In this document: piece by piece, positions 1-64,000 of the stretch
Layout of the letters: every line of letters begins with the position of its first letter
Numbering within the stretch: position 1 is the stretch's first letter
Assembly (NCBI GenBank): GCA_022821545.1
Contig: JAJEDJ010000030.1
Coordinates: 248,001 to 312,000 of the forward strand
DNA: 64,000 nt
Direction of reading: 5' to 3'
Origin: Caldilineaceae bacterium
GTDB lineage: Bacteria > Chloroflexota > Anaerolineae > Caldilineales > Caldilineaceae
The notes under the pieces: model-generated
What the model saw: only the letters and a program-made list of their open reading frames with translations
What the model was told of the DNA's origin: nothing
The model's database searches: none
Program-made: the position numbers and the translations under genes

Positions 1-2
1 GC

Positions 3-1409
3 CTGTACCTTGTGGAGCGGATAGAGCTGGTCGCTGCACAGGTTCCCCCCGGACCCACCACCCATATCCTGTGGGTCGACAACGGTTCGGGCGTGCGTAC
101 GCGTTTCATGCACCTTTCCGACATATATACGGAGGATGGGCAGACAGTTGCGATTGCGATGAATCCCTCGCGCCCCACAAAAGAGATTCTCATTCAAACG
201 CTCGATAGCCCAAGTTGGGTTGCCTGGTGGGAGGTGAGAGTCTTTGGTTCGTCCCTTACTCTCCAAGAGGAAGGCGAGACGCAGCCCCAGTTGCAGCTCG
301 AGGAAGTCCTGGACGATTATGTGCTGCCGGTTCAAGTTACGCATGCCGGCGACGGCAGCGGCCGGCTCTTCGTGGTTGAGCAGCAGGGGCGCATCTCTAT
401 CGTAAAGAATGGAGTGGCCAACGATACCCTCTTTCTCGATATCTCAGATCGAGTAAACTGCTGTGAGGAGCGCGGTCTCTTCAACATCGCTTTTCCGCCA
501 ACCTTTCACGGCAGTCAAAGGTTCTATCTGAGCTATTCCAATAGCAACGACGACACTGTCATCAGCCGCTTCACTACGACGGATGACCCTGACGTCGCCG
601 ACCCGGCCAGTGAGGAGATCCTACTTATCGTCGAACAGCCGCACGTTGTCCATAACGGCGGTCGGCTTGCTTTTGGCCCTCGCGACGGTTTCCTGTACAT
701 CGGAATGGGTGACGGGGGAAGCGACGGCCCCCCTGTCCACTTCTCGCAAGACCCGAAGCAGCTGCTGGGTAAGATCCTGCGAATCGACGTGGAATCCGGG
801 GTCGAACCCTATGCAATCCCCCCCGGCAATCCCTTCGTTGCGAACGAAAGATTCCGCGACGAGGTCTGGGCGCTCGGCCTGCGAAACCCTTGGGGATTCG
901 CATTTGACCAGCAGACCGGCGAACTCTACCTGCCTGACGCAGGACACAATGATCGCGAAGAGCTGAACTACGAGCCGCCCTCCAGCCCTGGAGGCCGGAA
1001 CTATGGATGGCCCACCATCGAAGGCACCAGATGTATGCGGTTTCCCGACCTTCCCGTACCCTGCCGCGAGGCTAAGATCTTTGAGCTGCCGGCGGCCGAA
1101 TACGACCACACTCGCGGCTGTTCCATCGTAGGCGGCGCCGTCTACAGAGGTTCTGCACTACCGCAACTGACCGGCCGCTTTGTTTTTGCCGACTTTTGCA
1201 GAGGGGACATCTGGAGCATTACGCGTGAAGATCACGCCGAGGCTCCCGCGGAGAGTCAGGCTGTACGACAGCCATGGCTGGCCGAACTGATCGTGAAAGG
1301 ATCGGTTCCGGTCAGCAGTATCGGCGAAGACGAAGAGGGGAACCTGTATGTCACAGGCTACGCCAATGGCGCTGTCTACAGAATCGTTCAGAATCCGGCG
1401 ACCGAATAG
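3..1409 (+). CDS. PQQ-type glucose/sorbosone dehydrogenase, 5' end outside window
   Basis: The reading frame is open to the left edge, so the gene is truncated at its 5' end; a GTG at 12 is in frame but is probably not the start. The first 80 or so residues end in WWEVRVFG, which resembles the last strand of an F5/8-type (discoidin) carbohydrate-binding domain. From about residue 100 to the end it is a six-bladed beta-propeller of the glucose/sorbosone dehydrogenase (YliI/GDH-B) family, with LFVVEQQGRI, HNGGRLAFGP, YIGMGDGGS, LGLRNPWGFAF and GGRNYGWP. Family members oxidise aldoses with PQQ, usually outside the cytoplasmic membrane; no signal peptide can be judged because the start is missing. 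The following sulfatase is on the same strand 123 bases away. Substrate is unknown. Confidence 0.85.
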   Translation: MYLVERIELVAAQVPPGPTTHILWVDNGSGVRTRFMHLSDIYTEDGQTVAIAMNPSRPTKEILIQTLDSPSWVAWWEVRVFGSSLTLQEEGETQPQLQLEEVLDDYVLPVQVTHAGDGSGRLFVVEQQGRISIVKNGVANDTLFLDISDRVNCCEERGLFNIAFPPTFHGSQRFYLSYSNSNDDTVISRFTTTDDPDVADPASEEILLIVEQPHVVHNGGRLAFGPRDGFLYIGMGDGGSDGPPVHFSQDPKQLLGKILRIDVESGVEPYAIPPGNPFVANERFRDEVWALGLRNPWGFAFDQQTGELYLPDAGHNDREELNYEPPSSPGGRNYGWPTIEGTRCMRFPDLPVPCREAKIFELPAAEYDHTRGCSIVGGAVYRGSALPQLTGRFVFADFCRGDIWSITREDHAEAPAESQAVRQPWLAELIVKGSVPVSSIGEDEEGNLYVTGYANGAVYRIVQNPATE

Positions 1410-1532
1410 CCTGGAACTGCAAAGGAGAGTCCCGCCCCTATAATTCGATTGCCGAACAATCTCGAGTATTGGACTCTCGTGGTTTTGAGAGAATGTTCTT
1501 CCTAAAGCCCAAGTTACGAAGGAGGTCCCGAT

Positions 1533-3062
1533 ATGCAACAGGAGCGCCCCAACATCCTCTGGTTCTGCACCGACCAGCAGAGATTCGACACGATTCACGC
1601 CCTTGGCAATCCCCACATCAATACGCCCAATCTGGATCGACTGGTCGCAGAAGGCGTCGCCTTTACGCACGCTTTCTGCCAGAGCCCCATCTGCACGCCA
1701 AGCAGAGCCAGTTTCCTGACCGGCCGCTATCCCGGCAACGTGCGCGGCTGCATGAACGGCAACGAAAAATGGGGCGAGGGCGCGCCTCTTGTAACAGCCC
1801 TGCTGGCAGACAGCGGCTATGACTGCGGCCTCAGTGGCAAATTCCATCTCGCCGGCGCCCACGGCCGCGAAGAGCCGCGCCCAGAAGAGGACGGTTACAG
1901 AGTCTTCCACTGGAGCCATGACCCTGAAGACCGCTATCCCTCCGGCCACGCCTACGCCGACTGGCTGTCCGCTCAGGGATACGCCCTGCGCGATCTGCGA
2001 GAGGACCCGTCTTCTATTCCGCCCGAGCTGCATCAGACGACCTGGTGTACCGATCGCGCCATCGACTTTCTGTCGGAGAAACGGCGCAAAGGACCCTGGC
2101 TGATGAGCGTCAACGTTTTCGACCCGCACGCTCCCTTCGACCCGCCGCAGGAATACCGCGATCGATACAGTCCATCCAAGATGCCCTCCCCACCGTTTCG
2201 GCAGAGCGACATGGCGACGCAAGCTCTGATTCCCGGAGATTTCCAGAACGAGTCCCGTCCGCCGCAAGAGTTCAACGCCCAGGACGTGATCGCCTCCTAC
2301 TACGCCATGATCGATCTGATCGACGAAAACGTCGGCCGTCTCTTGACCGCGCTCGAAGAGACTGGGCAACGCGAAAATACCGTCATCATCTTTACCAGCG
2401 ACCACGGCGAGATGCTGGGAGATCACGGTCTGCTTCTCAAGGGATGCCGCTTTTACGAGGGGTTGGTGAGGGTGCCGCTGATCATCAGCTGGCCGGGACG
2501 TTTTCCCTTGCAGGAAGAGCCGGGGTCCGAAGAGAGCCCCGAAGAGAGTGGATCCGGCGAAGAGGAAGGAGGCCCTCTTCAGGACGCCCGGAACGACGCG
2601 CCCGAAGAAACATTACCCGCTGCACCGGCTGGATTCGTCAGCGACGCCCTGGTCGAGCTGGTCGACATCGCCCCGACCCTGCTGGAGCTGGCGGGCCTGC
2701 CGGTCCCGTTGCGCATGCAAGGCCGGTCGCTGCTGCCCATTCTGAGCGGCGAAGCCCCGCCTCACCGGCACCGCGACTTCGTCCGCTGCGAGTTCTACCG
2801 CGCCCTGAATCCGGATGTCCCCGGTCGAAACCAGTACGAGGGCAGTTACGCCACCATGTACAGGGACAGTCGCTACAAGATCGTCGTCTACCACGGCCAC
2901 GAACAGGGCGAACTCTACGACCTGGAGAAGGACCCCAACGAGTTTGAAAACCTGTGGAATGACCCCGACAGCGCCGGCCTTCGTTTCGACCTGATGCGCC
3001 GCAACTTCGACGCGCTTGCCTTCGCCATCGACCCCGGACCGCCGCAGGTAACGCCCTTCTGA
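1533..3062 (+). CDS. Sulfatase family hydrolase (cytosolic, Cys-type)
   Basis: 509 residues of the alkaline-phosphatase/arylsulfatase superfamily. The N-terminal strand PNILWFCTDQQR supplies the metal-binding Asp14. C54-T-P-S-R58 is the CxPSR sulfatase signature, whose Cys is converted to formylglycine. TSDHGEMLGDHG around residues 288-299 carries the second metal-binding Asp/His pair. There is no signal peptide, so it probably desulfates imported substrates in the cytosol. The ATG has a strong AAGGAGG site 7 bases upstream. An acidic Glu/Ser/Gly/Pro-rich insert (about residues 325-365) interrupts the core just after the DHG region, which is unusual. The stop lies 12 bases from that of the convergent glycosidase-like gene. 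Substrate (sulfated sugar or other ester) cannot be deduced. Confidence 0.93.
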   Translation: MQQERPNILWFCTDQQRFDTIHALGNPHINTPNLDRLVAEGVAFTHAFCQSPICTPSRASFLTGRYPGNVRGCMNGNEKWGEGAPLVTALLADSGYDCGLSGKFHLAGAHGREEPRPEEDGYRVFHWSHDPEDRYPSGHAYADWLSAQGYALRDLREDPSSIPPELHQTTWCTDRAIDFLSEKRRKGPWLMSVNVFDPHAPFDPPQEYRDRYSPSKMPSPPFRQSDMATQALIPGDFQNESRPPQEFNAQDVIASYYAMIDLIDENVGRLLTALEETGQRENTVIIFTSDHGEMLGDHGLLLKGCRFYEGLVRVPLIISWPGRFPLQEEPGSEESPEESGSGEEEGGPLQDARNDAPEETLPAAPAGFVSDALVELVDIAPTLLELAGLPVPLRMQGRSLLPILSGEAPPHRHRDFVRCEFYRALNPDVPGRNQYEGSYATMYRDSRYKIVVYHGHEQGELYDLEKDPNEFENLWNDPDSAGLRFDLMRRNFDALAFAIDPGPPQVTPF

Positions 3063-3074
3063 TCGGAAATTCCG

Positions 3075-4841
3075 TCATCCGGGCGTCTGGTAGGTAAGGT
3101 CGTAGTCTCCCAGTTTGCGCAGCTGCGTCGACGCTGCGCGCAGGCTCGGCTCACCCTCTCGAAGCCACGCGTCAATCTCGTCCCGGTGACCGAGGCGTCG
3201 AAGAGCGTCCCAGCTCGCCCCGAAGTGCGCGCGACCGCTTGGCCCGGCAGAGTCCCAGAAGAACAGATTCTCCACGCCCTGCGCGTAGAGTGAAGCCGCC
3301 TTTCGCCTGAACAGTTCCGGCGGCATGTGACGGGGCATCAAATTGAGAGCCAGTTGACAGGGCGTGCCCTCGACCAGCCGGACGAAATAATCGACCGCCT
3401 CCTCGTCCTCCCAGGCCATTCCCATACTGTCCAAATCAGGTAGATCAGTGTACGGGATCAATGTGTCGATCAGCCCCTCCGCGATCCAACGCTCCAGGTC
3501 GAGCCCGTTCCGAAAGTTCTCCTCCCGATTCAGCACACAGGCTGAAACCATTATCCGGTCCCGCCTCTGTTCCCGGGCCAGCTTGTCGAGCGCCTCTCGC
3601 AGATCCCGGTGGAACTCCGTCAGCGCGACACTCCTGTAGGCCAGCCAGCGCGGATCATCGTCCGCCAGCCGCCGCGGGTCCTCGCCATAGACCTCGATGA
3701 ACCCTTCCACCAGCGGCGGCTCATAGTCCACGAGCGGCGGCCGCCTGTTGTACAGGATACAGATACCGTCAACAGGATGCTGCGCAACCTCAAGCAGCAG
3801 GTCGATTACAAATCGACGCGTGTCGGCAAACGCGTAGGAGATGCGCGGCGCGATCCTGCCGTCTTTGCCCATCATGCGGAGGTCCGGCCGCGAAAAGTAA
3901 AGGCTTCCCTGGTTCCACTGTTCCAGGGGAGGCGGGTAGAAAAACCCCGCCGGGCGGTAACTTGCATGAAAGCTGAGTCCGATTTCGCGTGCCGCCTCAA
4001 GGGCCACCACAAAGGGGTCGAGCCGCTGATCCCGGAAGCTGCGCCAGGTTTCCGCATGCAGTCGGTCCCCTTGCCGGTCGAAGTCTTCGATGCCGTCGCA
4101 GGCCGGCAGGCGGCCCACCTGTCCAAGGTAAAACATCAAGTCCCCGGCGCCGCACTCCCAGTAGAGACGCGAAAAGTCGGTATGCCGGTAGGGCTCGATC
4201 TCGTTTCGAATCGCGGCTTCAGTCGCAGTTCCATACAGAAAGAGATACCCATGGGCGTCGTTGTGGGCAAATAACCTGCGTGTATCTTCGCGGCGGCGAT
4301 CACTTTCCACCTCCCTGACCAGGCCTTCCGACATCGGGACCAGCTTGACATAGGCGACTTTGGTCCGCTGGCAGGACACAGCCGCCGGTTCATCTGACGA
4401 ACCGGTTGGCGTGCAGACCTGGCGAATGGAGATCTCCCGGCCCGTTAGATCGGCATCCTTCCAGAAGAGTTCATAGATGCTTTGCCCGTGTGGACTGGAA
4501 TTTGTCCAATCCGGGCCCATGTTCAAATGGGTATAACAGGGATCCCCGCTGAGTTTCAACTCGATGGAGCCGAGTCCCCGATGGTCCGGGTAGACCCCGA
4601 CAAAGATCCGATGCCATCCGCTCAGTGCAAGTCCGAGCGAAACATCCGGGGCCGCCGTCTCCTCCCCGGCGCTCAGCAGATTTCCGCTCAGTTCCGCCGT
4701 TTCGTACGGCTGCACGTGCCAGGCGCGGCGTTTTGGCGACTCCGAGAGACAGCTCTGCGGCTGGCAGCGCGCAAGGTCGGTAATATAGACCGCTTCATCA
4801 TTGTCTGGTTCAACATTGTCTGGTTCAACATTGTCATTCAC
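3075..4841 (-). CDS. Glycosidase-like TIM-barrel protein, paralog B (function unknown)
   Basis: 588 residues. The start is the GTG at 4841, two bases after the stop of the upstream permease; a longer in-frame extension would overlap the permease coding region and is rejected. Residues 1-190 look like a beta-sandwich (YITDLARCQP, SGWHRIFVGVY, ELKLSGDPC). The remainder looks like a (beta/alpha)8 barrel related to GH10/GHL10-type hydrolases (HASYRPAGFFYPPP, RISYAFADTRRFVIDLL, PVDGICILYNRRPP, DTLIPYTDL). It aligns along its whole length with the 9576-11240 protein at the other end of this operon. No signal peptide, so probably cytosolic and acting on what the importer brings in. The first codons contain a 15-base tandem repeat. 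A hydrolase role is inferred from fold and context only. Confidence 0.85.
   Translation of the reverse strand: MNDNVEPDNVEPDNDEAVYITDLARCQPQSCLSESPKRRAWHVQPYETAELSGNLLSAGEETAAPDVSLGLALSGWHRIFVGVYPDHRGLGSIELKLSGDPCYTHLNMGPDWTNSSPHGQSIYELFWKDADLTGREISIRQVCTPTGSSDEPAAVSCQRTKVAYVKLVPMSEGLVREVESDRRREDTRRLFAHNDAHGYLFLYGTATEAAIRNEIEPYRHTDFSRLYWECGAGDLMFYLGQVGRLPACDGIEDFDRQGDRLHAETWRSFRDQRLDPFVVALEAAREIGLSFHASYRPAGFFYPPPLEQWNQGSLYFSRPDLRMMGKDGRIAPRISYAFADTRRFVIDLLLEVAQHPVDGICILYNRRPPLVDYEPPLVEGFIEVYGEDPRRLADDDPRWLAYRSVALTEFHRDLREALDKLAREQRRDRIMVSACVLNREENFRNGLDLERWIAEGLIDTLIPYTDLPDLDSMGMAWEDEEAVDYFVRLVEGTPCQLALNLMPRHMPPELFRRKAASLYAQGVENLFFWDSAGPSGRAHFGASWDALRRLGHRDEIDAWLREGEPSLRAASTQLRKLGDYDLTYQTPG
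4800..4835. repeat. 15-bp tandem repeat (2.4 copies)
   Basis: A 15-base unit (ATTGTCTGGTTCAAC on the plus strand) is present twice in full plus six bases. It lies in the first codons of the minus-strand gene 3075-4841 and encodes a repeated NVEPD. Because the unit is a multiple of three, copy-number change would keep the frame. Confidence 0.9.
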
Positions 4842-4843
4842 TC

Positions 4844-5815
4844 TTACACCTCCATGCGCGGATCGAATGCATCTCTCAAGCCATCTCCGACAAAGTTCAT
4901 CGCCAGAACCGCTACCGAAATCGCTATGCCCGGCGGCAGCCAAAGCCAAGGCGAGTTTGTCAAGACCGTCAATGATTGCGCCGAATTGAGCATACTCCCC
5001 CAGCTGGCCTGCGGTATCTGCACGCCCAAGCCCAGGAAGGAAAGCGCCGACTCGGTGAGAATCGTGCCGGCAACGCCCAATGTCGCCGCCACCAGGATAT
5101 AGGGCTGAAGATTCGGCAGAATGTGTCGGAAAATGATTCGCGAATGCGGCGTGCCAATACAGCGGGCCGCCTCCACGAACGCCTGTTCCCGCAGCGACAG
5201 CACCTGCGCCCGCAGCAGCCGCGCCAGACCTTCCCAACCCAACACTCCGATGACCACCATAACGTTTACGATGTTTGGCCCGAGCAGAGCAACCAGCATC
5301 AGGATCGCGAAGAAGGTCGGAAAGTTCATCACCAGCTCAGTGAAGCGCATCAGAATATTGTCGATCCGCCCCCCAACGTAACCTGACACGGTGCCAATCA
5401 GCACGCCGATTGAGATGGAGATCACATTGGCCACAAACCCTACCGACATCGAGATACGGGCGCCGTATACCATGCGCGCCCACATATCGCGCCCGGCAGA
5501 ATCGGTGCCCAGGATGTGGTCCGTGCTCGGCGGCTGCCGGATGCTGTCCAGGTCCACAGTGTAGGGATCCTGTATCGCGATAAAGGGCGCGAAAATTGCG
5601 GCGAATCCTAGAACTGCGATAATCACCAGACTGGCCACAGCCACTTTGTGCCGGCGAAAACGAACCGCCACCGTATTCGGGCTCTTGCGGTCTGACAGCT
5701 CCATAATCTCTGCGCTATTGTCAGGTAAAGGGGTTCCGGCCATGAGGTAGTGCGCACTTCGAGCAGGCAGGCGCGCAGTCTCCGGTTGGTCCGTGAAGGG
5801 AGAGGATGAGCTCAT
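4844..5815 (-). CDS. ABC transporter permease, OppC/DppC type
   Basis: 323 residues of the dipeptide/oligopeptide/nickel class inner-membrane permease. It has an OppC-type N-terminal segment (residues 35-60) before the first transmembrane helix, then LGTDSAGRDMWARMVYGARI, typical of OppC, and the cytoplasmic EAA loop FVEAARCIGTPHSRIIFRHILPN that contacts the ATPase. About six membrane segments. The ATG at 5815 lies in the centre of a perfect 36-bp palindrome, so the start may be occluded; an alternative ATG at 5743 (MAGTPLPD) has a poor ribosome site. It follows the binding-protein gene by 25 bases and precedes the glycosidase-like gene by two. Oligosaccharide import is as likely as peptide import given its neighbours. 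Confidence 0.93.
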   Translation of the reverse strand: MSSSSPFTDQPETARLPARSAHYLMAGTPLPDNSAEIMELSDRKSPNTVAVRFRRHKVAVASLVIIAVLGFAAIFAPFIAIQDPYTVDLDSIRQPPSTDHILGTDSAGRDMWARMVYGARISMSVGFVANVISISIGVLIGTVSGYVGGRIDNILMRFTELVMNFPTFFAILMLVALLGPNIVNVMVVIGVLGWEGLARLLRAQVLSLREQAFVEAARCIGTPHSRIIFRHILPNLQPYILVAATLGVAGTILTESALSFLGLGVQIPQASWGSMLNSAQSLTVLTNSPWLWLPPGIAISVAVLAMNFVGDGLRDAFDPRMEV

Positions 5816-5828
5816 CCTCTCCCTTCAC
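5793..5828 (-). promoter_or_regulatory. Perfect 36-bp palindrome over the permease start codon
   Basis: Two 18-base arms (GTGAAGGGAGAGGATGAG and its exact reverse complement) meet without a spacer. On the minus-strand mRNA it starts 12 bases after the stop of the binding-protein gene and takes in the GGGAGAGG ribosome site and ATG of the OppC-type permease. As RNA it would form a very stable hairpin that both protects the upstream message and hides the permease start. As DNA it could also be an operator. The function is inferred. Confidence 0.85.
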
Positions 5829-5840
5829 TCTCTTCAAATC

Positions 5841-7565
5841 CTATCCGTCGAAAGACCAGCCCTCCAGGTTTGTCCACCAGTCCCGTTTCGCGGGCAGCGG
5901 GTTGGACAGGTCAGCAAGACTCGATACAACACCCTGGTCGGTGATTTCCGGAATGTTCACACCTCCGTTGAACACCCAGACATTGTTGCCAACATACAAG
6001 GGCGCGTGCGACGGATTGTCGTTAAGGGTTCTCTGCAGATCGAAGTATATCTCCTGGCGAGCGGCCTGGTCGGTCAGCTGACCGGCTTCGATCACCTTCT
6101 CCTCAAAGTCTCCTCCAAGCGCCTCAGAGTAGCCGTTCGCATTTCGGCCCTGTGTCGTCAGGTGGAACTTGAGGAATCCGTCCGGGTCCGGGAACGATCC
6201 GAAGCCCACCCGAACCGCGTCGAAATCATGCGTGTCGTAGAATCGCTCCACCCAGACCGAGCTGTCCATCTCCTCGATCTTGATCTTGAAGCCGGCCTCC
6301 TCCAACATCTGCTTCTCTGCCGCGACCTGGGCGCGGGCCTCCTCGCTTCTCAGAGTGATCAGGTTGACCGTTACCTCCTGGTCAAAGTCCCAACCGGCCT
6401 CCTCCAGCAAGCCGCGCGCCAGATCGACGTCGTAGTCGTAAGGGTTGAGATCGTCAGGGATCGACCAGCCGTGGATCAGAGGCGAATTGTAGATCGTGCC
6501 GTTCCCGCCCTGGAAGACTTCAATGATCTTCTTTCTGTCCAGCGCATGCAGCCACGCCTGCCGCACCCGCTTGTCAGCAAAGAAACCGCGCCTCAGATTG
6601 AAGGAATAGGCTGTGAAGACCACGCCCGTTGTTGCGACCACCTTGAAATCGGCACTGTCGATGAAGGACTGCACGACCTCCGTCGAGCCTGTGTTGAGCC
6701 CGCCCCAGGCATTGAAATGGGCCTCCCCTCTTTCCAGCGCGATCTGACCGACGTCCGGCGAGGCTACAATCTGCATAATGTAGCTGCCCAGCTTTGGCGC
6801 GCCCCAGTGCCAGTCGTCGTTCGCCTCCAGGCGGATGAACTGATCGGCCTGGTACTCAACAAACTTGAACGGCCCCGAGCCGAGCGGATCTTCGAAGAAG
6901 AAAGACTGGTTCTCCAGCGCGTCCGGCGCCACATCGCCCAGTACGTGCTTGGGCAGAATCGAGTTGGTGGCCTGAAACAGGAATAGCCCCGTCGGGTAGG
7001 CGGTCGTAAACTGGACTGTTTTGTCGTCCATCGCGGTGATGCCGGCTACACTGTCGGCCTCGTCATTGGAGTAGGCCTCCGCCCCCTCGATCATCGCCAG
7101 ATTGCTGACCTGGCGCGACTTGGTCGCCGGGTTCAGATAGAGTTCGTAGGTATAGATTACGTCCTCGGCCGTGAAATCAGTCCCGTCGTGCCACTTGGCG
7201 TCCGGATGAATGTGGAAGGTGTACTGCGTTGCGTCGTCCGATACCTCCCAGCTTTCCGCCATGATTGGCACAAAGCCGGTCTTGGGAACGTTCTGCTGAA
7301 TCAACGGTGGCAGTACGCACTGAAAGAAGTGTGCCTGGAAACCTTGCACGGCAGTAAGCGGGTTGAAGCTGTTGATCGGTCCGCCGTAGAGGCCGATCAG
7401 ATTGCCCCTCTGCATCTCTTCGGCAGGCGCCTCATCCGCCACCGCCCCTGCGCCCGCATCCGATGCCACCGGCGCACAGGCCGCCAGCGCCGTCGCGCCC
7501 GCAGCCAGCGCGCTCGCCTTCAGAAACTCACGCCGGTTCACACCTCGTTCTCCGATACTTCGCAT
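5841..7565 (-). CDS. ABC transporter substrate-binding protein, family 5 (Tat lipoprotein)
   Basis: 574 residues of SBP family 5 (oligopeptide/nickel/oligosaccharide type). The ATG at 7565 has a CAGGAGGAG site 5 bases upstream and is preferred over an earlier in-frame ATG at 7598. The N-terminus has a twin-arginine signal (NRREFLKASALAAG) ending in a lipobox LAAC, so it is a membrane-anchored exported lipoprotein. Family features include MAESWEVSDDATQYTFHIHP, KWHDGTDFTAEDVIYTYE and VRQAWLHALDRKKI. It sits mid-operon after the DapA-like gene and before the OppC permease. Glycosidase-like genes at both ends of the operon favour a glycan-derived ligand, but the ligand cannot be read from sequence. 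Confidence 0.93.
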   Translation of the reverse strand: MRSIGERGVNRREFLKASALAAGATALAACAPVASDAGAGAVADEAPAEEMQRGNLIGLYGGPINSFNPLTAVQGFQAHFFQCVLPPLIQQNVPKTGFVPIMAESWEVSDDATQYTFHIHPDAKWHDGTDFTAEDVIYTYELYLNPATKSRQVSNLAMIEGAEAYSNDEADSVAGITAMDDKTVQFTTAYPTGLFLFQATNSILPKHVLGDVAPDALENQSFFFEDPLGSGPFKFVEYQADQFIRLEANDDWHWGAPKLGSYIMQIVASPDVGQIALERGEAHFNAWGGLNTGSTEVVQSFIDSADFKVVATTGVVFTAYSFNLRRGFFADKRVRQAWLHALDRKKIIEVFQGGNGTIYNSPLIHGWSIPDDLNPYDYDVDLARGLLEEAGWDFDQEVTVNLITLRSEEARAQVAAEKQMLEEAGFKIKIEEMDSSVWVERFYDTHDFDAVRVGFGSFPDPDGFLKFHLTTQGRNANGYSEALGGDFEEKVIEAGQLTDQAARQEIYFDLQRTLNDNPSHAPLYVGNNVWVFNGGVNIPEITDQGVVSSLADLSNPLPAKRDWWTNLEGWSFDG

Positions 7566-7691
7566 GGATCTCCTCCTGGAAAGTGAAAGAAACGTCACGG
7601 ATACCGATAAAGAGGCGGAGAAAAACTGTCAACGCGAAAACATTTGCCGGTCCCGCGCTGCCAATTCTCCTCCTGGTCGATTCGTCGCAGA

Positions 7692-8603
7692 CTATCGTAA
7701 CTTCAGGTCCACAAAAAGCTGTGACAGCGCCTCCATCTGTTCGTCCGTCAGCGAATGGTAAGGCGGCCTCCGCCAGCGTTGGGCCAGCCCAAACAGCTCA
7801 TACGTACCATGTACTGCCGCGTCAAAGCCGCCGACCACGCTCAACACATAGTCGAAGTAAGGCATGTCGTAATCACGAATGATACCTGCGGCCTCTCTCC
7901 ATTCTTCTGCCTGCACATGCTGCCAGTACGTCTGCGTCACCTGCGGCGCGAATGTAACAAACGTCGACAGATAGCCGTCGCACCCATAGTGAATCAGGTC
8001 GAAATGGTTCTGCTTCTGTCCCCCGGATATGATCGCCCAATGGCCGTCAAGCAGCAGCGCCATCTTGCGGGCGAAGACCCCTACCAGGTCGTCCTTAATT
8101 GCAAATGCGCCCGGCACTTCGTCCCGCAGCCGCCGCAGCACCTCCAGCCCGAGCTCATGCGAACGGCTGAACACATTTGTCACCACCATAACGGGAATCT
8201 CTTGCGCCACTGCCCCGTAGTGCGCGACGAAGGTATCCGCCGTACACGAACCGGCCCAGTCCGGCGGCAGAACCATGAGCATGTCCGCCCCCACCTCGCG
8301 CGCGTGACGCGCGAATGCCACTGTCTTGCCCGTCCACCAGATGCGGTCAGCCGCCACAACCGCGGCCCGTCCTGCTGTCTGTTCAGCCACCACTCTGGTC
8401 ACGTCCGCCACCTCGTCGTCCGTGAGCAAAGAAAACAGGCTGTCCCCGTAGGTCAGCAGCATCGTCGTGCTGCCGGCCTCGATACCCCTGTCCACCAGCC
8501 CGCGCAGGCTTCCGTAGTCAATCTCGCCGTCCCTCGTGAATGGCGTGTGAACCGACATGACAGGCCCGGTCAGCAGAGAACGCAGCTCTTGTGGAGAACG
8601 CAT
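7692..8603 (-). CDS. DapA/NanA-family aldolase (divergent)
   Basis: 303 residues of the dihydrodipicolinate synthase/N-acetylneuraminate lyase TIM-barrel family. The start is placed at the ATG at 8603, 10 bases past the permease stop; a longer form would overlap it. The Schiff-base lysine is recognisable as K170 in AIKDD. Two other family landmarks are altered: the pyruvate-carboxylate-binding GTTGE-type loop reads GDSLF, and the position of the catalytic Tyr in the YNVPxR-type motif reads TNVFSR. It is therefore probably not a DapA but an aldolase or dehydratase acting on a sugar acid. Its place within the importer operon suggests it processes the imported sugar. Confidence 0.85.
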   Translation of the reverse strand: MRSPQELRSLLTGPVMSVHTPFTRDGEIDYGSLRGLVDRGIEAGSTTMLLTYGDSLFSLLTDDEVADVTRVVAEQTAGRAAVVAADRIWWTGKTVAFARHAREVGADMLMVLPPDWAGSCTADTFVAHYGAVAQEIPVMVVTNVFSRSHELGLEVLRRLRDEVPGAFAIKDDLVGVFARKMALLLDGHWAIISGGQKQNHFDLIHYGCDGYLSTFVTFAPQVTQTYWQHVQAEEWREAAGIIRDYDMPYFDYVLSVVGGFDAAVHGTYELFGLAQRWRRPPYHSLTDEQMEALSQLFVDLKLR

Positions 8604-8613
8604 ACAAGCAACC

Positions 8614-9576
8614 TTATTTGTGGCGAATGCGCGGATCGGCGACCGCATACAAAATGTCCGCGATCAAGTTGCTGAATAGAACGAGGACCGCGGCGATGAA
8701 CGTCAGCCCCATGAGGACCGGATAGTCTCGCTGTGAAATAGCCTGAATCGCCATGCGCCCCATGCCAGGCCACTGGAACATCGTTTCAATGATAACTGTG
8801 CCTCCGAACAGAATCGGCAGGCGCAGAGTCACAATGGTGATTACAGGTAGCAGGGCATTTCGCAGAGCGTGTCCAATAACTACGCGTGTCTCCTTCAGAC
8901 CCTTCGCCCGCGCGGTCGTCACATACTCCTGGCCCAACACCTCCAGCATCCCCGAGCGCATATACCGCGTCAGTCCGGCCGTCAAGTCCAGAGAGAGGAT
9001 CACGCCCGGCAGCACCAGGTGATGCAGATTGTCCAGCAGAGGAGGAGGCGCGTCAAACGCGACCGAGCGCATGCCAAACGTCGGGAACCATCCCAATTTG
9101 AGCGCGAAGACATAGAGGGCAAGGAGGGCCAGAAAGAAGGAAGGGATCGAAATCGAAAGCAGCGCAAAGAGTGTAAGCGCATAGTCCCAGATCGTATACT
9201 GCTTCAGCGCGGCCAGCACTCCCAGACTGATCCCCAGAACCGAAGACGCGACCAGGGCAAAGCCCATCAGCTCCAGCGTGGCCGGCAGACGAACCGCTAT
9301 CCGGCGCAAGACGGGTTCCCCGGTATGGTAGGAATATCCGAAGTTGCCCTGCGCCAGCTGCCCCAACCAGATCGCGTAGCGCACGGGGATCGGTTTGTCC
9401 AGGCCCAGTTCCTCCTTAAGGCGGTCGAGGTTGGCCGCCGACATATCCTCTTCCGGGTTAATCATCGCCATCACGGGGTCACCCGGCGCCACGCTGATAA
9501 AGCTGAAAGTAATCAGCGTGATGCCAAGAATCAGGGGTATGGCCAGGAGCAGCCTGTTGGCAATGTATGCAGCCAT
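8614..9576 (-). CDS. ABC transporter permease, OppB/DppB type
   Basis: 320 residues with about six membrane helices. The N-terminus YIANRLLLAIPLILGITLITF and APGDP are characteristic of OppB/DppB. The EAA loop reads EYVTTARAKGLKETRVVIGH. Its ATG overlaps the stop of the upstream glycosidase-like gene (TGATG), implying translational coupling. It pairs with the OppC-type permease at 4844-5815. No ATPase gene lies in the operon, so the energising subunits must be encoded elsewhere. Confidence 0.94.
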   Translation of the reverse strand: MAAYIANRLLLAIPLILGITLITFSFISVAPGDPVMAMINPEEDMSAANLDRLKEELGLDKPIPVRYAIWLGQLAQGNFGYSYHTGEPVLRRIAVRLPATLELMGFALVASSVLGISLGVLAALKQYTIWDYALTLFALLSISIPSFFLALLALYVFALKLGWFPTFGMRSVAFDAPPPLLDNLHHLVLPGVILSLDLTAGLTRYMRSGMLEVLGQEYVTTARAKGLKETRVVIGHALRNALLPVITIVTLRLPILFGGTVIIETMFQWPGMGRMAIQAISQRDYPVLMGLTFIAAVLVLFSNLIADILYAVADPRIRHK

Positions 9577-11240
9577 CAGTAAGCCCAGTGCGGCGGATAC
9601 TTGTCCAGCACATAGCCGCCAACGCTGCGCAGTGGAACGGTCCGGAAGAGGCGCCCGTCGCCGTCATCCCAATCCTCCAACCGGCCCCTGTGCCCCAGGC
9701 GCCGAATCATGCTCCACTCTTTCAGCCTCTGGTGACGCCCATTCGTATCCCAGAAACACAACCCGTCCGCCCCTGCCCCATAGTACTGGAGCGCTCGCAC
9801 GCGGAACTCCTCCGGAGGCATCGTTCGCGGCATGATTTCAGGATAGTAACGGACAGGCGAATCCTTCGTAAGCTGCGCAAAGTAGTCGACATCGATCTCC
9901 TCGTCGCGCCATGGATAGGAGATCAGATTGTCGATCAGGCCACCCTCGACCCAGGCCGGAATGTCCAGTCCATAGAACAGGTTGCTATCGGCGTCATTCA
10001 GCACATGGGCCGAAATTTCAAGCGGACGCCCCCGCGCCGCGCCGATCTCCTGCATTTCACGGCGCAGGTCCGCCATGAATTCAGTCATCACGCCTGCCCG
10101 GTAGCGCAAGTACCGCTCATCGTCCTCTGCCAGCTGTGTCGCATCAAGACCACTTTCCTGCCGGAAACCCTCGACCAGCGGCGCTTCGTATAGGAGAAAT
10201 GGGGCGCCGCGATTGAATATCGGGTTGATTCCGTCAATGTCGTACCGTTCGGCCAGTTCACGAAAAACGGCCAGCAACAGCTCTCGCACCTCCGGGAATG
10301 CGTAACTCATGCGCGCAATCTCCCGGCCGTCAATATCAACGCAGCGCCACTCCGGGTGCTGCATGTAAAAGTCTCCGGTAAAGTAGTCCTCGAACGGAGG
10401 GCAACACTGAAACGCTTCCATCCGCTGACTTATGTGGACCTCCAATCCGACATTGTGACCGTACTCCACCACGGTCTCAATCGTGTCGATGCCTGCGCCG
10501 GCCAGAATCTGCATCGATTCCGCGATGTACCGGTCGCCTACCCTGGGAAAGTCACTCGTTTTGCTTCCGGTCAAGCTGCCGATTGCCGAAGGATAGGTAA
10601 GAACGTCGCCCCCTGCTCCCGGGCACCAGAACATTTTCTCGAAGTCGGTATGTCGGAACGGCTCGAGCCACTCCCAGATCTCCTGCCGGCTCGTTGGCCG
10701 GAAACGAGCGAAATCGCTGAAACCATCATTCATGCAGATGAGCCGCTTGCGGCCTGCATCGGCGCGGTCGACCTGGAGCTCTGCAGCCTCCCCGTCGTCC
10801 AGCGGCACCAGCTTTACATAGGCAAAATAGGCCGGTTGCGACATGCCGGCCGACTGCTGGCCCAGGACAAGGTCCTGCCCTGTAAGGTCGGCTGTCTTCC
10901 AATACCGTTCGTCCAGGGAATAGTTGTCGGCGAACTTTCCCGGTTCGCTTTCCCGGTTCACTTTAATGAAGGAGTTGTCGCCGGACAGCCTGACGCGCAC
11001 CAGGTCGTCGGTCCAATTGCTCCAGAGACCAAGGTAGATGTGGTGCCAACCCGATACGCCAAGCGGGAGCGTGACCGGCGGCGCCTCCGTTTCCGGGCCG
11101 GCAATCAGCATTCTGCCGCTGAACTCATGCGTTTCGTAGGGAACGACCTGCCAGTGGTACTTCCGTCTCTCCGTGGAAAGGGCTATCTCAGGCAGACTCC
11201 GGCCCAAGTCGGTCAGGTAGATCGGCTCATGCGAAGACAT
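9576..11240 (-). CDS. Glycosidase-like TIM-barrel protein, paralog A (function unknown)
   Basis: 554 residues, the first gene of the operon. ATG at 11240 is chosen because GGGAGG lies 8 bases upstream; an ATG at 11261 is in frame. The N-terminal half is a beta-sandwich (IYLTDLGRSLP, SGWHHIYLGLW, VRVRLSGDNS). The C-terminal half is a GH10-like barrel with HISQRMEAFQCCPP, RMSYAFPEVRELLLAVFREL, YDIDGINPIFNRG and ISAHVLNDADSN. Conserved Asp/Glu positions shared with paralog B (DGINPIFNRG versus DGICILYNRR; ALQYYGAGADGLCFWD versus SLYAQGVENLFFWD) mark candidate active-site strands. No signal peptide. I recognise the pair as an uncharacterised family; glycoside hydrolase activity is inferred from fold and setting. 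Confidence 0.86.
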   Translation of the reverse strand: MSSHEPIYLTDLGRSLPEIALSTERRKYHWQVVPYETHEFSGRMLIAGPETEAPPVTLPLGVSGWHHIYLGLWSNWTDDLVRVRLSGDNSFIKVNRESEPGKFADNYSLDERYWKTADLTGQDLVLGQQSAGMSQPAYFAYVKLVPLDDGEAAELQVDRADAGRKRLICMNDGFSDFARFRPTSRQEIWEWLEPFRHTDFEKMFWCPGAGGDVLTYPSAIGSLTGSKTSDFPRVGDRYIAESMQILAGAGIDTIETVVEYGHNVGLEVHISQRMEAFQCCPPFEDYFTGDFYMQHPEWRCVDIDGREIARMSYAFPEVRELLLAVFRELAERYDIDGINPIFNRGAPFLLYEAPLVEGFRQESGLDATQLAEDDERYLRYRAGVMTEFMADLRREMQEIGAARGRPLEISAHVLNDADSNLFYGLDIPAWVEGGLIDNLISYPWRDEEIDVDYFAQLTKDSPVRYYPEIMPRTMPPEEFRVRALQYYGAGADGLCFWDTNGRHQRLKEWSMIRRLGHRGRLEDWDDGDGRLFRTVPLRSVGGYVLDKYPPHWAY

Positions 11241-11331
11241 ATTAGGTTCCTCCCGAAGCATCTGGCGAGTCGGATATTGAGGATCCAGAGGGGTGGCAAC
11301 GTAGCCGCAAAAGCTGGCGGCGTCCGCTCAG

Positions 11332-11361
11332 AATATAAACTATCTTGCAGAGAAAGCGCAA
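11332..11361 (-). promoter_or_regulatory. Candidate sigma70 promoter for the 3-11 kb operon
   Basis: On the minus strand TTGCGC (11361-11356) is followed after 18 bases by TATATT (11337-11332), about 90 bases upstream of the first operon gene. The gap 11241-11412 holds no gene. The match is fair, not perfect. Confidence 0.4.
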
Positions 11362-11412
11362 CCCGCGTTCATGAGGCGGCCTTCCGCCTGACTGGCGAAC
11401 GGCGGCGGCCTC

Positions 11413-12480
11413 TCAGTCAAAAACGAGCACCGATCGCGCAACCTTGCCCGCTTTCATGTCAGCAAACGCTTCGTTGATCTCATCAAGCGGGCGGTAGCGC
11501 GAAATCAGTTCGTCCAGCTTGATCCTGCCCTGCTTGTAAAGATCCAGAATCCACAAGAAATCGACGCGCGGCCGCGCCGCACCGTGGAAAGCCCCCATCA
11601 ACGTCCTGTCCTCCAGCAGGTGCCACCCCTCCACCGTAACATCCTGACCCGTCGGCTGCACGCCCACCACAACCGCCGTACCTGTCATCCGCACGGCATC
11701 GATGGCCTGTCTCACGATTGCAGGAAAGCCAACCACCTCAAAGGCATAGTCCGCGCCCCCGCCCGTAATTTCGATGATCCGCCGTACCGGGTCCTCCTTT
11801 GCGCTGTTGACAAAATGCGTCGCTCCCATCTGTTCCGCCAGCTCCAATTTGTAGTCCACCGTATCCACGGCGATAATCTTGCCTGCGGCGGCCAGCACAC
11901 CACCCTGGATCACGTTCAGCCCCACGCCTCCGCAGCCAAACACCGCCATCGACGCCCCCGTCTCCACCTGCGCCCGGTTCACTACCGCGCCGATCCCCGT
12001 GATCACTCCGCAGCTGATCAGGCACGCCTGCTCAAGCTGTGTGTCATCCGGCACCTTTACACACGCGTCGGCCAGGGCCAGAGTCTGCTCCACAAAGGTG
12101 GGCCGGACGTGATAAACCGGCTTTCCGTCCTGCTTGTACCGGCTCATCGCCTCCATCTTGTGGGTTTCACACAGCGCCGGCCGCCCGTTCGTACAGTTTC
12201 GGCAGCTTCCGCACATCGCATCCAGCGAGAGTATGATCTTGTCACCCGGCGCAAAGTCGCGAACGCCCTCGCCGACCGCCCGCACCACGCCGGCGCCCTC
12301 ATGCCCCAAAAGCCACGGCAGCCGCCGCGGCGTGCGGTGGTCAGTAACATAGTGGTAGTCGCTGTGGCATACGCCGGCCCCCACGATATCCAACAACACC
12401 TCCCCAAACTCCGGCTCCTCCAGCTCGACCTCCTTCACCGCCACCGGCGCGTGCGCCTCGTACATAATCGCAGCTTTCAT
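11413..12480 (-). CDS. Zinc-dependent alcohol dehydrogenase (class III-like MDR)
   Basis: 355 residues of the medium-chain dehydrogenase family, NAD(P)-dependent oxidation of an alcohol. Catalytic-zinc site: Cys in GAGVCHSDYH and His-Glu in LGHEGAGVV. Structural-zinc site: four Cys in CGSCRNCTNGRPALC. Rossmann motif GCGGVGLNVIQGG. The layout resembles class III/S-hydroxymethyl-thiol and aryl-alcohol dehydrogenases, so formaldehyde-adduct or alcohol oxidation is possible, but the substrate is not defined. It reads in the same direction as the downstream importer operon, from which it is separated by a 172-base gap with its own candidate promoter, so co-transcription is uncertain. Confidence 0.93.
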   Translation of the reverse strand: MKAAIMYEAHAPVAVKEVELEEPEFGEVLLDIVGAGVCHSDYHYVTDHRTPRRLPWLLGHEGAGVVRAVGEGVRDFAPGDKIILSLDAMCGSCRNCTNGRPALCETHKMEAMSRYKQDGKPVYHVRPTFVEQTLALADACVKVPDDTQLEQACLISCGVITGIGAVVNRAQVETGASMAVFGCGGVGLNVIQGGVLAAAGKIIAVDTVDYKLELAEQMGATHFVNSAKEDPVRRIIEITGGGADYAFEVVGFPAIVRQAIDAVRMTGTAVVVGVQPTGQDVTVEGWHLLEDRTLMGAFHGAARPRVDFLWILDLYKQGRIKLDELISRYRPLDEINEAFADMKAGKVARSVLVFD

Positions 12481-12645
12481 TGTGTCTCTCCTTCAGAATC
12501 TACAAATCCGCCTTCCGTCGCGGAGTCAACCAACTTGCACGAAACTTACTACGAAATCCACTGAGAGTAAAGCCGCGCAAGCCGGTCCCATCACCCCCCC
12601 ATCTACCGAAGACGCCTCAAACGGCTTCCCGTCCCGGTCAACCTG

Positions 12646-12675
12646 TTAGGATCGGCACTTCCTCCGTGTTAGAAT
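12646..12675 (+). promoter_or_regulatory. Weak candidate promoter for the 12916 gene
   Basis: TAGAAT at 12670-12675 resembles a -10 box. The only -35 candidate is TTAGGA at 12646, 18 bases upstream, which is poor. If used, the transcript would have an untranslated leader of about 235 bases. Confidence 0.3.
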
Positions 12676-12915
12676 ACGCCCGGTGAAGCCTCTCAAGCCC
12701 AGAACTGATTTCTGACGCCAAAAGCCACAGGACATCTGTGGCGGCGCCGGTGTGATTGTTCTGGCACATGAGGAGAATGTATGGGAACAAGAGGGGTTTC
12801 GCAGCAGTGGGCACGAAAGCAACTGGATGTTGGGCCGGACGGAAGCCGTAAAGGGTCGCGGCAAGTAAGGCCGTATCGCGAATCCCTTACTCTGGACTCG
12901 TGAAAAGGAGCCAAA
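12676..12915 (+). other. Unidentified, possibly structured leader; no gene seen
   Basis: The 435-base gap between the divergent alcohol dehydrogenase (minus) and the Gfo/Idh gene (plus) holds no convincing reading frame. It contains a perfect 7-bp hairpin with a 5-base loop, GCCACAG-gacat-CTGTGGC (12724-12742), followed by purine-rich sequence with GGCCGGACGGAAGCC (12833-12847). The order of elements does not fit the cobalamin, glycine, SAM, TPP, c-di-GMP or T-box consensus as I know them. It may be a regulatory leader or just intergenic DNA. AAAAGGAG precedes the ATG at 12916. Confidence 0.35.
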
Positions 12916-14097
12916 ATGGGCATCAGTCTCGGCATCGTCGGCCTGGGATCATTCGGCAGTTCCTTCGCCGACCTCTTTATGAACCACCCCCTCGTAGATC
13001 GCATCGCCCTCTGCGACCGCGAACCTGACCGCATCGCCCGTTTCGCCGGGCTCGATCACTGGCAAGCCAAGTTTCATCCCCGCGATGCCTACGCCTCCCT
13101 CGAGGAAATCTGCGCCAGCGACATCGACGCAATTGCACTCTTCACCCAGCCCTGGCTACACGCCCCTCAGGCCGTCCAGGCCTTAAATGCCGGCAAACAC
13201 GTCTACAGCGCCGTGCCTATCGTAATGTTGCCCGACGGCGACGAAATCCTCGACTGGTGCGCACGCCTCGTCGAAACAGTGGAACGCACAGGTCAGTCCT
13301 ATATGCTGGGCGAAACAACATTCTACCGATCCGAGGCAATCTACTGTAGACGCCGCAGCGCCGAAGGCGCATTCGGCGATTTCGTCTATTCCGAAGGCGA
13401 GTACTACCACGACGTCGACAGCCCCAGCAGCAACCTGCGCCTGGTCCAGGCCCACAGACTGGCCGGGCAGGCCGGCCAGGAGTGGATCGCAGCCAGGGAT
13501 GATTACAAGAGTAGGGGAATCCTGACCGGCCCCATGCACTATCCCACCCACTCGACAAGCGGGCCAATGAGCGTGATGAACGCCCGCGCCCTTAAAGTTT
13601 GTGCCTGGGGCTACGCCAACCGAACCGAGGATACCTACTTCAAGGACCAGGGCTACGCCCACAGCAACGAGACCGCTCTCTTCCACATGAGCAACGGCTC
13701 TACCATGCGCATCTGCGAACTCCGCGAGATCGGCCTCCAAAACCGCGAGACCTTTCGCGTCTACGGCACGCACGGCAGCTACGAGAACGAACAGTGGTGC
13801 GACAAAGAGAGCCGCACGCCCCTCACTCCTGAAGAAATGCGGATCCCCCTGCCTCCTGAAGTGGAAGAGGCCTTCCGAAGTTCGGGGCGCTCCTCCGAGA
13901 TCTACGGCGGCCACGGCGGCTCCCATCCTTACCTGGTCCACGAATTCGTCGAAGCTGTGTACCAGGAACGGCAGCCTGCCATTCACGTCTGGTCCGCCGT
14001 GCGCTACATGGCAGCCGGCGTCATCGCTCACAAGTCGGCTTTACGGGATGGGGAGATTCTGTCGATACCGGACTGGGGAGGCGGGCCTGCCGCCTAG
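12916..14097 (+). CDS. Gfo/Idh/MocA family protein with altered EKP motif
   Basis: 393 residues. The N-terminal Rossmann fold starts with ISLGIVGLGSFGSSFADLF, and the C-terminal alpha/beta domain carries GPMHYPTHSTSG, typical of the Gfo/Idh/MocA family of NAD(P)-dependent sugar and cyclitol oxidoreductases. In this family the loop after GKHV usually reads EKP, and its Lys takes part in catalysis; here it reads GKHVYSAVPI, so that Lys is missing. The protein may have a different mechanism or be non-oxidative. It stands alone: the upstream gene is divergent and the downstream gene convergent. Confidence 0.88.
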   Translation: MGISLGIVGLGSFGSSFADLFMNHPLVDRIALCDREPDRIARFAGLDHWQAKFHPRDAYASLEEICASDIDAIALFTQPWLHAPQAVQALNAGKHVYSAVPIVMLPDGDEILDWCARLVETVERTGQSYMLGETTFYRSEAIYCRRRSAEGAFGDFVYSEGEYYHDVDSPSSNLRLVQAHRLAGQAGQEWIAARDDYKSRGILTGPMHYPTHSTSGPMSVMNARALKVCAWGYANRTEDTYFKDQGYAHSNETALFHMSNGSTMRICELREIGLQNRETFRVYGTHGSYENEQWCDKESRTPLTPEEMRIPLPPEVEEAFRSSGRSSEIYGGHGGSHPYLVHEFVEAVYQERQPAIHVWSAVRYMAAGVIAHKSALRDGEILSIPDWGGGPAA

Positions 14098-14107
14098 CCG
14101 TCCGCAC

Positions 14108-14374
14108 TTACACCAGGTTCAACAGCCAGCCGCGGTGGAGGACCCACTCATCCTCCACCGGATCCCACCGTAACTCATAGGAATTCTGCCCTGGCGTCTG
14201 GACCAGGAAACAACGCAGGCGTCTGCCTTCAACTGTCTCGTCCCACTGGCGGCCCAAAGCAACGACACTGTGTTTCCTGCCCTGCCATTCGAACCACTTG
14301 GGCGCGATCTTGCCGGCAGGCAGCGTGCGCACAGTCACACGCACAGGCTCGTCAATCGCCACTTGCCGACCCAT
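14108..14374 (-). CDS. Small conserved protein, DUF6504-like
   Basis: 88 residues, starting at the ATG whose A is the last base of the CinA stop codon (TGATG), so it is translationally coupled to cinA. The sequence has the pattern EPVRV...PKWFEWQGRKHSVVALGRQW...YELRWDPVEDEWVLHR, a compact all-beta domain built around conserved Trp residues, which resembles DUF6504. Members of that family are uncharacterised and some sit near DNA-damage polymerases. No function is assigned. Confidence 0.75.
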   Translation of the reverse strand: MGRQVAIDEPVRVTVRTLPAGKIAPKWFEWQGRKHSVVALGRQWDETVEGRRLRCFLVQTPGQNSYELRWDPVEDEWVLHRGWLLNLV

Positions 14375-14895
14375 CAATCTGCCTTGTCATTCGCATAAGA
14401 AAGCAGCATCTCCAACGCGCACTGCGCGCTCAACAGCTTGTTCCCGCGCCGGTCTGCCGGCCACACCGCATCCTCGGCGCGATCCGTACCATCCCTGGCC
14501 GCCAGATGGAGATAGACCAGGCCCATTGGCTTTTCCACAGTCCCGCCCGGCCCCGCCACGCCCGTGATCGAGACCGCCACATCCGCATCATACTCCCGCA
14601 GCGCGCCGAAAGCCATCTGCCTCGCCACAGTCGCGTTGACGGCTCCATCCCGTAACAGGACCCCACCGTCCACACCCAGCAGCCTCTCCTTCGCCGCATA
14701 GCTGTAGACCCCTGCGCTTCCCAGAAACCAGTCTGAGCTGCCCGGTATCTCCGTAATCAAGTGTCCCACCAGTCCACCGGTGCAGCTCTCCGCGACCGCG
14801 GCCGTCAGCCGCGCTTTCTTGAGCGCGTAGCCCGTCTCCTTCGCCAGCCCCGTCAGGGCCTCTTCATCGGTTGGTACAGGATTCTGATTCGCCAT
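14374..14895 (-). CDS. pncC: CinA C-terminal domain protein, probable nicotinamide-nucleotide amidase
   Basis: 173 residues corresponding to the stand-alone CinA C-terminal domain. Signature stretches are [19 protein letters not shown], the catalytic Ser/Thr region of PncC, then [13 protein letters not shown] and [20 protein letters not shown]. The enzyme deamidates NMN to nicotinate mononucleotide in pyridine-nucleotide salvage. The N-terminal MoaB-like domain of full-length CinA is absent, as in E. coli PncC (YgaD). It is followed immediately by the DUF6504-like gene. The 293-base region to the divergent 15189 gene has only a candidate promoter. Confidence 0.93.
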
Positions 14896-15038
14896 ATTTC
14901 CTCGGTGACGTAGATTGAGTTGCCGGCTGCCTCAACGAATGGCTGCCCTTCAGGTGCATCTGCAGCCGGGTGTGCGGCCATTATAGACTCCCCCGTTTCC
15001 ACCGGGCAACTGTTCGCTCCATTACTGATAAAGCGCTC

Positions 15039-15066
15039 TTGCGGACTCTACGCCCGTTCGTATAAC
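15039..15066 (+). promoter_or_regulatory. Candidate sigma70 promoter for the GT39 gene
   Basis: TTGCGG (15039-15044), 16-base spacer, TATAAC (15061-15066), 123 bases upstream of the ATG at 15189. Confidence 0.4.
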
Positions 15067-15188
15067 CTAACGGTTCCGCAGGAACCGTTTCGCAGATTCA
15101 CCCGTCCTTGGGCCGGGCCGGCGGCCATCGCCCTCAACAGAATAATGGAACTGAAGACGATTCAGGGATAGACTGAAGTGGACGGCCC

Positions 15189-18100
15189 ATGCTGAACACT
15201 GAAGAAACCAGGGAGCAACGAACCTGCACAGCGTGCGGGCACGCCAACCGTCCCGTTGCAATTTTTTGCGAAAATTGTGGAGAATCCCTGCCAGATCAGA
15301 CGTTCTGCGCCCAGTGCGGCGAACTGTTAGTCCAGGGGGCCCGGTTCTGCCATGCGTGCGGGTCTTCTCTTACGCACCACGGCCTTCAACAAGAGCGGGA
15401 ACGGCAGAGCGGCGGCGACTCGCCTGATACCGGCCAGAGGCAGGACTCTTCCGCCCCGGACGGCATCAAAATGCTGGAAACGCCGAGACGGATGGTTGCG
15501 GCTTTCATCGCAATCTGCTCGCGAATGGTCGTGGGACTGGCGACCCCGCCGGCTCCTGAAGTCCCTGACCGGCTGGAAGAACCCTCCGGTAGACCCGGTC
15601 CGACCGGGACGGCTCTGCCGAATGCGTCCGAACGGGTCGCAAGCCTTGGATCCCCCGAAACAGTTCGCGCAAACGTTTTTTGGGCCATGGCCGCTATTGC
15701 TGTCGCGGTTGGCGGCCAGCTGCTGCTTGGCCTCGGCCGGACTGTGCCTGCAGTTGGTCTGTACGCGGCAGGCATTGCGCTTGCCGTCTGGTCGTTCCGA
15801 CTGAATTCGGATGACGCTGTGCCGGTTGCAGACCCCGGAACGGCATGGAGGTTGTCCTTAAAATGGCTGGCGCCGATTCTGCTCCTGCCCGTCCTGCCCG
15901 CGGCTCTCTCCCTTAACCGCCTTCTGACTGACCCGAGGCATCCCCCCGATTCCTTTTGGCTGCTCCATTTTGCCAGCATATTACTGTTCATCGCCTGTAT
16001 TCTAGTTGCAGACCGCCGACTGGTCCTTGCAGGCTTTCAGGTGGCCCCGCGCCTGAAGGAGCTGAAATCTTCCTTTCTCGAAACGGCTGATGATCCACGG
16101 CCGTGGAGGACCTGGGAACGGCTGGCGGCAGTCGCAATCCTGTGCGCCGGACAGTTCCTCAGGCTCTACGATCTGCCCGACTTTCCCTTCGGGACCTGGT
16201 ATGACGAGGCAGACTTTGCACTGCAGGCACAGCGGATTCTACAAGAGCCAGCCTACAGACCTCTCTTTATCGACTCAATTCACGGTCCGGCACACTACAT
16301 CTACCTCGTCTCCTCTCTCTTCTGGGTACTGCCCGACGTCACCTTCGTAGTCCGCCTGGCCAGTGTGCTGCTGGGTACGCTGTCAATCGCAGCCGCTTTC
16401 ATGGCGGGCAATCAACTGTTTGGGCGAGGCCCCGGTCTCATGCTTGCCTTTCTGGTTGCCGTGTCGCGCTGGAGTGTCAACTTCAGCCGGATTGGCATGT
16501 TCAACATCCCCGTTACGCTGTTCGCGTTCCTGGGAATCGGCTTCCTACTGCGGGCGCTGCGCAGCAATCGCCTTACCGATTATTTGTGGGCGGGGCTGCT
16601 ATTGGGGTTCGGCTACAACTTTTATCTGGGGTTCACTTTGTTTCTGATGGTGGTTTCCCTCTTTGTTTTCCGATACTTTGTTTCCAATATCGGTACTCTG
16701 AGGCATCAGTGGAAGGGCCTCCTGGTTACGGCAATGGGCGTATTGTTGTTCCTGGCGCCCCTGGCCGTTTTTTCGCAAGAAGAGCCGGACATCTTCTTCA
16801 GGCGTACGCGAACCGTGTCGATTTTCAACGAATACCCCTCGGACCAGGTTGTGGACAAACTCCTGGAGAGCGCGGTCACGCATTTTCTTATGTACAACGT
16901 TCGGGGCGACCCTAATGGACGCCACAATTTGCCGGGCGAGCCTACGCTTGCCCCCGTTGCCGGAGCGCTTTTTGTTCTGGGAGTGGGCATGAGCCTCGCA
17001 AGCCTGTGGCGGCGGCGTTCCATACTGCTGCTCGCGTGGCTGCTCGTGATGATGAGCGGCGGCATATTCTCCCTCAGCTTCGAGGCGCCTCAGTCGCTCC
17101 GCGCCATTGGCGCACTGCCGGCTGTCTATCTACTGGCAACACTGCCCCTGGTCCAGCTGTGGCAAAACTGGCGTGCGGCGACGGCCGCGGCAATCGCGCC
17201 GCGGGAACAGGCGGGAAACGGAACAGGCGAGAGAAAAGGACTTTCGGCCTTGCTCGGACTGAAAGTCCTGTGGGGAAGGCTTCAATTTTCTCTCGTTCGC
17301 CGGGGGCCAATCCTCTTTCTGTGTGCGCTGTTTTTGGCTATAACCGCACACAATTGCAAAGTCTACTTCGTTGACCAGCGGAACAGCTTCTCCGTCTGGA
17401 ATGCTTATTCTACGGGAGAGAGCATTGCAGCCGAGGTCATCGCTGAAAACGCCAAAAGCGCAGATACGGACACTTTTGTCACTTCCCGCTTTGCCCACCA
17501 TCCAACTGTACGATTCATTGGCAATGCCGAGTCGTCTTACCAAAGTATTGACTACACGGCGACTCTGCCCATGCCGCTCTCGCCCGATCGAGAGGCGATC
17601 TTCCTCATGGATCCTGAACGCCGAAGTTTTTTTGAACAGGCGCGCAGCTTCTATCCGAATGGTGACTTTGTTGAGCATAAGCCGCCCTTTGGGGGGCCAA
17701 CGGTCCTCTATGAATTTCGTCTCCGCCCTTCCGACATCTCCTCAATTCAGGGTATAAGTCTGTCCTACTTTGAAGGAAGCGAGTGGTCGGGCACGCCGGT
17801 GAAGGTCGAAAGGCAAGCGACAGTTTCCGTGGACTGGCCCCGCGAAGCGCCCTTTTCGGGACCATTTTCGGCCGAGTGGAATGGAATTCTCAACATTGAA
17901 AGGTACGGCCCGCATAAATTTGTTCTGCGCGCTCCGTCCGTTGCCGAACTGTATATAGACGAAGAACTCGCGGCCCGGCTTGAAGGCGAGTCGGATCCTG
18001 ATGCGGCGGAGGGAATCGGGGAGGTATCGGCCGCGCTGAATCTGGCGCTGGGACTTCACAGAGTTCGGATACGCGCCGTAGGCGGTCATGGTCCCGTCAC

Positions 18101-19487
18101 CCTTTCCTGGCAGCGCCCCGGCGAGGAGGAGAAGATCATTCAAACGTCAGCCCTGCACGTGTCGCCTGTAGAAAGCAATGGTCTGTTGGGGCGATACTAT
18201 GCCAACGGAAACTGGGAGGATCCGCCGGCATTCACCCGTATCGACCCGCAGATCAACCTCTATTTTCACGATATCCCGCTGCCCCGCCCCTATACCGTGG
18301 AATGGCGGGGCAAGCTGGTCGTCCCATACGATGGCCTATACCGTCTGGGAATCGAGTCCATTGACGAGTCGGAGCTGTGGATAGACGGGGAGTCGGTCGC
18401 TGCAAGCCCGGAACCAAATCAGTACGACGAAGACACAATCACATTGACAGCCGGGCTGCACGACATACGCATCCGCTATGTTGCCCGCACATCCCACTAT
18501 CATGTCAACCTCCACTGGGCGCCGCCGGGACAGGAGCGCACGTTGGTGCAGACCGAGGCGCTCATCCCCCCGCAGGGCAGCTACAATCACCTGTCCGCTG
18601 AGGACCTTGCGATATTCGATAGGACGCCGGAGGCAACGATTGGGGGCCTTCCTCTTAACGTAATGCCTCTTCCGGTGGATGAGCGGCAGACAGTCGCCTT
18701 TGAAGTCGTAAGCGACATATTCGAGCGCCCTCGAGGCGTAACTGCAGCCAACGGCAGGCTGTACGTCGTCGATCCCAGCCGGAAGTCTCTGTCCGTCCTG
18801 GATTCGGAGGGACGGGAGATAGCCCGGATTCGCCGTTCAAATCGACGATTCAGCGAACCGGTCGACATCGCCGCGGATGCGGCCGGCGCCATCTATGTTC
18901 TTGATGCGGGAAACGGAGGTCAGGTTTCCGTCCATGACGCCGCCGGCGAATTTGTGCGCATGGTCCCCTTGCCTGAAGAGTTAGTGGTAAAGAGCAGGGG
19001 TCTTGACGTTGACATGCACGGGCGGATCTGGGTGGCCATGACGCCGGCGATGGCGGTGGCGGCCTTCGACCAGGAGGGCCGGGAGCTGGCGCGAATTTCG
19101 ACAGTCCTGACGGGAGGAGACTTTCAGCCGGTCGACGTGGCTTTCCGTGGCGACGACGCCATCTATGTCTCTACCGCGAGTACCACCGCGGTCATTCGTT
19201 TCTCACTCAGCGGTGAGCCGCTGAAGCTGTGGTCTCTGACAGCGGCAAATAGTATGGACGGCCCGCACTTGGCGTTAGACGATGAAGGCAATCTGTACGT
19301 AACCCAACCGGAACAGGGGGGCTTTCTGCGCATCTCCGAGGATAAAGAGGAGAATACCAAAGTATGGGCTCTCCCGGCCAGCGAACCAATACGCAAGCTG
19401 GTGGGCATCAGCGTGGGCCCAAACAGGGAATTGGTTTTGACCGACAGCGAGAACGGAAAGGTCTATATTGTCCCCCTTTCGCCATAG
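15189..19487 (+). CDS. Giant membrane protein: zinc ribbons, GT39-like glycosyltransferase, two PA14 domains, NHL propeller
   Basis: 1432 residues. Residues 13-57 hold eight Cys as CxxC pairs (13/16, 27/30, 40/43, 54/57), two cytosolic zinc ribbons. About residues 160-720 are a polytopic membrane region of the GT39/ArnT/PMT superfamily, with the acidic catalytic-loop motif WYDEADFALQAQRIL near residue 340 and SRWSVNFSRIGMF later; these enzymes use lipid-linked sugar donors on the outer side of the membrane. PA14-like beta-sandwiches follow at about 855-985 and 996-1135 (EWNGILNIERYGPHKFVL; EWRGKLVVPYDGLYRLGI). About 1160-1432 is an NHL-type propeller with repeats such as GRLYVVDPSRKSLSVLDSEG. 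This order is unusual. It probably glycosylates surface proteins or lipids and binds glycan outside the cell; that role is inferred. Confidence 0.88.
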   Translation: MLNTEETREQRTCTACGHANRPVAIFCENCGESLPDQTFCAQCGELLVQGARFCHACGSSLTHHGLQQERERQSGGDSPDTGQRQDSSAPDGIKMLETPRRMVAAFIAICSRMVVGLATPPAPEVPDRLEEPSGRPGPTGTALPNASERVASLGSPETVRANVFWAMAAIAVAVGGQLLLGLGRTVPAVGLYAAGIALAVWSFRLNSDDAVPVADPGTAWRLSLKWLAPILLLPVLPAALSLNRLLTDPRHPPDSFWLLHFASILLFIACILVADRRLVLAGFQVAPRLKELKSSFLETADDPRPWRTWERLAAVAILCAGQFLRLYDLPDFPFGTWYDEADFALQAQRILQEPAYRPLFIDSIHGPAHYIYLVSSLFWVLPDVTFVVRLASVLLGTLSIAAAFMAGNQLFGRGPGLMLAFLVAVSRWSVNFSRIGMFNIPVTLFAFLGIGFLLRALRSNRLTDYLWAGLLLGFGYNFYLGFTLFLMVVSLFVFRYFVSNIGTLRHQWKGLLVTAMGVLLFLAPLAVFSQEEPDIFFRRTRTVSIFNEYPSDQVVDKLLESAVTHFLMYNVRGDPNGRHNLPGEPTLAPVAGALFVLGVGMSLASLWRRRSILLLAWLLVMMSGGIFSLSFEAPQSLRAIGALPAVYLLATLPLVQLWQNWRAATAAAIAPREQAGNGTGERKGLSALLGLKVLWGRLQFSLVRRGPILFLCALFLAITAHNCKVYFVDQRNSFSVWNAYSTGESIAAEVIAENAKSADTDTFVTSRFAHHPTVRFIGNAESSYQSIDYTATLPMPLSPDREAIFLMDPERRSFFEQARSFYPNGDFVEHKPPFGGPTVLYEFRLRPSDISSIQGISLSYFEGSEWSGTPVKVERQATVSVDWPREAPFSGPFSAEWNGILNIERYGPHKFVLRAPSVAELYIDEELAARLEGESDPDAAEGIGEVSAALNLALGLHRVRIRAVGGHGPVTLSWQRPGEEEKIIQTSALHVSPVESNGLLGRYYANGNWEDPPAFTRIDPQINLYFHDIPLPRPYTVEWRGKLVVPYDGLYRLGIESIDESELWIDGESVAASPEPNQYDEDTITLTAGLHDIRIRYVARTSHYHVNLHWAPPGQERTLVQTEALIPPQGSYNHLSAEDLAIFDRTPEATIGGLPLNVMPLPVDERQTVAFEVVSDIFERPRGVTAANGRLYVVDPSRKSLSVLDSEGREIARIRRSNRRFSEPVDIAADAAGAIYVLDAGNGGQVSVHDAAGEFVRMVPLPEELVVKSRGLDVDMHGRIWVAMTPAMAVAAFDQEGRELARISTVLTGGDFQPVDVAFRGDDAIYVSTASTTAVIRFSLSGEPLKLWSLTAANSMDGPHLALDDEGNLYVTQPEQGGFLRISEDKEENTKVWALPASEPIRKLVGISVGPNRELVLTDSENGKVYIVPLSP

Positions 19488-19549
19488 ACCGTGCGACTGT
19501 ATCGCGCACTCTCCGATAGACCAATCCAGCCGTAGCCGGTCCGGCCCAG

Positions 19550-19578
19550 TTGACAGATGCCGGGGATTTCTGTATTTT
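19550..19578 (+). promoter_or_regulatory. Sigma70 promoter for the 19637 gene
   Basis: Perfect TTGACA (19550-19555), 17-base spacer, TATTTT (19573-19578). The ATG at 19637 follows 58 bases downstream, with GAGGAGAAAG as ribosome site. Confidence 0.65.
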
Positions 19579-19636
19579 CAATTCGTTATGTGAAGCAATT
19601 TCGCTGTAGAAGGCGCATACCTTTGAGGAGAAAGTA

Positions 19637-20638
19637 ATGGAACTCCAGACGAAGCAGCCGCCCGAACTGGAATTCAGTATGCCGGAAGTCGAAGAATCGT
19701 TGACCGCCTACCTCTCTGCCATCGGCGGCGCGATCATCGGCCTGCTTCTCACCCTCCTCGTTCTGGCGATCTGGAACGGCGGCACCTTGAACTTCACCAA
19801 TATTTCCAGGGTGAATGCCATCGACGCCGGCCTCACCGACGTCGCTGCCGACCTCGAAACAGTAAACGCAAACGTCGACGCCCTCGGCGGACGCCTCATC
19901 CTGCTCGAACAGGAGTCCGGCGCGGTCGCGGCACTGCAAAAGAGCCTCGCCGAACTGGACGCGAGCCTGGCTAACCTCGACCGCACGCTCAGCGACCAGG
20001 GCATCCAACTCAGCCAGCTGGACATCGCCGTCGCAGATCTCGAGGTCACCAGGCGCAACTTCGACCTCTTTACTGCGGCCCTCACTGACGCGCTGGCGCA
20101 AATGGAGACGGGAGCTACTGCCGCACTGTCAGACAGCGGCGGCGCCTCTCAAAGGATCCGGTCCGCTCCGTCAACCACCAGCGTGTCCCGCGCCGACGAG
20201 CGACAGACTGCAGATTCGGCAGGTTCGAAGACCTCAACCACTGACACCGGTTCACAGGCGAGCGACTCTGCGCAACCTGACCGACCACTTCCCCCGCCGG
20301 CTATAGTCGTGAGCGACAAAGTCGCGCCTGATGCGCTACTCGTCTATCTCTTTCTCGACGGAAACGCCGACGGCCTGTTCGATGCCGACGAGAACCTCAT
20401 CGCCGGCGCCACCGTGACGCTCACTTCCCCGGACGGAAGAGCCGTTGCCGCTGAGAACAGTGTCGGTTCCACCGGTACACTCTTCGAAGAACTGAACGGC
20501 GGCGAGTTCACAGTTTCCGTGGATGATGTGCAGGGCTACACTCTTGCCAGCCTCAACAGCACGACCGTAGACATCGACCCCGAGGCCGGCTCCGGCCAGA
20601 TCATCTACTTTGCCGTCATAACGACTGCAGGGGACTGA
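19637..20638 (+). CDS. Membrane-anchored coiled-coil protein with SdrD B-like domain
   Basis: 333 residues. A short cytosolic N-terminus precedes one membrane helix (about 30-55, AIIGLLLTLLVLAIW). A heptad-rich coiled coil of Leu/Asp/Ala (LQKSLAELDASLANLDRTL) runs to about residue 150. A Ser/Thr/Asp/Gln-rich linker follows (160-220), then a C-terminal beta-sandwich with VYLFLDGNADGLFDADEN and LIAGATVTLTSPDG, the SdrD B/Cna-type adhesin fold with a Ca-binding-like DxNxDGxxD loop. It probably projects outside the cell as a stalk or scaffold. I do not recognise a named family for the whole protein. It has its own promoter and is convergent with rsmD. Confidence 0.8.
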   Translation: MELQTKQPPELEFSMPEVEESLTAYLSAIGGAIIGLLLTLLVLAIWNGGTLNFTNISRVNAIDAGLTDVAADLETVNANVDALGGRLILLEQESGAVAALQKSLAELDASLANLDRTLSDQGIQLSQLDIAVADLEVTRRNFDLFTAALTDALAQMETGATAALSDSGGASQRIRSAPSTTSVSRADERQTADSAGSKTSTTDTGSQASDSAQPDRPLPPPAIVVSDKVAPDALLVYLFLDGNADGLFDADENLIAGATVTLTSPDGRAVAAENSVGSTGTLFEELNGGEFTVSVDDVQGYTLASLNSTTVDIDPEAGSGQIIYFAVITTAGD

Positions 20639-20669
20639 TTGTACGGGGTCGACCGCCGCCGATCGCAGT

Positions 20670-21230
20670 TTACTCGGCGGCCTCGGCAACTTCATAAAAG
20701 ATAAGCAGCACCGAACCGTAGCGGCGCCTGTCGAACTCGATCAATGTATCGAGTGCGAGCGGCGCCTCTTCGTGCGGGTCGATCTGGACGATGACGACGC
20801 TGTCCTCCACCAACAGCTCTGCCCTGGCATCGACCGCCTCCAACGCCTTCTTCCACAGCTCCCGGTACTGAGGCGGCGCGATGTAGATCAGGTCGAACGG
20901 CTCGCCGTCAAACTTCTCGATGAAGTCGAAGCTGTCACGTCTCGCAACCGTCGCACTTTCTGCCACTCGGCAATGAGTCAGATTCTGTAGAATCGTGCGG
21001 ACCGCCGCACGACTTCGGTCAACGAAGAAGACGTGCTCCGCGCCCCGGCTCAGCGCTTCAATGCCCACCGCGCCGGTGCCCCCGAACAGGTCCAGTACGT
21101 ATCGCCCCTCGATCCAGTTTCCCAGAATCGAAAAAAGGGCCTCCTTCGCCCGGTCCGTGATGGGACGCGTGCCGTCCCCTGGAACCGACTGCAGCCTGTG
21201 CCCTCTGGCGCTTCCTGAAATAACTCGCAT
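20670..21230 (-). CDS. rsmD: 16S rRNA guanine-N2-methyltransferase RsmD family
   Basis: 186 residues, usual RsmD length. It starts MRVISGSARGHRLQSV and has TRPITDRAKEALFSIL, then the SAM-binding DLFGGTGAVGIEALSRGA, all diagnostic of RsmD, which methylates G966 of 16S rRNA during 30S assembly. The catalytic motif IV, normally (D/N)PPF/Y, reads APPQY (about residues 117-121): the acidic or amide residue that holds the target amine is replaced by Ala. Either this lineage uses a variant site or the activity is altered. Product assignment is firm at family level. Confidence 0.9.
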   Translation of the reverse strand: MRVISGSARGHRLQSVPGDGTRPITDRAKEALFSILGNWIEGRYVLDLFGGTGAVGIEALSRGAEHVFFVDRSRAAVRTILQNLTHCRVAESATVARRDSFDFIEKFDGEPFDLIYIAPPQYRELWKKALEAVDARAELLVEDSVVIVQIDPHEEAPLALDTLIEFDRRRYGSVLLIFYEVAEAAE

Positions 21231-21341
21231 AGCCAGCGAAATCCGAATACCTCCAGGCCGGCCTCCCGCCCGCTGAACGGGTTGGCGCCACCCAAATGTC
21301 GCGTCACAGGATTATAGTTGCGATCATGCGATTTCCGACAA

Positions 21342-21370
21342 TTGCGCGATATCAAGGCCTGAGATACAAT
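21342..21370 (+). promoter_or_regulatory. Promoter of the gcvP riboswitch transcript
   Basis: TTGCGC (21342-21347), 17-base spacer, TACAAT (21365-21370). It places the start of transcription about 30 bases before the first glycine aptamer. Confidence 0.55.
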
Positions 21371-21407
21371 TGCCCGCGTCAGGATTAGAAACTGAATATT
21401 TGCTGAT

Positions 21408-21662
21408 GCGCGACGAGAGAGACTTCACAAGCGAAGCGCCGAAGGGGCAAGCCGGCAGGACGACCCAACCTGCCCGGTCACACTCTCAGGCAAAAGGATC
21501 GTCGCGATACGGCACCTTTGGAAAGCGCCGCTAACAGGTTCTTAGCGGCCACCGACGGGGCAATCGCACGCCGGCAGAGAAAGGGAGGACAGGAGAATAC
21601 CTCCCCGATTTCACATTTATGCCGCGACGGTGTGCGCCAATCTCTCAGGTCAAGGACAGAGG
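21408..21662 (+). promoter_or_regulatory. Tandem glycine riboswitch
   Basis: Two aptamers lie in line upstream of gcvP. Aptamer 1: P1 pairs CGCGACGA (21409-21416) with TCGTCGCG (21499-21506), enclosing GAGAGAC, AGCGCCGAAGGGGCAAGCC and CTCTCAGGCAAAAGGA, all family signatures. A short linker leads to aptamer 2: CCTTTG (21515-21520) pairs with CAGAGG (21657-21662), enclosing GGAAAGCGCC, CCACCGACGGGGCAATCGC and TCTCTCAGGTCAAGGACAG. Glycine binding is expected to switch on glycine cleavage. A terminator hairpin follows directly. Confidence 0.93.
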
Positions 21663-21664
21663 CA

Positions 21665-21694
21665 ACGGGCACTCTTTTGAGATGCCCGTTTTTT
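21665..21694 (+). terminator. Riboswitch-controlled intrinsic terminator
   Basis: ACGGGCACTC-tttt-GAG-a-TGCCCGT forms a 10-bp stem with one bulged A, followed by a run of six T. The 5' arm begins three bases after aptamer 2, so folding of the aptamer can compete with it. This indicates transcriptional control. Confidence 0.9.
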
Positions 21695-21772
21695 CTTTCC
21701 ACAAAACGGTGACCTCACCGCCGCCGCAGCGAAGGCGGCCAAAGAGTGGGGCTGTGACCAAAGGAGAGATCC

Positions 21773-24700
21773 ATGAGCCAGCAATTCTACGCACACCCGT
21801 CCAAAGCCGCGGGAAACGGCCTCGGCCATACCTCCGCGGCCAGTATCGCCGACAACTCCGCGAAGCGGGACGGCCGGGAAGCCCTGCTCCAGCGCACAGA
21901 TGCCTTTGTGCCCCGTCACCTGGGGCCGGACCGCGACGAGCAGGAGGAGATGCTGCAAACAGTCGGCGTGGAATCCCTCGATCAACTGATCGACCAGACG
22001 ATTCCCGCCCCGATCCGACTCCGGCGCCTCCTTGCCCTCCCCGGGCCGCGCCCCGAATCGGACGTTCTGGACGAAATGGCCGAATTCGCCGGCAGCAACC
22101 AGCTCTTCCGCTCCTTCATCGGTATGGGCTACTATGACACCATTACGCCTCCCGTCATTCTCCGCAACGTCCTCGAGAATCCCGGCTGGTACACACAGTA
22201 CACGCCCTATCAGGCCGAAATCGCACAGGGACGCCTGGAAGCCTTGCTCAACTTCCAGACAATGGTTTCCGACCTCACAGCCCTCGACATCGCCAACGCC
22301 TCCCTGCTTGACGAAGCCACCGCCGCCGCCGAGGCCATGATGATGTGCAAGCGCGCCCAGAAACGCGGCGCCTCAGCGGAAATCTTCTTTGTCTCCGAGA
22401 AGGTACACCCCCAGACCATCGACACCATCAAAGTCCGCGCCGAGCCCCTGGGCTACACCATCGTCGTCGGCGACCACAACGACTACCGCCCGGACTCCGA
22501 CACCTTCGGCATCCTTTTGCAGTACCCAGACACCGAAGGTAGCATCAACGACTACCGCGGCCTGGTCGAAGAGGCTCGCGCCGCCGGCGCCCTGATCGTA
22601 GTCGCCACCGATCTCCTGGCCCTGACCCTGCTCACGCCCCCGGGCGAATGGGGCGCCGACATCGCCGTCGGTAGCGCCCAGCGGCTTGGCGTGCCCATGG
22701 CCTACGGCGGCCCTCATGCCGCATTCATGGCCACTCGCGATCAGCTCAAACGACAAATGCCCGGCCGCCTCGTCGGCGTCTCCCAGGACGCCCAGGGCAG
22801 GACGGCTCTGCGTCTTGCCCTCCAGACCAGGGAACAACACATCCGCCGCGACAAGGCCACCAGCAACATCTGCACGGCCCAGGTACTCCTGGCGATCATG
22901 GCCTCAATGTACGCCGTTTATCACGGTCCCGCCGGCCTCAAAAGAATCGCCCTGCGGATTCAACTCCTGACTTCCATCCTTGCCTCCGAGCTGCAAAAGG
23001 AGGGTTACCGGATCACGCAATCCGGTTCCGGTCCCCTTTTCGACACGATCAAGATCGACGGCGGACCCCGCACACAGAGCGAGCTCCGCCGCGCCGCCGC
23101 CGCTCATCGCCTCAACCTGCGCCTGTACCAGGACGGGGCGGTCGGCATCTCTCTCGACGAAAAAACTACCGCCGCCGAGCTGCAAGCTCTGCTGGAGATA
23201 TTCGGCAGCGGTCCGCTGTCCGAATCCGCTTCAGCAACTCAGGACGGCCGGCCGAACGCCGCCGGCCCCGAACTGGCCGCGCTCGCCAGCGAAGTCGCTC
23301 TCGACTATCCCAAGCCCTTTGCCCGTACAAGCTCCTATCTGACCCATCCGATCTTCAACACCATGAAGTCGGAGACCGAGATGCTACGCTACATCACCAA
23401 GCTGCAGAACCGGGATCTCTCCCTCGCCCACTCCATGATCCCTCTCGGCTCCTGCACCATGAAACTGAACGCCACCGCCGAGATGATCCCTGTCACCTGG
23501 CCCCAATTCAGCGGGCTCCACCCCTTCGCTCCCCTGGAGCAGGCTAAGGGCTACCTCGAACTCTTTGACCGCCTCGCACAGGCTCTGGCCGAGATTACCG
23601 GCTTCGCCGCCGTCTCCTTCCAGCCCAATGCCGGCTCCCAGGGCGAATACGCCGGCCTGCTCGCGATCCGGGCTTGGCACCTCAACCGCGGCGAAGACCA
23701 ACGCGACATCTGCCTCATCCCCTCCTCTGCCCACGGCACCAACCCAGCCAGCGCAGTGATGGCCGGCATGAAGGTTGTCGTCGTCCGCTGCGACGAAGAC
23801 GGCAACATCGACGTGCCCGACCTCAAAGCCAAAGCCGAACGGCACAGCCGGCAGCTCGCCGCGCTCATGGTCACCTACCCCAGCACGCACGGCGTCTTTG
23901 AAGAGGCCATCCAGGAAGTCTGCGATCTCGTTCACCTCCATGGCGGCCAGGTCTATATGGACGGCGCAAACATGAACGCCCAGGTCGGTCTCTGCCGACC
24001 GGGGGACATGGGCGCCGACGTCTGCCACCTCAACCTGCACAAGACCTTCTGCATCCCTCACGGCGGCGGCGGACCCGGAATGGGACCGATCTGCGTCGCC
24101 GAACATCTCGCGCCCTTCCTCCCCGGCCACGCCGTCGTGCCTGGCATCGGCGGCCCAAGCGCCATCGGCGCCGTATCGGCCGCGCCATGGGGCAGCGCCG
24201 CCATTCTGCCGATCTCCTACGCCTACATCGCCATGATGGGCGGCGCCGGCCTTACCGAAGCCACCCGCATCGCCATTCTCAACGCAAACTACATCGCCGC
24301 CCGTCTCGAACACGCCTACCCCGTCCTCTACAAGGGCGCCCAGGGCCGCGTGGCCCACGAATGCATCATCGACACACGTTTCCTGAAGGATCACGGACTC
24401 CAGGTCGACGACATTGCAAAACGCCTCATCGACTTCGGCTTCCACGCCCCCACCATGTCCTTCCCCGTCGCCGGCACGCTCATGATCGAGCCCACCGAAA
24501 GTGAATCCAAGGAGGAGATCGACCGTTTCTGCGCAGCCATGCTCGCGATTCGTGAGGAAATCCAGGCCGTTCAGGACGGCAAAATCAGTCCCGAGGACTC
24601 GCCTCTCCACCACGCCCCCCACACCGCCGACCTGGTCACCGCCGACCGGTGGGATCGCGCCTACAGTCGCGGAACCGCCGCCTTCCCCGCCAACTGGGTG

Positions 24701-24799
24701 CGAGAAAACAAATTCTGGCCCGCAGTCAGCCGTATCGACAACACCTACGGAGACCGCAACCTGGTCTGCGCCTGCCCGCCCCTGGAGACCTACGCCTAG
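21773..24799 (+). CDS. gcvP: Glycine dehydrogenase (decarboxylating), P-protein of the glycine cleavage system
   Basis: 1008 residues, a full-length fused P-protein (both the former P1 and P2 halves in one chain). It catalyses PLP-dependent decarboxylation of glycine and passes aminomethyl to the lipoyl H-protein. Landmarks: [17 protein letters not shown] and [15 protein letters not shown] at the N-terminus, [15 protein letters not shown] in the centre, and the PLP lysine about residue 757 in [19 protein letters not shown]. About 40 residues precede the usual N-terminus. AAGGAGAG precedes the ATG. It is the only glycine-cleavage gene here; gcvT, gcvH and lpd are not in the window. Transcription is controlled by the tandem glycine riboswitch. 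Confidence 0.97.
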
Positions 24800-24956
24800 A
24801 CACAGCTGCGATTGGTGTGAATCGATATCGCCGCCAATTCAATGTCAGGCCTCGTCCCGCAGATCGCAGTTGAAGGGGGCAGGCCGTTCCATTTCCGGCG
24901 GCATCCAGGTGAGCGCCTGCATTGCGTTTTCCCACACCGGGGATGAGCGATCGCTG

Positions 24957-24985
24957 TTGACACCAAATGTAATGACGTATATAGT
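24957..24985 (+). promoter_or_regulatory. Sigma70 promoter for the first CUT1 sugar operon
   Basis: TTGACA (24957-24962), 17-base spacer, TATAGT (24980-24985). It lies in the 304-base gap between gcvP and the binding-protein gene; nothing else is convincing there. Confidence 0.65.
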
Positions 24986-25103
24986 TTCTTGCGGAGCCGC
25001 AGGGCCGAAGAGGAGGCAGGAGACCCTCCCTTGACCCGTCTTCGCTCTCTGCACCACATGTGTCTTGCCTGAGGCAGCGAAACAATCAAGGAGGCTTGCC
25101 GAA

Positions 25104-26441
25104 ATGTCTTATCAGATCAAACGAAAGCAAGAGCAGAGGCGCAGCACGCTCAACCGGCGTGACTTCCTGCGCAGTGCAAGCGCGCTGGCCGGACTTGGGC
25201 TGCTTGCAGCCTGCGCACCGGCCGCACAGCCAGCCGGTGAGGCGGGCTCCGACGCACCGGCAGAGAGAAGCAGGGTCCGCTACCTGTCCTGGTGGTTCGA
25301 AGAGGGCAATCGCGGCGAAACCTGGAACAATTTTGTCGATGAGTTCAACGAATACCAGACCGAGATCGAAGTCGTAGCCGAAAACATCCCATTCGACCAG
25401 TATACGACCAAAACAATTGTCGGCACGCAGTCCGGCCAGTTGGATGGCGACATTGTCATGGCCACGCCTGAACTGGCGCCGCGCCTGATCCAGTCCGACC
25501 TGCTCGTCCCTCTGGATGACGTCCTTGTGCGCAACAGCATCACCGATTTGAGTTCCGCCCACGACGCCCTGCGTAAGGACGGCAACCTCTACGGCCTCGA
25601 TATGGTTACGGTTGCTTTCGGCATTCTCTACAACAAGGACCGTTACGAGGAAGCAGGAATCACGCCGGCCACGACGCCGCAGGAGTGGGTAGACGTAAGC
25701 GCCGCACTGACCGATCGCGAGAATCAGAAGTATGGCTTCTTCGCTACTCACCTGGTCAGCGAACCGTCCGACTTCTGGTTCCAGTTGGAAGTGTGGTGCA
25801 TGCCTTACGACGGCATTTGGGCTGAAGGGACGACCCCCCTGCTGACCTCGGATCCGATCATTCAGGGTCTCAAGCTGTTCAAGCAGATGTATGACGCCGC
25901 CATGCCGCAGGGCGCGGACAATCCAACCGGTTACCGGCTCTTCCAGAACGGCGACGTGGCCCAGGGCCTCTATGTCTCCGCGGCCGTCGGCGCCTTTACC
26001 AAGGACGCCCCGGACCTCTATCCAAAGCTGCGCAGCGCCCCCATCCCCTGGGAGACCAATAAGTCGATTGCACGCATCCACCCGATGATGATCAACAAGG
26101 ACTCCGAAGTCGTCGAAGAGTCCATGGAGTTCGTCACCTACATGTATAAGCCGGACAACTACCGCCGTATGGTTGAAGGCTGCCAGGACGTGATCTTCGC
26201 CCAGCCTTCCGCTGCCAGGCAGGAGTACCTGGATGGACTTGAGTGGCTGAAACCCGGCTATTTCGGCGTTGACTATGTAACGCCTTTCGATATTGTCGGC
26301 GACTTCGTCTACAATTTCAACGAGTTCGGGCAGATCGTTATCACCAATTTCGCCGACGTGCTCAATGCCGGCAAATCGGTTGAGGAAGCGATGGAAATCG
26401 CACAGGTGCAGGCCGAGGACCTGGCCGAACGCATCTCATAG
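25104..26441 (+). CDS. Sugar ABC transporter substrate-binding protein, family 1 (Tat lipoprotein)
   Basis: 445 residues. ATG at 25104 (AAGGAGG 9 bases upstream) is chosen over an in-frame start 39 bases earlier. The N-terminus has a twin-arginine signal, LNRRDFLRSASALAGLG, and lipobox LAAC, followed by a Pro/Ala-rich linker. The mature protein is a family 1 (MalE/UgpB-like) binding protein: YLSWWFEEGNRGETWNNFVDEFN near the N-terminus, YGLDMVTVAFGILYNKDRYEEAG, and a C-terminal helix ending EEAMEIAQVQAEDLAERIS. It captures a sugar outside the membrane for the two permeases downstream. Ligand unknown. Confidence 0.94.
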   Translation: MSYQIKRKQEQRRSTLNRRDFLRSASALAGLGLLAACAPAAQPAGEAGSDAPAERSRVRYLSWWFEEGNRGETWNNFVDEFNEYQTEIEVVAENIPFDQYTTKTIVGTQSGQLDGDIVMATPELAPRLIQSDLLVPLDDVLVRNSITDLSSAHDALRKDGNLYGLDMVTVAFGILYNKDRYEEAGITPATTPQEWVDVSAALTDRENQKYGFFATHLVSEPSDFWFQLEVWCMPYDGIWAEGTTPLLTSDPIIQGLKLFKQMYDAAMPQGADNPTGYRLFQNGDVAQGLYVSAAVGAFTKDAPDLYPKLRSAPIPWETNKSIARIHPMMINKDSEVVEESMEFVTYMYKPDNYRRMVEGCQDVIFAQPSAARQEYLDGLEWLKPGYFGVDYVTPFDIVGDFVYNFNEFGQIVITNFADVLNAGKSVEEAMEIAQVQAEDLAERIS

Positions 26442-26448
26442 TGCGGAA

Positions 26449-26499
26449 GGCGAGGGGTGATGAGAGTTGAACGAACTGTTCTCGTACATCCCCCTCGCC
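26449..26499 (+). promoter_or_regulatory. Intergenic hairpin after the binding-protein gene
   Basis: GGCGAGGGGtgATG (26449-26462) pairs with CATcCCCCTCGCC (26487-26499), a 12-bp stem beginning 8 bases after the stop codon. There is no T-run, so it is more likely an mRNA-stabilising or partial-attenuating element than a full terminator. Confidence 0.7.
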
Positions 26500-26594
26500 G
26501 TCTATCAATGCGTGACGAAATCCCGACCGGTTAAAACAACGCCTGCTCTGGCAGGACTCACTCACCTCTCGCAAGACGCCAGATCAATTCAACA

Positions 26595-27545
26595 ATGAAT
26601 GAACGAGTCGATGCAGACGCCATGGCGGGCCGCTCCAGCGGCAAAAGGTCGCCTCCCCGCATCCTCCGCCGGCGCTATCTCTTGCCCTTCGCACTGGCAC
26701 TCCCAATCGTTCTCTACGAAGGGCTCCTGATCGTCTACCCGATTGTCCAGGGGATCTACGGCAGCTTCACGCGCATCGAACTGGCATCCAGCGCGGCGAC
26801 AACCTGGGTGGGATGGGACAATTACGAGCGCATGTTCTCCGACCCGGCCTTTTGGAAGGTCATCCGGGTAACCCTCCTGTTCACCGCACTGGTAATCGTA
26901 GTCGCACTGACCGTCGGCCTGCTCACTGCGCTTCTCTTCAACCGGCCGTTCCGGTTCCGCCCCATCGCGCGCGGTATGCTGATGATGCCCTGGGCCATCC
27001 CCGAGGTTCCCGTCGTCATGATTTTCATCTGGATCCTCAGTCCCCAGTTCGGCGTGGTCAACATCCTGGCGCGGATGCTCCCCGGCGTCACCCAGAACCC
27101 ACAGTGGCTGCAGGTGCCCGAGCTGGCGATGGGTTGGATGGTGATTATCTCTTCTTGGAAGGCGTTTCCCTTTTACAGCCTGGTGATCCTTGCCGCCTTA
27201 CAGGCAATTCCCCAGGAACTTTACGAGGCCGCCCGCGTGGACGGGGCCAGCCGGCTGCAGCTCTTCCGGCACGTGACCTTCCCAGGCATCAGTTCAACCC
27301 TGGAGCTTCTCGTCGTCCTGGCCGCCATCTTTTCGTTCAAGCAGTTCACCATCATCTTCCTGATGACCGGAGGCGGCCCCTCAGGCACAACGGAAACGAT
27401 CGTAATCCGCATTTTCAATACCGCTTTTCGATTCTACGACTACTCCTATGCGACTGCCCTCGGCGTTGCCGGATTTGTCGTCTCACTGGCTGTAGCCCTT
27501 GTATTCATCCTGATGCAGGTCCGACGCACACAGGAGTCCGCCTGA
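26595..27545 (+). CDS. Sugar ABC transporter permease, MalF/UgpA type
   Basis: 316 residues, six predicted membrane helices, carbohydrate-uptake (CUT1) family. The N-terminal region has LPFALALPIVLYEGLLIVYPIVQGIYGSF. The EAA loop LYEAARVDGASRLQLFRHVT contacts the ATPase. The stop is one base from the ATG of the partner permease. It forms the channel with 27547-28422 for the binding protein at 25104; no ATPase is present in this operon. Confidence 0.94.
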   Translation: MNERVDADAMAGRSSGKRSPPRILRRRYLLPFALALPIVLYEGLLIVYPIVQGIYGSFTRIELASSAATTWVGWDNYERMFSDPAFWKVIRVTLLFTALVIVVALTVGLLTALLFNRPFRFRPIARGMLMMPWAIPEVPVVMIFIWILSPQFGVVNILARMLPGVTQNPQWLQVPELAMGWMVIISSWKAFPFYSLVILAALQAIPQELYEAARVDGASRLQLFRHVTFPGISSTLELLVVLAAIFSFKQFTIIFLMTGGGPSGTTETIVIRIFNTAFRFYDYSYATALGVAGFVVSLAVALVFILMQVRRTQESA

Positions 27546-27546
27546 T

Positions 27547-28422
27547 ATGGCTGCCCAAGTTGCGGAGAGCCGCACAGCTACGTCCAGATTCCACGTTGGA
27601 AGACTGATAAACGGCGCCCTGCTCTACGTCACCGTGGCCGTCGTCTCCTTAATCATCGTCTTTCCGGTCTACTGGATGATGATCAGCACCTTTCAACCAA
27701 GCAAGTACATCCTGCACTTTCCACCTCCGTTGCTGCCCCAGGAGCTTTACTTCGATCAGTTTGCCGAGCTGTTCAGCGAACACCCGATTGCGAGGTGGCT
27801 GCGCAACTCTTTCCTCATCGCCGTCATGACGATGCTGCTCTGCATGGCCCTCTCGGTGCTGGGCGCCTTTGCGCTCTCCAACTTGCGATGGCCGGGCCGC
27901 AATCTGTTCGGCCTGTTTCTGCTGGTGACCCAGATGCTGCCCGAAGTCCTGATCCTGATTCCGCTATACATCCTCTATCGCCGTCTCAACATGTTAAACA
28001 GCATTCCATCGCTGGCCCTGATCGACGCCGCTTTCATTCTCCCTATCTGCATTTGGATTCTGAAAGGAGTATTCGACAACGTCCCCCCGGAAGTGCTCGA
28101 CGCCTCTGTGGTAGACGGATGTACAGAGTTGGGCGCGCTTTGGCGAATCGTCCTGCCGCTGTCTGCGCCCGGCCTGGCGGCCGTCGCGGTCGTCGCCTTC
28201 TTTTTTGCCTGGAATGAATATCTCTACGCCGGTATAATGCTCAGCAGCGGCGACTTCATGCCCGCCTCGGTGGGCCTTTCCACGCTCAAGGCGATCGCGC
28301 AGACGCCGGTGGAACAGTACATGGCCGCCGGGCTTGTCTTTTCGGTGCTGCCTGTGGTTTTCTACCTGGCGATGCAGAGGTATATCGTTTCCGGCCTGAC
28401 GGCCGGCGCCGTGAAGGGGTAA
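27547..28422 (+). CDS. Sugar ABC transporter permease, MalG/UgpE type
   Basis: 291 residues with six membrane helices. VFPVYWMMISTFQPSKYI near the N-terminus and the EAA loop VLDASVVDGCTELGALWRIV identify the MalG half. Its ATG lies one base after the stop of the MalF-type gene. It completes the importer encoded from 25104. The following peptidase gene starts 74 bases downstream. Confidence 0.94.
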   Translation: MAAQVAESRTATSRFHVGRLINGALLYVTVAVVSLIIVFPVYWMMISTFQPSKYILHFPPPLLPQELYFDQFAELFSEHPIARWLRNSFLIAVMTMLLCMALSVLGAFALSNLRWPGRNLFGLFLLVTQMLPEVLILIPLYILYRRLNMLNSIPSLALIDAAFILPICIWILKGVFDNVPPEVLDASVVDGCTELGALWRIVLPLSAPGLAAVAVVAFFFAWNEYLYAGIMLSSGDFMPASVGLSTLKAIAQTPVEQYMAAGLVFSVLPVVFYLAMQRYIVSGLTAGAVKG

Positions 28423-28495
28423 GAGCAAGAGGGGCGGCGGGAGGTTTGCCGTTTTCGAGAGTTCGGACCGATAAACCCGCAAACGGATTGGAGAA

Positions 28496-29233
28496 ATGAG
28501 CGCAGTGGAAGCAGGTCACCTACTCCTCGCAGGCGGCTCAGAATTCGGCGGCCGGATGGCGGCCTCCGACCACCGCAGTATAGAACTGGCCGGCGGCCTT
28601 GACACACCCATCGCCATAATCCCCGCCGCCGCCGCGCCTGACAACAACCACCGCCGCGCCGGCGAGAACGGCCGCCGCTGGTTCACCGGCCTGGGCGCGA
28701 CCAACGTCCAGGTCGTCCCTCTGCTCGACCGCGCCTCAGCCGGAGATTCCAACGTAATCGAAGCAGTGGCCGAAGCGAAACTGATATACCTGCTGGGTGG
28801 GTTCCCCGGCTATCTGTGCGAAACGCTTCGCGACTCGCCTGCCTGGTCTGCCATGCTTACGGCCTACGCCGGCGGCGCCGTACTGGCCGGAAGCAGCGCC
28901 GGCGCCATGGTCCTCTGCGAACATCTCAACGACCCTCACGGCCAGGGCGCGACGACCGGACTCGGGCTGGTTCCCAACATCTGCGTCCTGCCCCATCACA
29001 ACACCTTCGGACAGGGATGGGCCGACCGCCTGCGCGGACTCCTGCCCAATGCGACGCTGGTCGGCATAGACGAAGAAACCGCCATGATCAGCAATGGATC
29101 AGTCCAGGACTGGCGCGTCTACGGCGCTGGCGACGTCACCCTCTACCTCCCCGGTCACACACTCTCACACCCCCAGCGCTACCTTGCGGGCCAGGATCTG
29201 AGGCTCCAACCTGATTCCGGGGGACCGAATTGA
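28496..29233 (+). CDS. Peptidase S51 family protein (cyanophycinase/PepE-like)
   Basis: 245 residues. The nucleophile elbow GSSAGAMVL gives the catalytic Ser of clan PC family S51 (aspartyl dipeptidase PepE and cyanophycinase). LLLAGGSEFGG at the N-terminus, YLLGGFPGYL before the elbow and VLPHHNTFGQGW after it fit the family. No signal peptide is evident, so it is probably cytosolic. It follows a sugar importer in the same direction, which is not the usual setting of S51 enzymes; it may cleave an aspartyl-like or glycoconjugate amide bond. Substrate is not predictable. Confidence 0.85.
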   Translation: MSAVEAGHLLLAGGSEFGGRMAASDHRSIELAGGLDTPIAIIPAAAAPDNNHRRAGENGRRWFTGLGATNVQVVPLLDRASAGDSNVIEAVAEAKLIYLLGGFPGYLCETLRDSPAWSAMLTAYAGGAVLAGSSAGAMVLCEHLNDPHGQGATTGLGLVPNICVLPHHNTFGQGWADRLRGLLPNATLVGIDEETAMISNGSVQDWRVYGAGDVTLYLPGHTLSHPQRYLAGQDLRLQPDSGGPN

Positions 29234-29266
29234 ACGCCGACAACACAATAACGCGGCAGGCAGGGC

Positions 29267-29830
29267 TCAAATGCGCAAAACGCGGAAGTCCTCAAACCGA
29301 ATCCAGTGCTCTTCATCAGGCGGTCCGTTATAGCACTGGATGCTGACCTGCTCGTTATCCGCCGGCGGCAGTTCGCCCGCGGCCGCCGTCCTGAACTCCG
29401 ACGCCCCCTGCGGACGGTACTGCGCCTCCCACGACTCGGCATCCACGACCAGCCGCAGCCGTACACTTTGCGCCGGCATCGCCTTGCTGCCGGGTATGAT
29501 AAACACGTCACCGTCCACCAGCTCCTTGACCTCTTTGAACACCGGCTCGCCGTCCTGGTACCAGGTGATCCCGGCCTGTTCATACTGCTGCGTAGGTTCG
29601 GTGTGATTGAAGATCGTCACCTCAATCGCGTATACGCCGGAACTGCGGTCAGGCGCCGGCCGTACAAGCGCATTGCGCACGGTCCCCGCCACTCCTGGCT
29701 CCACCACGATCTCCAGCCCACCGTCACATATCCGCCATCGTTCCGGATTCTCACGAATCCAGAACCACTCGGAATCCAATTCCCCTTCAAACCGTTCGCT
29801 GAATATCAGCTGTCCTTCCGACTTGCCCAT
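29267..29830 (-). CDS. Concanavalin A-like beta-sandwich protein (DUF1349-like)
   Basis: 187 residues. FSERFEGELDSEWFWIRENPERW at the N-terminus, a central QYEQAGITWYQDGE and the C-terminal WIRFEDFRVLR fit the DUF1349/GH43 C-terminal type of lectin-like jelly-roll domain. It has no catalytic partner domain and no signal peptide. GGAG lies upstream of the ATG at 29830. With the neighbouring DUF1961 gene (same strand, 70 bases upstream) it forms a small two-gene unit of carbohydrate-associated beta-sandwich proteins. Function unknown. Confidence 0.8.
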   Translation of the reverse strand: MGKSEGQLIFSERFEGELDSEWFWIRENPERWRICDGGLEIVVEPGVAGTVRNALVRPAPDRSSGVYAIEVTIFNHTEPTQQYEQAGITWYQDGEPVFKEVKELVDGDVFIIPGSKAMPAQSVRLRLVVDAESWEAQYRPQGASEFRTAAAGELPPADNEQVSIQCYNGPPDEEHWIRFEDFRVLRI

Positions 29831-29900
29831 ATTTCTTGCTCCTCTTGCCCTGTCTACCCTCTTCTGTCTTGCCCCGCTCTCCCAGCTACTATCGCAGACT

Positions 29901-30590
29901 CTACTCTCCCTCCAAGCTTACTCTCCGCACGACCAGATTCGCATATTCCCCCACCAGAGGAGCCATCTGCCGCAGACCAATCTTCCCGCCTTCCAGAAGC
30001 GGCCCATAACTGGCCCCGTCATCGCGCCAGTTGAAAATCGGCAGCTCGTTGATCGAAAAGGAGACCTCTGCCCCACACTTGATCATCTGAATCCTGTACG
30101 GTGGAGTCGCGTCCGCCACGGGGGGTATCGGGTCCGCGCCCTGGGCCACCATGTGAAAGCCATAGCTCTTGCGCAGATTACAGGTGTGAAATGCCCGCTC
30201 CTCCGGCCACCGCCGTCTGAAATAGGAGACGTGCAAGGCGTTGATGTCCCCGTGGTGGTACTGCTTGTACTCACCGGTGCGTTCAGCAAGCGACGGATCG
30301 AACAGGTCTTCGCCGTTGCGTCCCGTCGCGGCAAAGAACAAAATGCACAGCCCCGGCTCCTGGACCGGCCAGAACTCCCACTCGACACTCAAATCCCCCG
30401 GAAACGTCTCCTGGCGCCAGAGTACAAAGTTGGACTTCTGCCCCTCCGCCGGATCGCGCAGATTCTCCATCCGCATCCGCCCGCTGGCAAAGCTGATGTG
30501 CGCCTCGCCCTCCAGCCGGAATCCGGCCGCGTCAGCTTCGGCCGCAAGCGGATTACTGTAAATAATGTCTCCAAATTCGAATGATCGCAT
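29901..30590 (-). CDS. DUF1961 family protein
   Basis: 229 residues of a concanavalin-like family of unknown function (DUF1961). Recognisable stretches are NFVLWRQETFPGDLSVEWEFWP, LCILFFAATGRNGEDLFD, YHHGDINALHVSYFRRRW and the C-terminal GGKIGLRQMAPLVGEYANLVVRR. Members occur in polysaccharide-use loci and are thought to bind or cleave glycans, without biochemical proof known to me. No signal peptide. It is divergent from the PhyH gene at 30891 and leads into the 29267-29830 gene. Confidence 0.85.
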   Translation of the reverse strand: MRSFEFGDIIYSNPLAAEADAAGFRLEGEAHISFASGRMRMENLRDPAEGQKSNFVLWRQETFPGDLSVEWEFWPVQEPGLCILFFAATGRNGEDLFDPSLAERTGEYKQYHHGDINALHVSYFRRRWPEERAFHTCNLRKSYGFHMVAQGADPIPPVADATPPYRIQMIKCGAEVSFSINELPIFNWRDDGASYGPLLEGGKIGLRQMAPLVGEYANLVVRRVSLEGE

Positions 30591-30787
30591 GGCACTCTTC
30601 TCGTGAATTCCTCACTCTATGCAGGAGTGCATCCTAAGCGCCGTGTGAAAAAGTGTCAAAGCGTCGGATGCCTCGTCAAATAGGGGCGCCGCAGTGCAGC
30701 GCGCCCGCGCCCTCCCTTCGAGTAGTCAACCTCTGACCGGCCACGCTTCTCTCCAACGGCTTCCTTTCGCCAGCTTCTGCAAGCCAC

Positions 30788-30816
30788 TTGACATCGCAAT
30801 TCACTATCAGTATCCT
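30788..30816 (+). promoter_or_regulatory. Sigma70 promoter for the 30891 PhyH gene
   Basis: Perfect TTGACA (30788-30793), 17-base spacer, TATCCT (30811-30816), 75 bases before the ATG. The rest of the 300-base gap 30591-30890 shows nothing else. Confidence 0.65.
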
Positions 30817-30890
30817 TGTAACCGTATCCGGCCTCAAACGAGATCGCGAGTAGATGTATCCGGCCCACAACTCTGGGAAAGGAAGTTCCA

Positions 30891-31934
30891 ATGCCTGAGG
30901 AAATCCGCGAGTTTCGCGTCTCAAACGACGCCTTCGACGATCCCCCCGAACTTCAGCGCCGCCTGGCCGATGAGGGCTATCTCTTCTTCAGACAGCTTCA
31001 GGACCCCGACAAAATGCGCGAGCTGCGCCGGATCATGATGACCAAAATCCAGGAAATCGGCTGGCTCCTGCCCGATACCGACCCCTATGACGGTATCGCC
31101 GACATATCCAAACAATGCACCGAGGGCGATCGCGAATACGTTGACGGCTACAGCCAGGTCTACAAGCTGGAGCCCTTCCACCGCGCCGGGCACTGGGCCG
31201 AGGTCACCAGCATGATCGAGAAGATCATGGGCCGCCCCATCATGCCCCACCCAAACCAGATCGCCCGTCTCTGGTTCCCCAAGTTTACCGAACACACGAC
31301 GCCCATGCACCAGGACTTTGTCCACTTTCAGGGCAACTACGAGACCCTGACCAGCTGGGCCCCGATCGGGGACTGCCCCATCGAGTTGGGGCCACTGGCC
31401 GTCATTCCCGGCTCCCACAAAGTCGGACGCGTTCTCGACCACCACTACTCTCTCGGCGCCGGCGCCCTGAAGGTCGATGTCGACGCCGAGGAAGAGATCG
31501 AACCGGACTGGCACTCGACCGACTTCGAAATCGGCGACACCCTGATCTTCCCCGCTCTCACGATTCATCAGGCCCTGCCCAACTATACCGAAGACCGCCT
31601 GCGTCTTTCGCTCGACAATCGCTACCAGGCCGTCGGCGACCTCATCGCAGAGCAGATGCTCACGCCCCACGGCCCCAGCGGCCTCGAATGGGAGGAGGTC
31701 TACGAAAGCTGGGAATCCGACGAGTACAAGTACTTCTGGAAAGACTATGACAACCCCGTAGTAGCCCGCGATTTGAGCTTCGGCGAAAAAGGCTTCGCCG
31801 AAGCCCTTGAACTTGCTCGCGCGGGCGACGAACACGCCGTTCTCGGGCTGAAACGCGCCATCAGATTCGATCCCGATTCAGAAGCCGCCCACGAAGCCAG
31901 AAAAGCACTGGCCGATGCCGGCGTCGAGACATAG
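30891..31934 (+). CDS. Phytanoyl-CoA dioxygenase (PhyH) family protein
   Basis: 347 residues, non-haem Fe(II)/2-oxoglutarate oxygenase fold. The facial triad is visible as H-Q-D in MHQDFVHFQG and the distal His in TIHQALPNYTEDRLRLSLDNRY, whose Arg is the likely 2-oxoglutarate ligand. VIPGSHKVGRV is the usual PhyH loop. A C-terminal tail of about 60 residues with a helical repeat (LARAGDEHAVLGLKRAIRF) exceeds the normal length. It sits between the DUF1961 gene and a sugar importer operon, so the substrate is more likely sugar-derived than a fatty acyl-CoA. Oxygenase activity is expected from family; substrate unknown. Confidence 0.9.
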   Translation: MPEEIREFRVSNDAFDDPPELQRRLADEGYLFFRQLQDPDKMRELRRIMMTKIQEIGWLLPDTDPYDGIADISKQCTEGDREYVDGYSQVYKLEPFHRAGHWAEVTSMIEKIMGRPIMPHPNQIARLWFPKFTEHTTPMHQDFVHFQGNYETLTSWAPIGDCPIELGPLAVIPGSHKVGRVLDHHYSLGAGALKVDVDAEEEIEPDWHSTDFEIGDTLIFPALTIHQALPNYTEDRLRLSLDNRYQAVGDLIAEQMLTPHGPSGLEWEEVYESWESDEYKYFWKDYDNPVVARDLSFGEKGFAEALELARAGDEHAVLGLKRAIRFDPDSEAAHEARKALADAGVET

Positions 31935-32151
31935 TTTGCGACAGGCATCCGCTTAACATTGCCTACCATCAGGCCGTCGCAAGAGGCGCCCTGAACGACA
32001 GATCAGAGGGAAGAATCGAAACTCTCATAGTAAGTTTTCAAATTTAAGGAGGTGAACGACCCACTGCTGCTTGCTCTCGATACGGCGCCGACCGCGGCCC
32101 GTACTGTATCCTGAACTATCGAAATTCAAGGACAAGGAGAAGAGGCAGAAA

Positions 32152-33687
32152 ATGGCTGGCAATGGTCTGAGTAGACGAAACTTTCTGAAAGTCTCCGCTG
32201 GTGCAGTAGGCGTCGGTCTGATGGCCGCATGCGACGCGCCCGCCGCTCCCGCCGGAGGCGAGATGGCTGAAGAGTCCGGCGGCGAAGCAGCCGCGATGGA
32301 AAGGGTGGAAGTTCACTGTAACCTTGCCCAGCTTCACCCCACCGAGTGGACCACCCGCTCTGCCGAACACCCCCTGGTCGGCAACGCGGCGCGCATTCTC
32401 GCTGAGCGCTTCGAAGAACTCAACCCGGACATTGCCGTCGTTTTCGATGAGGCCGGCGACGACGCCTGGCTCACCGCCGCCGTAAGCTCCGGAGAATCCC
32501 CCGACCTGATGAGCCGCCTGGACCTCGTCCAGCGCGGCTGGTGCGTCCCCATCGACGACTGGCTCGACGCCCCCAGCCCCTACGCAATCCAATACGACTC
32601 CTGGTCCGACAGCTTCTATCCCTCCATGATGGAGTCCTTGACCTGGTCGGACGGCCTCGACTACTGCGCCCCCATCCGCGCAATCTGGCCCTACCTCGAA
32701 GTCGGTCTCGCCTGCAACATGGAGATCTTCAACGAGTACGGACTCTCGCCGCCTGCCACCTGGACCGAACAGATGGAGGTTTCCCAGGCCCTCAAGGAAG
32801 CCGGCCTTGGCCTCTCTCCCTGGCCCCGCGAAGGCGAGACCGGCAACTGCTGGCCCCTTGCCCTCCAGATCCTCCCTCCCATGATGCAGGAAGTCTGCAT
32901 CGAGATGGACGCCGACAATGATTTCTTCGTCGGCATCGAGGAAGCTCTGCCCGCACACAAGGCCGAGCTGATCGGCCCCTACACGCCCATCTACCAGCGC
33001 GCCTGGGACGAAATGTACGCCCTCGCTCTGACCTGGGTGGACGGCTTTAATACCACCGATCTCGACCTCCTCTGGCGCGAAGGCTCGGTCGGTATGCAGT
33101 ACCGGGCCACTTGGGAATTCGCTACCTTGGCCAACGACCCCAATGTAGACTTTGAGCGCACCTTCGTTCCTTCGCCAATGCCCGCCGCTGCCGACATTCC
33201 CCCAACGGTCAGCATGCCCGGCGCAGTCGACCCTAATGACTATACGGCCGGTGACGGCAATGTGCCCGGCGAACACGTGCAGGCCATTCGAGGTCCGCAG
33301 GACGTAATGCTCAAGTCCTCGACCCAAATGCGCGGCAATCGCGACCAGGTCGTCAAATGGTGGCAGTTCATTACCGAGCCGGAAAACAACGCTTTCCTCA
33401 ACAACGAGAACCAGCAGTATATTCCATCTGCCAGGGACGCCAAGCTCGGACCGTTGTGGTCCGCCATCGGTGGCTATAAGCTGCCTCTTTACACCTATAC
33501 CATCGCCTGGTGGGGCATGGGTCTCCTGTGGGACTGGGACTACTTCACCGAGTGGCGGCGGATCTTCGTGGCCTGGGTGATCGGCGACATGGACAGAGCC
33601 GAGTTCTTCGAGCGCCAGCAGCGCTCCTGGGATGAAGGTGTCGCCCGCTACGAAGCCCTGCTCGCCGACCAGGAAGCTGACAGCTAA
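32152..33687 (+). CDS. ABC transporter substrate-binding protein, family 1 (Tat lipoprotein)
   Basis: 511 residues. The start ATG at 32152 has AAGGAGAAGAGG upstream and sits next to the signal; an in-frame ATG at 32071 would add 27 residues ahead of it. The N-terminus is a twin-arginine signal, LSRRNFLKVSAGAVGVG, with lipobox MAAC. The mature part resembles large family 1 sugar-binding proteins (AARILAERFEELNPDIAVVF; WREGSVGMQYRATWEFATL), with many Trp/Tyr residues suited to sugar stacking. It heads an operon of SBP, small Ig-like protein, two permeases and a GH43/32-like hydrolase. Ligand unknown. Confidence 0.92.
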   Translation: MAGNGLSRRNFLKVSAGAVGVGLMAACDAPAAPAGGEMAEESGGEAAAMERVEVHCNLAQLHPTEWTTRSAEHPLVGNAARILAERFEELNPDIAVVFDEAGDDAWLTAAVSSGESPDLMSRLDLVQRGWCVPIDDWLDAPSPYAIQYDSWSDSFYPSMMESLTWSDGLDYCAPIRAIWPYLEVGLACNMEIFNEYGLSPPATWTEQMEVSQALKEAGLGLSPWPREGETGNCWPLALQILPPMMQEVCIEMDADNDFFVGIEEALPAHKAELIGPYTPIYQRAWDEMYALALTWVDGFNTTDLDLLWREGSVGMQYRATWEFATLANDPNVDFERTFVPSPMPAAADIPPTVSMPGAVDPNDYTAGDGNVPGEHVQAIRGPQDVMLKSSTQMRGNRDQVVKWWQFITEPENNAFLNNENQQYIPSARDAKLGPLWSAIGGYKLPLYTYTIAWWGMGLLWDWDYFTEWRRIFVAWVIGDMDRAEFFERQQRSWDEGVARYEALLADQEADS

Positions 33688-33702
33688 ACTGATGAATCTG
33701 TG

Positions 33703-33739
33703 GGTGAGCGGATAGCGGCCGTGGCCCTGTCCGCTCACC
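33703..33739 (+). promoter_or_regulatory. Intergenic hairpin after the binding-protein gene
   Basis: GGTGAGCGGA (33703-33712) and TCCGCTCACC (33730-33739) form a perfect 10-bp stem beginning 16 bases after the stop. No T-run follows. It resembles hairpins at the same place in the other two ABC operons. Confidence 0.72.
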
Positions 33740-33763
33740 ACCCTTCTCCCTCTTGCCGCTCAG

Positions 33764-34201
33764 ATGCTACGCAAAATCCGGTTGGCCGCAGTCGGCCTGC
33801 TGCTCCTGATACTCGCCCTCCTTGCCGCCGACTTCATCCAGGCACTGGTGCGTCTCAACAACGTCGTGATTGAAGGCGAGTTCAACAAGGAAAAAGTCGT
33901 CTCCGACGGCGAAGATTCAATCATTCTTACGGTTCGCGTCACAGAGAACGGCCAACCGCGCGTCAACGATACCTTGCAAGCCTGGCTGGAGCCCGGCAAC
34001 GGACTCATGATCCCGGAGTGGTCCTACACCGACGAAAACGGCGAAGTCGAGATTACCTTCACCCCCAATCCGGCCACCGCCTACGACATCAAAACGGACT
34101 CAATCATAAACGTCATCGACATCAACATCGGGCGCTGGCTAGAGGTAGACAAGAGATTCTCTATTGAAGTGCCGGTCGAGATACCGCTTTCTTCAGATTG
34201 A
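33764..34201 (+). CDS. Small membrane-anchored Ig-like protein in an ABC operon
   Basis: 145 residues. One N-terminal membrane helix (about 6-26, LAAVGLLLLILALLAADFI) is followed by a single extracytoplasmic beta-sandwich of Big/invasin-like type: VVSDGEDSIILTVRVTENGQPRVND, YTDENGEVEITFTPNPATAYDI. It lies between the binding-protein gene and the first permease of a CUT1-type importer, a place where no accessory subunit is normally found. The ATG lacks a good ribosome site, so it may depend on coupling. It might stabilise or dock the binding protein at the membrane; that is inference. Confidence 0.75.
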   Translation: MLRKIRLAAVGLLLLILALLAADFIQALVRLNNVVIEGEFNKEKVVSDGEDSIILTVRVTENGQPRVNDTLQAWLEPGNGLMIPEWSYTDENGEVEITFTPNPATAYDIKTDSIINVIDINIGRWLEVDKRFSIEVPVEIPLSSD

Positions 34202-34262
34202 ACGCAAATAGATTTCGTCCTCGCTAAGAGGTTCTGCAAATGGCGAAGTCCGGGGAGACAGA

Positions 34263-35240
34263 ATGACGGAAGGTACAGGAACTCCGGAACAGGGCAGTGG
34301 GGCAAACCCGATCAATAGGATTCCCGCCAGGCCCGGGGGGCTCTCTACCTGGCAGGCGATGCGCCGCTCCTGGCAGGCCTATGTCCTTCTTGCCCCCATC
34401 TTCATTCTCCTCCTGGTCTTCAACTACTACCCTCCCATCCTCGGCCTCCTTCGCGCCTTCTACCGCTGGCGGCCCGGGGTCGAAGCCAGCTTCGTCGGCC
34501 TGCAGCACTTTGGTGTCTACTTTACCTCCCCCGAAACCCCGCGCGAACTCCTCAACATGTTCAAACTGCTCGCGTTCTTCTTTTTCTCAGGGGCCGTCAT
34601 CCCATTCATCATGGCCGTTCTCATCTTCCGCATCCGCGACAACGAGTCCAAGGAGCTCTATCGCCTCTTTCTCATCATCCCGATGCTCGTCCCACTCATC
34701 GTGGTCATCCTCCTCTGGAAGCAGATCTACGACCCCAACCTGGGCGTGATCAACGGCCTGTTGGAACAGTTCGGACTCGGATTCCTGGCACGCAACTGGC
34801 TTGGTGACACGGCCACGGCCCTCTATGCCATTATGTTTATGGGCTTCCCCTGGGTGTCCGGCGTCGGTACCCTCATCTATCTGGGCGGGCTGGGCCAGAT
34901 TTCCGAATCGATTTTCGACGCCTGCGAAGTAGACGGCTGCACCGGTCTCCGCCGCACGCTGAAGATAGACCTGCCCCTCGTCCTGGGGCAAGTGCGTCTC
35001 ATGACAATCCTCGCCGTCATTGCCGGTGTTACATCCTTCCAAACAATTCTCGTGCTGACCGACGGCGGCCCCGGCTTCGCCACGATGGTGCCCGGCCTGA
35101 CCATGTTTCACAAGGCATTTCGCACTCAGCAGTTTGGCTACGCCGCTTCCATCGGTATGATCCTTTTCGTAATTACTTTTGGCGCGACCCTGGCAGTCAA
35201 CCGCACGGTTCAACCCGCAGTTGAAGACGTCCGCCACTAG
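34263..35240 (+). CDS. Sugar ABC transporter permease, MalF/UgpA type
   Basis: 325 residues with six membrane helices after a soluble N-terminus of about 40 residues. AYVLLAPIFILLLVFNYYPPILGLLRAF is the usual first helix; the EAA loop is IFDACEVDGCTGLRRTLKIDLP. It pairs with 35282-36178. Codon and base use match the neighbours. Confidence 0.94.
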   Translation: MTEGTGTPEQGSGANPINRIPARPGGLSTWQAMRRSWQAYVLLAPIFILLLVFNYYPPILGLLRAFYRWRPGVEASFVGLQHFGVYFTSPETPRELLNMFKLLAFFFFSGAVIPFIMAVLIFRIRDNESKELYRLFLIIPMLVPLIVVILLWKQIYDPNLGVINGLLEQFGLGFLARNWLGDTATALYAIMFMGFPWVSGVGTLIYLGGLGQISESIFDACEVDGCTGLRRTLKIDLPLVLGQVRLMTILAVIAGVTSFQTILVLTDGGPGFATMVPGLTMFHKAFRTQQFGYAASIGMILFVITFGATLAVNRTVQPAVEDVRH

Positions 35241-35281
35241 CGCCAAGCGCGGAACCAAGGGCAGTACAAGGAGAACGGCAA

Positions 35282-36178
35282 GTGAGTACCACAACCTCCA
35301 CGCAGGTCGCCCCCTCTACCCGGCGTCCCCTCCGGTATTACCAGATCGGATCGCACCTGTTTATCACCGTCATGCTGCTCCTCTCTCTAATACCCACCTA
35401 CCTGCTGATCACCTGGTCTTTCAAGAACGGCCTCCAATATCGTTGGGAACGGTGGGCCATCAGCTTTCCGCTGCGCTGGCGCAACTATATCGCCGCCTGG
35501 GACATCGTCGGCGATTATATGATCAACACCATCATCGTAGCCATCATCGGCCTCATGGGAATGTTGCTGCTCTCGCTCATCGGCGGCTATGTCTTCGCCC
35601 GCATGGACTTTCCCTTCCGCGAAACGCTCTATTACGCCATCATCGCCCTACTGATGGTTCCCTGGGTCCTTTCCTTCATCCCCGCCTACATGGTCTACGT
35701 GCGCCTCGGCCTGCTGAACAATCGACTGTCCATGATTATCCCCGAGCTGGCGGGCGGCCCTATCTTCGGCATTTTCCTCATGCGCGCCTTCATTGCCGGA
35801 ATCCCGGAGGAGCTCTTCGAATCCGCCCGCTGTGACGGCGCCGGCGTCCTCGACCTCATCGGCCGCATCACCCTCCCGCTGTCACTGCCTGGGCTCGCCA
35901 CCCTGGCCGTTCTCAACTTCATCGGTGTCTGGAACTCCTTCCTCTGGCCGCTGGTCATGATCCAGGATGACGAAAAACAGATGATCGCGGTCGGACTCTA
36001 CAAGCTGGCACGATCCGCCACGTACGGCGGCGTCGCCGGCTGGACGAGCCAGGACTTCAGCGTCTGGGGCCCGCTCTATGCCGGCTATGTGATCGCTTCG
36101 CTGCCCCTCGTTCTCCTGTTTATCGTCCTGGGCAAATTCTACGTCGAAGGCCTGGTCGACTCCGGCCTCAAAGTCTAA
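35282..36178 (+). CDS. Sugar ABC transporter permease, MalG/UgpE type
   Basis: 298 residues, starting at GTG 35282 with AAGGAGAA upstream. Six membrane helices; LSLIPTYLLITWSFKNGLQY near the N-terminus and the EAA loop LFESARCDGAGVLDLIGRIT. It completes the importer begun at 32152. No ATP-binding subunit gene is nearby, so a shared MsmX-like ATPase from elsewhere is expected. Confidence 0.93.
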   Translation: MSTTTSTQVAPSTRRPLRYYQIGSHLFITVMLLLSLIPTYLLITWSFKNGLQYRWERWAISFPLRWRNYIAAWDIVGDYMINTIIVAIIGLMGMLLLSLIGGYVFARMDFPFRETLYYAIIALLMVPWVLSFIPAYMVYVRLGLLNNRLSMIIPELAGGPIFGIFLMRAFIAGIPEELFESARCDGAGVLDLIGRITLPLSLPGLATLAVLNFIGVWNSFLWPLVMIQDDEKQMIAVGLYKLARSATYGGVAGWTSQDFSVWGPLYAGYVIASLPLVLLFIVLGKFYVEGLVDSGLKV

Positions 36179-36263
36179 CTCAAACCGAAATCCTCCCGGC
36201 AGCGCAGGAGACCTCCGGTCCCGCACGCCCCGCCGCTGCCGACAAGCCAGGGAAGCAACAGAC

Positions 36264-37646
36264 ATGACAAACGCGACCCAGTCCATGTTCTTCAAATCCA
36301 AAGGTGTCGACGCCCACTGGGATACCTGGATGTTTTTCCATGAGGGCGTCTTCTATCTCTTTTATCTGATCACCGAGTACAGCCCCGGCGAAGGCTTCGG
36401 CCTCGCCACCTCCCCCGACGGCGTCACCTGGACCGACCACGGTTGGGCCGTCAAAGCCTCGGAAAAGATGGTCACCTACCTCGGCACCGGCGCCGTCTGG
36501 AAGTCTCCCGACTTCGACAGCAGCGGCCGCTTCATCTGCAACTACTCCGAATGGCGAGTCGAAGACGACGGCCGCCAGACCCAGAACATCCTCTTCGCCT
36601 GGAGCGACGACCTGATGAACTGGACAAAGTTCGGCGACGATCACATCTTCAAAGTCGACACCCGCTACTACGAGCAGCACGGCCGCTGGGACTGCATCTT
36701 CCCCCTCCCTCGTCCGCAGGGCGGCTACTACGGCTTCTGGACCGCCACCCCCAAAGAAGCAATCGGTTTCGGCTTCGGCCGCAGCGACGACGGCGTCCAC
36801 TGGGAGGCCCTCTCCTCCCCCGAGCTCATTTGGGAAGGCGCCGACCCGCCGCACAGCATGGAGGCCGGCGCAGTCGCTGAGTTCAACGGCAAGTATTACG
36901 CCATCGTAGGCCAGGGCTCAAGGACTATGAAGACCATGATCGCCGACAGTCCCGCCGGTCCGTATAGCATCGCTCCCGTGAACTACGCCCTCCTCGAAAA
37001 CTCCGGCGAGCACAAACACACCTACTTCGCCCGTTTCCTCCGCACGCCCGACGACATCCTCGTCAACCATCACGCCGTAACCCGCTTCCAGCTCGACACG
37101 GGCCGCGACATCTGCTACTGGGCCCCCCTCAAACGAGCCTTCGTCGACGAAGCCGGAACCCTCTGGTTCGGCTACTGGCAGGGCAACGAAGCCCTGAAGA
37201 AAAACCCGGTCCCCACCCGATTCGCCCCTGCCAACGGACGCGTCCAAATGGCTGAAGCAATAGTCGACACCGCGAACGGCATAGTAATCGAGGGCAGCGT
37301 CACTCTCCCTGCAGCCGACCTGCCCGAATCAAACTGGCCCGGTCTTTACGTCGAGTATGAAACCGGCCGCGGCAGTTTCATTCAAGTGGGAACCAGGGGC
37401 GTCACCCATTTCGGCCTCATGACGGAGAACGAAGGCAGTTCCCATCTGGAGGATGTCATGGCGCGCGAGCGGCCGTTTGCCAGCACAGCGCGATTCCGAA
37501 CCCTTCTGAAAGAATCAGTCCTCGAATTCTACCTGGACGACCTCCTGATTCAGTCCTACAGCCTGCCCGCCGAAGCGACCGGCCGCATCGGCCTCCTGAA
37601 CACCAGCGGCCTGATTCATGAAGTCCAGGTCTGGAACGCCGTCTGA
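36264..37646 (+). CDS. GH43/GH32-like glycoside hydrolase
   Basis: 460 residues. The N-terminal two thirds is a five-bladed beta-propeller of clan GH-F/J type: HWDTWMFFHEGVFYLFYL, FGLATSPDGVTWTDHG, GAVWKSPDFDSSGRFIC, YYGFWTATPKEAIGFGFGRS and MEAGAVAEFNGKYYAIVG give the repeating strand patterns and several candidate acidic catalytic residues. The C-terminal part (from about residue 330) is a concanavalin-like sandwich as in GH32 proteins. No signal peptide, so it would act in the cytosol on oligosaccharides imported by the operon it ends. Linkage specificity cannot be stated. Confidence 0.85.
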   Translation: MTNATQSMFFKSKGVDAHWDTWMFFHEGVFYLFYLITEYSPGEGFGLATSPDGVTWTDHGWAVKASEKMVTYLGTGAVWKSPDFDSSGRFICNYSEWRVEDDGRQTQNILFAWSDDLMNWTKFGDDHIFKVDTRYYEQHGRWDCIFPLPRPQGGYYGFWTATPKEAIGFGFGRSDDGVHWEALSSPELIWEGADPPHSMEAGAVAEFNGKYYAIVGQGSRTMKTMIADSPAGPYSIAPVNYALLENSGEHKHTYFARFLRTPDDILVNHHAVTRFQLDTGRDICYWAPLKRAFVDEAGTLWFGYWQGNEALKKNPVPTRFAPANGRVQMAEAIVDTANGIVIEGSVTLPAADLPESNWPGLYVEYETGRGSFIQVGTRGVTHFGLMTENEGSSHLEDVMARERPFASTARFRTLLKESVLEFYLDDLLIQSYSLPAEATGRIGLLNTSGLIHEVQVWNAV

Positions 37647-37788
37647 GGAAGTCGCAACAGACTCTCTTTGTCCCGGAACCGAAGAACTGATAGATTCACT
37701 TCCCACACACGAGGTACGGCTCAAAATAAGGCAGGCGGTCCCTTCGGGGAGTTGATGAGCAAACTTTCCCCTTCCGTACCCTGGGCAG

Positions 37789-37794
37789 TATAAT
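37789..37794 (+). promoter_or_regulatory. Candidate -10 box for the 37860 PhyH gene
   Basis: A perfect TATAAT stands 65 bases before the ATG at 37860. No good -35 box is visible at 16-18 bases (the nearest is TTTCCC at 37765), so an activator may be needed. Confidence 0.35.
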
Positions 37795-37859
37795 TCCTCG
37801 AAACCAGCCTGCCGCGACGCCTGCGCCGATACGACGCGTCAACAAATGGACAAAGCGCC

Positions 37860-38825
37860 ATGAGCCTGACACAGACCGAACTCTCCCAATTCCAACGCCA
37901 GGGCTTTCTGCTCAAGTCCGGCCTCTTCTCGTCGGAAGACCTGAAGCCGCTGCAGGACGCCTTGACCGAGATCATCGATCAAGGCGCCCGCGAACTGCAG
38001 GCAGACGGCAGTCTGACAGACATATACGCGGATCAGCCTTTTGGACTCCGCCTGGCCAGCATCCACGCCGAAAACGAAGAAGCCGGCGAAGAATTGGCCC
38101 GTCGCGTCATGGGCAAGGGTGGCGGCGGCTACAACGGCCCCGCCATGCTGCAAACGATTCGCCACCCGGCACTCCTCTCCTGCATTGAGAGTCTCGTCGG
38201 CCCCGACATCGTCGGTTCCTCCGTCTACCGCATCCGCCCCAAGCTTCCCGGTTGGGATCGCGGCGAGGTCCCCTGGCATCAGGACGCCGGCTATACGCTC
38301 GCCCACTGCGACCGTCATCTCATCATCACCTGCTGGGTCCCCCTCGTCGACGCCACCCTCGAGAACGGCTGCCTCCACGTCATCCCAACCGTCCACCACT
38401 CCGGCATCCTGCGCCACTACACCGGCGGCCACGCCGGCTTCCTCGAAGTCCCGGACGAGGAACTGCCCCCGGTCGAGCCGGTCCCCGTTCCCATGAAGGC
38501 TGGCGACGCACTCCTCCTTACCAACCTCACGCCCCACGCCTCTTTCGCCAACCGCACCAATGTGGTCCGCTGGAGCATCGACCTGCGCTACCAGAACGCG
38601 AACGTACCCAACAACGTCGAAGAAGAACCGGCTTCCTACACGCCCGAACGCGATCCCGTCACCATGGCCTGCTATCCGCCCGAAGCCGACTTCGTCATTC
38701 GCGATCAAAGCGACCCTGCACGCGAAGTCCACTCCGCCGATCAGTTCAGGCAACTGCGCGAGCGCTACGAAACAACCCGTCCCAGCACACCCGGCCGCGG
38801 CTGGACTCCCTTGCAAGATCGCTAA
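37860..38825 (+). CDS. Phytanoyl-CoA dioxygenase (PhyH) family protein
   Basis: 321 residues. Fe(II) ligands are H-Q-D in VPWHQDAGYTLAHC and the distal His in TPHASFANRTNVVRWSIDLRYQ, which also carries the 2-oxoglutarate Arg. YRIRPKLPGW before the first ligands and VIPTVHHSGIL after them are typical. It is closest in pattern to the PhyH at 61444 (both end the core with NRT-VRWSID-RY). It opens the oxidative island, between a glycosidase and the desaturase-Rieske fusion. An O-dealkylation or ring hydroxylation of a sugar-like substrate is plausible but unproven. Confidence 0.92.
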   Translation: MSLTQTELSQFQRQGFLLKSGLFSSEDLKPLQDALTEIIDQGARELQADGSLTDIYADQPFGLRLASIHAENEEAGEELARRVMGKGGGGYNGPAMLQTIRHPALLSCIESLVGPDIVGSSVYRIRPKLPGWDRGEVPWHQDAGYTLAHCDRHLIITCWVPLVDATLENGCLHVIPTVHHSGILRHYTGGHAGFLEVPDEELPPVEPVPVPMKAGDALLLTNLTPHASFANRTNVVRWSIDLRYQNANVPNNVEEEPASYTPERDPVTMACYPPEADFVIRDQSDPAREVHSADQFRQLRERYETTRPSTPGRGWTPLQDR

Positions 38826-38929
38826 CGAAGAGTCTTTATAGCGCAAGACTACCCCTCACATCTGCTTCGTCCCAGTGCCCTGCCGGAATGGGGTCACCAG
38901 CGCGAGATGCGGACTGCCTGCTTTTGATG

Positions 38930-38935
38930 TATAAT
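38930..38935 (+). promoter_or_regulatory. Candidate -10 box in the leader of the desaturase genes
   Basis: The 341-base gap 38826-39166 has a perfect TATAAT at 38930-38935 without a good -35 box. Transcription from there would give a leader of about 225 bases with a possible 23-codon reading frame (ATG at 38980). No stable structure was recognised. Confidence 0.35.
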
Positions 38936-39166
38936 TTGCAGCCGGGAGCGCACTCCCGCGCCGACCGCCGCCCCCGGCGAATGAACCGTAGCCGAAGCGG
39001 GCATACCCAGAAAGCGCGCACCCAAGCTTCTCTTGCTCAGGCAGGCCTGTAATCAACAAATCTTGCCCGCGAGGACGCGGACCGTTGCGCCCGTTTTCGA
39101 CGCAACTCCCGCAGACTGCCGCATGTCAGTCTCCCGTCCGGTCGTGTACGAGAAAGGAGAACTCCC

Positions 39167-40573
39167 ATGAGTGTACAGGCGATTCCCAGGGACTACAGCC
39201 TCTCCGGCGGCCACAAGGACGCCGTTGAACTCGACGACGACCGCATTGTCGAGCGCATGGAGGAGACCTGGTGGAAGCCCAAGCTTTCTCGCCAGCAGAT
39301 GCGAGAGATCATGCAGCGGCGCAACGGGCCCGCCCTCCGGCACTACGGCCTTTGGTTTTTCCTGCTCGCCGTCAGCGCATACCTTGCCGTAGTTTCCTGG
39401 GGAACCTGGTGGGCGATTCCCGCATTTCTCGTCTACGGGACGATCTATTCCTCGTCCGACGCCAGCTGGCACGAATGCGGTCACGGCACGCCCTTCCGCA
39501 CGCACTGGCTCAACGAACTCTTGTATCACGTCAGCTCTTTCATGACCTTTCGCGAAGCCTACATGTGGCGTTGGAGCCATTCCCGTCACCATACTCACAC
39601 CTACATTGTCGGACGCGATCCCGAAATCCAGGTACAGCGCCCCGCCGACCTGCTCAAGATCGCGATGGATTTCTTCTATCTTCGCAGCGGGCCCCCCGAA
39701 GTCTGGCGGGTCGTGCGCAACGCCTTCGCCCGTCCCAACTCCGACGTACTCGACTTCATGCCGGAACGTGAACTGGCCAAAATGTACTGGTCATCCCGCA
39801 TTTACCTGGCCATCCTCGCGGCCTTCGCCCTCTGGTCAATCGCAATCAGCAGCTTCCTGCCCATGATGTTCGTGCTCCTGCCCCGCTTTTACGGCGGCTG
39901 GCTCCATCAGCTACTGGGCCTGACCCAGCACGCCGGCCTCGGCGAGGACACCTACGACCACCGCGAGAACACGCGCACCGTCTTCGTCAACCCGGTTTTC
40001 GCCTACTTATACATGAACATGCAGTATCACATTGAGCATCACTCCATGCCGATGACCCCCTTCCACGCCCTGCCCAAACTGCACGAGGCCGTAAGAGACC
40101 AGATGCCCCCGCCATACAAGGGCCTCTGGGCGTGCTACAAGGAGATGATCCCCGCCCTTATCAAGCAGGCAACCGGAGACCCCGGCTATCAGATCATGCG
40201 TCCCATCCCGCAGGACACGGAAACCGAAACCGTAGAATCGCATACCGCCGCCGAGTCCTCCGGCGAATGGGTTGAGGTCTGCCCGGTCGAAGACCTCGAT
40301 GAAGAAGATGTCATCCGCCTGGACCACGGCAGCCGCACGCTTGCCGTCTACCGCCTCAAGGGAGACAGATTCTACGCCACCGACGGCCTCTGCACCCACG
40401 AGTACGCCTATCTCGCCGACGGACTGGTCATCGAAGACGTCATCGAGTGCCCGCTTCATAACGGTCGCTTCGACATAACCACAGGCCGCGCCCTGCGCGC
40501 GCCCGCCTGCGACCATCTCGAAACCTATCCCGTAGAACGCCGCGGAAATACGCTCTTTGTTCGCGTCGCCTGA
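39167..40573 (+). CDS. Desaturase-like di-iron oxygenase fused to Rieske ferredoxin (MocD-MocE fusion)
   Basis: 468 residues. Residues about 60-330 are a fatty-acid-desaturase/alkane-hydroxylase-type membrane oxygenase with the three His boxes HECGH (near 102), HSRHH (near 137) and HIEHH (near 287) and hydrophobic segments between. After a Glu/Thr-rich linker, residues about 365-468 are a complete Rieske [2Fe-2S] domain with CTH (near 409) and CPLH (near 427), of the small bacterial ferredoxin type. In rhizopine catabolism the same two activities are separate proteins, MocD and MocE. The fusion supplies its own electron carrier; a ferredoxin reductase (MocF) is not in the window. AAAGGAGAA precedes the ATG. 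Likely role: oxidative O-demethylation or hydroxylation of an imported compound. Confidence 0.88.
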   Translation: MSVQAIPRDYSLSGGHKDAVELDDDRIVERMEETWWKPKLSRQQMREIMQRRNGPALRHYGLWFFLLAVSAYLAVVSWGTWWAIPAFLVYGTIYSSSDASWHECGHGTPFRTHWLNELLYHVSSFMTFREAYMWRWSHSRHHTHTYIVGRDPEIQVQRPADLLKIAMDFFYLRSGPPEVWRVVRNAFARPNSDVLDFMPERELAKMYWSSRIYLAILAAFALWSIAISSFLPMMFVLLPRFYGGWLHQLLGLTQHAGLGEDTYDHRENTRTVFVNPVFAYLYMNMQYHIEHHSMPMTPFHALPKLHEAVRDQMPPPYKGLWACYKEMIPALIKQATGDPGYQIMRPIPQDTETETVESHTAAESSGEWVEVCPVEDLDEEDVIRLDHGSRTLAVYRLKGDRFYATDGLCTHEYAYLADGLVIEDVIECPLHNGRFDITTGRALRAPACDHLETYPVERRGNTLFVRVA

Positions 40574-40629
40574 CACGGCAGAATGCGCATTAGCTCCCTG
40601 ACTGGACGGTTTTCGAGAGGAGATCAGCC

Positions 40630-41790
40630 ATGAGCGTGCAAGCGATTCGCAGAGACTACAGCCTCTCCGGCGGCAACCGCGACGCCGTCAAACTCGACGG
40701 CGACCGCATCCTCGGCCGCGTTGAAGAGGAGTGGTGGAAGCCGAAGCTTTCCCGCCGCCAGATGCGCGACATCATGCAGCGCCGCGACGGACCCGGCCTC
40801 TGGCACTTCGGCCTCTGGTTCCTGCTGCTGGGCGTCAGCGCCTATCTGGCCGCAATCTCCTGGGGCACCTGGTGGGCCGTGCCCGCATTCCTCGTCTACG
40901 GCACCATTTACACATCCGCCGACTCCCGCTGGCACGAGAGCGGCCACGGCACGCCTTTCCGCACGCGCTGGCTGAACGAGGTCGTGTACGCCATTGCCTC
41001 CTTCATCGCCATTCGCGAAGCCTACCTGTGGCGCTGGAGCCACTCCCGCCACCATACGCATACCTACTTCGTGGGCCGCGACCCCGAAATCCAGGTCCAG
41101 CGTCCCGCCGACATTGTCAAGCTCCTCTTGGACTTCTTCTACCTGCGCAGCGGCCCGCCCGAAGTCTGGCGCCTCATCCGCAACGCCTGCGGCCGCCCCA
41201 ACGACGACGTGCGGGATTTCGTGCCAGAGCGGGACCTGCAAAAGATGTACTGGTCCAGCCGCGTCCACATCGCCATTTACTGCGCCTTCGCAATCTGGTC
41301 CATCCTCGTGGGCAGCATCCTGCCCATGATGTTCGTCCTCCTACCCCGCTTCTACGGCGGCTGGCTCCAACAGCTCCTGAGCCTCCCCCAGCACGCCGGC
41401 CTCGGAGAGGATACCTACGACCATCGCGAGAACACGCGCACCATCTACGTCAATCCCGTTTTCGCCTTCCTTTACGTCAACATGCAGTACCATCTCGAGC
41501 ATCACACCATGCCCATGACCCCCTTCCATGCTCTGCCCAAACTGCATGAGGCCGTCAAGGACCAGATGCCCCCTCCCTACAAGAGCCTGTGGGCGGCTTA
41601 CAAGGAGTTGATTCCCGCCCTCATCAAACAGGCCACCGGCGACCCCGACTACAGGGTTATCCGTCCGATACCCAAGGACCCCGAAGCCGAAGCCACTGAA
41701 ATTCAGTCCGCCGCCGAGACCTCCGGCGAATTGATCGAGGTCGGCCCGGTCGAAGACATCGAAGAAAAGGACGTCATCCGCCTCGGCTGA
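40630..41790 (+). CDS. Desaturase-like di-iron oxygenase, tandem paralog without Rieske domain
   Basis: 386 residues, highly similar to the preceding protein over its whole length from MSVQAIRRDYSLSGG onward, so a tandem duplicate. His boxes are kept: HESGH (Cys replaced by Ser), HSRHH, HLEHH. Similarity runs through the linker into the first strand of the Rieske domain (ELIEVGPVEDIEEKDVIRL) and then stops at a TGA, removing both [2Fe-2S] ligand motifs. No Rieske remnant is seen after the stop. It would need the ferredoxin domain of its neighbour or another ferredoxin. The two may act as a hetero-oligomer or on different substrates. Confidence 0.88.
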   Translation: MSVQAIRRDYSLSGGNRDAVKLDGDRILGRVEEEWWKPKLSRRQMRDIMQRRDGPGLWHFGLWFLLLGVSAYLAAISWGTWWAVPAFLVYGTIYTSADSRWHESGHGTPFRTRWLNEVVYAIASFIAIREAYLWRWSHSRHHTHTYFVGRDPEIQVQRPADIVKLLLDFFYLRSGPPEVWRLIRNACGRPNDDVRDFVPERDLQKMYWSSRVHIAIYCAFAIWSILVGSILPMMFVLLPRFYGGWLQQLLSLPQHAGLGEDTYDHRENTRTIYVNPVFAFLYVNMQYHLEHHTMPMTPFHALPKLHEAVKDQMPPPYKSLWAAYKELIPALIKQATGDPDYRVIRPIPKDPEAEATEIQSAAETSGELIEVGPVEDIEEKDVIRLG

Positions 41791-41872
41791 CCCGCCCCGT
41801 CCGAACCAACAGCAATTCGAGACCATTCGTCACAGTCAGCAAGGTACACACACGCAGCAAGGAACACACACG

Positions 41873-42829
41873 ATGCAGATCGCCTTTATCGGAGTCGGCG
41901 GGATCGCCCAAAATTACATCGGCAGCCTCGAAAAACTGGACCGGACCGTAGCCGCGGTATGTGACGTCAATGCCCAGACCGCCGCCCGCGTCGCCGACGA
42001 ACTCAACTGCAGCGGCTACACAGACCACCGCGAAATGCTGGCACGCGAAAACCTGGACGCGGTCTTCGTCGCCATTCCACCGGCCGCCCATGACACGCAG
42101 ACGATCGACGCCGCCGCCGCCGGCGCCCATGTCTTCGTCGCCAAGCCGGTCGCACTGGACCTCGACGTCGCCCGCCGTACGCAGGAGGCGATCGCCGCCA
42201 GCGGCCGCATCAATCAGGCCGGTTATATGGCCCGTTATTCCGACATCACCGAGCGCGCTAAAGAGCTTGTGCGGGGCCGCGACCTCGGCATGGGGATGGG
42301 CCGCTTCCTCACCCGCATGCCCCCCTCCCATCCCTGGTGGGGCAAGTTCGCGGTCAGCGCCGGCCAGCTCGTCGAGCAGAGCACGCACGTTTTCGACTGG
42401 CTGCGTTACTTCCTCGGCGAAGTCGAAACCGTCCACGCATTCGGCCACGACGGGCCCGATAACACGATCGCCGATTTCGAGGACAGCACCGTCGTCAATC
42501 TCAGATTCGCCAGCGGCGCCATCGGCAGCATCGTCAGCACCTGCTCCGCACGCGTCAAGGACGGCTTCATGACCGAACTCTGCGGCCGCGACCTCTACCT
42601 TCGCCTGGCGATGGACACCCACATCTCCGGCTACGTCGACCAGAAGGAGATCGACTACCACGGCCAGGAACGCGGATACTTCCGCCAGATCGAATGCTTC
42701 CTCGCCGCCGTCGAAGCCCAGGACCAGAGCCTCGTCCGCTCCTCCTACGCCGACGCCGTCAACTCCCTCGCCGTTACCCTGGCAGCAAACCGCTCCCTGG
42801 AAAGCGGCCAAGTCGAAACAGTGGATTGA
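41873..42829 (+). CDS. Gfo/Idh/MocA family oxidoreductase (MocA-like)
   Basis: 318 residues. The Rossmann fold is at the N-terminus (IAFIGVGGIAQNYIGSLEKL), the cofactor/catalytic loop reads HVFVAKPVALD (AKP for the usual EKP, keeping the Lys), and the C-terminal domain has STHVFDWLRYFLGEVE, with the Asp/His positions used in catalysis by inositol and sugar dehydrogenases. It oxidises a hydroxyl of a cyclitol or sugar with NAD(P). The next gene, a sugar isomerase-like protein, starts four bases after its stop, so the pair is co-translated; together they match the MocA/MocC pairing. Confidence 0.93.
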   Translation: MQIAFIGVGGIAQNYIGSLEKLDRTVAAVCDVNAQTAARVADELNCSGYTDHREMLARENLDAVFVAIPPAAHDTQTIDAAAAGAHVFVAKPVALDLDVARRTQEAIAASGRINQAGYMARYSDITERAKELVRGRDLGMGMGRFLTRMPPSHPWWGKFAVSAGQLVEQSTHVFDWLRYFLGEVETVHAFGHDGPDNTIADFEDSTVVNLRFASGAIGSIVSTCSARVKDGFMTELCGRDLYLRLAMDTHISGYVDQKEIDYHGQERGYFRQIECFLAAVEAQDQSLVRSSYADAVNSLAVTLAANRSLESGQVETVD

Positions 42830-42832
42830 CCA

Positions 42833-43663
42833 ATGAAATTCGGCACACTGCAGAACGTAATCGATCAGCCGCTTTCAACCGTGTTCGCCGTCGCATCGGA
42901 GCTCGGCTTTGAAGGCGTCGAAATCGACTGGTACGACGTCTCCGAGGCCCAGCCCGGCGGCGGTCCCCTCGCGCCGGAGAACCGGGCAACAGTCCGCCAG
43001 GCAGCGGCCCAGGCCGGCGTGGAGATTCCCTCGGTGGCCGCCCATTTCCTCAATCACGGAGGCCTCGCCGACGCCGAAAAAGAAGAATTCGGCCTCGAAG
43101 CCGTTCGCGCCGGCATTCGCCTTTGCACCGACCTCGGCGCGACCTATCTGCTCGTGCCCTTTTTCGGCTCGGCAATGATGACGGGGCAGCAGGCCGTCGC
43201 CCGCCTGGAAGCAAACCTGCGCCTGCTCGCGCCCGAAGCTGAGGCAGCCGGCGTCACTCTGGCAATTGAGCATACCCTGCGGGGGGACCACACCTCCGCC
43301 CTGCTCGACCGAGTCGACTCCTCCTTCATCGGAGACTACTGGGATATGGCCAACTGTATGGGGCTTGGCTACGACCCCATCGAAGAGATCGCCCAGCTTG
43401 GTCGGCACATCGTACGCGTCCATGCCAAGGAATATCACCGGGGCGATGCGCCCCCCGGCAGCCCGGAAGAGCCCCACTTCGACGGTCTCAACACGAAGCC
43501 CTTTGGCCAGGGCGACGTGCCCGTAGCGGCCGTTCTCTCCGCCCTGCAAAAGGCCGGTTATGACAGCTATGTCGTCCTCGAAACCGGCAGGTTCGACGAT
43601 GCCAAGCGCTCGGCAAAGGCAGCCCTCTCCCTGCTCCAGCAGCTGACAGGCCACGAACAATGA
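42833..43663 (+). CDS. Sugar phosphate isomerase/epimerase family TIM barrel (MocC/IolE-like)
   Basis: 276 residues of the xylose isomerase-like (AP endonuclease 2) barrel. Metal-binding residues can be placed in IEHTL (Glu), GDYWDMANC (Asp), VRVHAKEYHRG (His) and VVLETGRF (Glu). Homologs include MocC, inosose dehydratase IolE and hydroxypyruvate isomerase; the sequence alone does not choose between them. The ATG lies four bases after the Gfo/Idh stop, and its own stop overlaps the next ATG (ATGA), so three genes are tightly coupled. Likely acts on the keto product of the dehydrogenase. Confidence 0.91.
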   Translation: MKFGTLQNVIDQPLSTVFAVASELGFEGVEIDWYDVSEAQPGGGPLAPENRATVRQAAAQAGVEIPSVAAHFLNHGGLADAEKEEFGLEAVRAGIRLCTDLGATYLLVPFFGSAMMTGQQAVARLEANLRLLAPEAEAAGVTLAIEHTLRGDHTSALLDRVDSSFIGDYWDMANCMGLGYDPIEEIAQLGRHIVRVHAKEYHRGDAPPGSPEEPHFDGLNTKPFGQGDVPVAAVLSALQKAGYDSYVVLETGRFDDAKRSAKAALSLLQQLTGHEQ

Positions 43664-44475
43664 GCGCCAATCCCTACGCAATTTACCGTTTCGCAGGCAA
43701 AGCGGCCCTCGTCTCGGGAGGCGCCTCCGGAATCGGGCGCGCCACCGCGATACGCCTCGCAGCCGAAGGGGCGCATGTCTTCATCGCCGATCTGAACAAG
43801 GAGATGGCAGATCAAGCCGTAGCTGAGATCCGGGCGGCAGGAGGCAGCGCCGCGCGCGTAGACGTTGACCTGGCAGACGACGCTTCCGTCGAAGGCTGCG
43901 CGCGTGCAGTCGCAGAAGAGGTTTCCGCCCTCCACATTCTCGTCAACAACGCCGCCATCCTGCGCCAGGGCCGGATAGAGGATGGAGGCTGGATTGAAAA
44001 CTGGGAGATTGAGACCCGTATCGGTCTGCGGGGCTGGGTGATGATGACACAGCTGCTTCTGCCGCTCCTGAAGCGGGAGGGCGGGGCCATCGTCAACCTC
44101 TCATCCGAAGGGGGCTACCTCGGCCGCCCCGGTATGTGGGTCTACGACGCAATCAAAGCCGGCGTCGTTTCCACCACTAAGACAATGGCCCAGGAGTTCA
44201 CCAAATACGGCATTCGCGTCAACGCCGTCGCGCCCGGCTGGATCGTGACGGAAATGCACTTCGCCGGCGATCCCGATCCCGCCGCCCGCAAAAAAGAGCT
44301 GGAAGAAACGCCGATCAGTTCCTGCCTCATGCAACGGCGCGCCGCACCGGAGGAAGTGGCCGGCGCCATTGCCTTCCTGCTCAGCGACGACGCCTCCTAC
44401 ATCACCGGCACAACCCTCCACGTAGACGGCGGGCGCGTCGGCATGAATCTGGGACACCTCGGCATACTGGAGTAG
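43660..44475 (+). CDS. Short-chain dehydrogenase/reductase (classical SDR)
   Basis: 271 residues. Cofactor motif SGGASGIGRATAIRLA, NNAAIL, catalytic Ser in NLSSEGGYLG and Y-x-x-x-K as YDAIK. The acidic residue after the second strand (FIADLNKEM) suggests NAD preference. VDGGRVGMNLGHLG near the C-terminus fits the usual TGTTLHVDGG. It overlaps the upstream isomerase stop by ATGA. It probably oxidises or reduces a sugar or cyclitol intermediate in the same pathway. Confidence 0.94.
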   Translation: MSANPYAIYRFAGKAALVSGGASGIGRATAIRLAAEGAHVFIADLNKEMADQAVAEIRAAGGSAARVDVDLADDASVEGCARAVAEEVSALHILVNNAAILRQGRIEDGGWIENWEIETRIGLRGWVMMTQLLLPLLKREGGAIVNLSSEGGYLGRPGMWVYDAIKAGVVSTTKTMAQEFTKYGIRVNAVAPGWIVTEMHFAGDPDPAARKKELEETPISSCLMQRRAAPEEVAGAIAFLLSDDASYITGTTLHVDGGRVGMNLGHLGILE

Positions 44476-44531
44476 AATGGCTGCACAGTACCGGCCCAAC
44501 TTGCAGCCCTACCCCCACCCCGGAGCTCCAA

Positions 44532-45320
44532 ATGACCAACACCGTCGATGGACAACTGTGGCATGACCAACCCCAACATGCCCTCGAAGCATATACACGC
44601 GACGGCTACCTGGCACTGTCCGGCTTTCTCACAGCAGCTGAGGTGGAAGAGACCAGGCAATCCGTGGCCCGCTTCATCAGCGAACGCGTCCCCCAACTCC
44701 CCCGCGAGCAGGTTTTTTACGAGACGCTCGGCCAGCCCGACACCCTCAAGCAGATCATAGGCCTGTTCAACCACGACACCTACTTCCACCGCCTCATGTT
44801 CGGCAGCCGCTTTGAAAAACTCGCCGAACTGCTCCTCCAGGGCCCTGTCGTCGGCAAAAACATGCAGTACTTCAACAAGCCGCCCACGATCGGCAAAGCC
44901 ACTCCGCCCCACCAGGACGGCTACTATTTCATGCTCGATCCCTGTGAAGCCCTCACAATGTGGCTCGCCCTCGAAGACGTGGACGAAGAAAACGGCTGCG
45001 TTCGCTACGTGCGCGGCTCACACCTGCTTCCGCTTCGGCCTCACGGACGCACGCAGACTCTCGGCTTCTCCCAGGGCGTCACCGACTACGGCACGCCCCA
45101 GGACCTGGCTGACGAAGTCGCCTTTCCCGCCCAGCCCGGCGACCTCCTCATCCACAACGCACTGACCATCCACCGCGCCGACGCAAACCGCAGCCCGACA
45201 CGCACCCGCCAGGCTCTAGGCTTCATCTACTACTCCGAACGGGCCAAAGTCGACGAAGCGGCCCACGCCGCCTACCAGAAACGCCTCGCCGCGGAAATGA
45301 AGGCCAAGGGCAAGATCTGA
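44532..45320 (+). CDS. Phytanoyl-CoA dioxygenase (PhyH) family protein
   Basis: 262 residues. Ligands H-Q-D in PPHQDGYYFML and the distal His in TIHRADANRSPTRTRQALGFIYY; RYVRGSHLLPLRPHG is the loop between. It differs from the other copies in the window in its short N-terminus and PHQDGYYF pattern, so it represents a separate subgroup. It is the last plus-strand gene of the oxidative island, 56 bases after the SDR, and is convergent with another PhyH gene. Confidence 0.92.
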   Translation: MTNTVDGQLWHDQPQHALEAYTRDGYLALSGFLTAAEVEETRQSVARFISERVPQLPREQVFYETLGQPDTLKQIIGLFNHDTYFHRLMFGSRFEKLAELLLQGPVVGKNMQYFNKPPTIGKATPPHQDGYYFMLDPCEALTMWLALEDVDEENGCVRYVRGSHLLPLRPHGRTQTLGFSQGVTDYGTPQDLADEVAFPAQPGDLLIHNALTIHRADANRSPTRTRQALGFIYYSERAKVDEAAHAAYQKRLAAEMKAKGKI

Positions 45321-45359
45321 CCTTCCCCTCCTGTCTTTCCGCCAAGCGGCCCACGCCGT

Positions 45360-46226
45360 CTACTTCAGCGCCGGCCCCGGCGTCCACCGCTGTGCAATCG
45401 GTTCCGCGTCGCCTTCGTAGACGATCCTGAGCGGCTCCATTCGCGCCTGGACTTCATTAGCCGGGTTCGTCCCCGTTTCGCCGTTCCTGCCCTCAAGCGA
45501 AAAGATCGTCGCCTGCGTCCGCTCCGGCAAGCCGACAAAATGCGGATAATACCACATCGTCAGCACTGTCCTTCGTTCATCGCTCAGGTTGGCGTGGGCA
45601 GCGTGAAACAGTCTCCCGTATCCGATCACCAGATCGCCGGCCCGCACGGGCACGTCAACCTCTCCCTCCGCCCGCTGGAAAGCCGCGTCCTCCGGATTCG
45701 CATAGGTCCTCAACTCATCCGTGTGCATGGGCGCCGCCTGATCGTGAAGCGGATGCCGTTTCCGATGCGACCCGGGAATCACCCGTAGACAGCCGTTGCG
45801 CGCGTCCGTATCCGTCAGATAGTACATCAGAAAACACTGAATCGGCTGCCACGTATAACTCACCGGATCGTCCCAGAACCGCCCGTCCTCGTGCCAGAAC
45901 AGCGGGGGACTCTGCGGTGGTTTGCTGATAATGCGCCCGTGGCCGAATTTCGGTTCCGCAAACCCCAGCGCCGCCAGCGCCGCCACTGCCTGCGGATGAG
46001 CAACCAGTTCAGCCAGCACATTATACCGATAGGCCATCGCCCAATCGATCAGCACCATGCTTCCCGTCGTGCGATTCTGCTCAAAGTGCGCCTTTTCCTG
46101 CAGACCCAGAATCTGGTCGCTCCACACTCTAAGCCCCTCCACCAACTCCGGCTCCAGAACGCCTTTGAATAAGACATAACCGTCCCGAATGAACTGCTCA
46201 CGCAACCCGACATTCACCGCTCCCAT
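45360..46226 (-). CDS. Phytanoyl-CoA dioxygenase (PhyH) family protein
   Basis: 288 residues. ATG at 46226 is chosen because GGGAGAAGAG lies just upstream; an ATG at 46265 is in frame. The iron ligands read H-E-D (FWHEDGRFWDDP) instead of H-Q-D, a normal variant, with the distal His in GRLFHAAHANLSDERRTVLTMWYYP. VIPGSHRKRHPLHD lies between. It follows the GMC oxidoreductase gene (47 bases) on the minus strand and faces the 44532 PhyH. Confidence 0.9.
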   Translation of the reverse strand: MGAVNVGLREQFIRDGYVLFKGVLEPELVEGLRVWSDQILGLQEKAHFEQNRTTGSMVLIDWAMAYRYNVLAELVAHPQAVAALAALGFAEPKFGHGRIISKPPQSPPLFWHEDGRFWDDPVSYTWQPIQCFLMYYLTDTDARNGCLRVIPGSHRKRHPLHDQAAPMHTDELRTYANPEDAAFQRAEGEVDVPVRAGDLVIGYGRLFHAAHANLSDERRTVLTMWYYPHFVGLPERTQATIFSLEGRNGETGTNPANEVQARMEPLRIVYEGDAEPIAQRWTPGPALK

Positions 46227-46272
46227 ATCTCTCTTCTCCCCTTGCCGTCTCAAGCCGCTGATCACCTGCGTC

Positions 46273-47907
46273 TCACCGATCGCCGTCCTTCATCTTTTCC
46301 GCCATATGCTCGCCAATCATCACTGCAGTCAAATGCGTATTCGCCCGCGGAACCTCAGGCATGATGGAAGCGTCAATGACGCGCAGTCCATCCACCCCAA
46401 TCACCCTGCAGTCCGGATCCACGACCGCACCAGAGTCACTGACCGCCCCCATTCGGCACGTCCCTACAATGTGAAAGCAGTCGAGACACTCCTCCAGCAG
46501 CCACCGGTCAAGCTCCTCGTCGCTGGCCGAACCGTCAAGTCCACCCCGACTGCCGCCGTAAAGATCGCCCAGCGAAATCTCCTCGGAAATCGCCCTGATT
46601 GCGGCGTGCCCGGCCAGCGCAAACAGCCGCCGCACCCCGTCGCGCAACCGCATCAAATCTCTCCGGTCGGATAACATACGCTCTTCGATTACCGGTTCTA
46701 CCTGCGGATCAGCCGATCCGATCCACAACTGCCCTTGCGAAAACGCTTGAAAGACTGAAACCACGATCACGCCCCGCTCCAGCGCCTCCCCCGCGATCCC
46801 GAATACGTTGCAGCTCGCCATCAGCATGTCGTTGCGCCCCGCGCCCGCAAGTCCCGAACTGTAGCGGACACAGCAGCTGGTCCGCCGTGCGCGGGGTCCG
46901 TCTGCCCGAGCCGCAGGACGTAACTTGAGATGCATCCCCACAGTCGGATGATCCCGCAGATTCCGGCCGACTCCGGGCAGATCGACCACCAGCCCCACGC
47001 CCGCCGCTTCCAGAGTCTTAGCCGGCCCGACTCCCGACCGCATCAGGATGGCCGGCGAATGAACCGCCCCCGCACACAACAGAATCTCTCTACCGCGCAA
47101 GACAGTCCCGCCGCCCTCCCTACCCGTCAGACCGTCGACGCCAACCACGCGCACGCCCACCGCCCGCCTTCGCTTTTCCGCTCCCCCTTCCCCTGAATCC
47201 CCTTCAAACGCTAACCGGTCAACCAGCGCCCCGCCGACAACTGTCAGATTCGCTCGCCCCCGCGCCGGCTCCAGGTACGCGTCATTCGTCGAAACGCGCC
47301 TGTCCTCCCGCATGGTCAGCGCCACCGGCGATACCCCGGTACTGCCCGGCGCATGATAGTCCTCCGCATAGCCGTAACCCAACCCGACCGCCGCCTCACG
47401 CAGCGCCAGGTCCACGGCGCCCCACTTCTCCACGGGCGCCCGGCAAAGCGGGACCGGTCCCCCGCGCCCGTGATAGGGAGCATCGCCAAAATCAGGGTCA
47501 TCCTCCAGCCGAATGAAAGACGGCAGTACCTCCTCGCCCGCCCACCCGGCACAGCCCAATGCCGCCCAGCGGTCAAAGTCCTCCATTTCGCCCCGCAGCC
47601 CGATCAACCCATTGATTGCCGAGCTTCCTCCCATTCCCCGCCCGCGCACAAACGGGGCCGGCTTCTGCCTTTCACTCCGCCGCGCCGTCAGCCCCGGCCA
47701 CTGGTAGACTGCCCGATGCTCTTCTCCCAGCAGTATTTCGCCATGATTGTGACTCTGCATCGCCGCCGGCGCCTCCCCCGAACGGTAGTCCGGCCCCGCC
47801 TCCAGCAACAACACCGTCGCCTCTGGATTCTCCGACAGACGCGCTGCAAGCGGCGCCCCCGCCGACCCCGCGCCTACGATGATATAGTCAAATATACGGT
47901 CCAGCAT
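46273..47907 (-). CDS. GMC family FAD oxidoreductase (choline/alcohol dehydrogenase type)
   Basis: 544 residues from the ATG at 47907; a longer in-frame form from 47988 would begin inside the promoter of the divergent gene and is unlikely. FAD-binding FDYIIVGAGSAGAPLAARLSE is at the very N-terminus, RGRGMGGSSAINGLI is the GMC signature 1 region, LLCAGAVHSPAILMRSGVG is signature 2, and the active-site pair is His in CFHIVGTCRMG and His in PRANTHLTAVMIG. No signal peptide. It oxidises an alcohol group (sugar, cyclitol or choline-like) with FAD; the electron acceptor is unknown. It probably forms a two-gene unit with the PhyH gene downstream. Confidence 0.93.
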   Translation of the reverse strand: MLDRIFDYIIVGAGSAGAPLAARLSENPEATVLLLEAGPDYRSGEAPAAMQSHNHGEILLGEEHRAVYQWPGLTARRSERQKPAPFVRGRGMGGSSAINGLIGLRGEMEDFDRWAALGCAGWAGEEVLPSFIRLEDDPDFGDAPYHGRGGPVPLCRAPVEKWGAVDLALREAAVGLGYGYAEDYHAPGSTGVSPVALTMREDRRVSTNDAYLEPARGRANLTVVGGALVDRLAFEGDSGEGGAEKRRRAVGVRVVGVDGLTGREGGGTVLRGREILLCAGAVHSPAILMRSGVGPAKTLEAAGVGLVVDLPGVGRNLRDHPTVGMHLKLRPAARADGPRARRTSCCVRYSSGLAGAGRNDMLMASCNVFGIAGEALERGVIVVSVFQAFSQGQLWIGSADPQVEPVIEERMLSDRRDLMRLRDGVRRLFALAGHAAIRAISEEISLGDLYGGSRGGLDGSASDEELDRWLLEECLDCFHIVGTCRMGAVSDSGAVVDPDCRVIGVDGLRVIDASIMPEVPRANTHLTAVMIGEHMAEKMKDGDR

Positions 47908-47981
47908 CGGTCCCCCGTCGTCAAGCCCGCCTCGCGATCCCCCGCCTACATTTCCGACGGCGCCCTGCAAAATCCAGCAAA

Positions 47982-48010
47982 TTGACAATCGGTTTGGCAG
48001 GATATATTGT
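47982..48010 (+). promoter_or_regulatory. Sigma70 promoter for the SH3b protein gene
   Basis: Perfect TTGACA (47982-47987), 17-base spacer, TATTGT (48005-48010), 65 bases before the ATG at 48075. Confidence 0.68.
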
Positions 48011-48074
48011 TAGATTGTCATTATTGATCTCATCCCATAATCATTGTAAGAGGGGAGAAAGGCAAAGGGAAAAA

Positions 48075-49010
48075 ATGAAGAAACCGCTTCTCATTCTGCT
48101 CATCGCTGTATTCCTCGCCGGCGCCGGCGCGCCGCTCTATGCACAGGACGCAACTTTGACGCTCGAAAGCCTGGCGGAAAAAGTGGAGTCAATGGTCGAA
48201 CTGGTGACATCGTTGTCGGATCGCATGAACGATTTCGAGGTCAGGCTCGCCGCTCTGGAAGCCACCGACACACCGACGGCAACCCCTACGCCGACGGCAA
48301 CCCCTACACCGACGCCGACCGGGACCTCCACGCCCGTGCCGACCGCGACGTCCGCTTCTCCCACCGTCTCCATTAACAGAACGATGAACGTGCGCGCCGG
48401 GCCAGGAACCAACTACTCCGTCATCGGCCAGGCAACAGCCGGCGCCGAATACCCAATCTCCGGCAAGAACCCTGCCGGCGGCTGGTGGCAGATCATCTAC
48501 GGCGGCCAGTACGGATGGGTCTACGCCCCGCTGGTGACAGCCACCAATCCCGAACTCGTCCAGATCGCGCCCGCGATTCCAACGCCGGCAGCAACGCCGG
48601 TTCCCACCGCGACACCTGTCCCGCCCCCGCCGGCGCACGCCTTTTCCCTCGTAGACAGCGGGAGCTGCCCCGGCAACGACCAACAGACCTTCTTCGAGGG
48701 GCTGGTCCTTGACCGGCACAACAACGTGTTGAACAATGTCTGTGTTCACATTGCCTTCAACGGCCCGCGCAATACCAAGTGTACCGGCTGCGGCAAACCA
48801 ACCGGCAAGTGGGGATTCTCTCCCTTCGGAGGCCCAGCCTCATCCGGCACCTTCGTCGAGATCTGGGTCGTTAACTGCCCTGCGGGCGTCAACACAGACG
48901 GCAGTCATAACTCCAAAGACTTCTCAAACTTGACACCACTCTCGCCCAAGTGGTCCATGACCATCAGCAACAGTGTGGGCTGCAACAACATCACCTTCAA
49001 GCAGAACTGA
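48075..49010 (+). CDS. Secreted SH3b-domain protein with Thr-Pro linkers
   Basis: 311 residues. ATG at 48075 (AAAGGGAAAAA upstream) opens a Sec signal peptide, KKPLLILLIAVFLAGAGAPLYAQ. A short coiled coil (LESLAEKVESMVELVTSLSDRM) and a Thr-Pro-rich linker, encoded by 18-base DNA repeats near 48275-48315, follow. An SH3b domain (about 120-185) has MNVRAGPGTNYSVIGQATAG and GGWWQIIYGGQYGWVY. A second Pro/Thr/Ala linker leads to a C-terminal Cys-containing beta domain (GLVLDRHNNVLNNVCVHIAFNG). Probably cell-wall or surface associated; function unknown. Such SH3b plus TPT-linker proteins are common in Chloroflexota. Confidence 0.88.
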   Translation: MKKPLLILLIAVFLAGAGAPLYAQDATLTLESLAEKVESMVELVTSLSDRMNDFEVRLAALEATDTPTATPTPTATPTPTPTGTSTPVPTATSASPTVSINRTMNVRAGPGTNYSVIGQATAGAEYPISGKNPAGGWWQIIYGGQYGWVYAPLVTATNPELVQIAPAIPTPAATPVPTATPVPPPPAHAFSLVDSGSCPGNDQQTFFEGLVLDRHNNVLNNVCVHIAFNGPRNTKCTGCGKPTGKWGFSPFGGPASSGTFVEIWVVNCPAGVNTDGSHNSKDFSNLTPLSPKWSMTISNSVGCNNITFKQN

Positions 49011-49069
49011 ATTCCCCCAGGCCGCTGCAGGGGCAGGCCTCGTGCCTGCCCTTGCAGGTCCCAATAAGG

Positions 49070-49264
49070 TTAATTGCTGCCTTTCCCCATCTTTTCCTGC
49101 AGATGAATATACACATGGCAGCGCGCAGGATCATCCTTCCAGGCCTCCGCCCAACAGTCCTCCTCAATTCCCGCGCGAAAGTCATCTCTCCAGGAACTGC
49201 TCTTGCGCGTAGCCATGAAAAGCCCACCCTCCCCGGCATTGCGCCGATCCTTGTTGTATGGCAT
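49070..49264 (-). CDS. Possible small protein (64 aa), unproven
   Basis: A 64-codon minus-strand frame in the 416-base gap 49011-49426, rich in charged and Trp residues (SSSWRDDFRAGIEEDCWAEAWKDDP), which looks more like protein than a random frame. The ribosome site is weak and I do not recognise a family. Nothing else is seen in the gap. Confidence 0.3.
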   Translation of the reverse strand: MPYNKDRRNAGEGGLFMATRKSSSWRDDFRAGIEEDCWAEAWKDDPARCHVYIHLQEKMGKGSN

Positions 49265-49426
49265 GCTGATCCCGCCTCATCCTTCTATAGCTACAATTGA
49301 ACGGCAGGTTTGTGTATAGACTGCACAGCCGTCAACCGCAAAGCGTCAGGCCCCCTCTGCATCCTCCACGGACAAAGTGGTGTCCCTCGAGGACAGCCCG
49401 CAACCTCCCGAAAGGCTGAACGACCA

Positions 49427-50383
49427 GTGAGAGCAATCATACTCAGAGCCCGCGACGACTGCGTCAGAGAAAAGGTCCTCGTCCCTGACTGGCCCGATCC
49501 ACCACCGCCGCACACCAACCAGGTCAGAATCAAGACCCTTTACTCCGGCATCACCAACGGCACGGAACGCAATCAACTTCACAAAGGCAACTACGCCCCA
49601 GGCGACCGTCTGCTGCCCATGCCAACCGGCTATCAGACCGTCGGCCGCGTCATAGAGACAGGACCCGACACAAAGTCCCTCCAGATCGGCGACCACATTT
49701 TCGTCGGCAAGAGCACCGGCGGCCATCTCGAGTACATAGTCGTCGCCGAAGATGAGCTCCTGATCAAGCTTCCCGACGAAGTCGACCTGAGCGAAGCCGC
49801 CATCTACGGCATGGCAGCGGTCGCCCTCAATACCATCCGCAACGCCGCCCCGCAGATCGGCGAGAAAGTCCTCGTCGTCGGCGCCGGTTGTGTAGGCCAG
49901 GTCGCAGCCCAGTTCGCAGTTCTGCAGGGCGCATGCGTCACCATCTGCGACATCGACGAACCCCGCCTCGAAATCGCCCGCCAGATTGGCGCCGCCGAGC
50001 AGGTCCTCAACGTCGAAGGCACCGGCTGGTCAGCCCACATCGCCGACGAAAGCTTCGACGCTGTTCTCGACTTTGCCGGCGTGCCGGGCATGGAAGAACA
50101 ACTGATCCTGGCCATGAAGACCGGCGGACGCGTCCTCCTGATCGCCGGCCGCGATCGTGTGATCTACCCTTTCAACCTCGCCCAGCGGCGCCTCGTAACC
50201 GTCAAGCAGAACAGCCACTTCTACGTGGACGACCTCGAGAATCTTGCCCGCCTCCACAGCCGCGGCCGCATCGACCTCTCATCTCTGATTCAGGACGTAG
50301 CCGCGGCCGAAGAGGCCAAACGCATCTACGACACTCTGCGCGACCGGCCCAACGAGCTACTCGGCACAGTTTTCAGCTGGTGA
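49427..50383 (+). CDS. Medium-chain dehydrogenase/reductase family protein
   Basis: 318 residues starting at GTG 49427; upstream in-frame codons are Cys/Arg-rich and not protein-like. MDR fold: SGITNGTERNQLHKGNYAP at the N-terminal domain, YQTVGRVIETGP, and the Rossmann motif VLVVGAGCVGQVAAQFAVLQG. The catalytic-zinc Cys/His pattern and the structural-zinc four-Cys loop of alcohol dehydrogenases are not evident, so it may be a zinc-independent or threonine-dehydrogenase-like member. It is followed 19 bases later by the ThuA-like gene; MDR and ThuA-like proteins both occur in sugar oxidation loci. Confidence 0.87.
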   Translation: MRAIILRARDDCVREKVLVPDWPDPPPPHTNQVRIKTLYSGITNGTERNQLHKGNYAPGDRLLPMPTGYQTVGRVIETGPDTKSLQIGDHIFVGKSTGGHLEYIVVAEDELLIKLPDEVDLSEAAIYGMAAVALNTIRNAAPQIGEKVLVVGAGCVGQVAAQFAVLQGACVTICDIDEPRLEIARQIGAAEQVLNVEGTGWSAHIADESFDAVLDFAGVPGMEEQLILAMKTGGRVLLIAGRDRVIYPFNLAQRRLVTVKQNSHFYVDDLENLARLHSRGRIDLSSLIQDVAAAEEAKRIYDTLRDRPNELLGTVFSW

Positions 50384-50402
50384 AAAAGGGAAAAACCGAA
50401 CG

Positions 50403-51053
50403 ATGAGCACGAACCAGTCCGACAATGACAGCATCAAAGTCGCCGTCATCACAGGCGGCCATTTTTTCGACGTGCCAGGCTTCCACGCCATATTCCGCGA
50501 CATGCGCCAGGTCGACAGCTTCATCCAGCTGGAGGCAAACTGGGCCGCAGACCTCGGCCAGGCGCTGGACACCTATGATGTCTTTCTCTTTTACAACATG
50601 CCGCGCGGGCTACCTGAAGAGAGAACACGTCCCGTCCTCGAAAAACTCGGTGAGAGCGGCCAGGGGATCTTTCTCCTCCACCACGCCATCCTCGCCTACG
50701 AACAGTGGCCCTTCTGGTCCGACCTGGTGGGGATTGCCGATCGCAGCTTCGGTTATGACCATGAACAGGAGTTTTCCGTCCAGATTGCAGACCCCGCCCA
50801 CCCCATCACCCAGGGCATCGAGCCGTGGCAGATGGTAGACGAGACCTACTCCATGGCCAGCGCCGGCGAGGACAGCCACCTCCTGCTCACCACAGACCAC
50901 CCCCGGAGCATGCACGTCCTCGGCTGGACCCGTCGGTTCAAAAGTTCTCGCGTCTTCTGCTTCCAGTCAGGCCATGACAATCTCACCTACGCCGACCCGA
51001 ACTTCCGCAAAACTGTCCTGCGCGGCATCCAGTGGTGTGCCGGCCGCATCTGA
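50403..51053 (+). CDS. ThuA-like domain protein
   Basis: 216 residues with a class I glutamine-amidotransferase-like fold: VAVITGGHFFDVPGFHAIFRDM, YDVFLFYNMP, GIFLLHHAILAYEQWPFWSDLV and the C-terminal SGHDNLTYADPNFRKTVLRGIQW. ThuA is needed for trehalose/maltitol use via 3-keto sugars in rhizobia; the molecular role is not settled. It is coupled with the MDR dehydrogenase upstream, which supports a part in oxidised-sugar metabolism. Confidence 0.88.
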   Translation: MSTNQSDNDSIKVAVITGGHFFDVPGFHAIFRDMRQVDSFIQLEANWAADLGQALDTYDVFLFYNMPRGLPEERTRPVLEKLGESGQGIFLLHHAILAYEQWPFWSDLVGIADRSFGYDHEQEFSVQIADPAHPITQGIEPWQMVDETYSMASAGEDSHLLLTTDHPRSMHVLGWTRRFKSSRVFCFQSGHDNLTYADPNFRKTVLRGIQWCAGRI

Positions 51054-51126
51054 AATGAGTTCTCAGGGCCGGCCGGTGTCAATCGGGAAGGTCGCCATCG
51101 TTTCCGCAAGGCCAAAAGGTGGGGAG

Positions 51127-51561
51127 ATGTTAGCGAAAACTCTGCTCGTAAAAATTGTAGTAGTTTCAGCGCTCTTGCTGGCGGCATGTAATCCGATTCC
51201 TGCGACGCCGGCGCCGACGCCAACTCCAACGCCCGCCGGTCGTAATCCGATGCAGATGGACGTATATGATTTTGCCGGGTGGTTGGCAAGAACGGACATC
51301 CATGGAGATGAGTCAATTGGCACTGACCGATATGTGGATGCTCTACTGGCACTGTCTACCTGCCTGGGCGAGGACCAGATAGAAGCGATGGAACAACAGG
51401 GCATAACCCCCGGTGAAGCGTCGGCGTCCCAATGGTGGACGATTTCCATATGGATGCATTCATTCATTACGGGACTATTGGAGGAACCAATGGAAGGCGT
51501 GGAGCCGACCTATATTTCTGCGCTGGAAACAATGTCTTCTGTCTGTTTGGAAGAAGAATAG
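51127..51561 (+). CDS. Small lipoprotein of unknown function
   Basis: 144 residues. ATG at 51127 has GGTGGGGAG directly upstream. Signal LLVKIVVVSALLLAAC ends in a lipobox Cys, followed by a Pro/Thr linker (ATPAPTPTPTPAG) and a helical domain (YDFAGWLARTDIHGDESIG; YVDALLALSTCLGEDQIEAM; WMHSFITGLLEEPM). No family recognised. Its base composition is less GC-rich than its neighbours, which could indicate transfer or weak selection. It is convergent with cobQ. Confidence 0.75.
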   Translation: MLAKTLLVKIVVVSALLLAACNPIPATPAPTPTPTPAGRNPMQMDVYDFAGWLARTDIHGDESIGTDRYVDALLALSTCLGEDQIEAMEQQGITPGEASASQWWTISIWMHSFITGLLEEPMEGVEPTYISALETMSSVCLEEE

Positions 51562-51574
51562 CCAAATGGACCGT

Positions 51575-53059
51575 TCAGTTCAACATCAACGCCTCCACCG
51601 CCCGCCAGTCGACAGCCTCTTCGACCGCGTCGGCAAGCCGGTCATACTCCCTGTTCCTGAGCGCCGTTGTCGCCGCGAGCGCGCCCGACCAGCCCAGCCC
51701 GCGCAGCCAGCTGTGTCGAAAGCTGTCGTTCTCGAAGATCCCGTGCAGATAGGTTCCCCAGGCGCTTCCGTCCGCCGCCGCTGCTCCGTCGGGAATGCGT
51801 ACCGTCCGCCAGCCCCGTGCGATGATTACGCCGAAGCGGGCCGTCCCCTCACGGACTCGTGAATCGCCCGTGTGGATCTCGTATCCGCGCACCGTCTCGC
51901 CGTCGCGCAGGCGCATGACGGCCTGATGTGTCTCCTTCTGCGCGGAAAACGTCGTCACAACCGGCAACAGTCCCAATCCGGCCGCCTGCTCTGCCGGCTC
52001 CCCCTCCATCCCCAGCGGATCGGCCAGCCATTCACCCGCCATCTGATACCCGCCGCAGATGCCGACCACCTGCGCACCCCGTCCGTGCGCAGCCGCAACG
52101 GCCCGGTCCAGCCCCCTTTCTCTCAGCCAGGCCAGGTCGGACAGCGTTGCCTTGGTCCCGGGCAGAATAACCGCCGCCGGGCTCCCAAGGTCCTCCGCCC
52201 GCTCCACGTACCGCAGCCTGACGCCCGGCTCCAACGCAAGCGCGTCAAATTCATCGAAATTAGCGATGCGGGGCAGATGGATGACCGCGACGTCAAGCTG
52301 TCCCTCCTTCAGCGCCGCCGCAGACCGGTCTCGCTCCAACGGCACGGCATCCTCGTCCGCAATGCGCAGATCGGGCAGATAGGGAATCACGCCCAGTGTG
52401 GGCACGCCGAACGCCCTCTCCTTCAGCATCTCCAGGCCGTCGCCCAGCAATGCGGGATCCCCCCGAAACCTGTTGATAAGAAATCCGCCAATCTGCAGCC
52501 GCTCCTCCGGCTCCAACAGCAGCATCGTCCCCGCCAGCGCCGCAAAGACGCCCCCCCGGTCGATGTCGCCGACCAGGAGACAGGAGGCCCCGGCATGTCC
52601 GGCCATTCGCAGATTGACGATATCGCCCGCCTTCAGATTGATCTCCGCCGGACTGCCCGCGCCCTCCAATACAACTACGTCGTAGCGGGCCGCCAGCCGG
52701 TCATAGGCCGCCGTAACCTCGCTCCACAAACGCTCCTTTGTCTCCATCCAATTGCCGGCCTCGATCCGCCCAGCCATCTCTCCATTCAGTACGACCTGGC
52801 TTCTCCGGTTCCCCTCCGGCTTGAGGAGAACCGGATTCATATCGGTGTGCGGAAAAATACCCGCCGCCTCTGCCTGAACAATCTGCGCGCGGCCCATCTC
52901 GCCGCCCTCCGGCGTCACGCCGGCATTGTTACTCATGTTCTGCGCCTTGAACGGCGCCACCCGCACACCGCCGCGCGCGAAAATACGGCAAAAGGCCGTC
53001 GCCAGCAGGCTCTTCCCCGCATTCGAATGTGTGCCGAGTATCATCAGCGCCCGCGCCAT
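51575..53059 (-). CDS. cobQ: Cobyric acid synthase
   Basis: 494 residues, the usual CobQ/CbiP length. It amidates the b, d, e and g side chains of adenosylcobyrinic a,c-diamide using ATP and glutamine. N-terminal ATPase domain: [43 protein letters not shown]-terminal class I-like amidotransferase: nucleophile Cys in [15 protein letters not shown] and the His in [10 protein letters not shown]. It is the last gene of the cobalamin operon, 12 bases after the btuF-like stop. Confidence 0.96.
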
Positions 53060-53071
53060 CTTCGTTCCTGC

Positions 53072-54313
53072 CTAATCCAGCTGGTGGAACCAGATCAACT
53101 CATGGTCCGGCAGCAGATCGGGATGAAAGATCTTTATCAGGTCCGCCAGCACCAGGTCCGGGTTTGCCACCCCGGTCTCCCAGTAGTCGTTCCCGCCCCA
53201 TTCGTTCACCAGGGCGTTATTGCTGTAAACCGATCCCTGCTCCACGGCCGACAGGCTGCCGTACCGTTCATCCGCCGCCAAGATGTCGCTTGCGGTGGAC
53301 CAGGATCCGGTATTTGCCAGCCAAATGTTGGCGTCAGTCGCCGCCTCGAAAACATTCTCCATCGATAGCGGGATAGACCCGGTCGACTCGTCGTCGCGCC
53401 ACAGATAGGCTCCGCCGGCGTCGGCAATGTAGCGGGCAAAATAGCTGTTTCCGCCTGGAACGCGCCACGAATCCCTGCGCGCGATGCCGACCAGTACCGT
53501 CGGTCTCTCCTTTACGCCTGCTGCCATTTCCGCCATCTCCGCATAGCGGTCGACGATGCCGTCAAAGAGCTGCCCGGCCAGCTTCTCCTGATTGAAGAAG
53601 AGCGCGGTAACCTTCAACCACTCCGTGCGGCCCAACGGCGAAGTCTCCATATACCCAGCCGTCAACGCCACCGGCAGGCCCGCTTCGATCAGCTTGGGAT
53701 GCGTGTCGTAATCAAGATTCCCGTAGGCAAATGTGATGATCAGCTCCGGACCCACGTCAATCAGGATCTCGGTGTTGACCCCCGTGCCGGTCCCCGCCTC
53801 CTGCAAGGCGCCCGCGTCGATCATCTCTCTCACCGCCGCCGTATTGATATAGTCAAACCGGTCCACCGCAACCAACCGCTCCAGAAGACCCAGATCGTGC
53901 AAATGCGGCAAGACGGTCGAAGTAAGAGCCGCAACGTTGCGCACCGGCACCTCTATCGCCGGCGTGTCGTCGAATCCCTCCGGCGCAGGCGCGCCGCACT
54001 GCACCAGCAGATACTGGAAAGTCTCCTCCGCGCCGCGCCACGGGTTGTGCAGCGTCAGCACCTTGTAGTGCTTGTGATACGCCACGCTCCAACCCTCCGC
54101 ATGGTCCGGCGCGACCTTCTCCGGGAAATAGTCAACATTCGGGTCGAAAGCCCCGATACACCCCTCGGACAGATTCGTTTCCGGCGCCGCCGAACCTTCC
54201 TTCACACCGCCGGCAGTCGCAGGTCCCGTCTCTGCTTCAGGTATCGGCGCAACCACGCAACCCGCCAGCACCGCAACAATCATTCCCAAAACCAACATGA
54301 AACCGGTCTTCAT
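53072..54313 (-). CDS. BtuF/FecB-type periplasmic binding lipoprotein
   Basis: 413 residues from ATG 54313 (AAAGGAAA upstream). Lipoprotein signal GFMLVLGMIVAVLAGC. The mature part is a class III (Peripla_BP_2) binding protein: LTSTVLPHLHDLGLLERLVAVDRFDYI, DVGPELIITFAYGNLDYDTHPKLIEAG, LPVALTAGYMETSPLGRTEWLKV and a C-terminal ADLIKIFHPDLLP. Such proteins bind cobalamin, haem or siderophores. Its place inside a B12 operon under a cobalamin riboswitch favours cobalamin, corrinoid or cobalt-complex capture. No btuC/D permease or ATPase gene is adjacent, which is unusual. Confidence 0.9.
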   Translation of the reverse strand: MKTGFMLVLGMIVAVLAGCVVAPIPEAETGPATAGGVKEGSAAPETNLSEGCIGAFDPNVDYFPEKVAPDHAEGWSVAYHKHYKVLTLHNPWRGAEETFQYLLVQCGAPAPEGFDDTPAIEVPVRNVAALTSTVLPHLHDLGLLERLVAVDRFDYINTAAVREMIDAGALQEAGTGTGVNTEILIDVGPELIITFAYGNLDYDTHPKLIEAGLPVALTAGYMETSPLGRTEWLKVTALFFNQEKLAGQLFDGIVDRYAEMAEMAAGVKERPTVLVGIARRDSWRVPGGNSYFARYIADAGGAYLWRDDESTGSIPLSMENVFEAATDANIWLANTGSWSTASDILAADERYGSLSAVEQGSVYSNNALVNEWGGNDYWETGVANPDLVLADLIKIFHPDLLPDHELIWFHQLD

Positions 54314-54469
54314 CACTTTTCCTTTCATAGCAGTCGCCTGAAATGGTTTATGAACTCCGAAACTCCGGCATACTCACTCGTCACTACTCCGGGCGCCCAG
54401 CCTCAAACTGCTTCCCTGTAAGCTGAGCAAAGTTTTCTCCGAGTCCTGAAGAGTTGTCCTCCGCGGTCT

Positions 54470-57400
54470 CTAGCTGTGGACCTGCCTCAGCTCCTCCAGA
54501 CCCAACTCTCGGGCCGCCTCAAGCAGCGCCGCATCCACCGCATCCGGGTCCTGCCAGAGACCCCGTTCGATCGCCTCAAGCAATCGTTCGGCGATCGCCT
54601 GCCACGCCCACGGATTGCTCTCCGAAAAGAACTGCTGCATCGTCTCGTCTCGCAAGAACGCATCCGTCACTCGCTCATACATCCAGTCGTCCAGCACCTG
54701 CGACGTCGCGTCGTAGCCGAAGAGATAGTCGACCGTGGCCGCGACCTCCAGCGCTCCCTTGTACCCATGCCGCCGCATGCTCTCCAACCACTTCGGATTC
54801 ACCACCCGGCTGCGAAAAACGCGCCGCGCCTCCTCCCGCAGATCGCGCGTCCGCACACGTTCCGGGTTGCTGCTGTCTCCGAAATAGCGGCTCGGGTTCC
54901 GCCCCGTCAGCGCCCGCACCGTCGCAATCATTCCGCCGTGATACTGCAAATAGTCATCACTGTCGAAGATGTCGTGTTCGCGGTTATCCTGGTTCTTGGT
55001 CGCAATCTGCACAGTGCCCAGCGCCCGCGCAAACTCCGCCTCGGCCGGCACGCCCGCCTGCCCGCACCCGTATGCATAGCCGCCCCAAAGAAGGTAGGCG
55101 CGCGCAAAGTCCTCGTCGCCATGCCAGTTCCTGGCGTCGATCAGAGGCAGAATCCCGGCCCCGTAACTGCCCGGCTTGCATCCAAAGATGCGGTACCTGG
55201 CCTTTTCGTTTGCCGCCTCACCTTCACCCGCCAGTTTCAATTCGGTCTCGCTGGCCAGCGCGTGTTTGCGCGGGAAGTTCATTTCCGGATCCTCCTCGGC
55301 ACTGATCGCCATCTGCGCCGCGCTGTCAATCAGCGTGATCAGATGCGGGAACGCGTCCCGAAAGAACCCGCTGATCCGGCACACGACATCCACCCGCGGC
55401 CGCCCCAGCTCTGCCAGCGGGATCAGCTCCACGCCGGTCACGCGCCGGTTCTCCCGCTGCCACACAGGCCGCGCCCCCAACAGCGCCAGCACCTGCGCGA
55501 TGTCGTCTCCCGCCGTCCGCATCGCGCTCGTTCCCCACATGCTGATCCCCACACTCTGCGGGAACTTCCCCTCCTCCTTCCGGTAGCGGCTGATCAGTGT
55601 CTCGGCCAGCCCCTGCCCTACCTGCCACGACGCCATTGTCGGCAGCGCCCGCGGATCGACCGCAAAGAAGTTGCGCCCGGTCGGCAACACGTGCGCCATG
55701 CCCCGGGTCGGTGACCCGCTCGGCCCCGGCGGGATAAAGCCTCCGTCCAGGGCGTGAATGATATTGCCGATTTCCGCCTCTCCACCTTCCAGCAGACTGG
55801 GCACAATGGACCCTGCCGCGTAGCAAAGGACCTCCTTCATCCTTTCGAGCTCGGCCTCCCCGTCTGACGGCGCTGTCCCGGCGCGCGCGGCGCCCAGCGC
55901 GTCAAGGCGCGCCGCCGACTCCGTCGCAATGTCCGAAACCCGTTCCACCCGCCACCCTGATTCCGCCATACAGGACAGCGCCCTCTTGCATTCCTCCTCG
56001 ATCCGCTCAACCAGGTCGGCATTCGTTCTGACTTCAGAGGCGAAGTCACGCCTCCGGTCGCCCGATCTTTCCTGCAGCAGCAGCCAGTCCTCCCCTGCAA
56101 GGCGCGCCGCCGCGGCAGGCATCGACGGAACGTCGGCGTTGGGCAGCTTGACAAGGTGATACATCGTTTCGACCAGCTGCTCACCCTCCGGCGCCGTCCC
56201 CAGAATATGCAGGCCGTCCCGGATCTGCGCACCGGTCAACTCACACAGATACCCCTCGACATCCTCCAGCAGATGGGCCACCTGCGCCCCCTGCATTTCC
56301 CCCAGAGCCGAGGGCGTTCCGTCATCGAGATAGGATCCGTCCCACTCGTGAGAGTGGTCGCCGTGGTCCGCTCTCAGAATGTATTTCAGATCATCATCCA
56401 GGCGGTCACGCTCAATGATCTCCCAGATCTGCCTTTGCAGGATCGGCAGTTTCGCCGGATCGAGCTGCTCGGCCGCGTAATACTCGTCCGCAAGCTGCGC
56501 AAGCTCGGCCAGCGTGCCGTAGGCGCCCGCGCTCGTCATCGGCGGTGTCATATGATCAATGATGGTCGCGTGCGCACGCCGCTTGGCCTGGCTCCCTTCC
56601 CCCGGGTCATTGATGATGAAAGGGTAGACCAGCGGCAGATCCTCCAGGATTACGTCCGGAAAACAGACCTCGCTCAGCCCCACGCTCTTGCCCGGCAGCC
56701 ATTCCAGCGTCCCGTGTTTGCCCATATGGACGACTGCGTCGGCCTTCCAAACGCGGCTCAGCCAGCGGTAGAGCGCCAGGTAGTTGTGCGGTGGGGGCAG
56801 GTCCGGGCGGTGATAGATTTGGTCCGGGTCCATGTCGTAGCCCCGCGGCGGTTGCAGCGCCACAAACAGATTGCCCAATTCCAGCCCGGCCAGCGCAATT
56901 CCCCCGTTATGAACATAGGCGCCCCCCGGCGCCTCCCCCCACTGCTTCTCCATCTCCACCCGGCTGGATTCGGGCGCCTGTTCGAACCACCCCGCGTACT
57001 GTTCCGCCGGCAGTTTATACGCTTGCGCCAGCTGCTCCTCCTTCAGCCAGGCAACGTCGTAGGAGCAGCGGCCAATCAGCTCAAACAGCAGCTCATCGCC
57101 CGATTCCGGCAGCGGACCGATCTTGTACCCGGCCTTCTTCATGCGGTCGAACAGCTTCATCAACGATGCCGGCGCGTCCAGCCCCACCGCATTGCCCACC
57201 CGCGCCGCCTTCGAAGAGCTGTTTGTCAGTACAACGGCAATCCGTTTCTCAGAATTCGCCTTGTGACGCAGAGCGGTATGCTTCTCGACAATGCCCGCCA
57301 GGCGTCCGATTCGCTCGCCGTCCGGAACGTAGCGCGTCCCGCCCTCCCCCAGCGCCTCTTTGAAGGAGACCGGCGTGCCCACGATGCGTCCGTCAAACTC

Positions 57401-58792
57401 CGGAATCGCGACGTTCATGGCAGTGTCCAGCGACCCCAGGCCCCGTCCGTTGCGTTCCCAGGCCGCCCGGTCGTTGCTGCAATAGATCGCCTGAAAGACC
57501 GGCAGATCAAGTTCGCCGAAGACCTCGCCTCCATTTCCCAGCGCGAAGCTCAACGTGCTCACAACTGCGTCCACCGGGCCCTCCTCCGTCATCACGCCCA
57601 GCGCCAGCGGCCGCCCCGCGGCGTCGCACTCCTTCAGGGACTGCGTATAGACAGCCCGCACGTCCATGCCCCGTTGCTGGAACTCGGCAGCCAGCGCATC
57701 CACAAAGTCAGTATTGCCGCTTAACAGATGGGCCCGATAGAAAAGAATCCCCACAGTCGAGCGTACGGCGTTTACCGCCGCAGCCGCGGCTGCGGACATA
57801 GCCTGAACTGGTTCCCCACAGGCACAGCAGTCCCCTTCTCCCGCCGTCTCCCAGCCTTCCGTGTTGGGCTGATAGATGCCGTGCAGCGGCAATTCCTCCG
57901 GCTGGTCGAATCCCCACCCGCTAATCAGCAGATGATCACTGAGGCACTTCAGTCCGTTGGCCAGATTCTGCGGCCCGCCGCACTGGAAATAGGCGCTGAT
58001 CGCCTGCGCCAGCGGCACGCCCACATTGGAACGGGCCATCAGGTCGTAATCAAACGCCTCCACCGCCGGCAAACAGATCAGAAAGCCGTCCGTCCGCCCG
58101 GCCCATTCCTGCAGAAGGCTAAGTCCGTATTCGAATGCCCTGCCCGAGTGCAGCCGCGCCACCACCACCTGCGCGCCCGGCAGCAGCCGCTGCAGCAAAG
58201 CAGCCACCGCGCCGTCATCCGCCAACCGCCCGACGTGGGCCGCCTCCAGGCCGGCAAACCCTTCGGGCAGCATTGCCCGCGCCCGCTCCAGCGCCAGCAG
58301 ATCGGTGTCCGACTGGCTGAGAAAGAGGACGCCGTCGCCGCTCGTCTCCGCCGCCTGACTCGCGATCTCCGCCACCGGACCCTGCTTCCCGTCCCACCCG
58401 AAGCCGTTGAACACATGCGGCTGCAGGACTGGAGGCGGGGGGGTTTCGATGTCCTCCAGCAGTCGCTCGATATAGTCAAAGATCGCCCCTACGACGGCTG
58501 TGTCGTTTACCGAGTGAAACCAGACCGGGCGCCCGTCCATAACCAGCATAACCACGTTCGCCAGTACACAAGGACCCAGGCAGCCGCCCTGATTCAGATG
58601 CACACGATTGCGCAGATTCCGGCGAATCCACTCGGCGTGGTACAGGTCCTCGTCCACTTCGGCAAATCCCCGCTCCGTCCGTCCGCAACAGCAACCGGTG
58701 GCGCACACAAACAACATGCCCCGCAGCTGTCCCGAATTGACCATCCGCCCGTCCAGCCGCTCCACCATATTTCGACTGCGAATCTCAGCCAT
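54470..58792 (-). CDS. cobN: Cobaltochelatase CobN with N-terminal [2Fe-2S] ferredoxin-like domain
   Basis: 1440 residues from ATG 58792; in-frame starts at 58864 and 58741 are alternatives. Residues about 20-105 form a thioredoxin-like ferredoxin with Cys clusters VCATGCCCGRT and NQGGCLGPCVLAN. The rest is CobN/ChlH type, the large subunit that holds hydrogenobyrinate diamide for ATP-driven cobalt insertion: HMGKHGTLEWLPGKSVGLSE, YPFIINDPGEGSQAKRRAHA, DHMTPPMTSAGAYG, VDVVCRISGFFRDAFPHLI and WGGYAYGCGQAG. CobS and CobT are not in the window. The ferredoxin fusion is not part of standard CobN and repeats in the next gene upstream, suggesting a redox partner or assembly role. Confidence 0.95.
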   Translation of the reverse strand: MAEIRSRNMVERLDGRMVNSGQLRGMLFVCATGCCCGRTERGFAEVDEDLYHAEWIRRNLRNRVHLNQGGCLGPCVLANVVMLVMDGRPVWFHSVNDTAVVGAIFDYIERLLEDIETPPPPVLQPHVFNGFGWDGKQGPVAEIASQAAETSGDGVLFLSQSDTDLLALERARAMLPEGFAGLEAAHVGRLADDGAVAALLQRLLPGAQVVVARLHSGRAFEYGLSLLQEWAGRTDGFLICLPAVEAFDYDLMARSNVGVPLAQAISAYFQCGGPQNLANGLKCLSDHLLISGWGFDQPEELPLHGIYQPNTEGWETAGEGDCCACGEPVQAMSAAAAAAVNAVRSTVGILFYRAHLLSGNTDFVDALAAEFQQRGMDVRAVYTQSLKECDAAGRPLALGVMTEEGPVDAVVSTLSFALGNGGEVFGELDLPVFQAIYCSNDRAAWERNGRGLGSLDTAMNVAIPEFDGRIVGTPVSFKEALGEGGTRYVPDGERIGRLAGIVEKHTALRHKANSEKRIAVVLTNSSSKAARVGNAVGLDAPASLMKLFDRMKKAGYKIGPLPESGDELLFELIGRCSYDVAWLKEEQLAQAYKLPAEQYAGWFEQAPESSRVEMEKQWGEAPGGAYVHNGGIALAGLELGNLFVALQPPRGYDMDPDQIYHRPDLPPPHNYLALYRWLSRVWKADAVVHMGKHGTLEWLPGKSVGLSEVCFPDVILEDLPLVYPFIINDPGEGSQAKRRAHATIIDHMTPPMTSAGAYGTLAELAQLADEYYAAEQLDPAKLPILQRQIWEIIERDRLDDDLKYILRADHGDHSHEWDGSYLDDGTPSALGEMQGAQVAHLLEDVEGYLCELTGAQIRDGLHILGTAPEGEQLVETMYHLVKLPNADVPSMPAAAARLAGEDWLLLQERSGDRRRDFASEVRTNADLVERIEEECKRALSCMAESGWRVERVSDIATESAARLDALGAARAGTAPSDGEAELERMKEVLCYAAGSIVPSLLEGGEAEIGNIIHALDGGFIPPGPSGSPTRGMAHVLPTGRNFFAVDPRALPTMASWQVGQGLAETLISRYRKEEGKFPQSVGISMWGTSAMRTAGDDIAQVLALLGARPVWQRENRRVTGVELIPLAELGRPRVDVVCRISGFFRDAFPHLITLIDSAAQMAISAEEDPEMNFPRKHALASETELKLAGEGEAANEKARYRIFGCKPGSYGAGILPLIDARNWHGDEDFARAYLLWGGYAYGCGQAGVPAEAEFARALGTVQIATKNQDNREHDIFDSDDYLQYHGGMIATVRALTGRNPSRYFGDSSNPERVRTRDLREEARRVFRSRVVNPKWLESMRRHGYKGALEVAATVDYLFGYDATSQVLDDWMYERVTDAFLRDETMQQFFSESNPWAWQAIAERLLEAIERGLWQDPDAVDAALLEAARELGLEELRQVHS

Positions 58793-58853
58793 CTCCGGAC
58801 CCTTTCCAATCTCCCCAACTCTGCTCAACCCGCATCCACCGACCACGGCAGTT

Positions 58854-59882
58854 CTAGAATTCAATTCCCGGCTGCGCCCTTATTCCCTGCTCCTCAAGGG
58901 GATGCTTGATCGGCCGCATTTCCGTCACCAGGTCCGCAAAGTCGACCAGGTTGCGGGGCGCGTACCGTCCCGTAATCACCAGGTGCAACAGCGGCGGCTT
59001 GTTCGCCTCCAGCCATGCCAGCGCTTCGTTCCCATCCAGCCAGCCGTAATGCAGCAGATAGGTAAACTCATCCAGGATCAATACGTCGTAGCCGCCGTTC
59101 AAAATCCGTTCCTGGCAGACCGTCCACGTGCGGCGCGCCCTCGCAGCAGTCTCGTCCATGTCGCTACTCGTCCATGTCCAGCCGTCCCCGCCGCTGATCC
59201 AGTCGATGTCGCCCATGCGCTCCGCCGCCCGGATCTCCCCAAACCGAGCACTCTCATGCTTCAGAAACTGGACCACACCGACCTTCATCCTTCTTCCCCA
59301 CGCCCGCGTCAGAATGCCCAACGCCGCCGTCGTCTTGCCTTTTCCTTCGCCCGTGTTGACGATGACAAGTCCCTTCTTCTTTCGCCTGCGCCGCGCCGCC
59401 AATCGCCGCGACTCCGCCTCCTCCCCTGCAGCGTCCTCAGATTCAGGCTGAAGCTCCCCACCCTTCTCCAGAGGCCCCCACGGCGCCGGAGTCAGCGCTT
59501 CATCGCCCCGCACGTCCGGCGCGTAAGCAGGTTCCTTGCCTTCCGGAAAATGACGGTGAAAGATCAACTCCTCTACCGGCCTGCCCCCGATCAGATGCTC
59601 ACGGTAGATGCGCTCCAGCCCCGCCTCGTCAACCCCGTGGTACCAGATCCCGTCCGGATAGACGACCAAGATCGGACCGCCCTGGCACACGCCCAGGCAG
59701 TCGGCCAGCGTACACTTGATTCGATGGGGGTTACGGAGCTTGTTCAGCCCCTGCTGCCGGTTCCTCTCCAATACCAGGCGGTGAAGCCGCTCGGCCTCCT
59801 CGCTTGGCGCACAGTCTCCGTGATTGCAGACAAATAGCTGCCGCCCGTAATGTCTCATGTTGGGAACGCTTTTCTCAACCAC
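58854..59882 (-). CDS. cobO: Corrinoid adenosyltransferase (CobO/CobA/BtuR) fused to N-terminal [2Fe-2S] ferredoxin
   Basis: 342 residues. GTG at 59882 is chosen because AGGAGG lies 6 bases upstream; in-frame ATGs at 59915 and 59858 are alternatives. Residues about 15-115 are a thioredoxin-like ferredoxin ([39 protein letters not shown] abbreviated at its four Cys). After a charged linker the CobO domain has the P-loop [38 protein letters not shown] and LVITGRYAP. CobO adenosylates Co(I) corrinoids and needs a one-electron reductant for Co(II); the fused ferredoxin could deliver it. Lies between cbiB and cobN. Confidence 0.94.
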
Positions 59883-59901
59883 TCTCGGCCTCCTCTGCCT
59901 G

Positions 59902-60903
59902 TCACCTGCCGCCATGCCGGAACGCCTTTTTTCTCGAAAACGTTCGTTTTGGGGAAAAGAACGCCGCCGCGCCGACCGCTATTCCCAGAAAAAGACTGAC
60001 TGAGAGAAGCCGGCTCGCTCGTCCTATGTCAGCCGCCTGTGGCTTCGCAAGTCCTTCCCCAAGCCGGTAATGTCCAACCTTTTCCAACACAACTTCCAGC
60101 CCTCCCGCCGCCGCGCTCATGGGCTGGCCCGCATTGGGACTCGCGGTCTTGCCCCCGTCCCGGCGCCAGATCCGCCAGGCACTTCCTGCCTTTCCCCCTG
60201 CAAGCGCCGCCCCAGCAACGATCAGCAGGGCAGTCAGCCGCGCAGGGACCAGGTTGACAGCGTCGTCCGCGCGCGCCGCGCTCTTCCCCAGCCACTCAAG
60301 TTCCTCATCCCGATAGCCCAGCAGGGCATCCGCCGTATTCAGAAACCGGTAGGCCAGCGCCGCCGGCAGCCCGCCTACGCCGTACCAGAACAGTGGCGCA
60401 ATCACGCTGTCCGAGCTGTTTTCCGCCAGCGACTCGATAGTCGCCGCCGCCACCAGACTTCCGTCCAGCCGCGATACGTCCCGGCTCACCAGATGCCAGC
60501 CCAGCTGCTGCCTGGCCTCGCCCAGATCGCCCTGCTCAAGCGGCCGCGCCACCGCCCGGCCCGCCCGCATCAGGCCCCGCCAGGCGATCAACTGGGACAG
60601 CACAGCGCCCTCAGCCAGCCAGCCCCACCGCCATCGCTCCAGGGAACGCGTCACCCACCTCCCCATCAGCCAGAGTGTTGAGACGCTAACGCATAGCGCT
60701 GCGGCCCCGTACAACAGGTCGGCCAGCGGCCCTCGCTGCGGCGCCATTTTCCTCAACACTGCTATCCAACTCCCCATCCACGCCACCGGATGGAAACGCG
60801 ACGGCGGATCGCCCAGTATCGCGTCGGCCAGCACCGCCGACAGAACGGCCAGCGCCCTCCGCCGCCCGCTGCGTTCAGAATCTAACAGTCCCCGACCGCT
60901 CAA
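59902..60903 (-). CDS. cbiB: Adenosylcobinamide-phosphate synthase (CbiB/CobD)
   Basis: 333 residues from TTG 60903, which has GGAG 7 bases upstream. The frame is open further upstream to 61083 but that would run through the terminator and riboswitch, so it is rejected. [31 protein letters not shown] is the typical N-terminus, with [41 protein letters not shown] as the conserved core and several membrane helices. It joins aminopropanol (phosphate) to adenosylcobyric acid. First gene of the cobalamin operon. The C-terminal tail ([17 protein letters not shown]) is unusually basic. Confidence 0.93.
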
Positions 60904-60930
60904 ATCGCACGCTCCAGCTAAAACAAGAAA

Positions 60931-60955
60931 GCGACCCACCCTCAGGGTGGATCGC
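60931..60955 (-). terminator. Second hairpin with T-rich tail before cbiB
   Basis: On the minus strand GCGAtCCACCC-TGA-GGGTGGgTCGC is a near-perfect stem followed by TTTCTTGTTTT. It lies between the first terminator and the TTG start of cbiB. It may back up the riboswitch terminator or modulate translation. Confidence 0.6.
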
Positions 60956-60957
60956 CT

Positions 60958-60990
60958 GGAAAAAAGAAAGCCGCCAAATGGCGGACGGCG
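60958..60990 (-). terminator. Intrinsic terminator of the cobalamin riboswitch
   Basis: On the minus strand CCGCC-attt-GGCGG followed by CTTTCTTTTTT. It lies about 40 bases after the aptamer and about 55 bases before the cbiB start, the usual layout for B12-dependent transcription termination. Confidence 0.8.
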
Positions 60991-61026
60991 TACAAACTGA
61001 CTTTGCCGCTCATCCCCCTCAATCCA

Positions 61027-61221
61027 CGAAGGTGGTCTTCGAACGGACCTGCCAACGCAGGGCAAGGCCGCTCGACTGAGCATCCGAAGCGGCGGGTTAT
61101 CGGGCTTGGTGAATTCTGCTTCACCCTACCGTTGCGGGACAGCGCCGGACTGGTTCATCTGAACTTCACCGGACTTCCCCCATTGTGCGCCGCGCATCCG
61201 GGCGGAGGGCGCACCACTTCG
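61027..61221 (-). promoter_or_regulatory. Cobalamin riboswitch
   Basis: On the minus strand P1 pairs CGAAGTGGT (61221-61213) with ACCACCTTCG (61036-61027, one bulge). Inside are GGTGCGCC, GGGGGAAGTCCGGTGAA, TCCGGCGCTGTCCCGCAAC and the B12-box-like AAGCCCGATAACCCGCC, in the order expected for the family. High adenosyl- or other cobalamin should favour the terminator downstream and shut off cbiB-cobO-cobN-btuF-cobQ. Confidence 0.93.
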
Positions 61222-61245
61222 GAAACCTATTTGATTGTTCGCGCA

Positions 61246-61275
61246 AGTATATGTCGATCGACACAACCCTGTCAA
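61246..61275 (-). promoter_or_regulatory. Sigma70 promoter of the cobalamin operon
   Basis: On the minus strand perfect TTGACA (61275-61270), 18-base spacer, TATACT (61251-61246), about 25 bases before the riboswitch P1. Confidence 0.7.
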
Positions 61276-61443
61276 CTTGACCGAATCGAATGCGAGAAGA
61301 GGGCGGCGGGGAGATAGGAGAGGCTGACCCCTGACCACTGTCGTTTCGACAACTGCCATTCCAAGTTGCACGACTCTCAAGAAAACGCGAAAATACTTAG
61401 TACGCCCCCTCTTGATACACCACGCCAAGTGGAGAGTCGAACG

Positions 61444-62298
61444 ATGAGCGACAATTACCAACGAGACGGCTTCCTCCATGTCAGGCAGGCGATTCCCCCC
61501 GCGGACCTCGAACCGCTGCGCGCCTGCATCCACCGCCAGGTAGGCATCTACGCCAGCGAAATGTTCAAGGACGGAAAGATCAAAGACCCGTTCGATGAAC
61601 TGCCCTTCGGGCAGCGGCTTGCCGCCCTCCACCGCGAAAACGAGATCCGGCTCCGCTCATGGAACCAGCCCGCACTCGGCCCCGAACTGCACGAGCTCAT
61701 TCAACATCGCGGCATCGTCGACTCCCTTGAACCCCTCCTGGGCCCAAATGTCAGCTTCAACGGAGACTATCATCTGCGCCCCAAAATGCCTGACAGCGAA
61801 CTGACCGCCTTTCCTCTCCACCAGGACAGCCAGTATTACGGCAAACAGTCCCGCCACGCCCATATCATCACTGTCTGGATCCCACTTGTCGACGTCGACG
61901 AAAACAACGGCTGCCTCTACCTGATCCCCGGCAGCAACGCTTGGGAGCTCATCGACAGCAAGCGCGACAAGAACATGAACATGCGCTCTTTCGAGGATCC
62001 GGAAGAACGGGGCACTCCAATTCCCATGCCGATGAAGATGGGCGACATTCTTCTCTTCTCCAACATGACCTTTCACGGCAGCAAAGTAAACCGCACCGCC
62101 GAAGTCCGTTGGAGCATCGACATCCGCTACTGCCGCACGCCGGGAACTTACGACGCGCCCCAGGAGGTCCTCGACGGCGAGGAGTTCATGCGCGCAAAAC
62201 TGGAAAGGACAAAGAGGCCGCCCTTTAGCGTGCGCGGCCAGGGCGCCCCCGCAACCTACGCAGACTGGCAGGCTGCCTTCGACGCTCTCTACAGCTGA
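61444..62298 (+). CDS. Phytanoyl-CoA dioxygenase (PhyH) family protein
   Basis: 284 residues from ATG 61444 (GTGGAGAG upstream); the in-frame frame extends to 61366 without a better start. Ligands H-Q-D in FPLHQDSQYYGKQ and the distal His in MTFHGSKVNRTAEVRWSIDIRY. VWIPLVDVDENNGCLYLIPGS lies between. It resembles the 37860 protein in its C-terminal pattern. It precedes the sialidase-like gene by 91 bases on the same strand, so they may be co-transcribed. Confidence 0.93.
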   Translation: MSDNYQRDGFLHVRQAIPPADLEPLRACIHRQVGIYASEMFKDGKIKDPFDELPFGQRLAALHRENEIRLRSWNQPALGPELHELIQHRGIVDSLEPLLGPNVSFNGDYHLRPKMPDSELTAFPLHQDSQYYGKQSRHAHIITVWIPLVDVDENNGCLYLIPGSNAWELIDSKRDKNMNMRSFEDPEERGTPIPMPMKMGDILLFSNMTFHGSKVNRTAEVRWSIDIRYCRTPGTYDAPQEVLDGEEFMRAKLERTKRPPFSVRGQGAPATYADWQAAFDALYS

Positions 62299-62389
62299 CC
62301 GTTACTTTTCGCGTCGCCGGCTGGCTCGCTGCCTGCCCCCTGCCCCCAACCACCTCAACTATCGCTTACCAGAACGCAAAGGAGCAGTT

Positions 62390-63997
62390 GTGCATATCCA
62401 TCCACGCTCGGTCGCCAGCAAAGTATTCGACGTCTGGCGCAGCCCAGGCAGATTCACCAAGAATCCCGATATCATCGAGCTGCCTTCGGGCCGGCTCATG
62501 CTGATTTACTCCGACACCGACTCCCACTGGTCCCAGGTAAACCAGGTTCTCACCCTGCTCGCCAGCGACGATGGCGGTCACACCTGGTTCAAGCACCGCG
62601 AAATCGACCAGGCCAACTTGCAGGAAGGCGACGAACGTCTCGTCACCCCCCGTCTCAGCCGCCTCAACGACGGCCGCCTCGTTGTGATCATCGACCACGA
62701 CGACCACAGCCATTTCCACGAGGACCAGCCCCCCGGCAACTGGCTCTACTGGAGTGAAGACGACGGCGATACCTGGACGGCTGCCCAGAAGCCCAACATC
62801 ATGGGTTTCGAGCCCGACCGCATTCTCGATCTGCCCGACGGCAGGCTCGGTGTTGTCTCCCACATCATGCGCGGCGATACCCAGGAATTTGCCGTCATCC
62901 TCTCCTGTTCAGAAGACGGCGGCGAAACCTGGTACGAAGCGGCCACGGTCGCCTACGACGGCTACCACCGCGTCTGCGAAGGCGCAATCGTATTTCTCGA
63001 CAACCCGGACGCCGCCGGCGGGCAGGAACTGGCCTGCATCATGCGCGAAAACCACCATGCCGGCATCCCCTGTTTCGTCACCTTCTCCACCGACAGCGGT
63101 CGTACCTGGTCGCCGCTCCAGACGTGCCCCTTCGCCCTGGACCGCCCCTACGCCAAACAGCTCCCCGACGGCCGCATTTTCGTCAGCGGCCGTCACGTCA
63201 ACGGGCCCCTGGGAACTTACGGCTGGTGCGGCGACATCAAGGCCGAATCGGGTACCTACCAGATCGGCGGGCCCCGCCGTAAGTACCAGGCAAGCCTGGA
63301 GGGCTCCGCTCTCGTCATCGACAACCTGCCCGGCCACGAAGCGCGCTACTGCTTACTGCCCCCGGAATCAGCACGCAGCGACATCCACATGGAAGCGCGG
63401 CTCAGGGTCGAAGGCCGGCCCGGCCAGCCCGCCGCCTTCATGTCGATCTCGAAGCTGGGCGTCGTTGTCAACGTCGCCGCTGACGGTATCTGGAGCCGCC
63501 AAGGCGCCGACTTCCGCCATCCCGTGGATATGACCGAATACCATACCCTGACCATCAGCCACCGCCGCGGCCTTCTGCGCATTCAAGTTGACGGCGAAAC
63601 TGTAATCAACCAGTGCATCTTCCGCGAGGAAAAGCCAATCGGCGACTCCCGCCGCGCCGGCCCCCCCAGCGGCTACACACAGTTCGGTCAACCCGCCACC
63701 GGCGGACGAAGCCACTGGCGTTACGTTTCCTATCGTGCCCAGAATTCCACCCTGGAAGATTTCGAATGGGAATGGGACGCAGCATCAGAGACCTTCCCCG
63801 ACGATTACCAGCGAAGCCGCATGATCCAGATCCACGGCAATCACCCGGAGCAGGCGCCCGCGCCGGATCACGGGTACTCCTCCTGGCTGATGCGCGAGGA
63901 CGGCTCCATTATGTGGGTCGACTATACAAACTATGGCGACCCCGCGGGGTCCAGCCACCTGGTGGGTGTCTTCATCAACGAGGAAGATATCGACTGA
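62390..63997 (+). CDS. BNR/Asp-box sialidase-like protein
   Basis: 535 residues from GTG 62390 (AAAGGAG upstream). Four Asp-boxes of pattern SxDxGxTW are seen: SDDGGHTW, SEDDGDTW, SEDGGETW and STDSGRTW, in the six-bladed propeller of the exo-sialidase superfamily (residues about 1-290). Residues about 300-535 form a concanavalin-like sandwich (HMEARLRVEGRPGQPAAFMSI; RGLLRIQVDGETVI). There is no signal peptide, so a cytosolic glycosidase or a non-catalytic glycan binder is possible. The Arg triad of sialidases was not verified. It ends three bases before the window edge. Confidence 0.87.
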   Translation: MHIHPRSVASKVFDVWRSPGRFTKNPDIIELPSGRLMLIYSDTDSHWSQVNQVLTLLASDDGGHTWFKHREIDQANLQEGDERLVTPRLSRLNDGRLVVIIDHDDHSHFHEDQPPGNWLYWSEDDGDTWTAAQKPNIMGFEPDRILDLPDGRLGVVSHIMRGDTQEFAVILSCSEDGGETWYEAATVAYDGYHRVCEGAIVFLDNPDAAGGQELACIMRENHHAGIPCFVTFSTDSGRTWSPLQTCPFALDRPYAKQLPDGRIFVSGRHVNGPLGTYGWCGDIKAESGTYQIGGPRRKYQASLEGSALVIDNLPGHEARYCLLPPESARSDIHMEARLRVEGRPGQPAAFMSISKLGVVVNVAADGIWSRQGADFRHPVDMTEYHTLTISHRRGLLRIQVDGETVINQCIFREEKPIGDSRRAGPPSGYTQFGQPATGGRSHWRYVSYRAQNSTLEDFEWEWDAASETFPDDYQRSRMIQIHGNHPEQAPAPDHGYSSWLMREDGSIMWVDYTNYGDPAGSSHLVGVFINEEDID

Positions 63998-64000
63998 AAG

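Follow-up and report, generated by a model that had tools for sequence, protein, structure and literature searches.

Gene organization and domain architecture

The window, a 64,000-nucleotide stretch of a Caldilineaceae contig, encodes a 468-residue fusion of a membrane di-iron oxygenase and a Rieske ferredoxin (copy 1) at positions 39167..40573 of the forward strand (ATG start codon, TGA stop codon). A tandem paralogue of 386 residues (copy 2), from which the Rieske domain has been deleted, follows at 40630..41790. Further downstream are genes for a Gfo/Idh/MocA dehydrogenase (41873..42829), a xylose-isomerase-like TIM barrel protein (AP_endonuc_2; 42833..43663), a short-chain dehydrogenase (SDR; 43660..44475) and a PhyH-type 2-oxoglutarate oxygenase (44532..45320), and all of these features lie on the forward strand. 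The best curated match of the Gfo/Idh/MocA dehydrogenase is the inositol 2-dehydrogenase IolG, at 133.9 bits and thus below the cut-off of 355. Most of these four genes 3' of the pair, namely those for the TIM barrel protein, the SDR and the PhyH oxygenase, are conserved neighbours across the genus. On the 5' side of the fused gene are two ABC-type permeases (recognized by reading the sequence) and a weak GH32-like protein.

Copy 1 begins with an FA_desaturase (membrane di-iron) domain (residues 80-320; 39404..40126, forward strand). This domain matches Pfam PF00487 with an E value of 9.9e-36 (124.2 bits, compared to a gathering score of 29.7) and contains three histidine boxes (HECGH, HSRHH and HIEHH), making the protein a member of the FA_desaturase superfamily; an additional conserved histidine is found in the motif QHAG. 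A linker that is poorly conserved in the alignment and modelled with low confidence (approximately residues 347-366; 40205..40264, forward strand) leads to a Rieske [2Fe-2S] domain (residues 367-455; 40265..40531, forward strand), which matches PF00355 with an E value of 7.7e-19 (67.8 bits, gathering score 20.3) and has its C-x-H and C-x2-H ligands in the arrangement CTH...CPLH. The di-iron boxes, the QHAG histidine and the Rieske ligands are all preserved among aligned relatives. The Rieske domain is nearest to the MocE family of ferredoxins (TIGR02377), with a score of 128.3 bits that is just below the curated whole-protein cut-off of 136.15. The MocE of Rhizobium etli scores 181 with this model, while a split Paraburkholderia protein (131.1) and a triple fusion described below (135.2) are also under the cut-off.

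An AF2 model of copy 1 has a mean pLDDT of 78.9, with values below 50 for linker residues 352-365. Residues 30-342 of the model match desaturase-like chains in PDB entries 8xks and 8xqw (Z 21-22, rmsd approximately 3.4 Å); our reading of these chains as fatty-acid desaturases is taken from the fold, the entry titles naming only a chloroplast motor complex. Residues 365-468 match the Rieske ferredoxins of carbazole, naphthalene and biphenyl dioxygenases (Z approximately 19, rmsd approximately 1 Å). An earlier note on this DNA had described one 468-residue chain at 39167-40573 with the three histidine boxes followed by a Rieske domain. The open reading frame, the Pfam matches and the motifs confirm this description of the fusion, but it was incomplete: the tandem paralogue at 40630-41790 had been overlooked.

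Distribution of the fused gene

A full-length fused gene is present in 17/17 genomes of the source's genus (82-100% identity), 13 of which also have the tandem second copy. It is also found in four genomes of a second Caldilineaceae genus (72-74%) and, as a longer version, in one further genus of this family. Beyond the Caldilineaceae, the fusion occurs as a single open frame in Anaerolineae MAGs, Colwellia, Pseudocolwellia, Marinomonas, Pontiella and other Kiritimatiellota. Its distribution across the phylum is patchy: among 400 evenly sampled genomes, only two others gave a strong match. A third fused paralogue, 513 residues long (L082, 4685-6226; L083, 4475-6016), is present in some genomes of the genus, where it adjoins an amidase (in L082) and a family-5 (peptide-type) solute-binding protein; this paralogue is absent from the source genome.

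Split homologues of both domains exist, as would be expected if a sequencing or assembly error had joined two genes. The chance of such an error is negligible, however, given that the same in-frame fusion is seen in every genome of the genus and in many independent assemblies, and we consider this explanation ruled out. The earlier note had named two observations that would count against the fusion, namely a sequencing error joining two genes and close homologues in which the domains are always separate. Neither held: the fusion recurs in independent assemblies and many homologues are fused, though split ones are common.

Fused and split arrangements

Separate, adjacent desaturase and Rieske genes are found in Burkholderia, Paraburkholderia, Caballeronia, an Oceanospirillaceae MAG and rhizobia. 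Identities to copy 1 are 54% and 56-57% for Burkholderia and Paraburkholderia, and the adjacent pairs of Rhizobium and Burkholderiaceae span 46-54%; the gene order in Paraburkholderia is desaturase, Rieske protein, Reductase_C reductase, at 54-57%. In Rhizobium etli CIAT 652, the annotated mocD and mocEa (adjacent, and 45.6% identical to copy 1 over its full length) precede mocFa and then a gene for a PanB-like protein, and a LacI regulator lies opposite. PanB-like genes (ketopantoate hydroxymethyltransferase family) lie directly 3' of rhizobial mocDEF-like genes at L077 (10694-11503) and L080 (10957-11757); the encoded protein possibly handles a one-carbon unit.

In a tree of fused and split proteins built on the di-iron domain, the fused proteins form three groups that are interleaved with split proteins: those of Caldilineaceae/Anaerolineae beside Burkholderiaceae (98/94), L084 and the triple fusions beside rhizobial MocD (100/99), and those of marine gammaproteobacteria and Kiritimatiellota. 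Placing all fused forms in one clade is rejected (AU p 8.2e-6), and the tree requires no fewer than three changes between the fused and split states. The tree fits either direction, so that three fusions cannot be told from one fusion and two splits. Because separate versions are also common (in Rhizobium and Burkholderiaceae), fused and split genes represent two interchangeable arrangements. The argument made in the earlier note, that fusion strongly supports functional pairing, is borne out by the occurrence of the same two families in both states.

Copy 2 and the loss of its Rieske domain

Copy 2 is 76% identical to copy 1 and stops at the start of the Rieske domain. Its di-iron domain is intact (HESGH / HSRHH / HLEHH), with active-site surroundings that have diverged from those of copy 1 (HESGH, LPQHAG). 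Exactly the Rieske domain has been lost: 246 bp (82 codons) are missing in frame, and the protein ends IRLG-stop. The deletion junction is the 9-mer TCCGCCTCG (41777..41785, forward strand), which is found twice, 246 bp apart (positions 1148 and 1394 of copy 2), in 8/11 relatives but only once in the window. The DNA 3' of the copy 2 stop codon matches the normal downstream sequence. In every other genome where the tandem copy is complete, copy 2 is full length (that of G003 runs off its contig), and among the genomes examined the 246-bp deletion occurs in the source genome only. This pattern is the signature of a slippage-type deletion between 9-bp direct repeats.

Copy 2 has either been recently crippled or is served in trans by copy 1. 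We consider it probable that copy 2, without its Rieske domain, is a functionless, degrading pseudogene or a strain variant: the deletion is confined to the source genome, and mutation by slippage between 9-bp repeats is commonplace. The di-iron ligands are nevertheless all intact, and dN/dS for the remaining part of copy 2 (0.06-0.11) is like that for pairs of intact second copies (0.05-0.14), although these values fit a functional protein or a recent loss alike and so do not tell the two apart. A mixed complex in which the Rieske domain of copy 1 supplies copy 2 with electrons seems unlikely.

Reductases and triple fusions

In two kinds of relatives, the oxygenase, the Rieske domain and an FAD/NAD reductase form a single chain: L025/L086 (768 residues; L086, 4507-6813), from a different genus of Caldilineaceae, and L085 (761 residues; 5284-7569), from a different family. 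The C-terminal part of L025 scores 331.5 compared to an NqrF cut-off of 295, and so exceeds the cut-off for that part. In Colwellia and Marinomonas, the two-domain fusion is directly preceded by a gene for an FAD/NAD/Fer2 reductase.

No MocF-type reductase adjoins copy 1 and no reductase is found in its operon. The source genome (98.9% complete) contains no MocF/BphA4-type reductase (Reductase_C), and a dedicated reductase was not found in searches with Reductase_C, NAD_binding_1, Pyr_redox_2 and MocF proteins. The sole NAD_binding_1 protein resembles a dihydroorotate dehydrogenase (DHODH) electron-transfer subunit, the Pyr_redox proteins comprise two that are thioredoxin-reductase-like and others that are general, and the best MocF match is 32% over part of a 500-residue protein. 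Since the genome yields no dedicated reductase, the term "self-sufficient", used in the earlier note, overstates copy 1. A self-sufficient oxygenase has its reductase domain in the same chain, as L025/L086 and L085 do and copy 1 does not; it is in these triple fusions, not in copy 1, that a single polypeptide spans every step from NADH to oxygen.

Gene neighbourhoods of the relatives

The loci of distant relatives include LacI regulators, ribose-type ABC transporter parts, an agarase and a sulfatase. The triple fusion of L085 adjoins a MeTHF:corrinoid methyltransferase, an MtaA/CmuA-like protein and an MTHFR, and the Marinomonas locus L067 includes an FdhF-family oxidoreductase and FdhD. Unrelated lineages repeatedly encode proteins of the URO-D/MtaA family close to their fused genes (L055, 6041-6838; L069, 2623-3744; L070, 3420-4832; L085, 1910-3001). 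As BLAST detected no similarity between the TIM-barrel neighbour of the window and those of the split loci, the two kinds of operon are not simply orthologous.

The window fusion has no formaldehyde-disposal gene next to it. A Zn-dependent alcohol dehydrogenase (Zn-ADH) gene is found 27 kb away (window positions 11413-12480); its product is class III/NDMA-dependent-like, with scores below the curated cut-offs. Marinomonas and Pseudocolwellia encode homologues of this Zn-ADH close to their fused genes. A candidate S-formylglutathione hydrolase beside the Pseudocolwellia gene was rejected, as this esterase scores 30.5 compared to a cut-off of 281.7; the Zn-ADHs are likewise below the class-III cut-offs, and a full glutathione-dependent formaldehyde route is without support at the Pseudocolwellia locus. 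Near the fused gene of a Colwellia MAG is a gene (L065, 7303-8037) for a metallo-beta-lactamase of subclass B1, which passes the general B1 cut-off and is probably unrelated to the fusion.

Comparison with known systems

The nearest studied system is rhizobial MocDEF. Rhizopine is an O-methyl inosamine from which the methyl group is removed, and MocDEF was reportedly modelled by Bahar in 1998 as a ferredoxin oxygenase complex that works together with the inositol pathway. MocD and MocE (with MocF) share both domain families, their order and all of the metal ligands with copy 1, which differs in encoding its MocD-like and MocE-like parts together in a single chain rather than in two genes and in having no adjacent MocF-type reductase. 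Cytochrome b5-desaturase fusions combine a desaturase fold with a built-in carrier, as copy 1 does, but their carrier is haem and their substrates are lipids. Rhizopine catabolism depends on mocDEF (PMC10107442, citing Bahar 1998).

The alkane monooxygenase of Fontimonas thermophila is a natural fusion of AlkB to the rubredoxin AlkG (PMC10113152). Like copy 1, it is a membrane di-iron monooxygenase naturally fused to a one-electron carrier, with the reductase separate, and the linker that is disordered in that report corresponds to one modelled with low confidence in copy 1. It differs in its carrier (rubredoxin, not Rieske), in its alkane substrate and in being a different membrane di-iron enzyme. 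A P450 system demethylates 6-O-methyl-D-galactose with a ferredoxin and a reductase (PMC10033563). The chemistry proposed for copy 1 is analogous, and a Zn-ADH is encoded nearby in marine relatives of copy 1, but the P450 is a haem enzyme unrelated to copy 1.

Proposed function

We propose, with a probability of about 0.55, that copy 1 is a MocDE-type monooxygenase with a tethered Rieske donor and that its favoured reaction is the O-demethylation of a methylated sugar or cyclitol. The protein would be a MocD-like membrane monooxygenase with a non-haem di-iron site, joined at its C-terminus through a flexible linker to a MocE-like Rieske ferredoxin. Electrons would pass from NAD(P)H through a separate reductase to the Rieske cluster and from there, one at a time, to the di-iron site, where O2 would be activated and a C-H bond hydroxylated. 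If the bond is in an O-methyl group of an imported sugar or cyclitol, the hydroxylated product would collapse to formaldehyde and the free alcohol, and the neighbouring dehydrogenase, isomerase and SDR could then pass the demethylated product into central metabolism. This reading is backed by the complete set of metal ligands, by the conservation of the fusion in the genus, by the full-length match to split mocD-mocE pairs and by the reductases that recur beside or within the proteins of relatives. Inositol uptake and catabolism are encoded by related sponge Chloroflexi (PMC6306507).

Oxidative O-demethylation is favoured because of the sugar/cyclitol neighbours and the one-carbon genes at the relatives' loci, with MocDEF as the nearest studied system; its odds against other hydroxylations are roughly even. 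A fused MocDE-type monooxygenase could instead hydroxylate another group, such as an N-methyl group, an amino acid or an amine, in the manner of the L-arginine hydroxylase GntB. The desaturase domain does match the GntB NCBIfam model weakly (23 bits), and neighbourhoods vary, as with the amidase and peptide-type solute-binding protein at the 513-residue paralogue. This score misses the GntB equivalog cut-off of 380 by far, however, and the window operon and several distant loci resemble sugar/cyclitol catabolism, leaving this alternative the less likely one. Still less probable is a lipid desaturase or hydroxylase that acts on fatty acyl chains or carotenoids and in which the Rieske domain replaces cytochrome b5 or a soluble ferredoxin. 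The Pfam FA_desaturase match, the desaturase-like fold and a weak DesB match (37.4 bits) are consistent with such an enzyme, but the DesA/DesB acyl-lipid equivalog cut-off of 500 bits is missed by far, no lipid gene is found among the scanned operon genes, the source genome holds separate, more distant desaturase paralogues (approximately 30%), and the closest annotated relatives are mocD. Several results count against the proposed function: the searches yielded no dedicated reductase in the genome or operon, a formaldehyde-disposal gene does not adjoin the fusion, the TIM-barrel neighbours show no similarity to those of the split loci, and the Rieske domain scores just below the MocE cut-off. 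Substrates may also differ among lineages, since the neighbourhoods differ.

Significance

No description of a desaturase-Rieske fusion was found in the accessible literature, although the architecture may already be on record in public domain databases. AlkB-AlkG (PMC10113152) is a known case of the same principle, and both component families of copy 1 are established; what is present in this sponge-associated bacterium is a repeatedly evolved fusion of the MocD/MocE pair known as separate genes. The repeated switching between split, fused and triple-fused forms indicates a genuine partnership between the di-iron membrane oxygenase and the Rieske ferredoxin. Fused genes offer single-gene constructs for assaying a rarely studied type of oxygenase, for which the Rieske-deleted copy 2 is a natural control; were the mixed complex real, the tandem pair would be a natural oxygenase pair sharing one tethered electron carrier. 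If the proposed O-demethylation is correct, these proteins would provide a non-P450, non-corrinoid route that opens methylated sugars and cyclitols, with relevance to the feeding of sponge symbionts and seaweed degraders.
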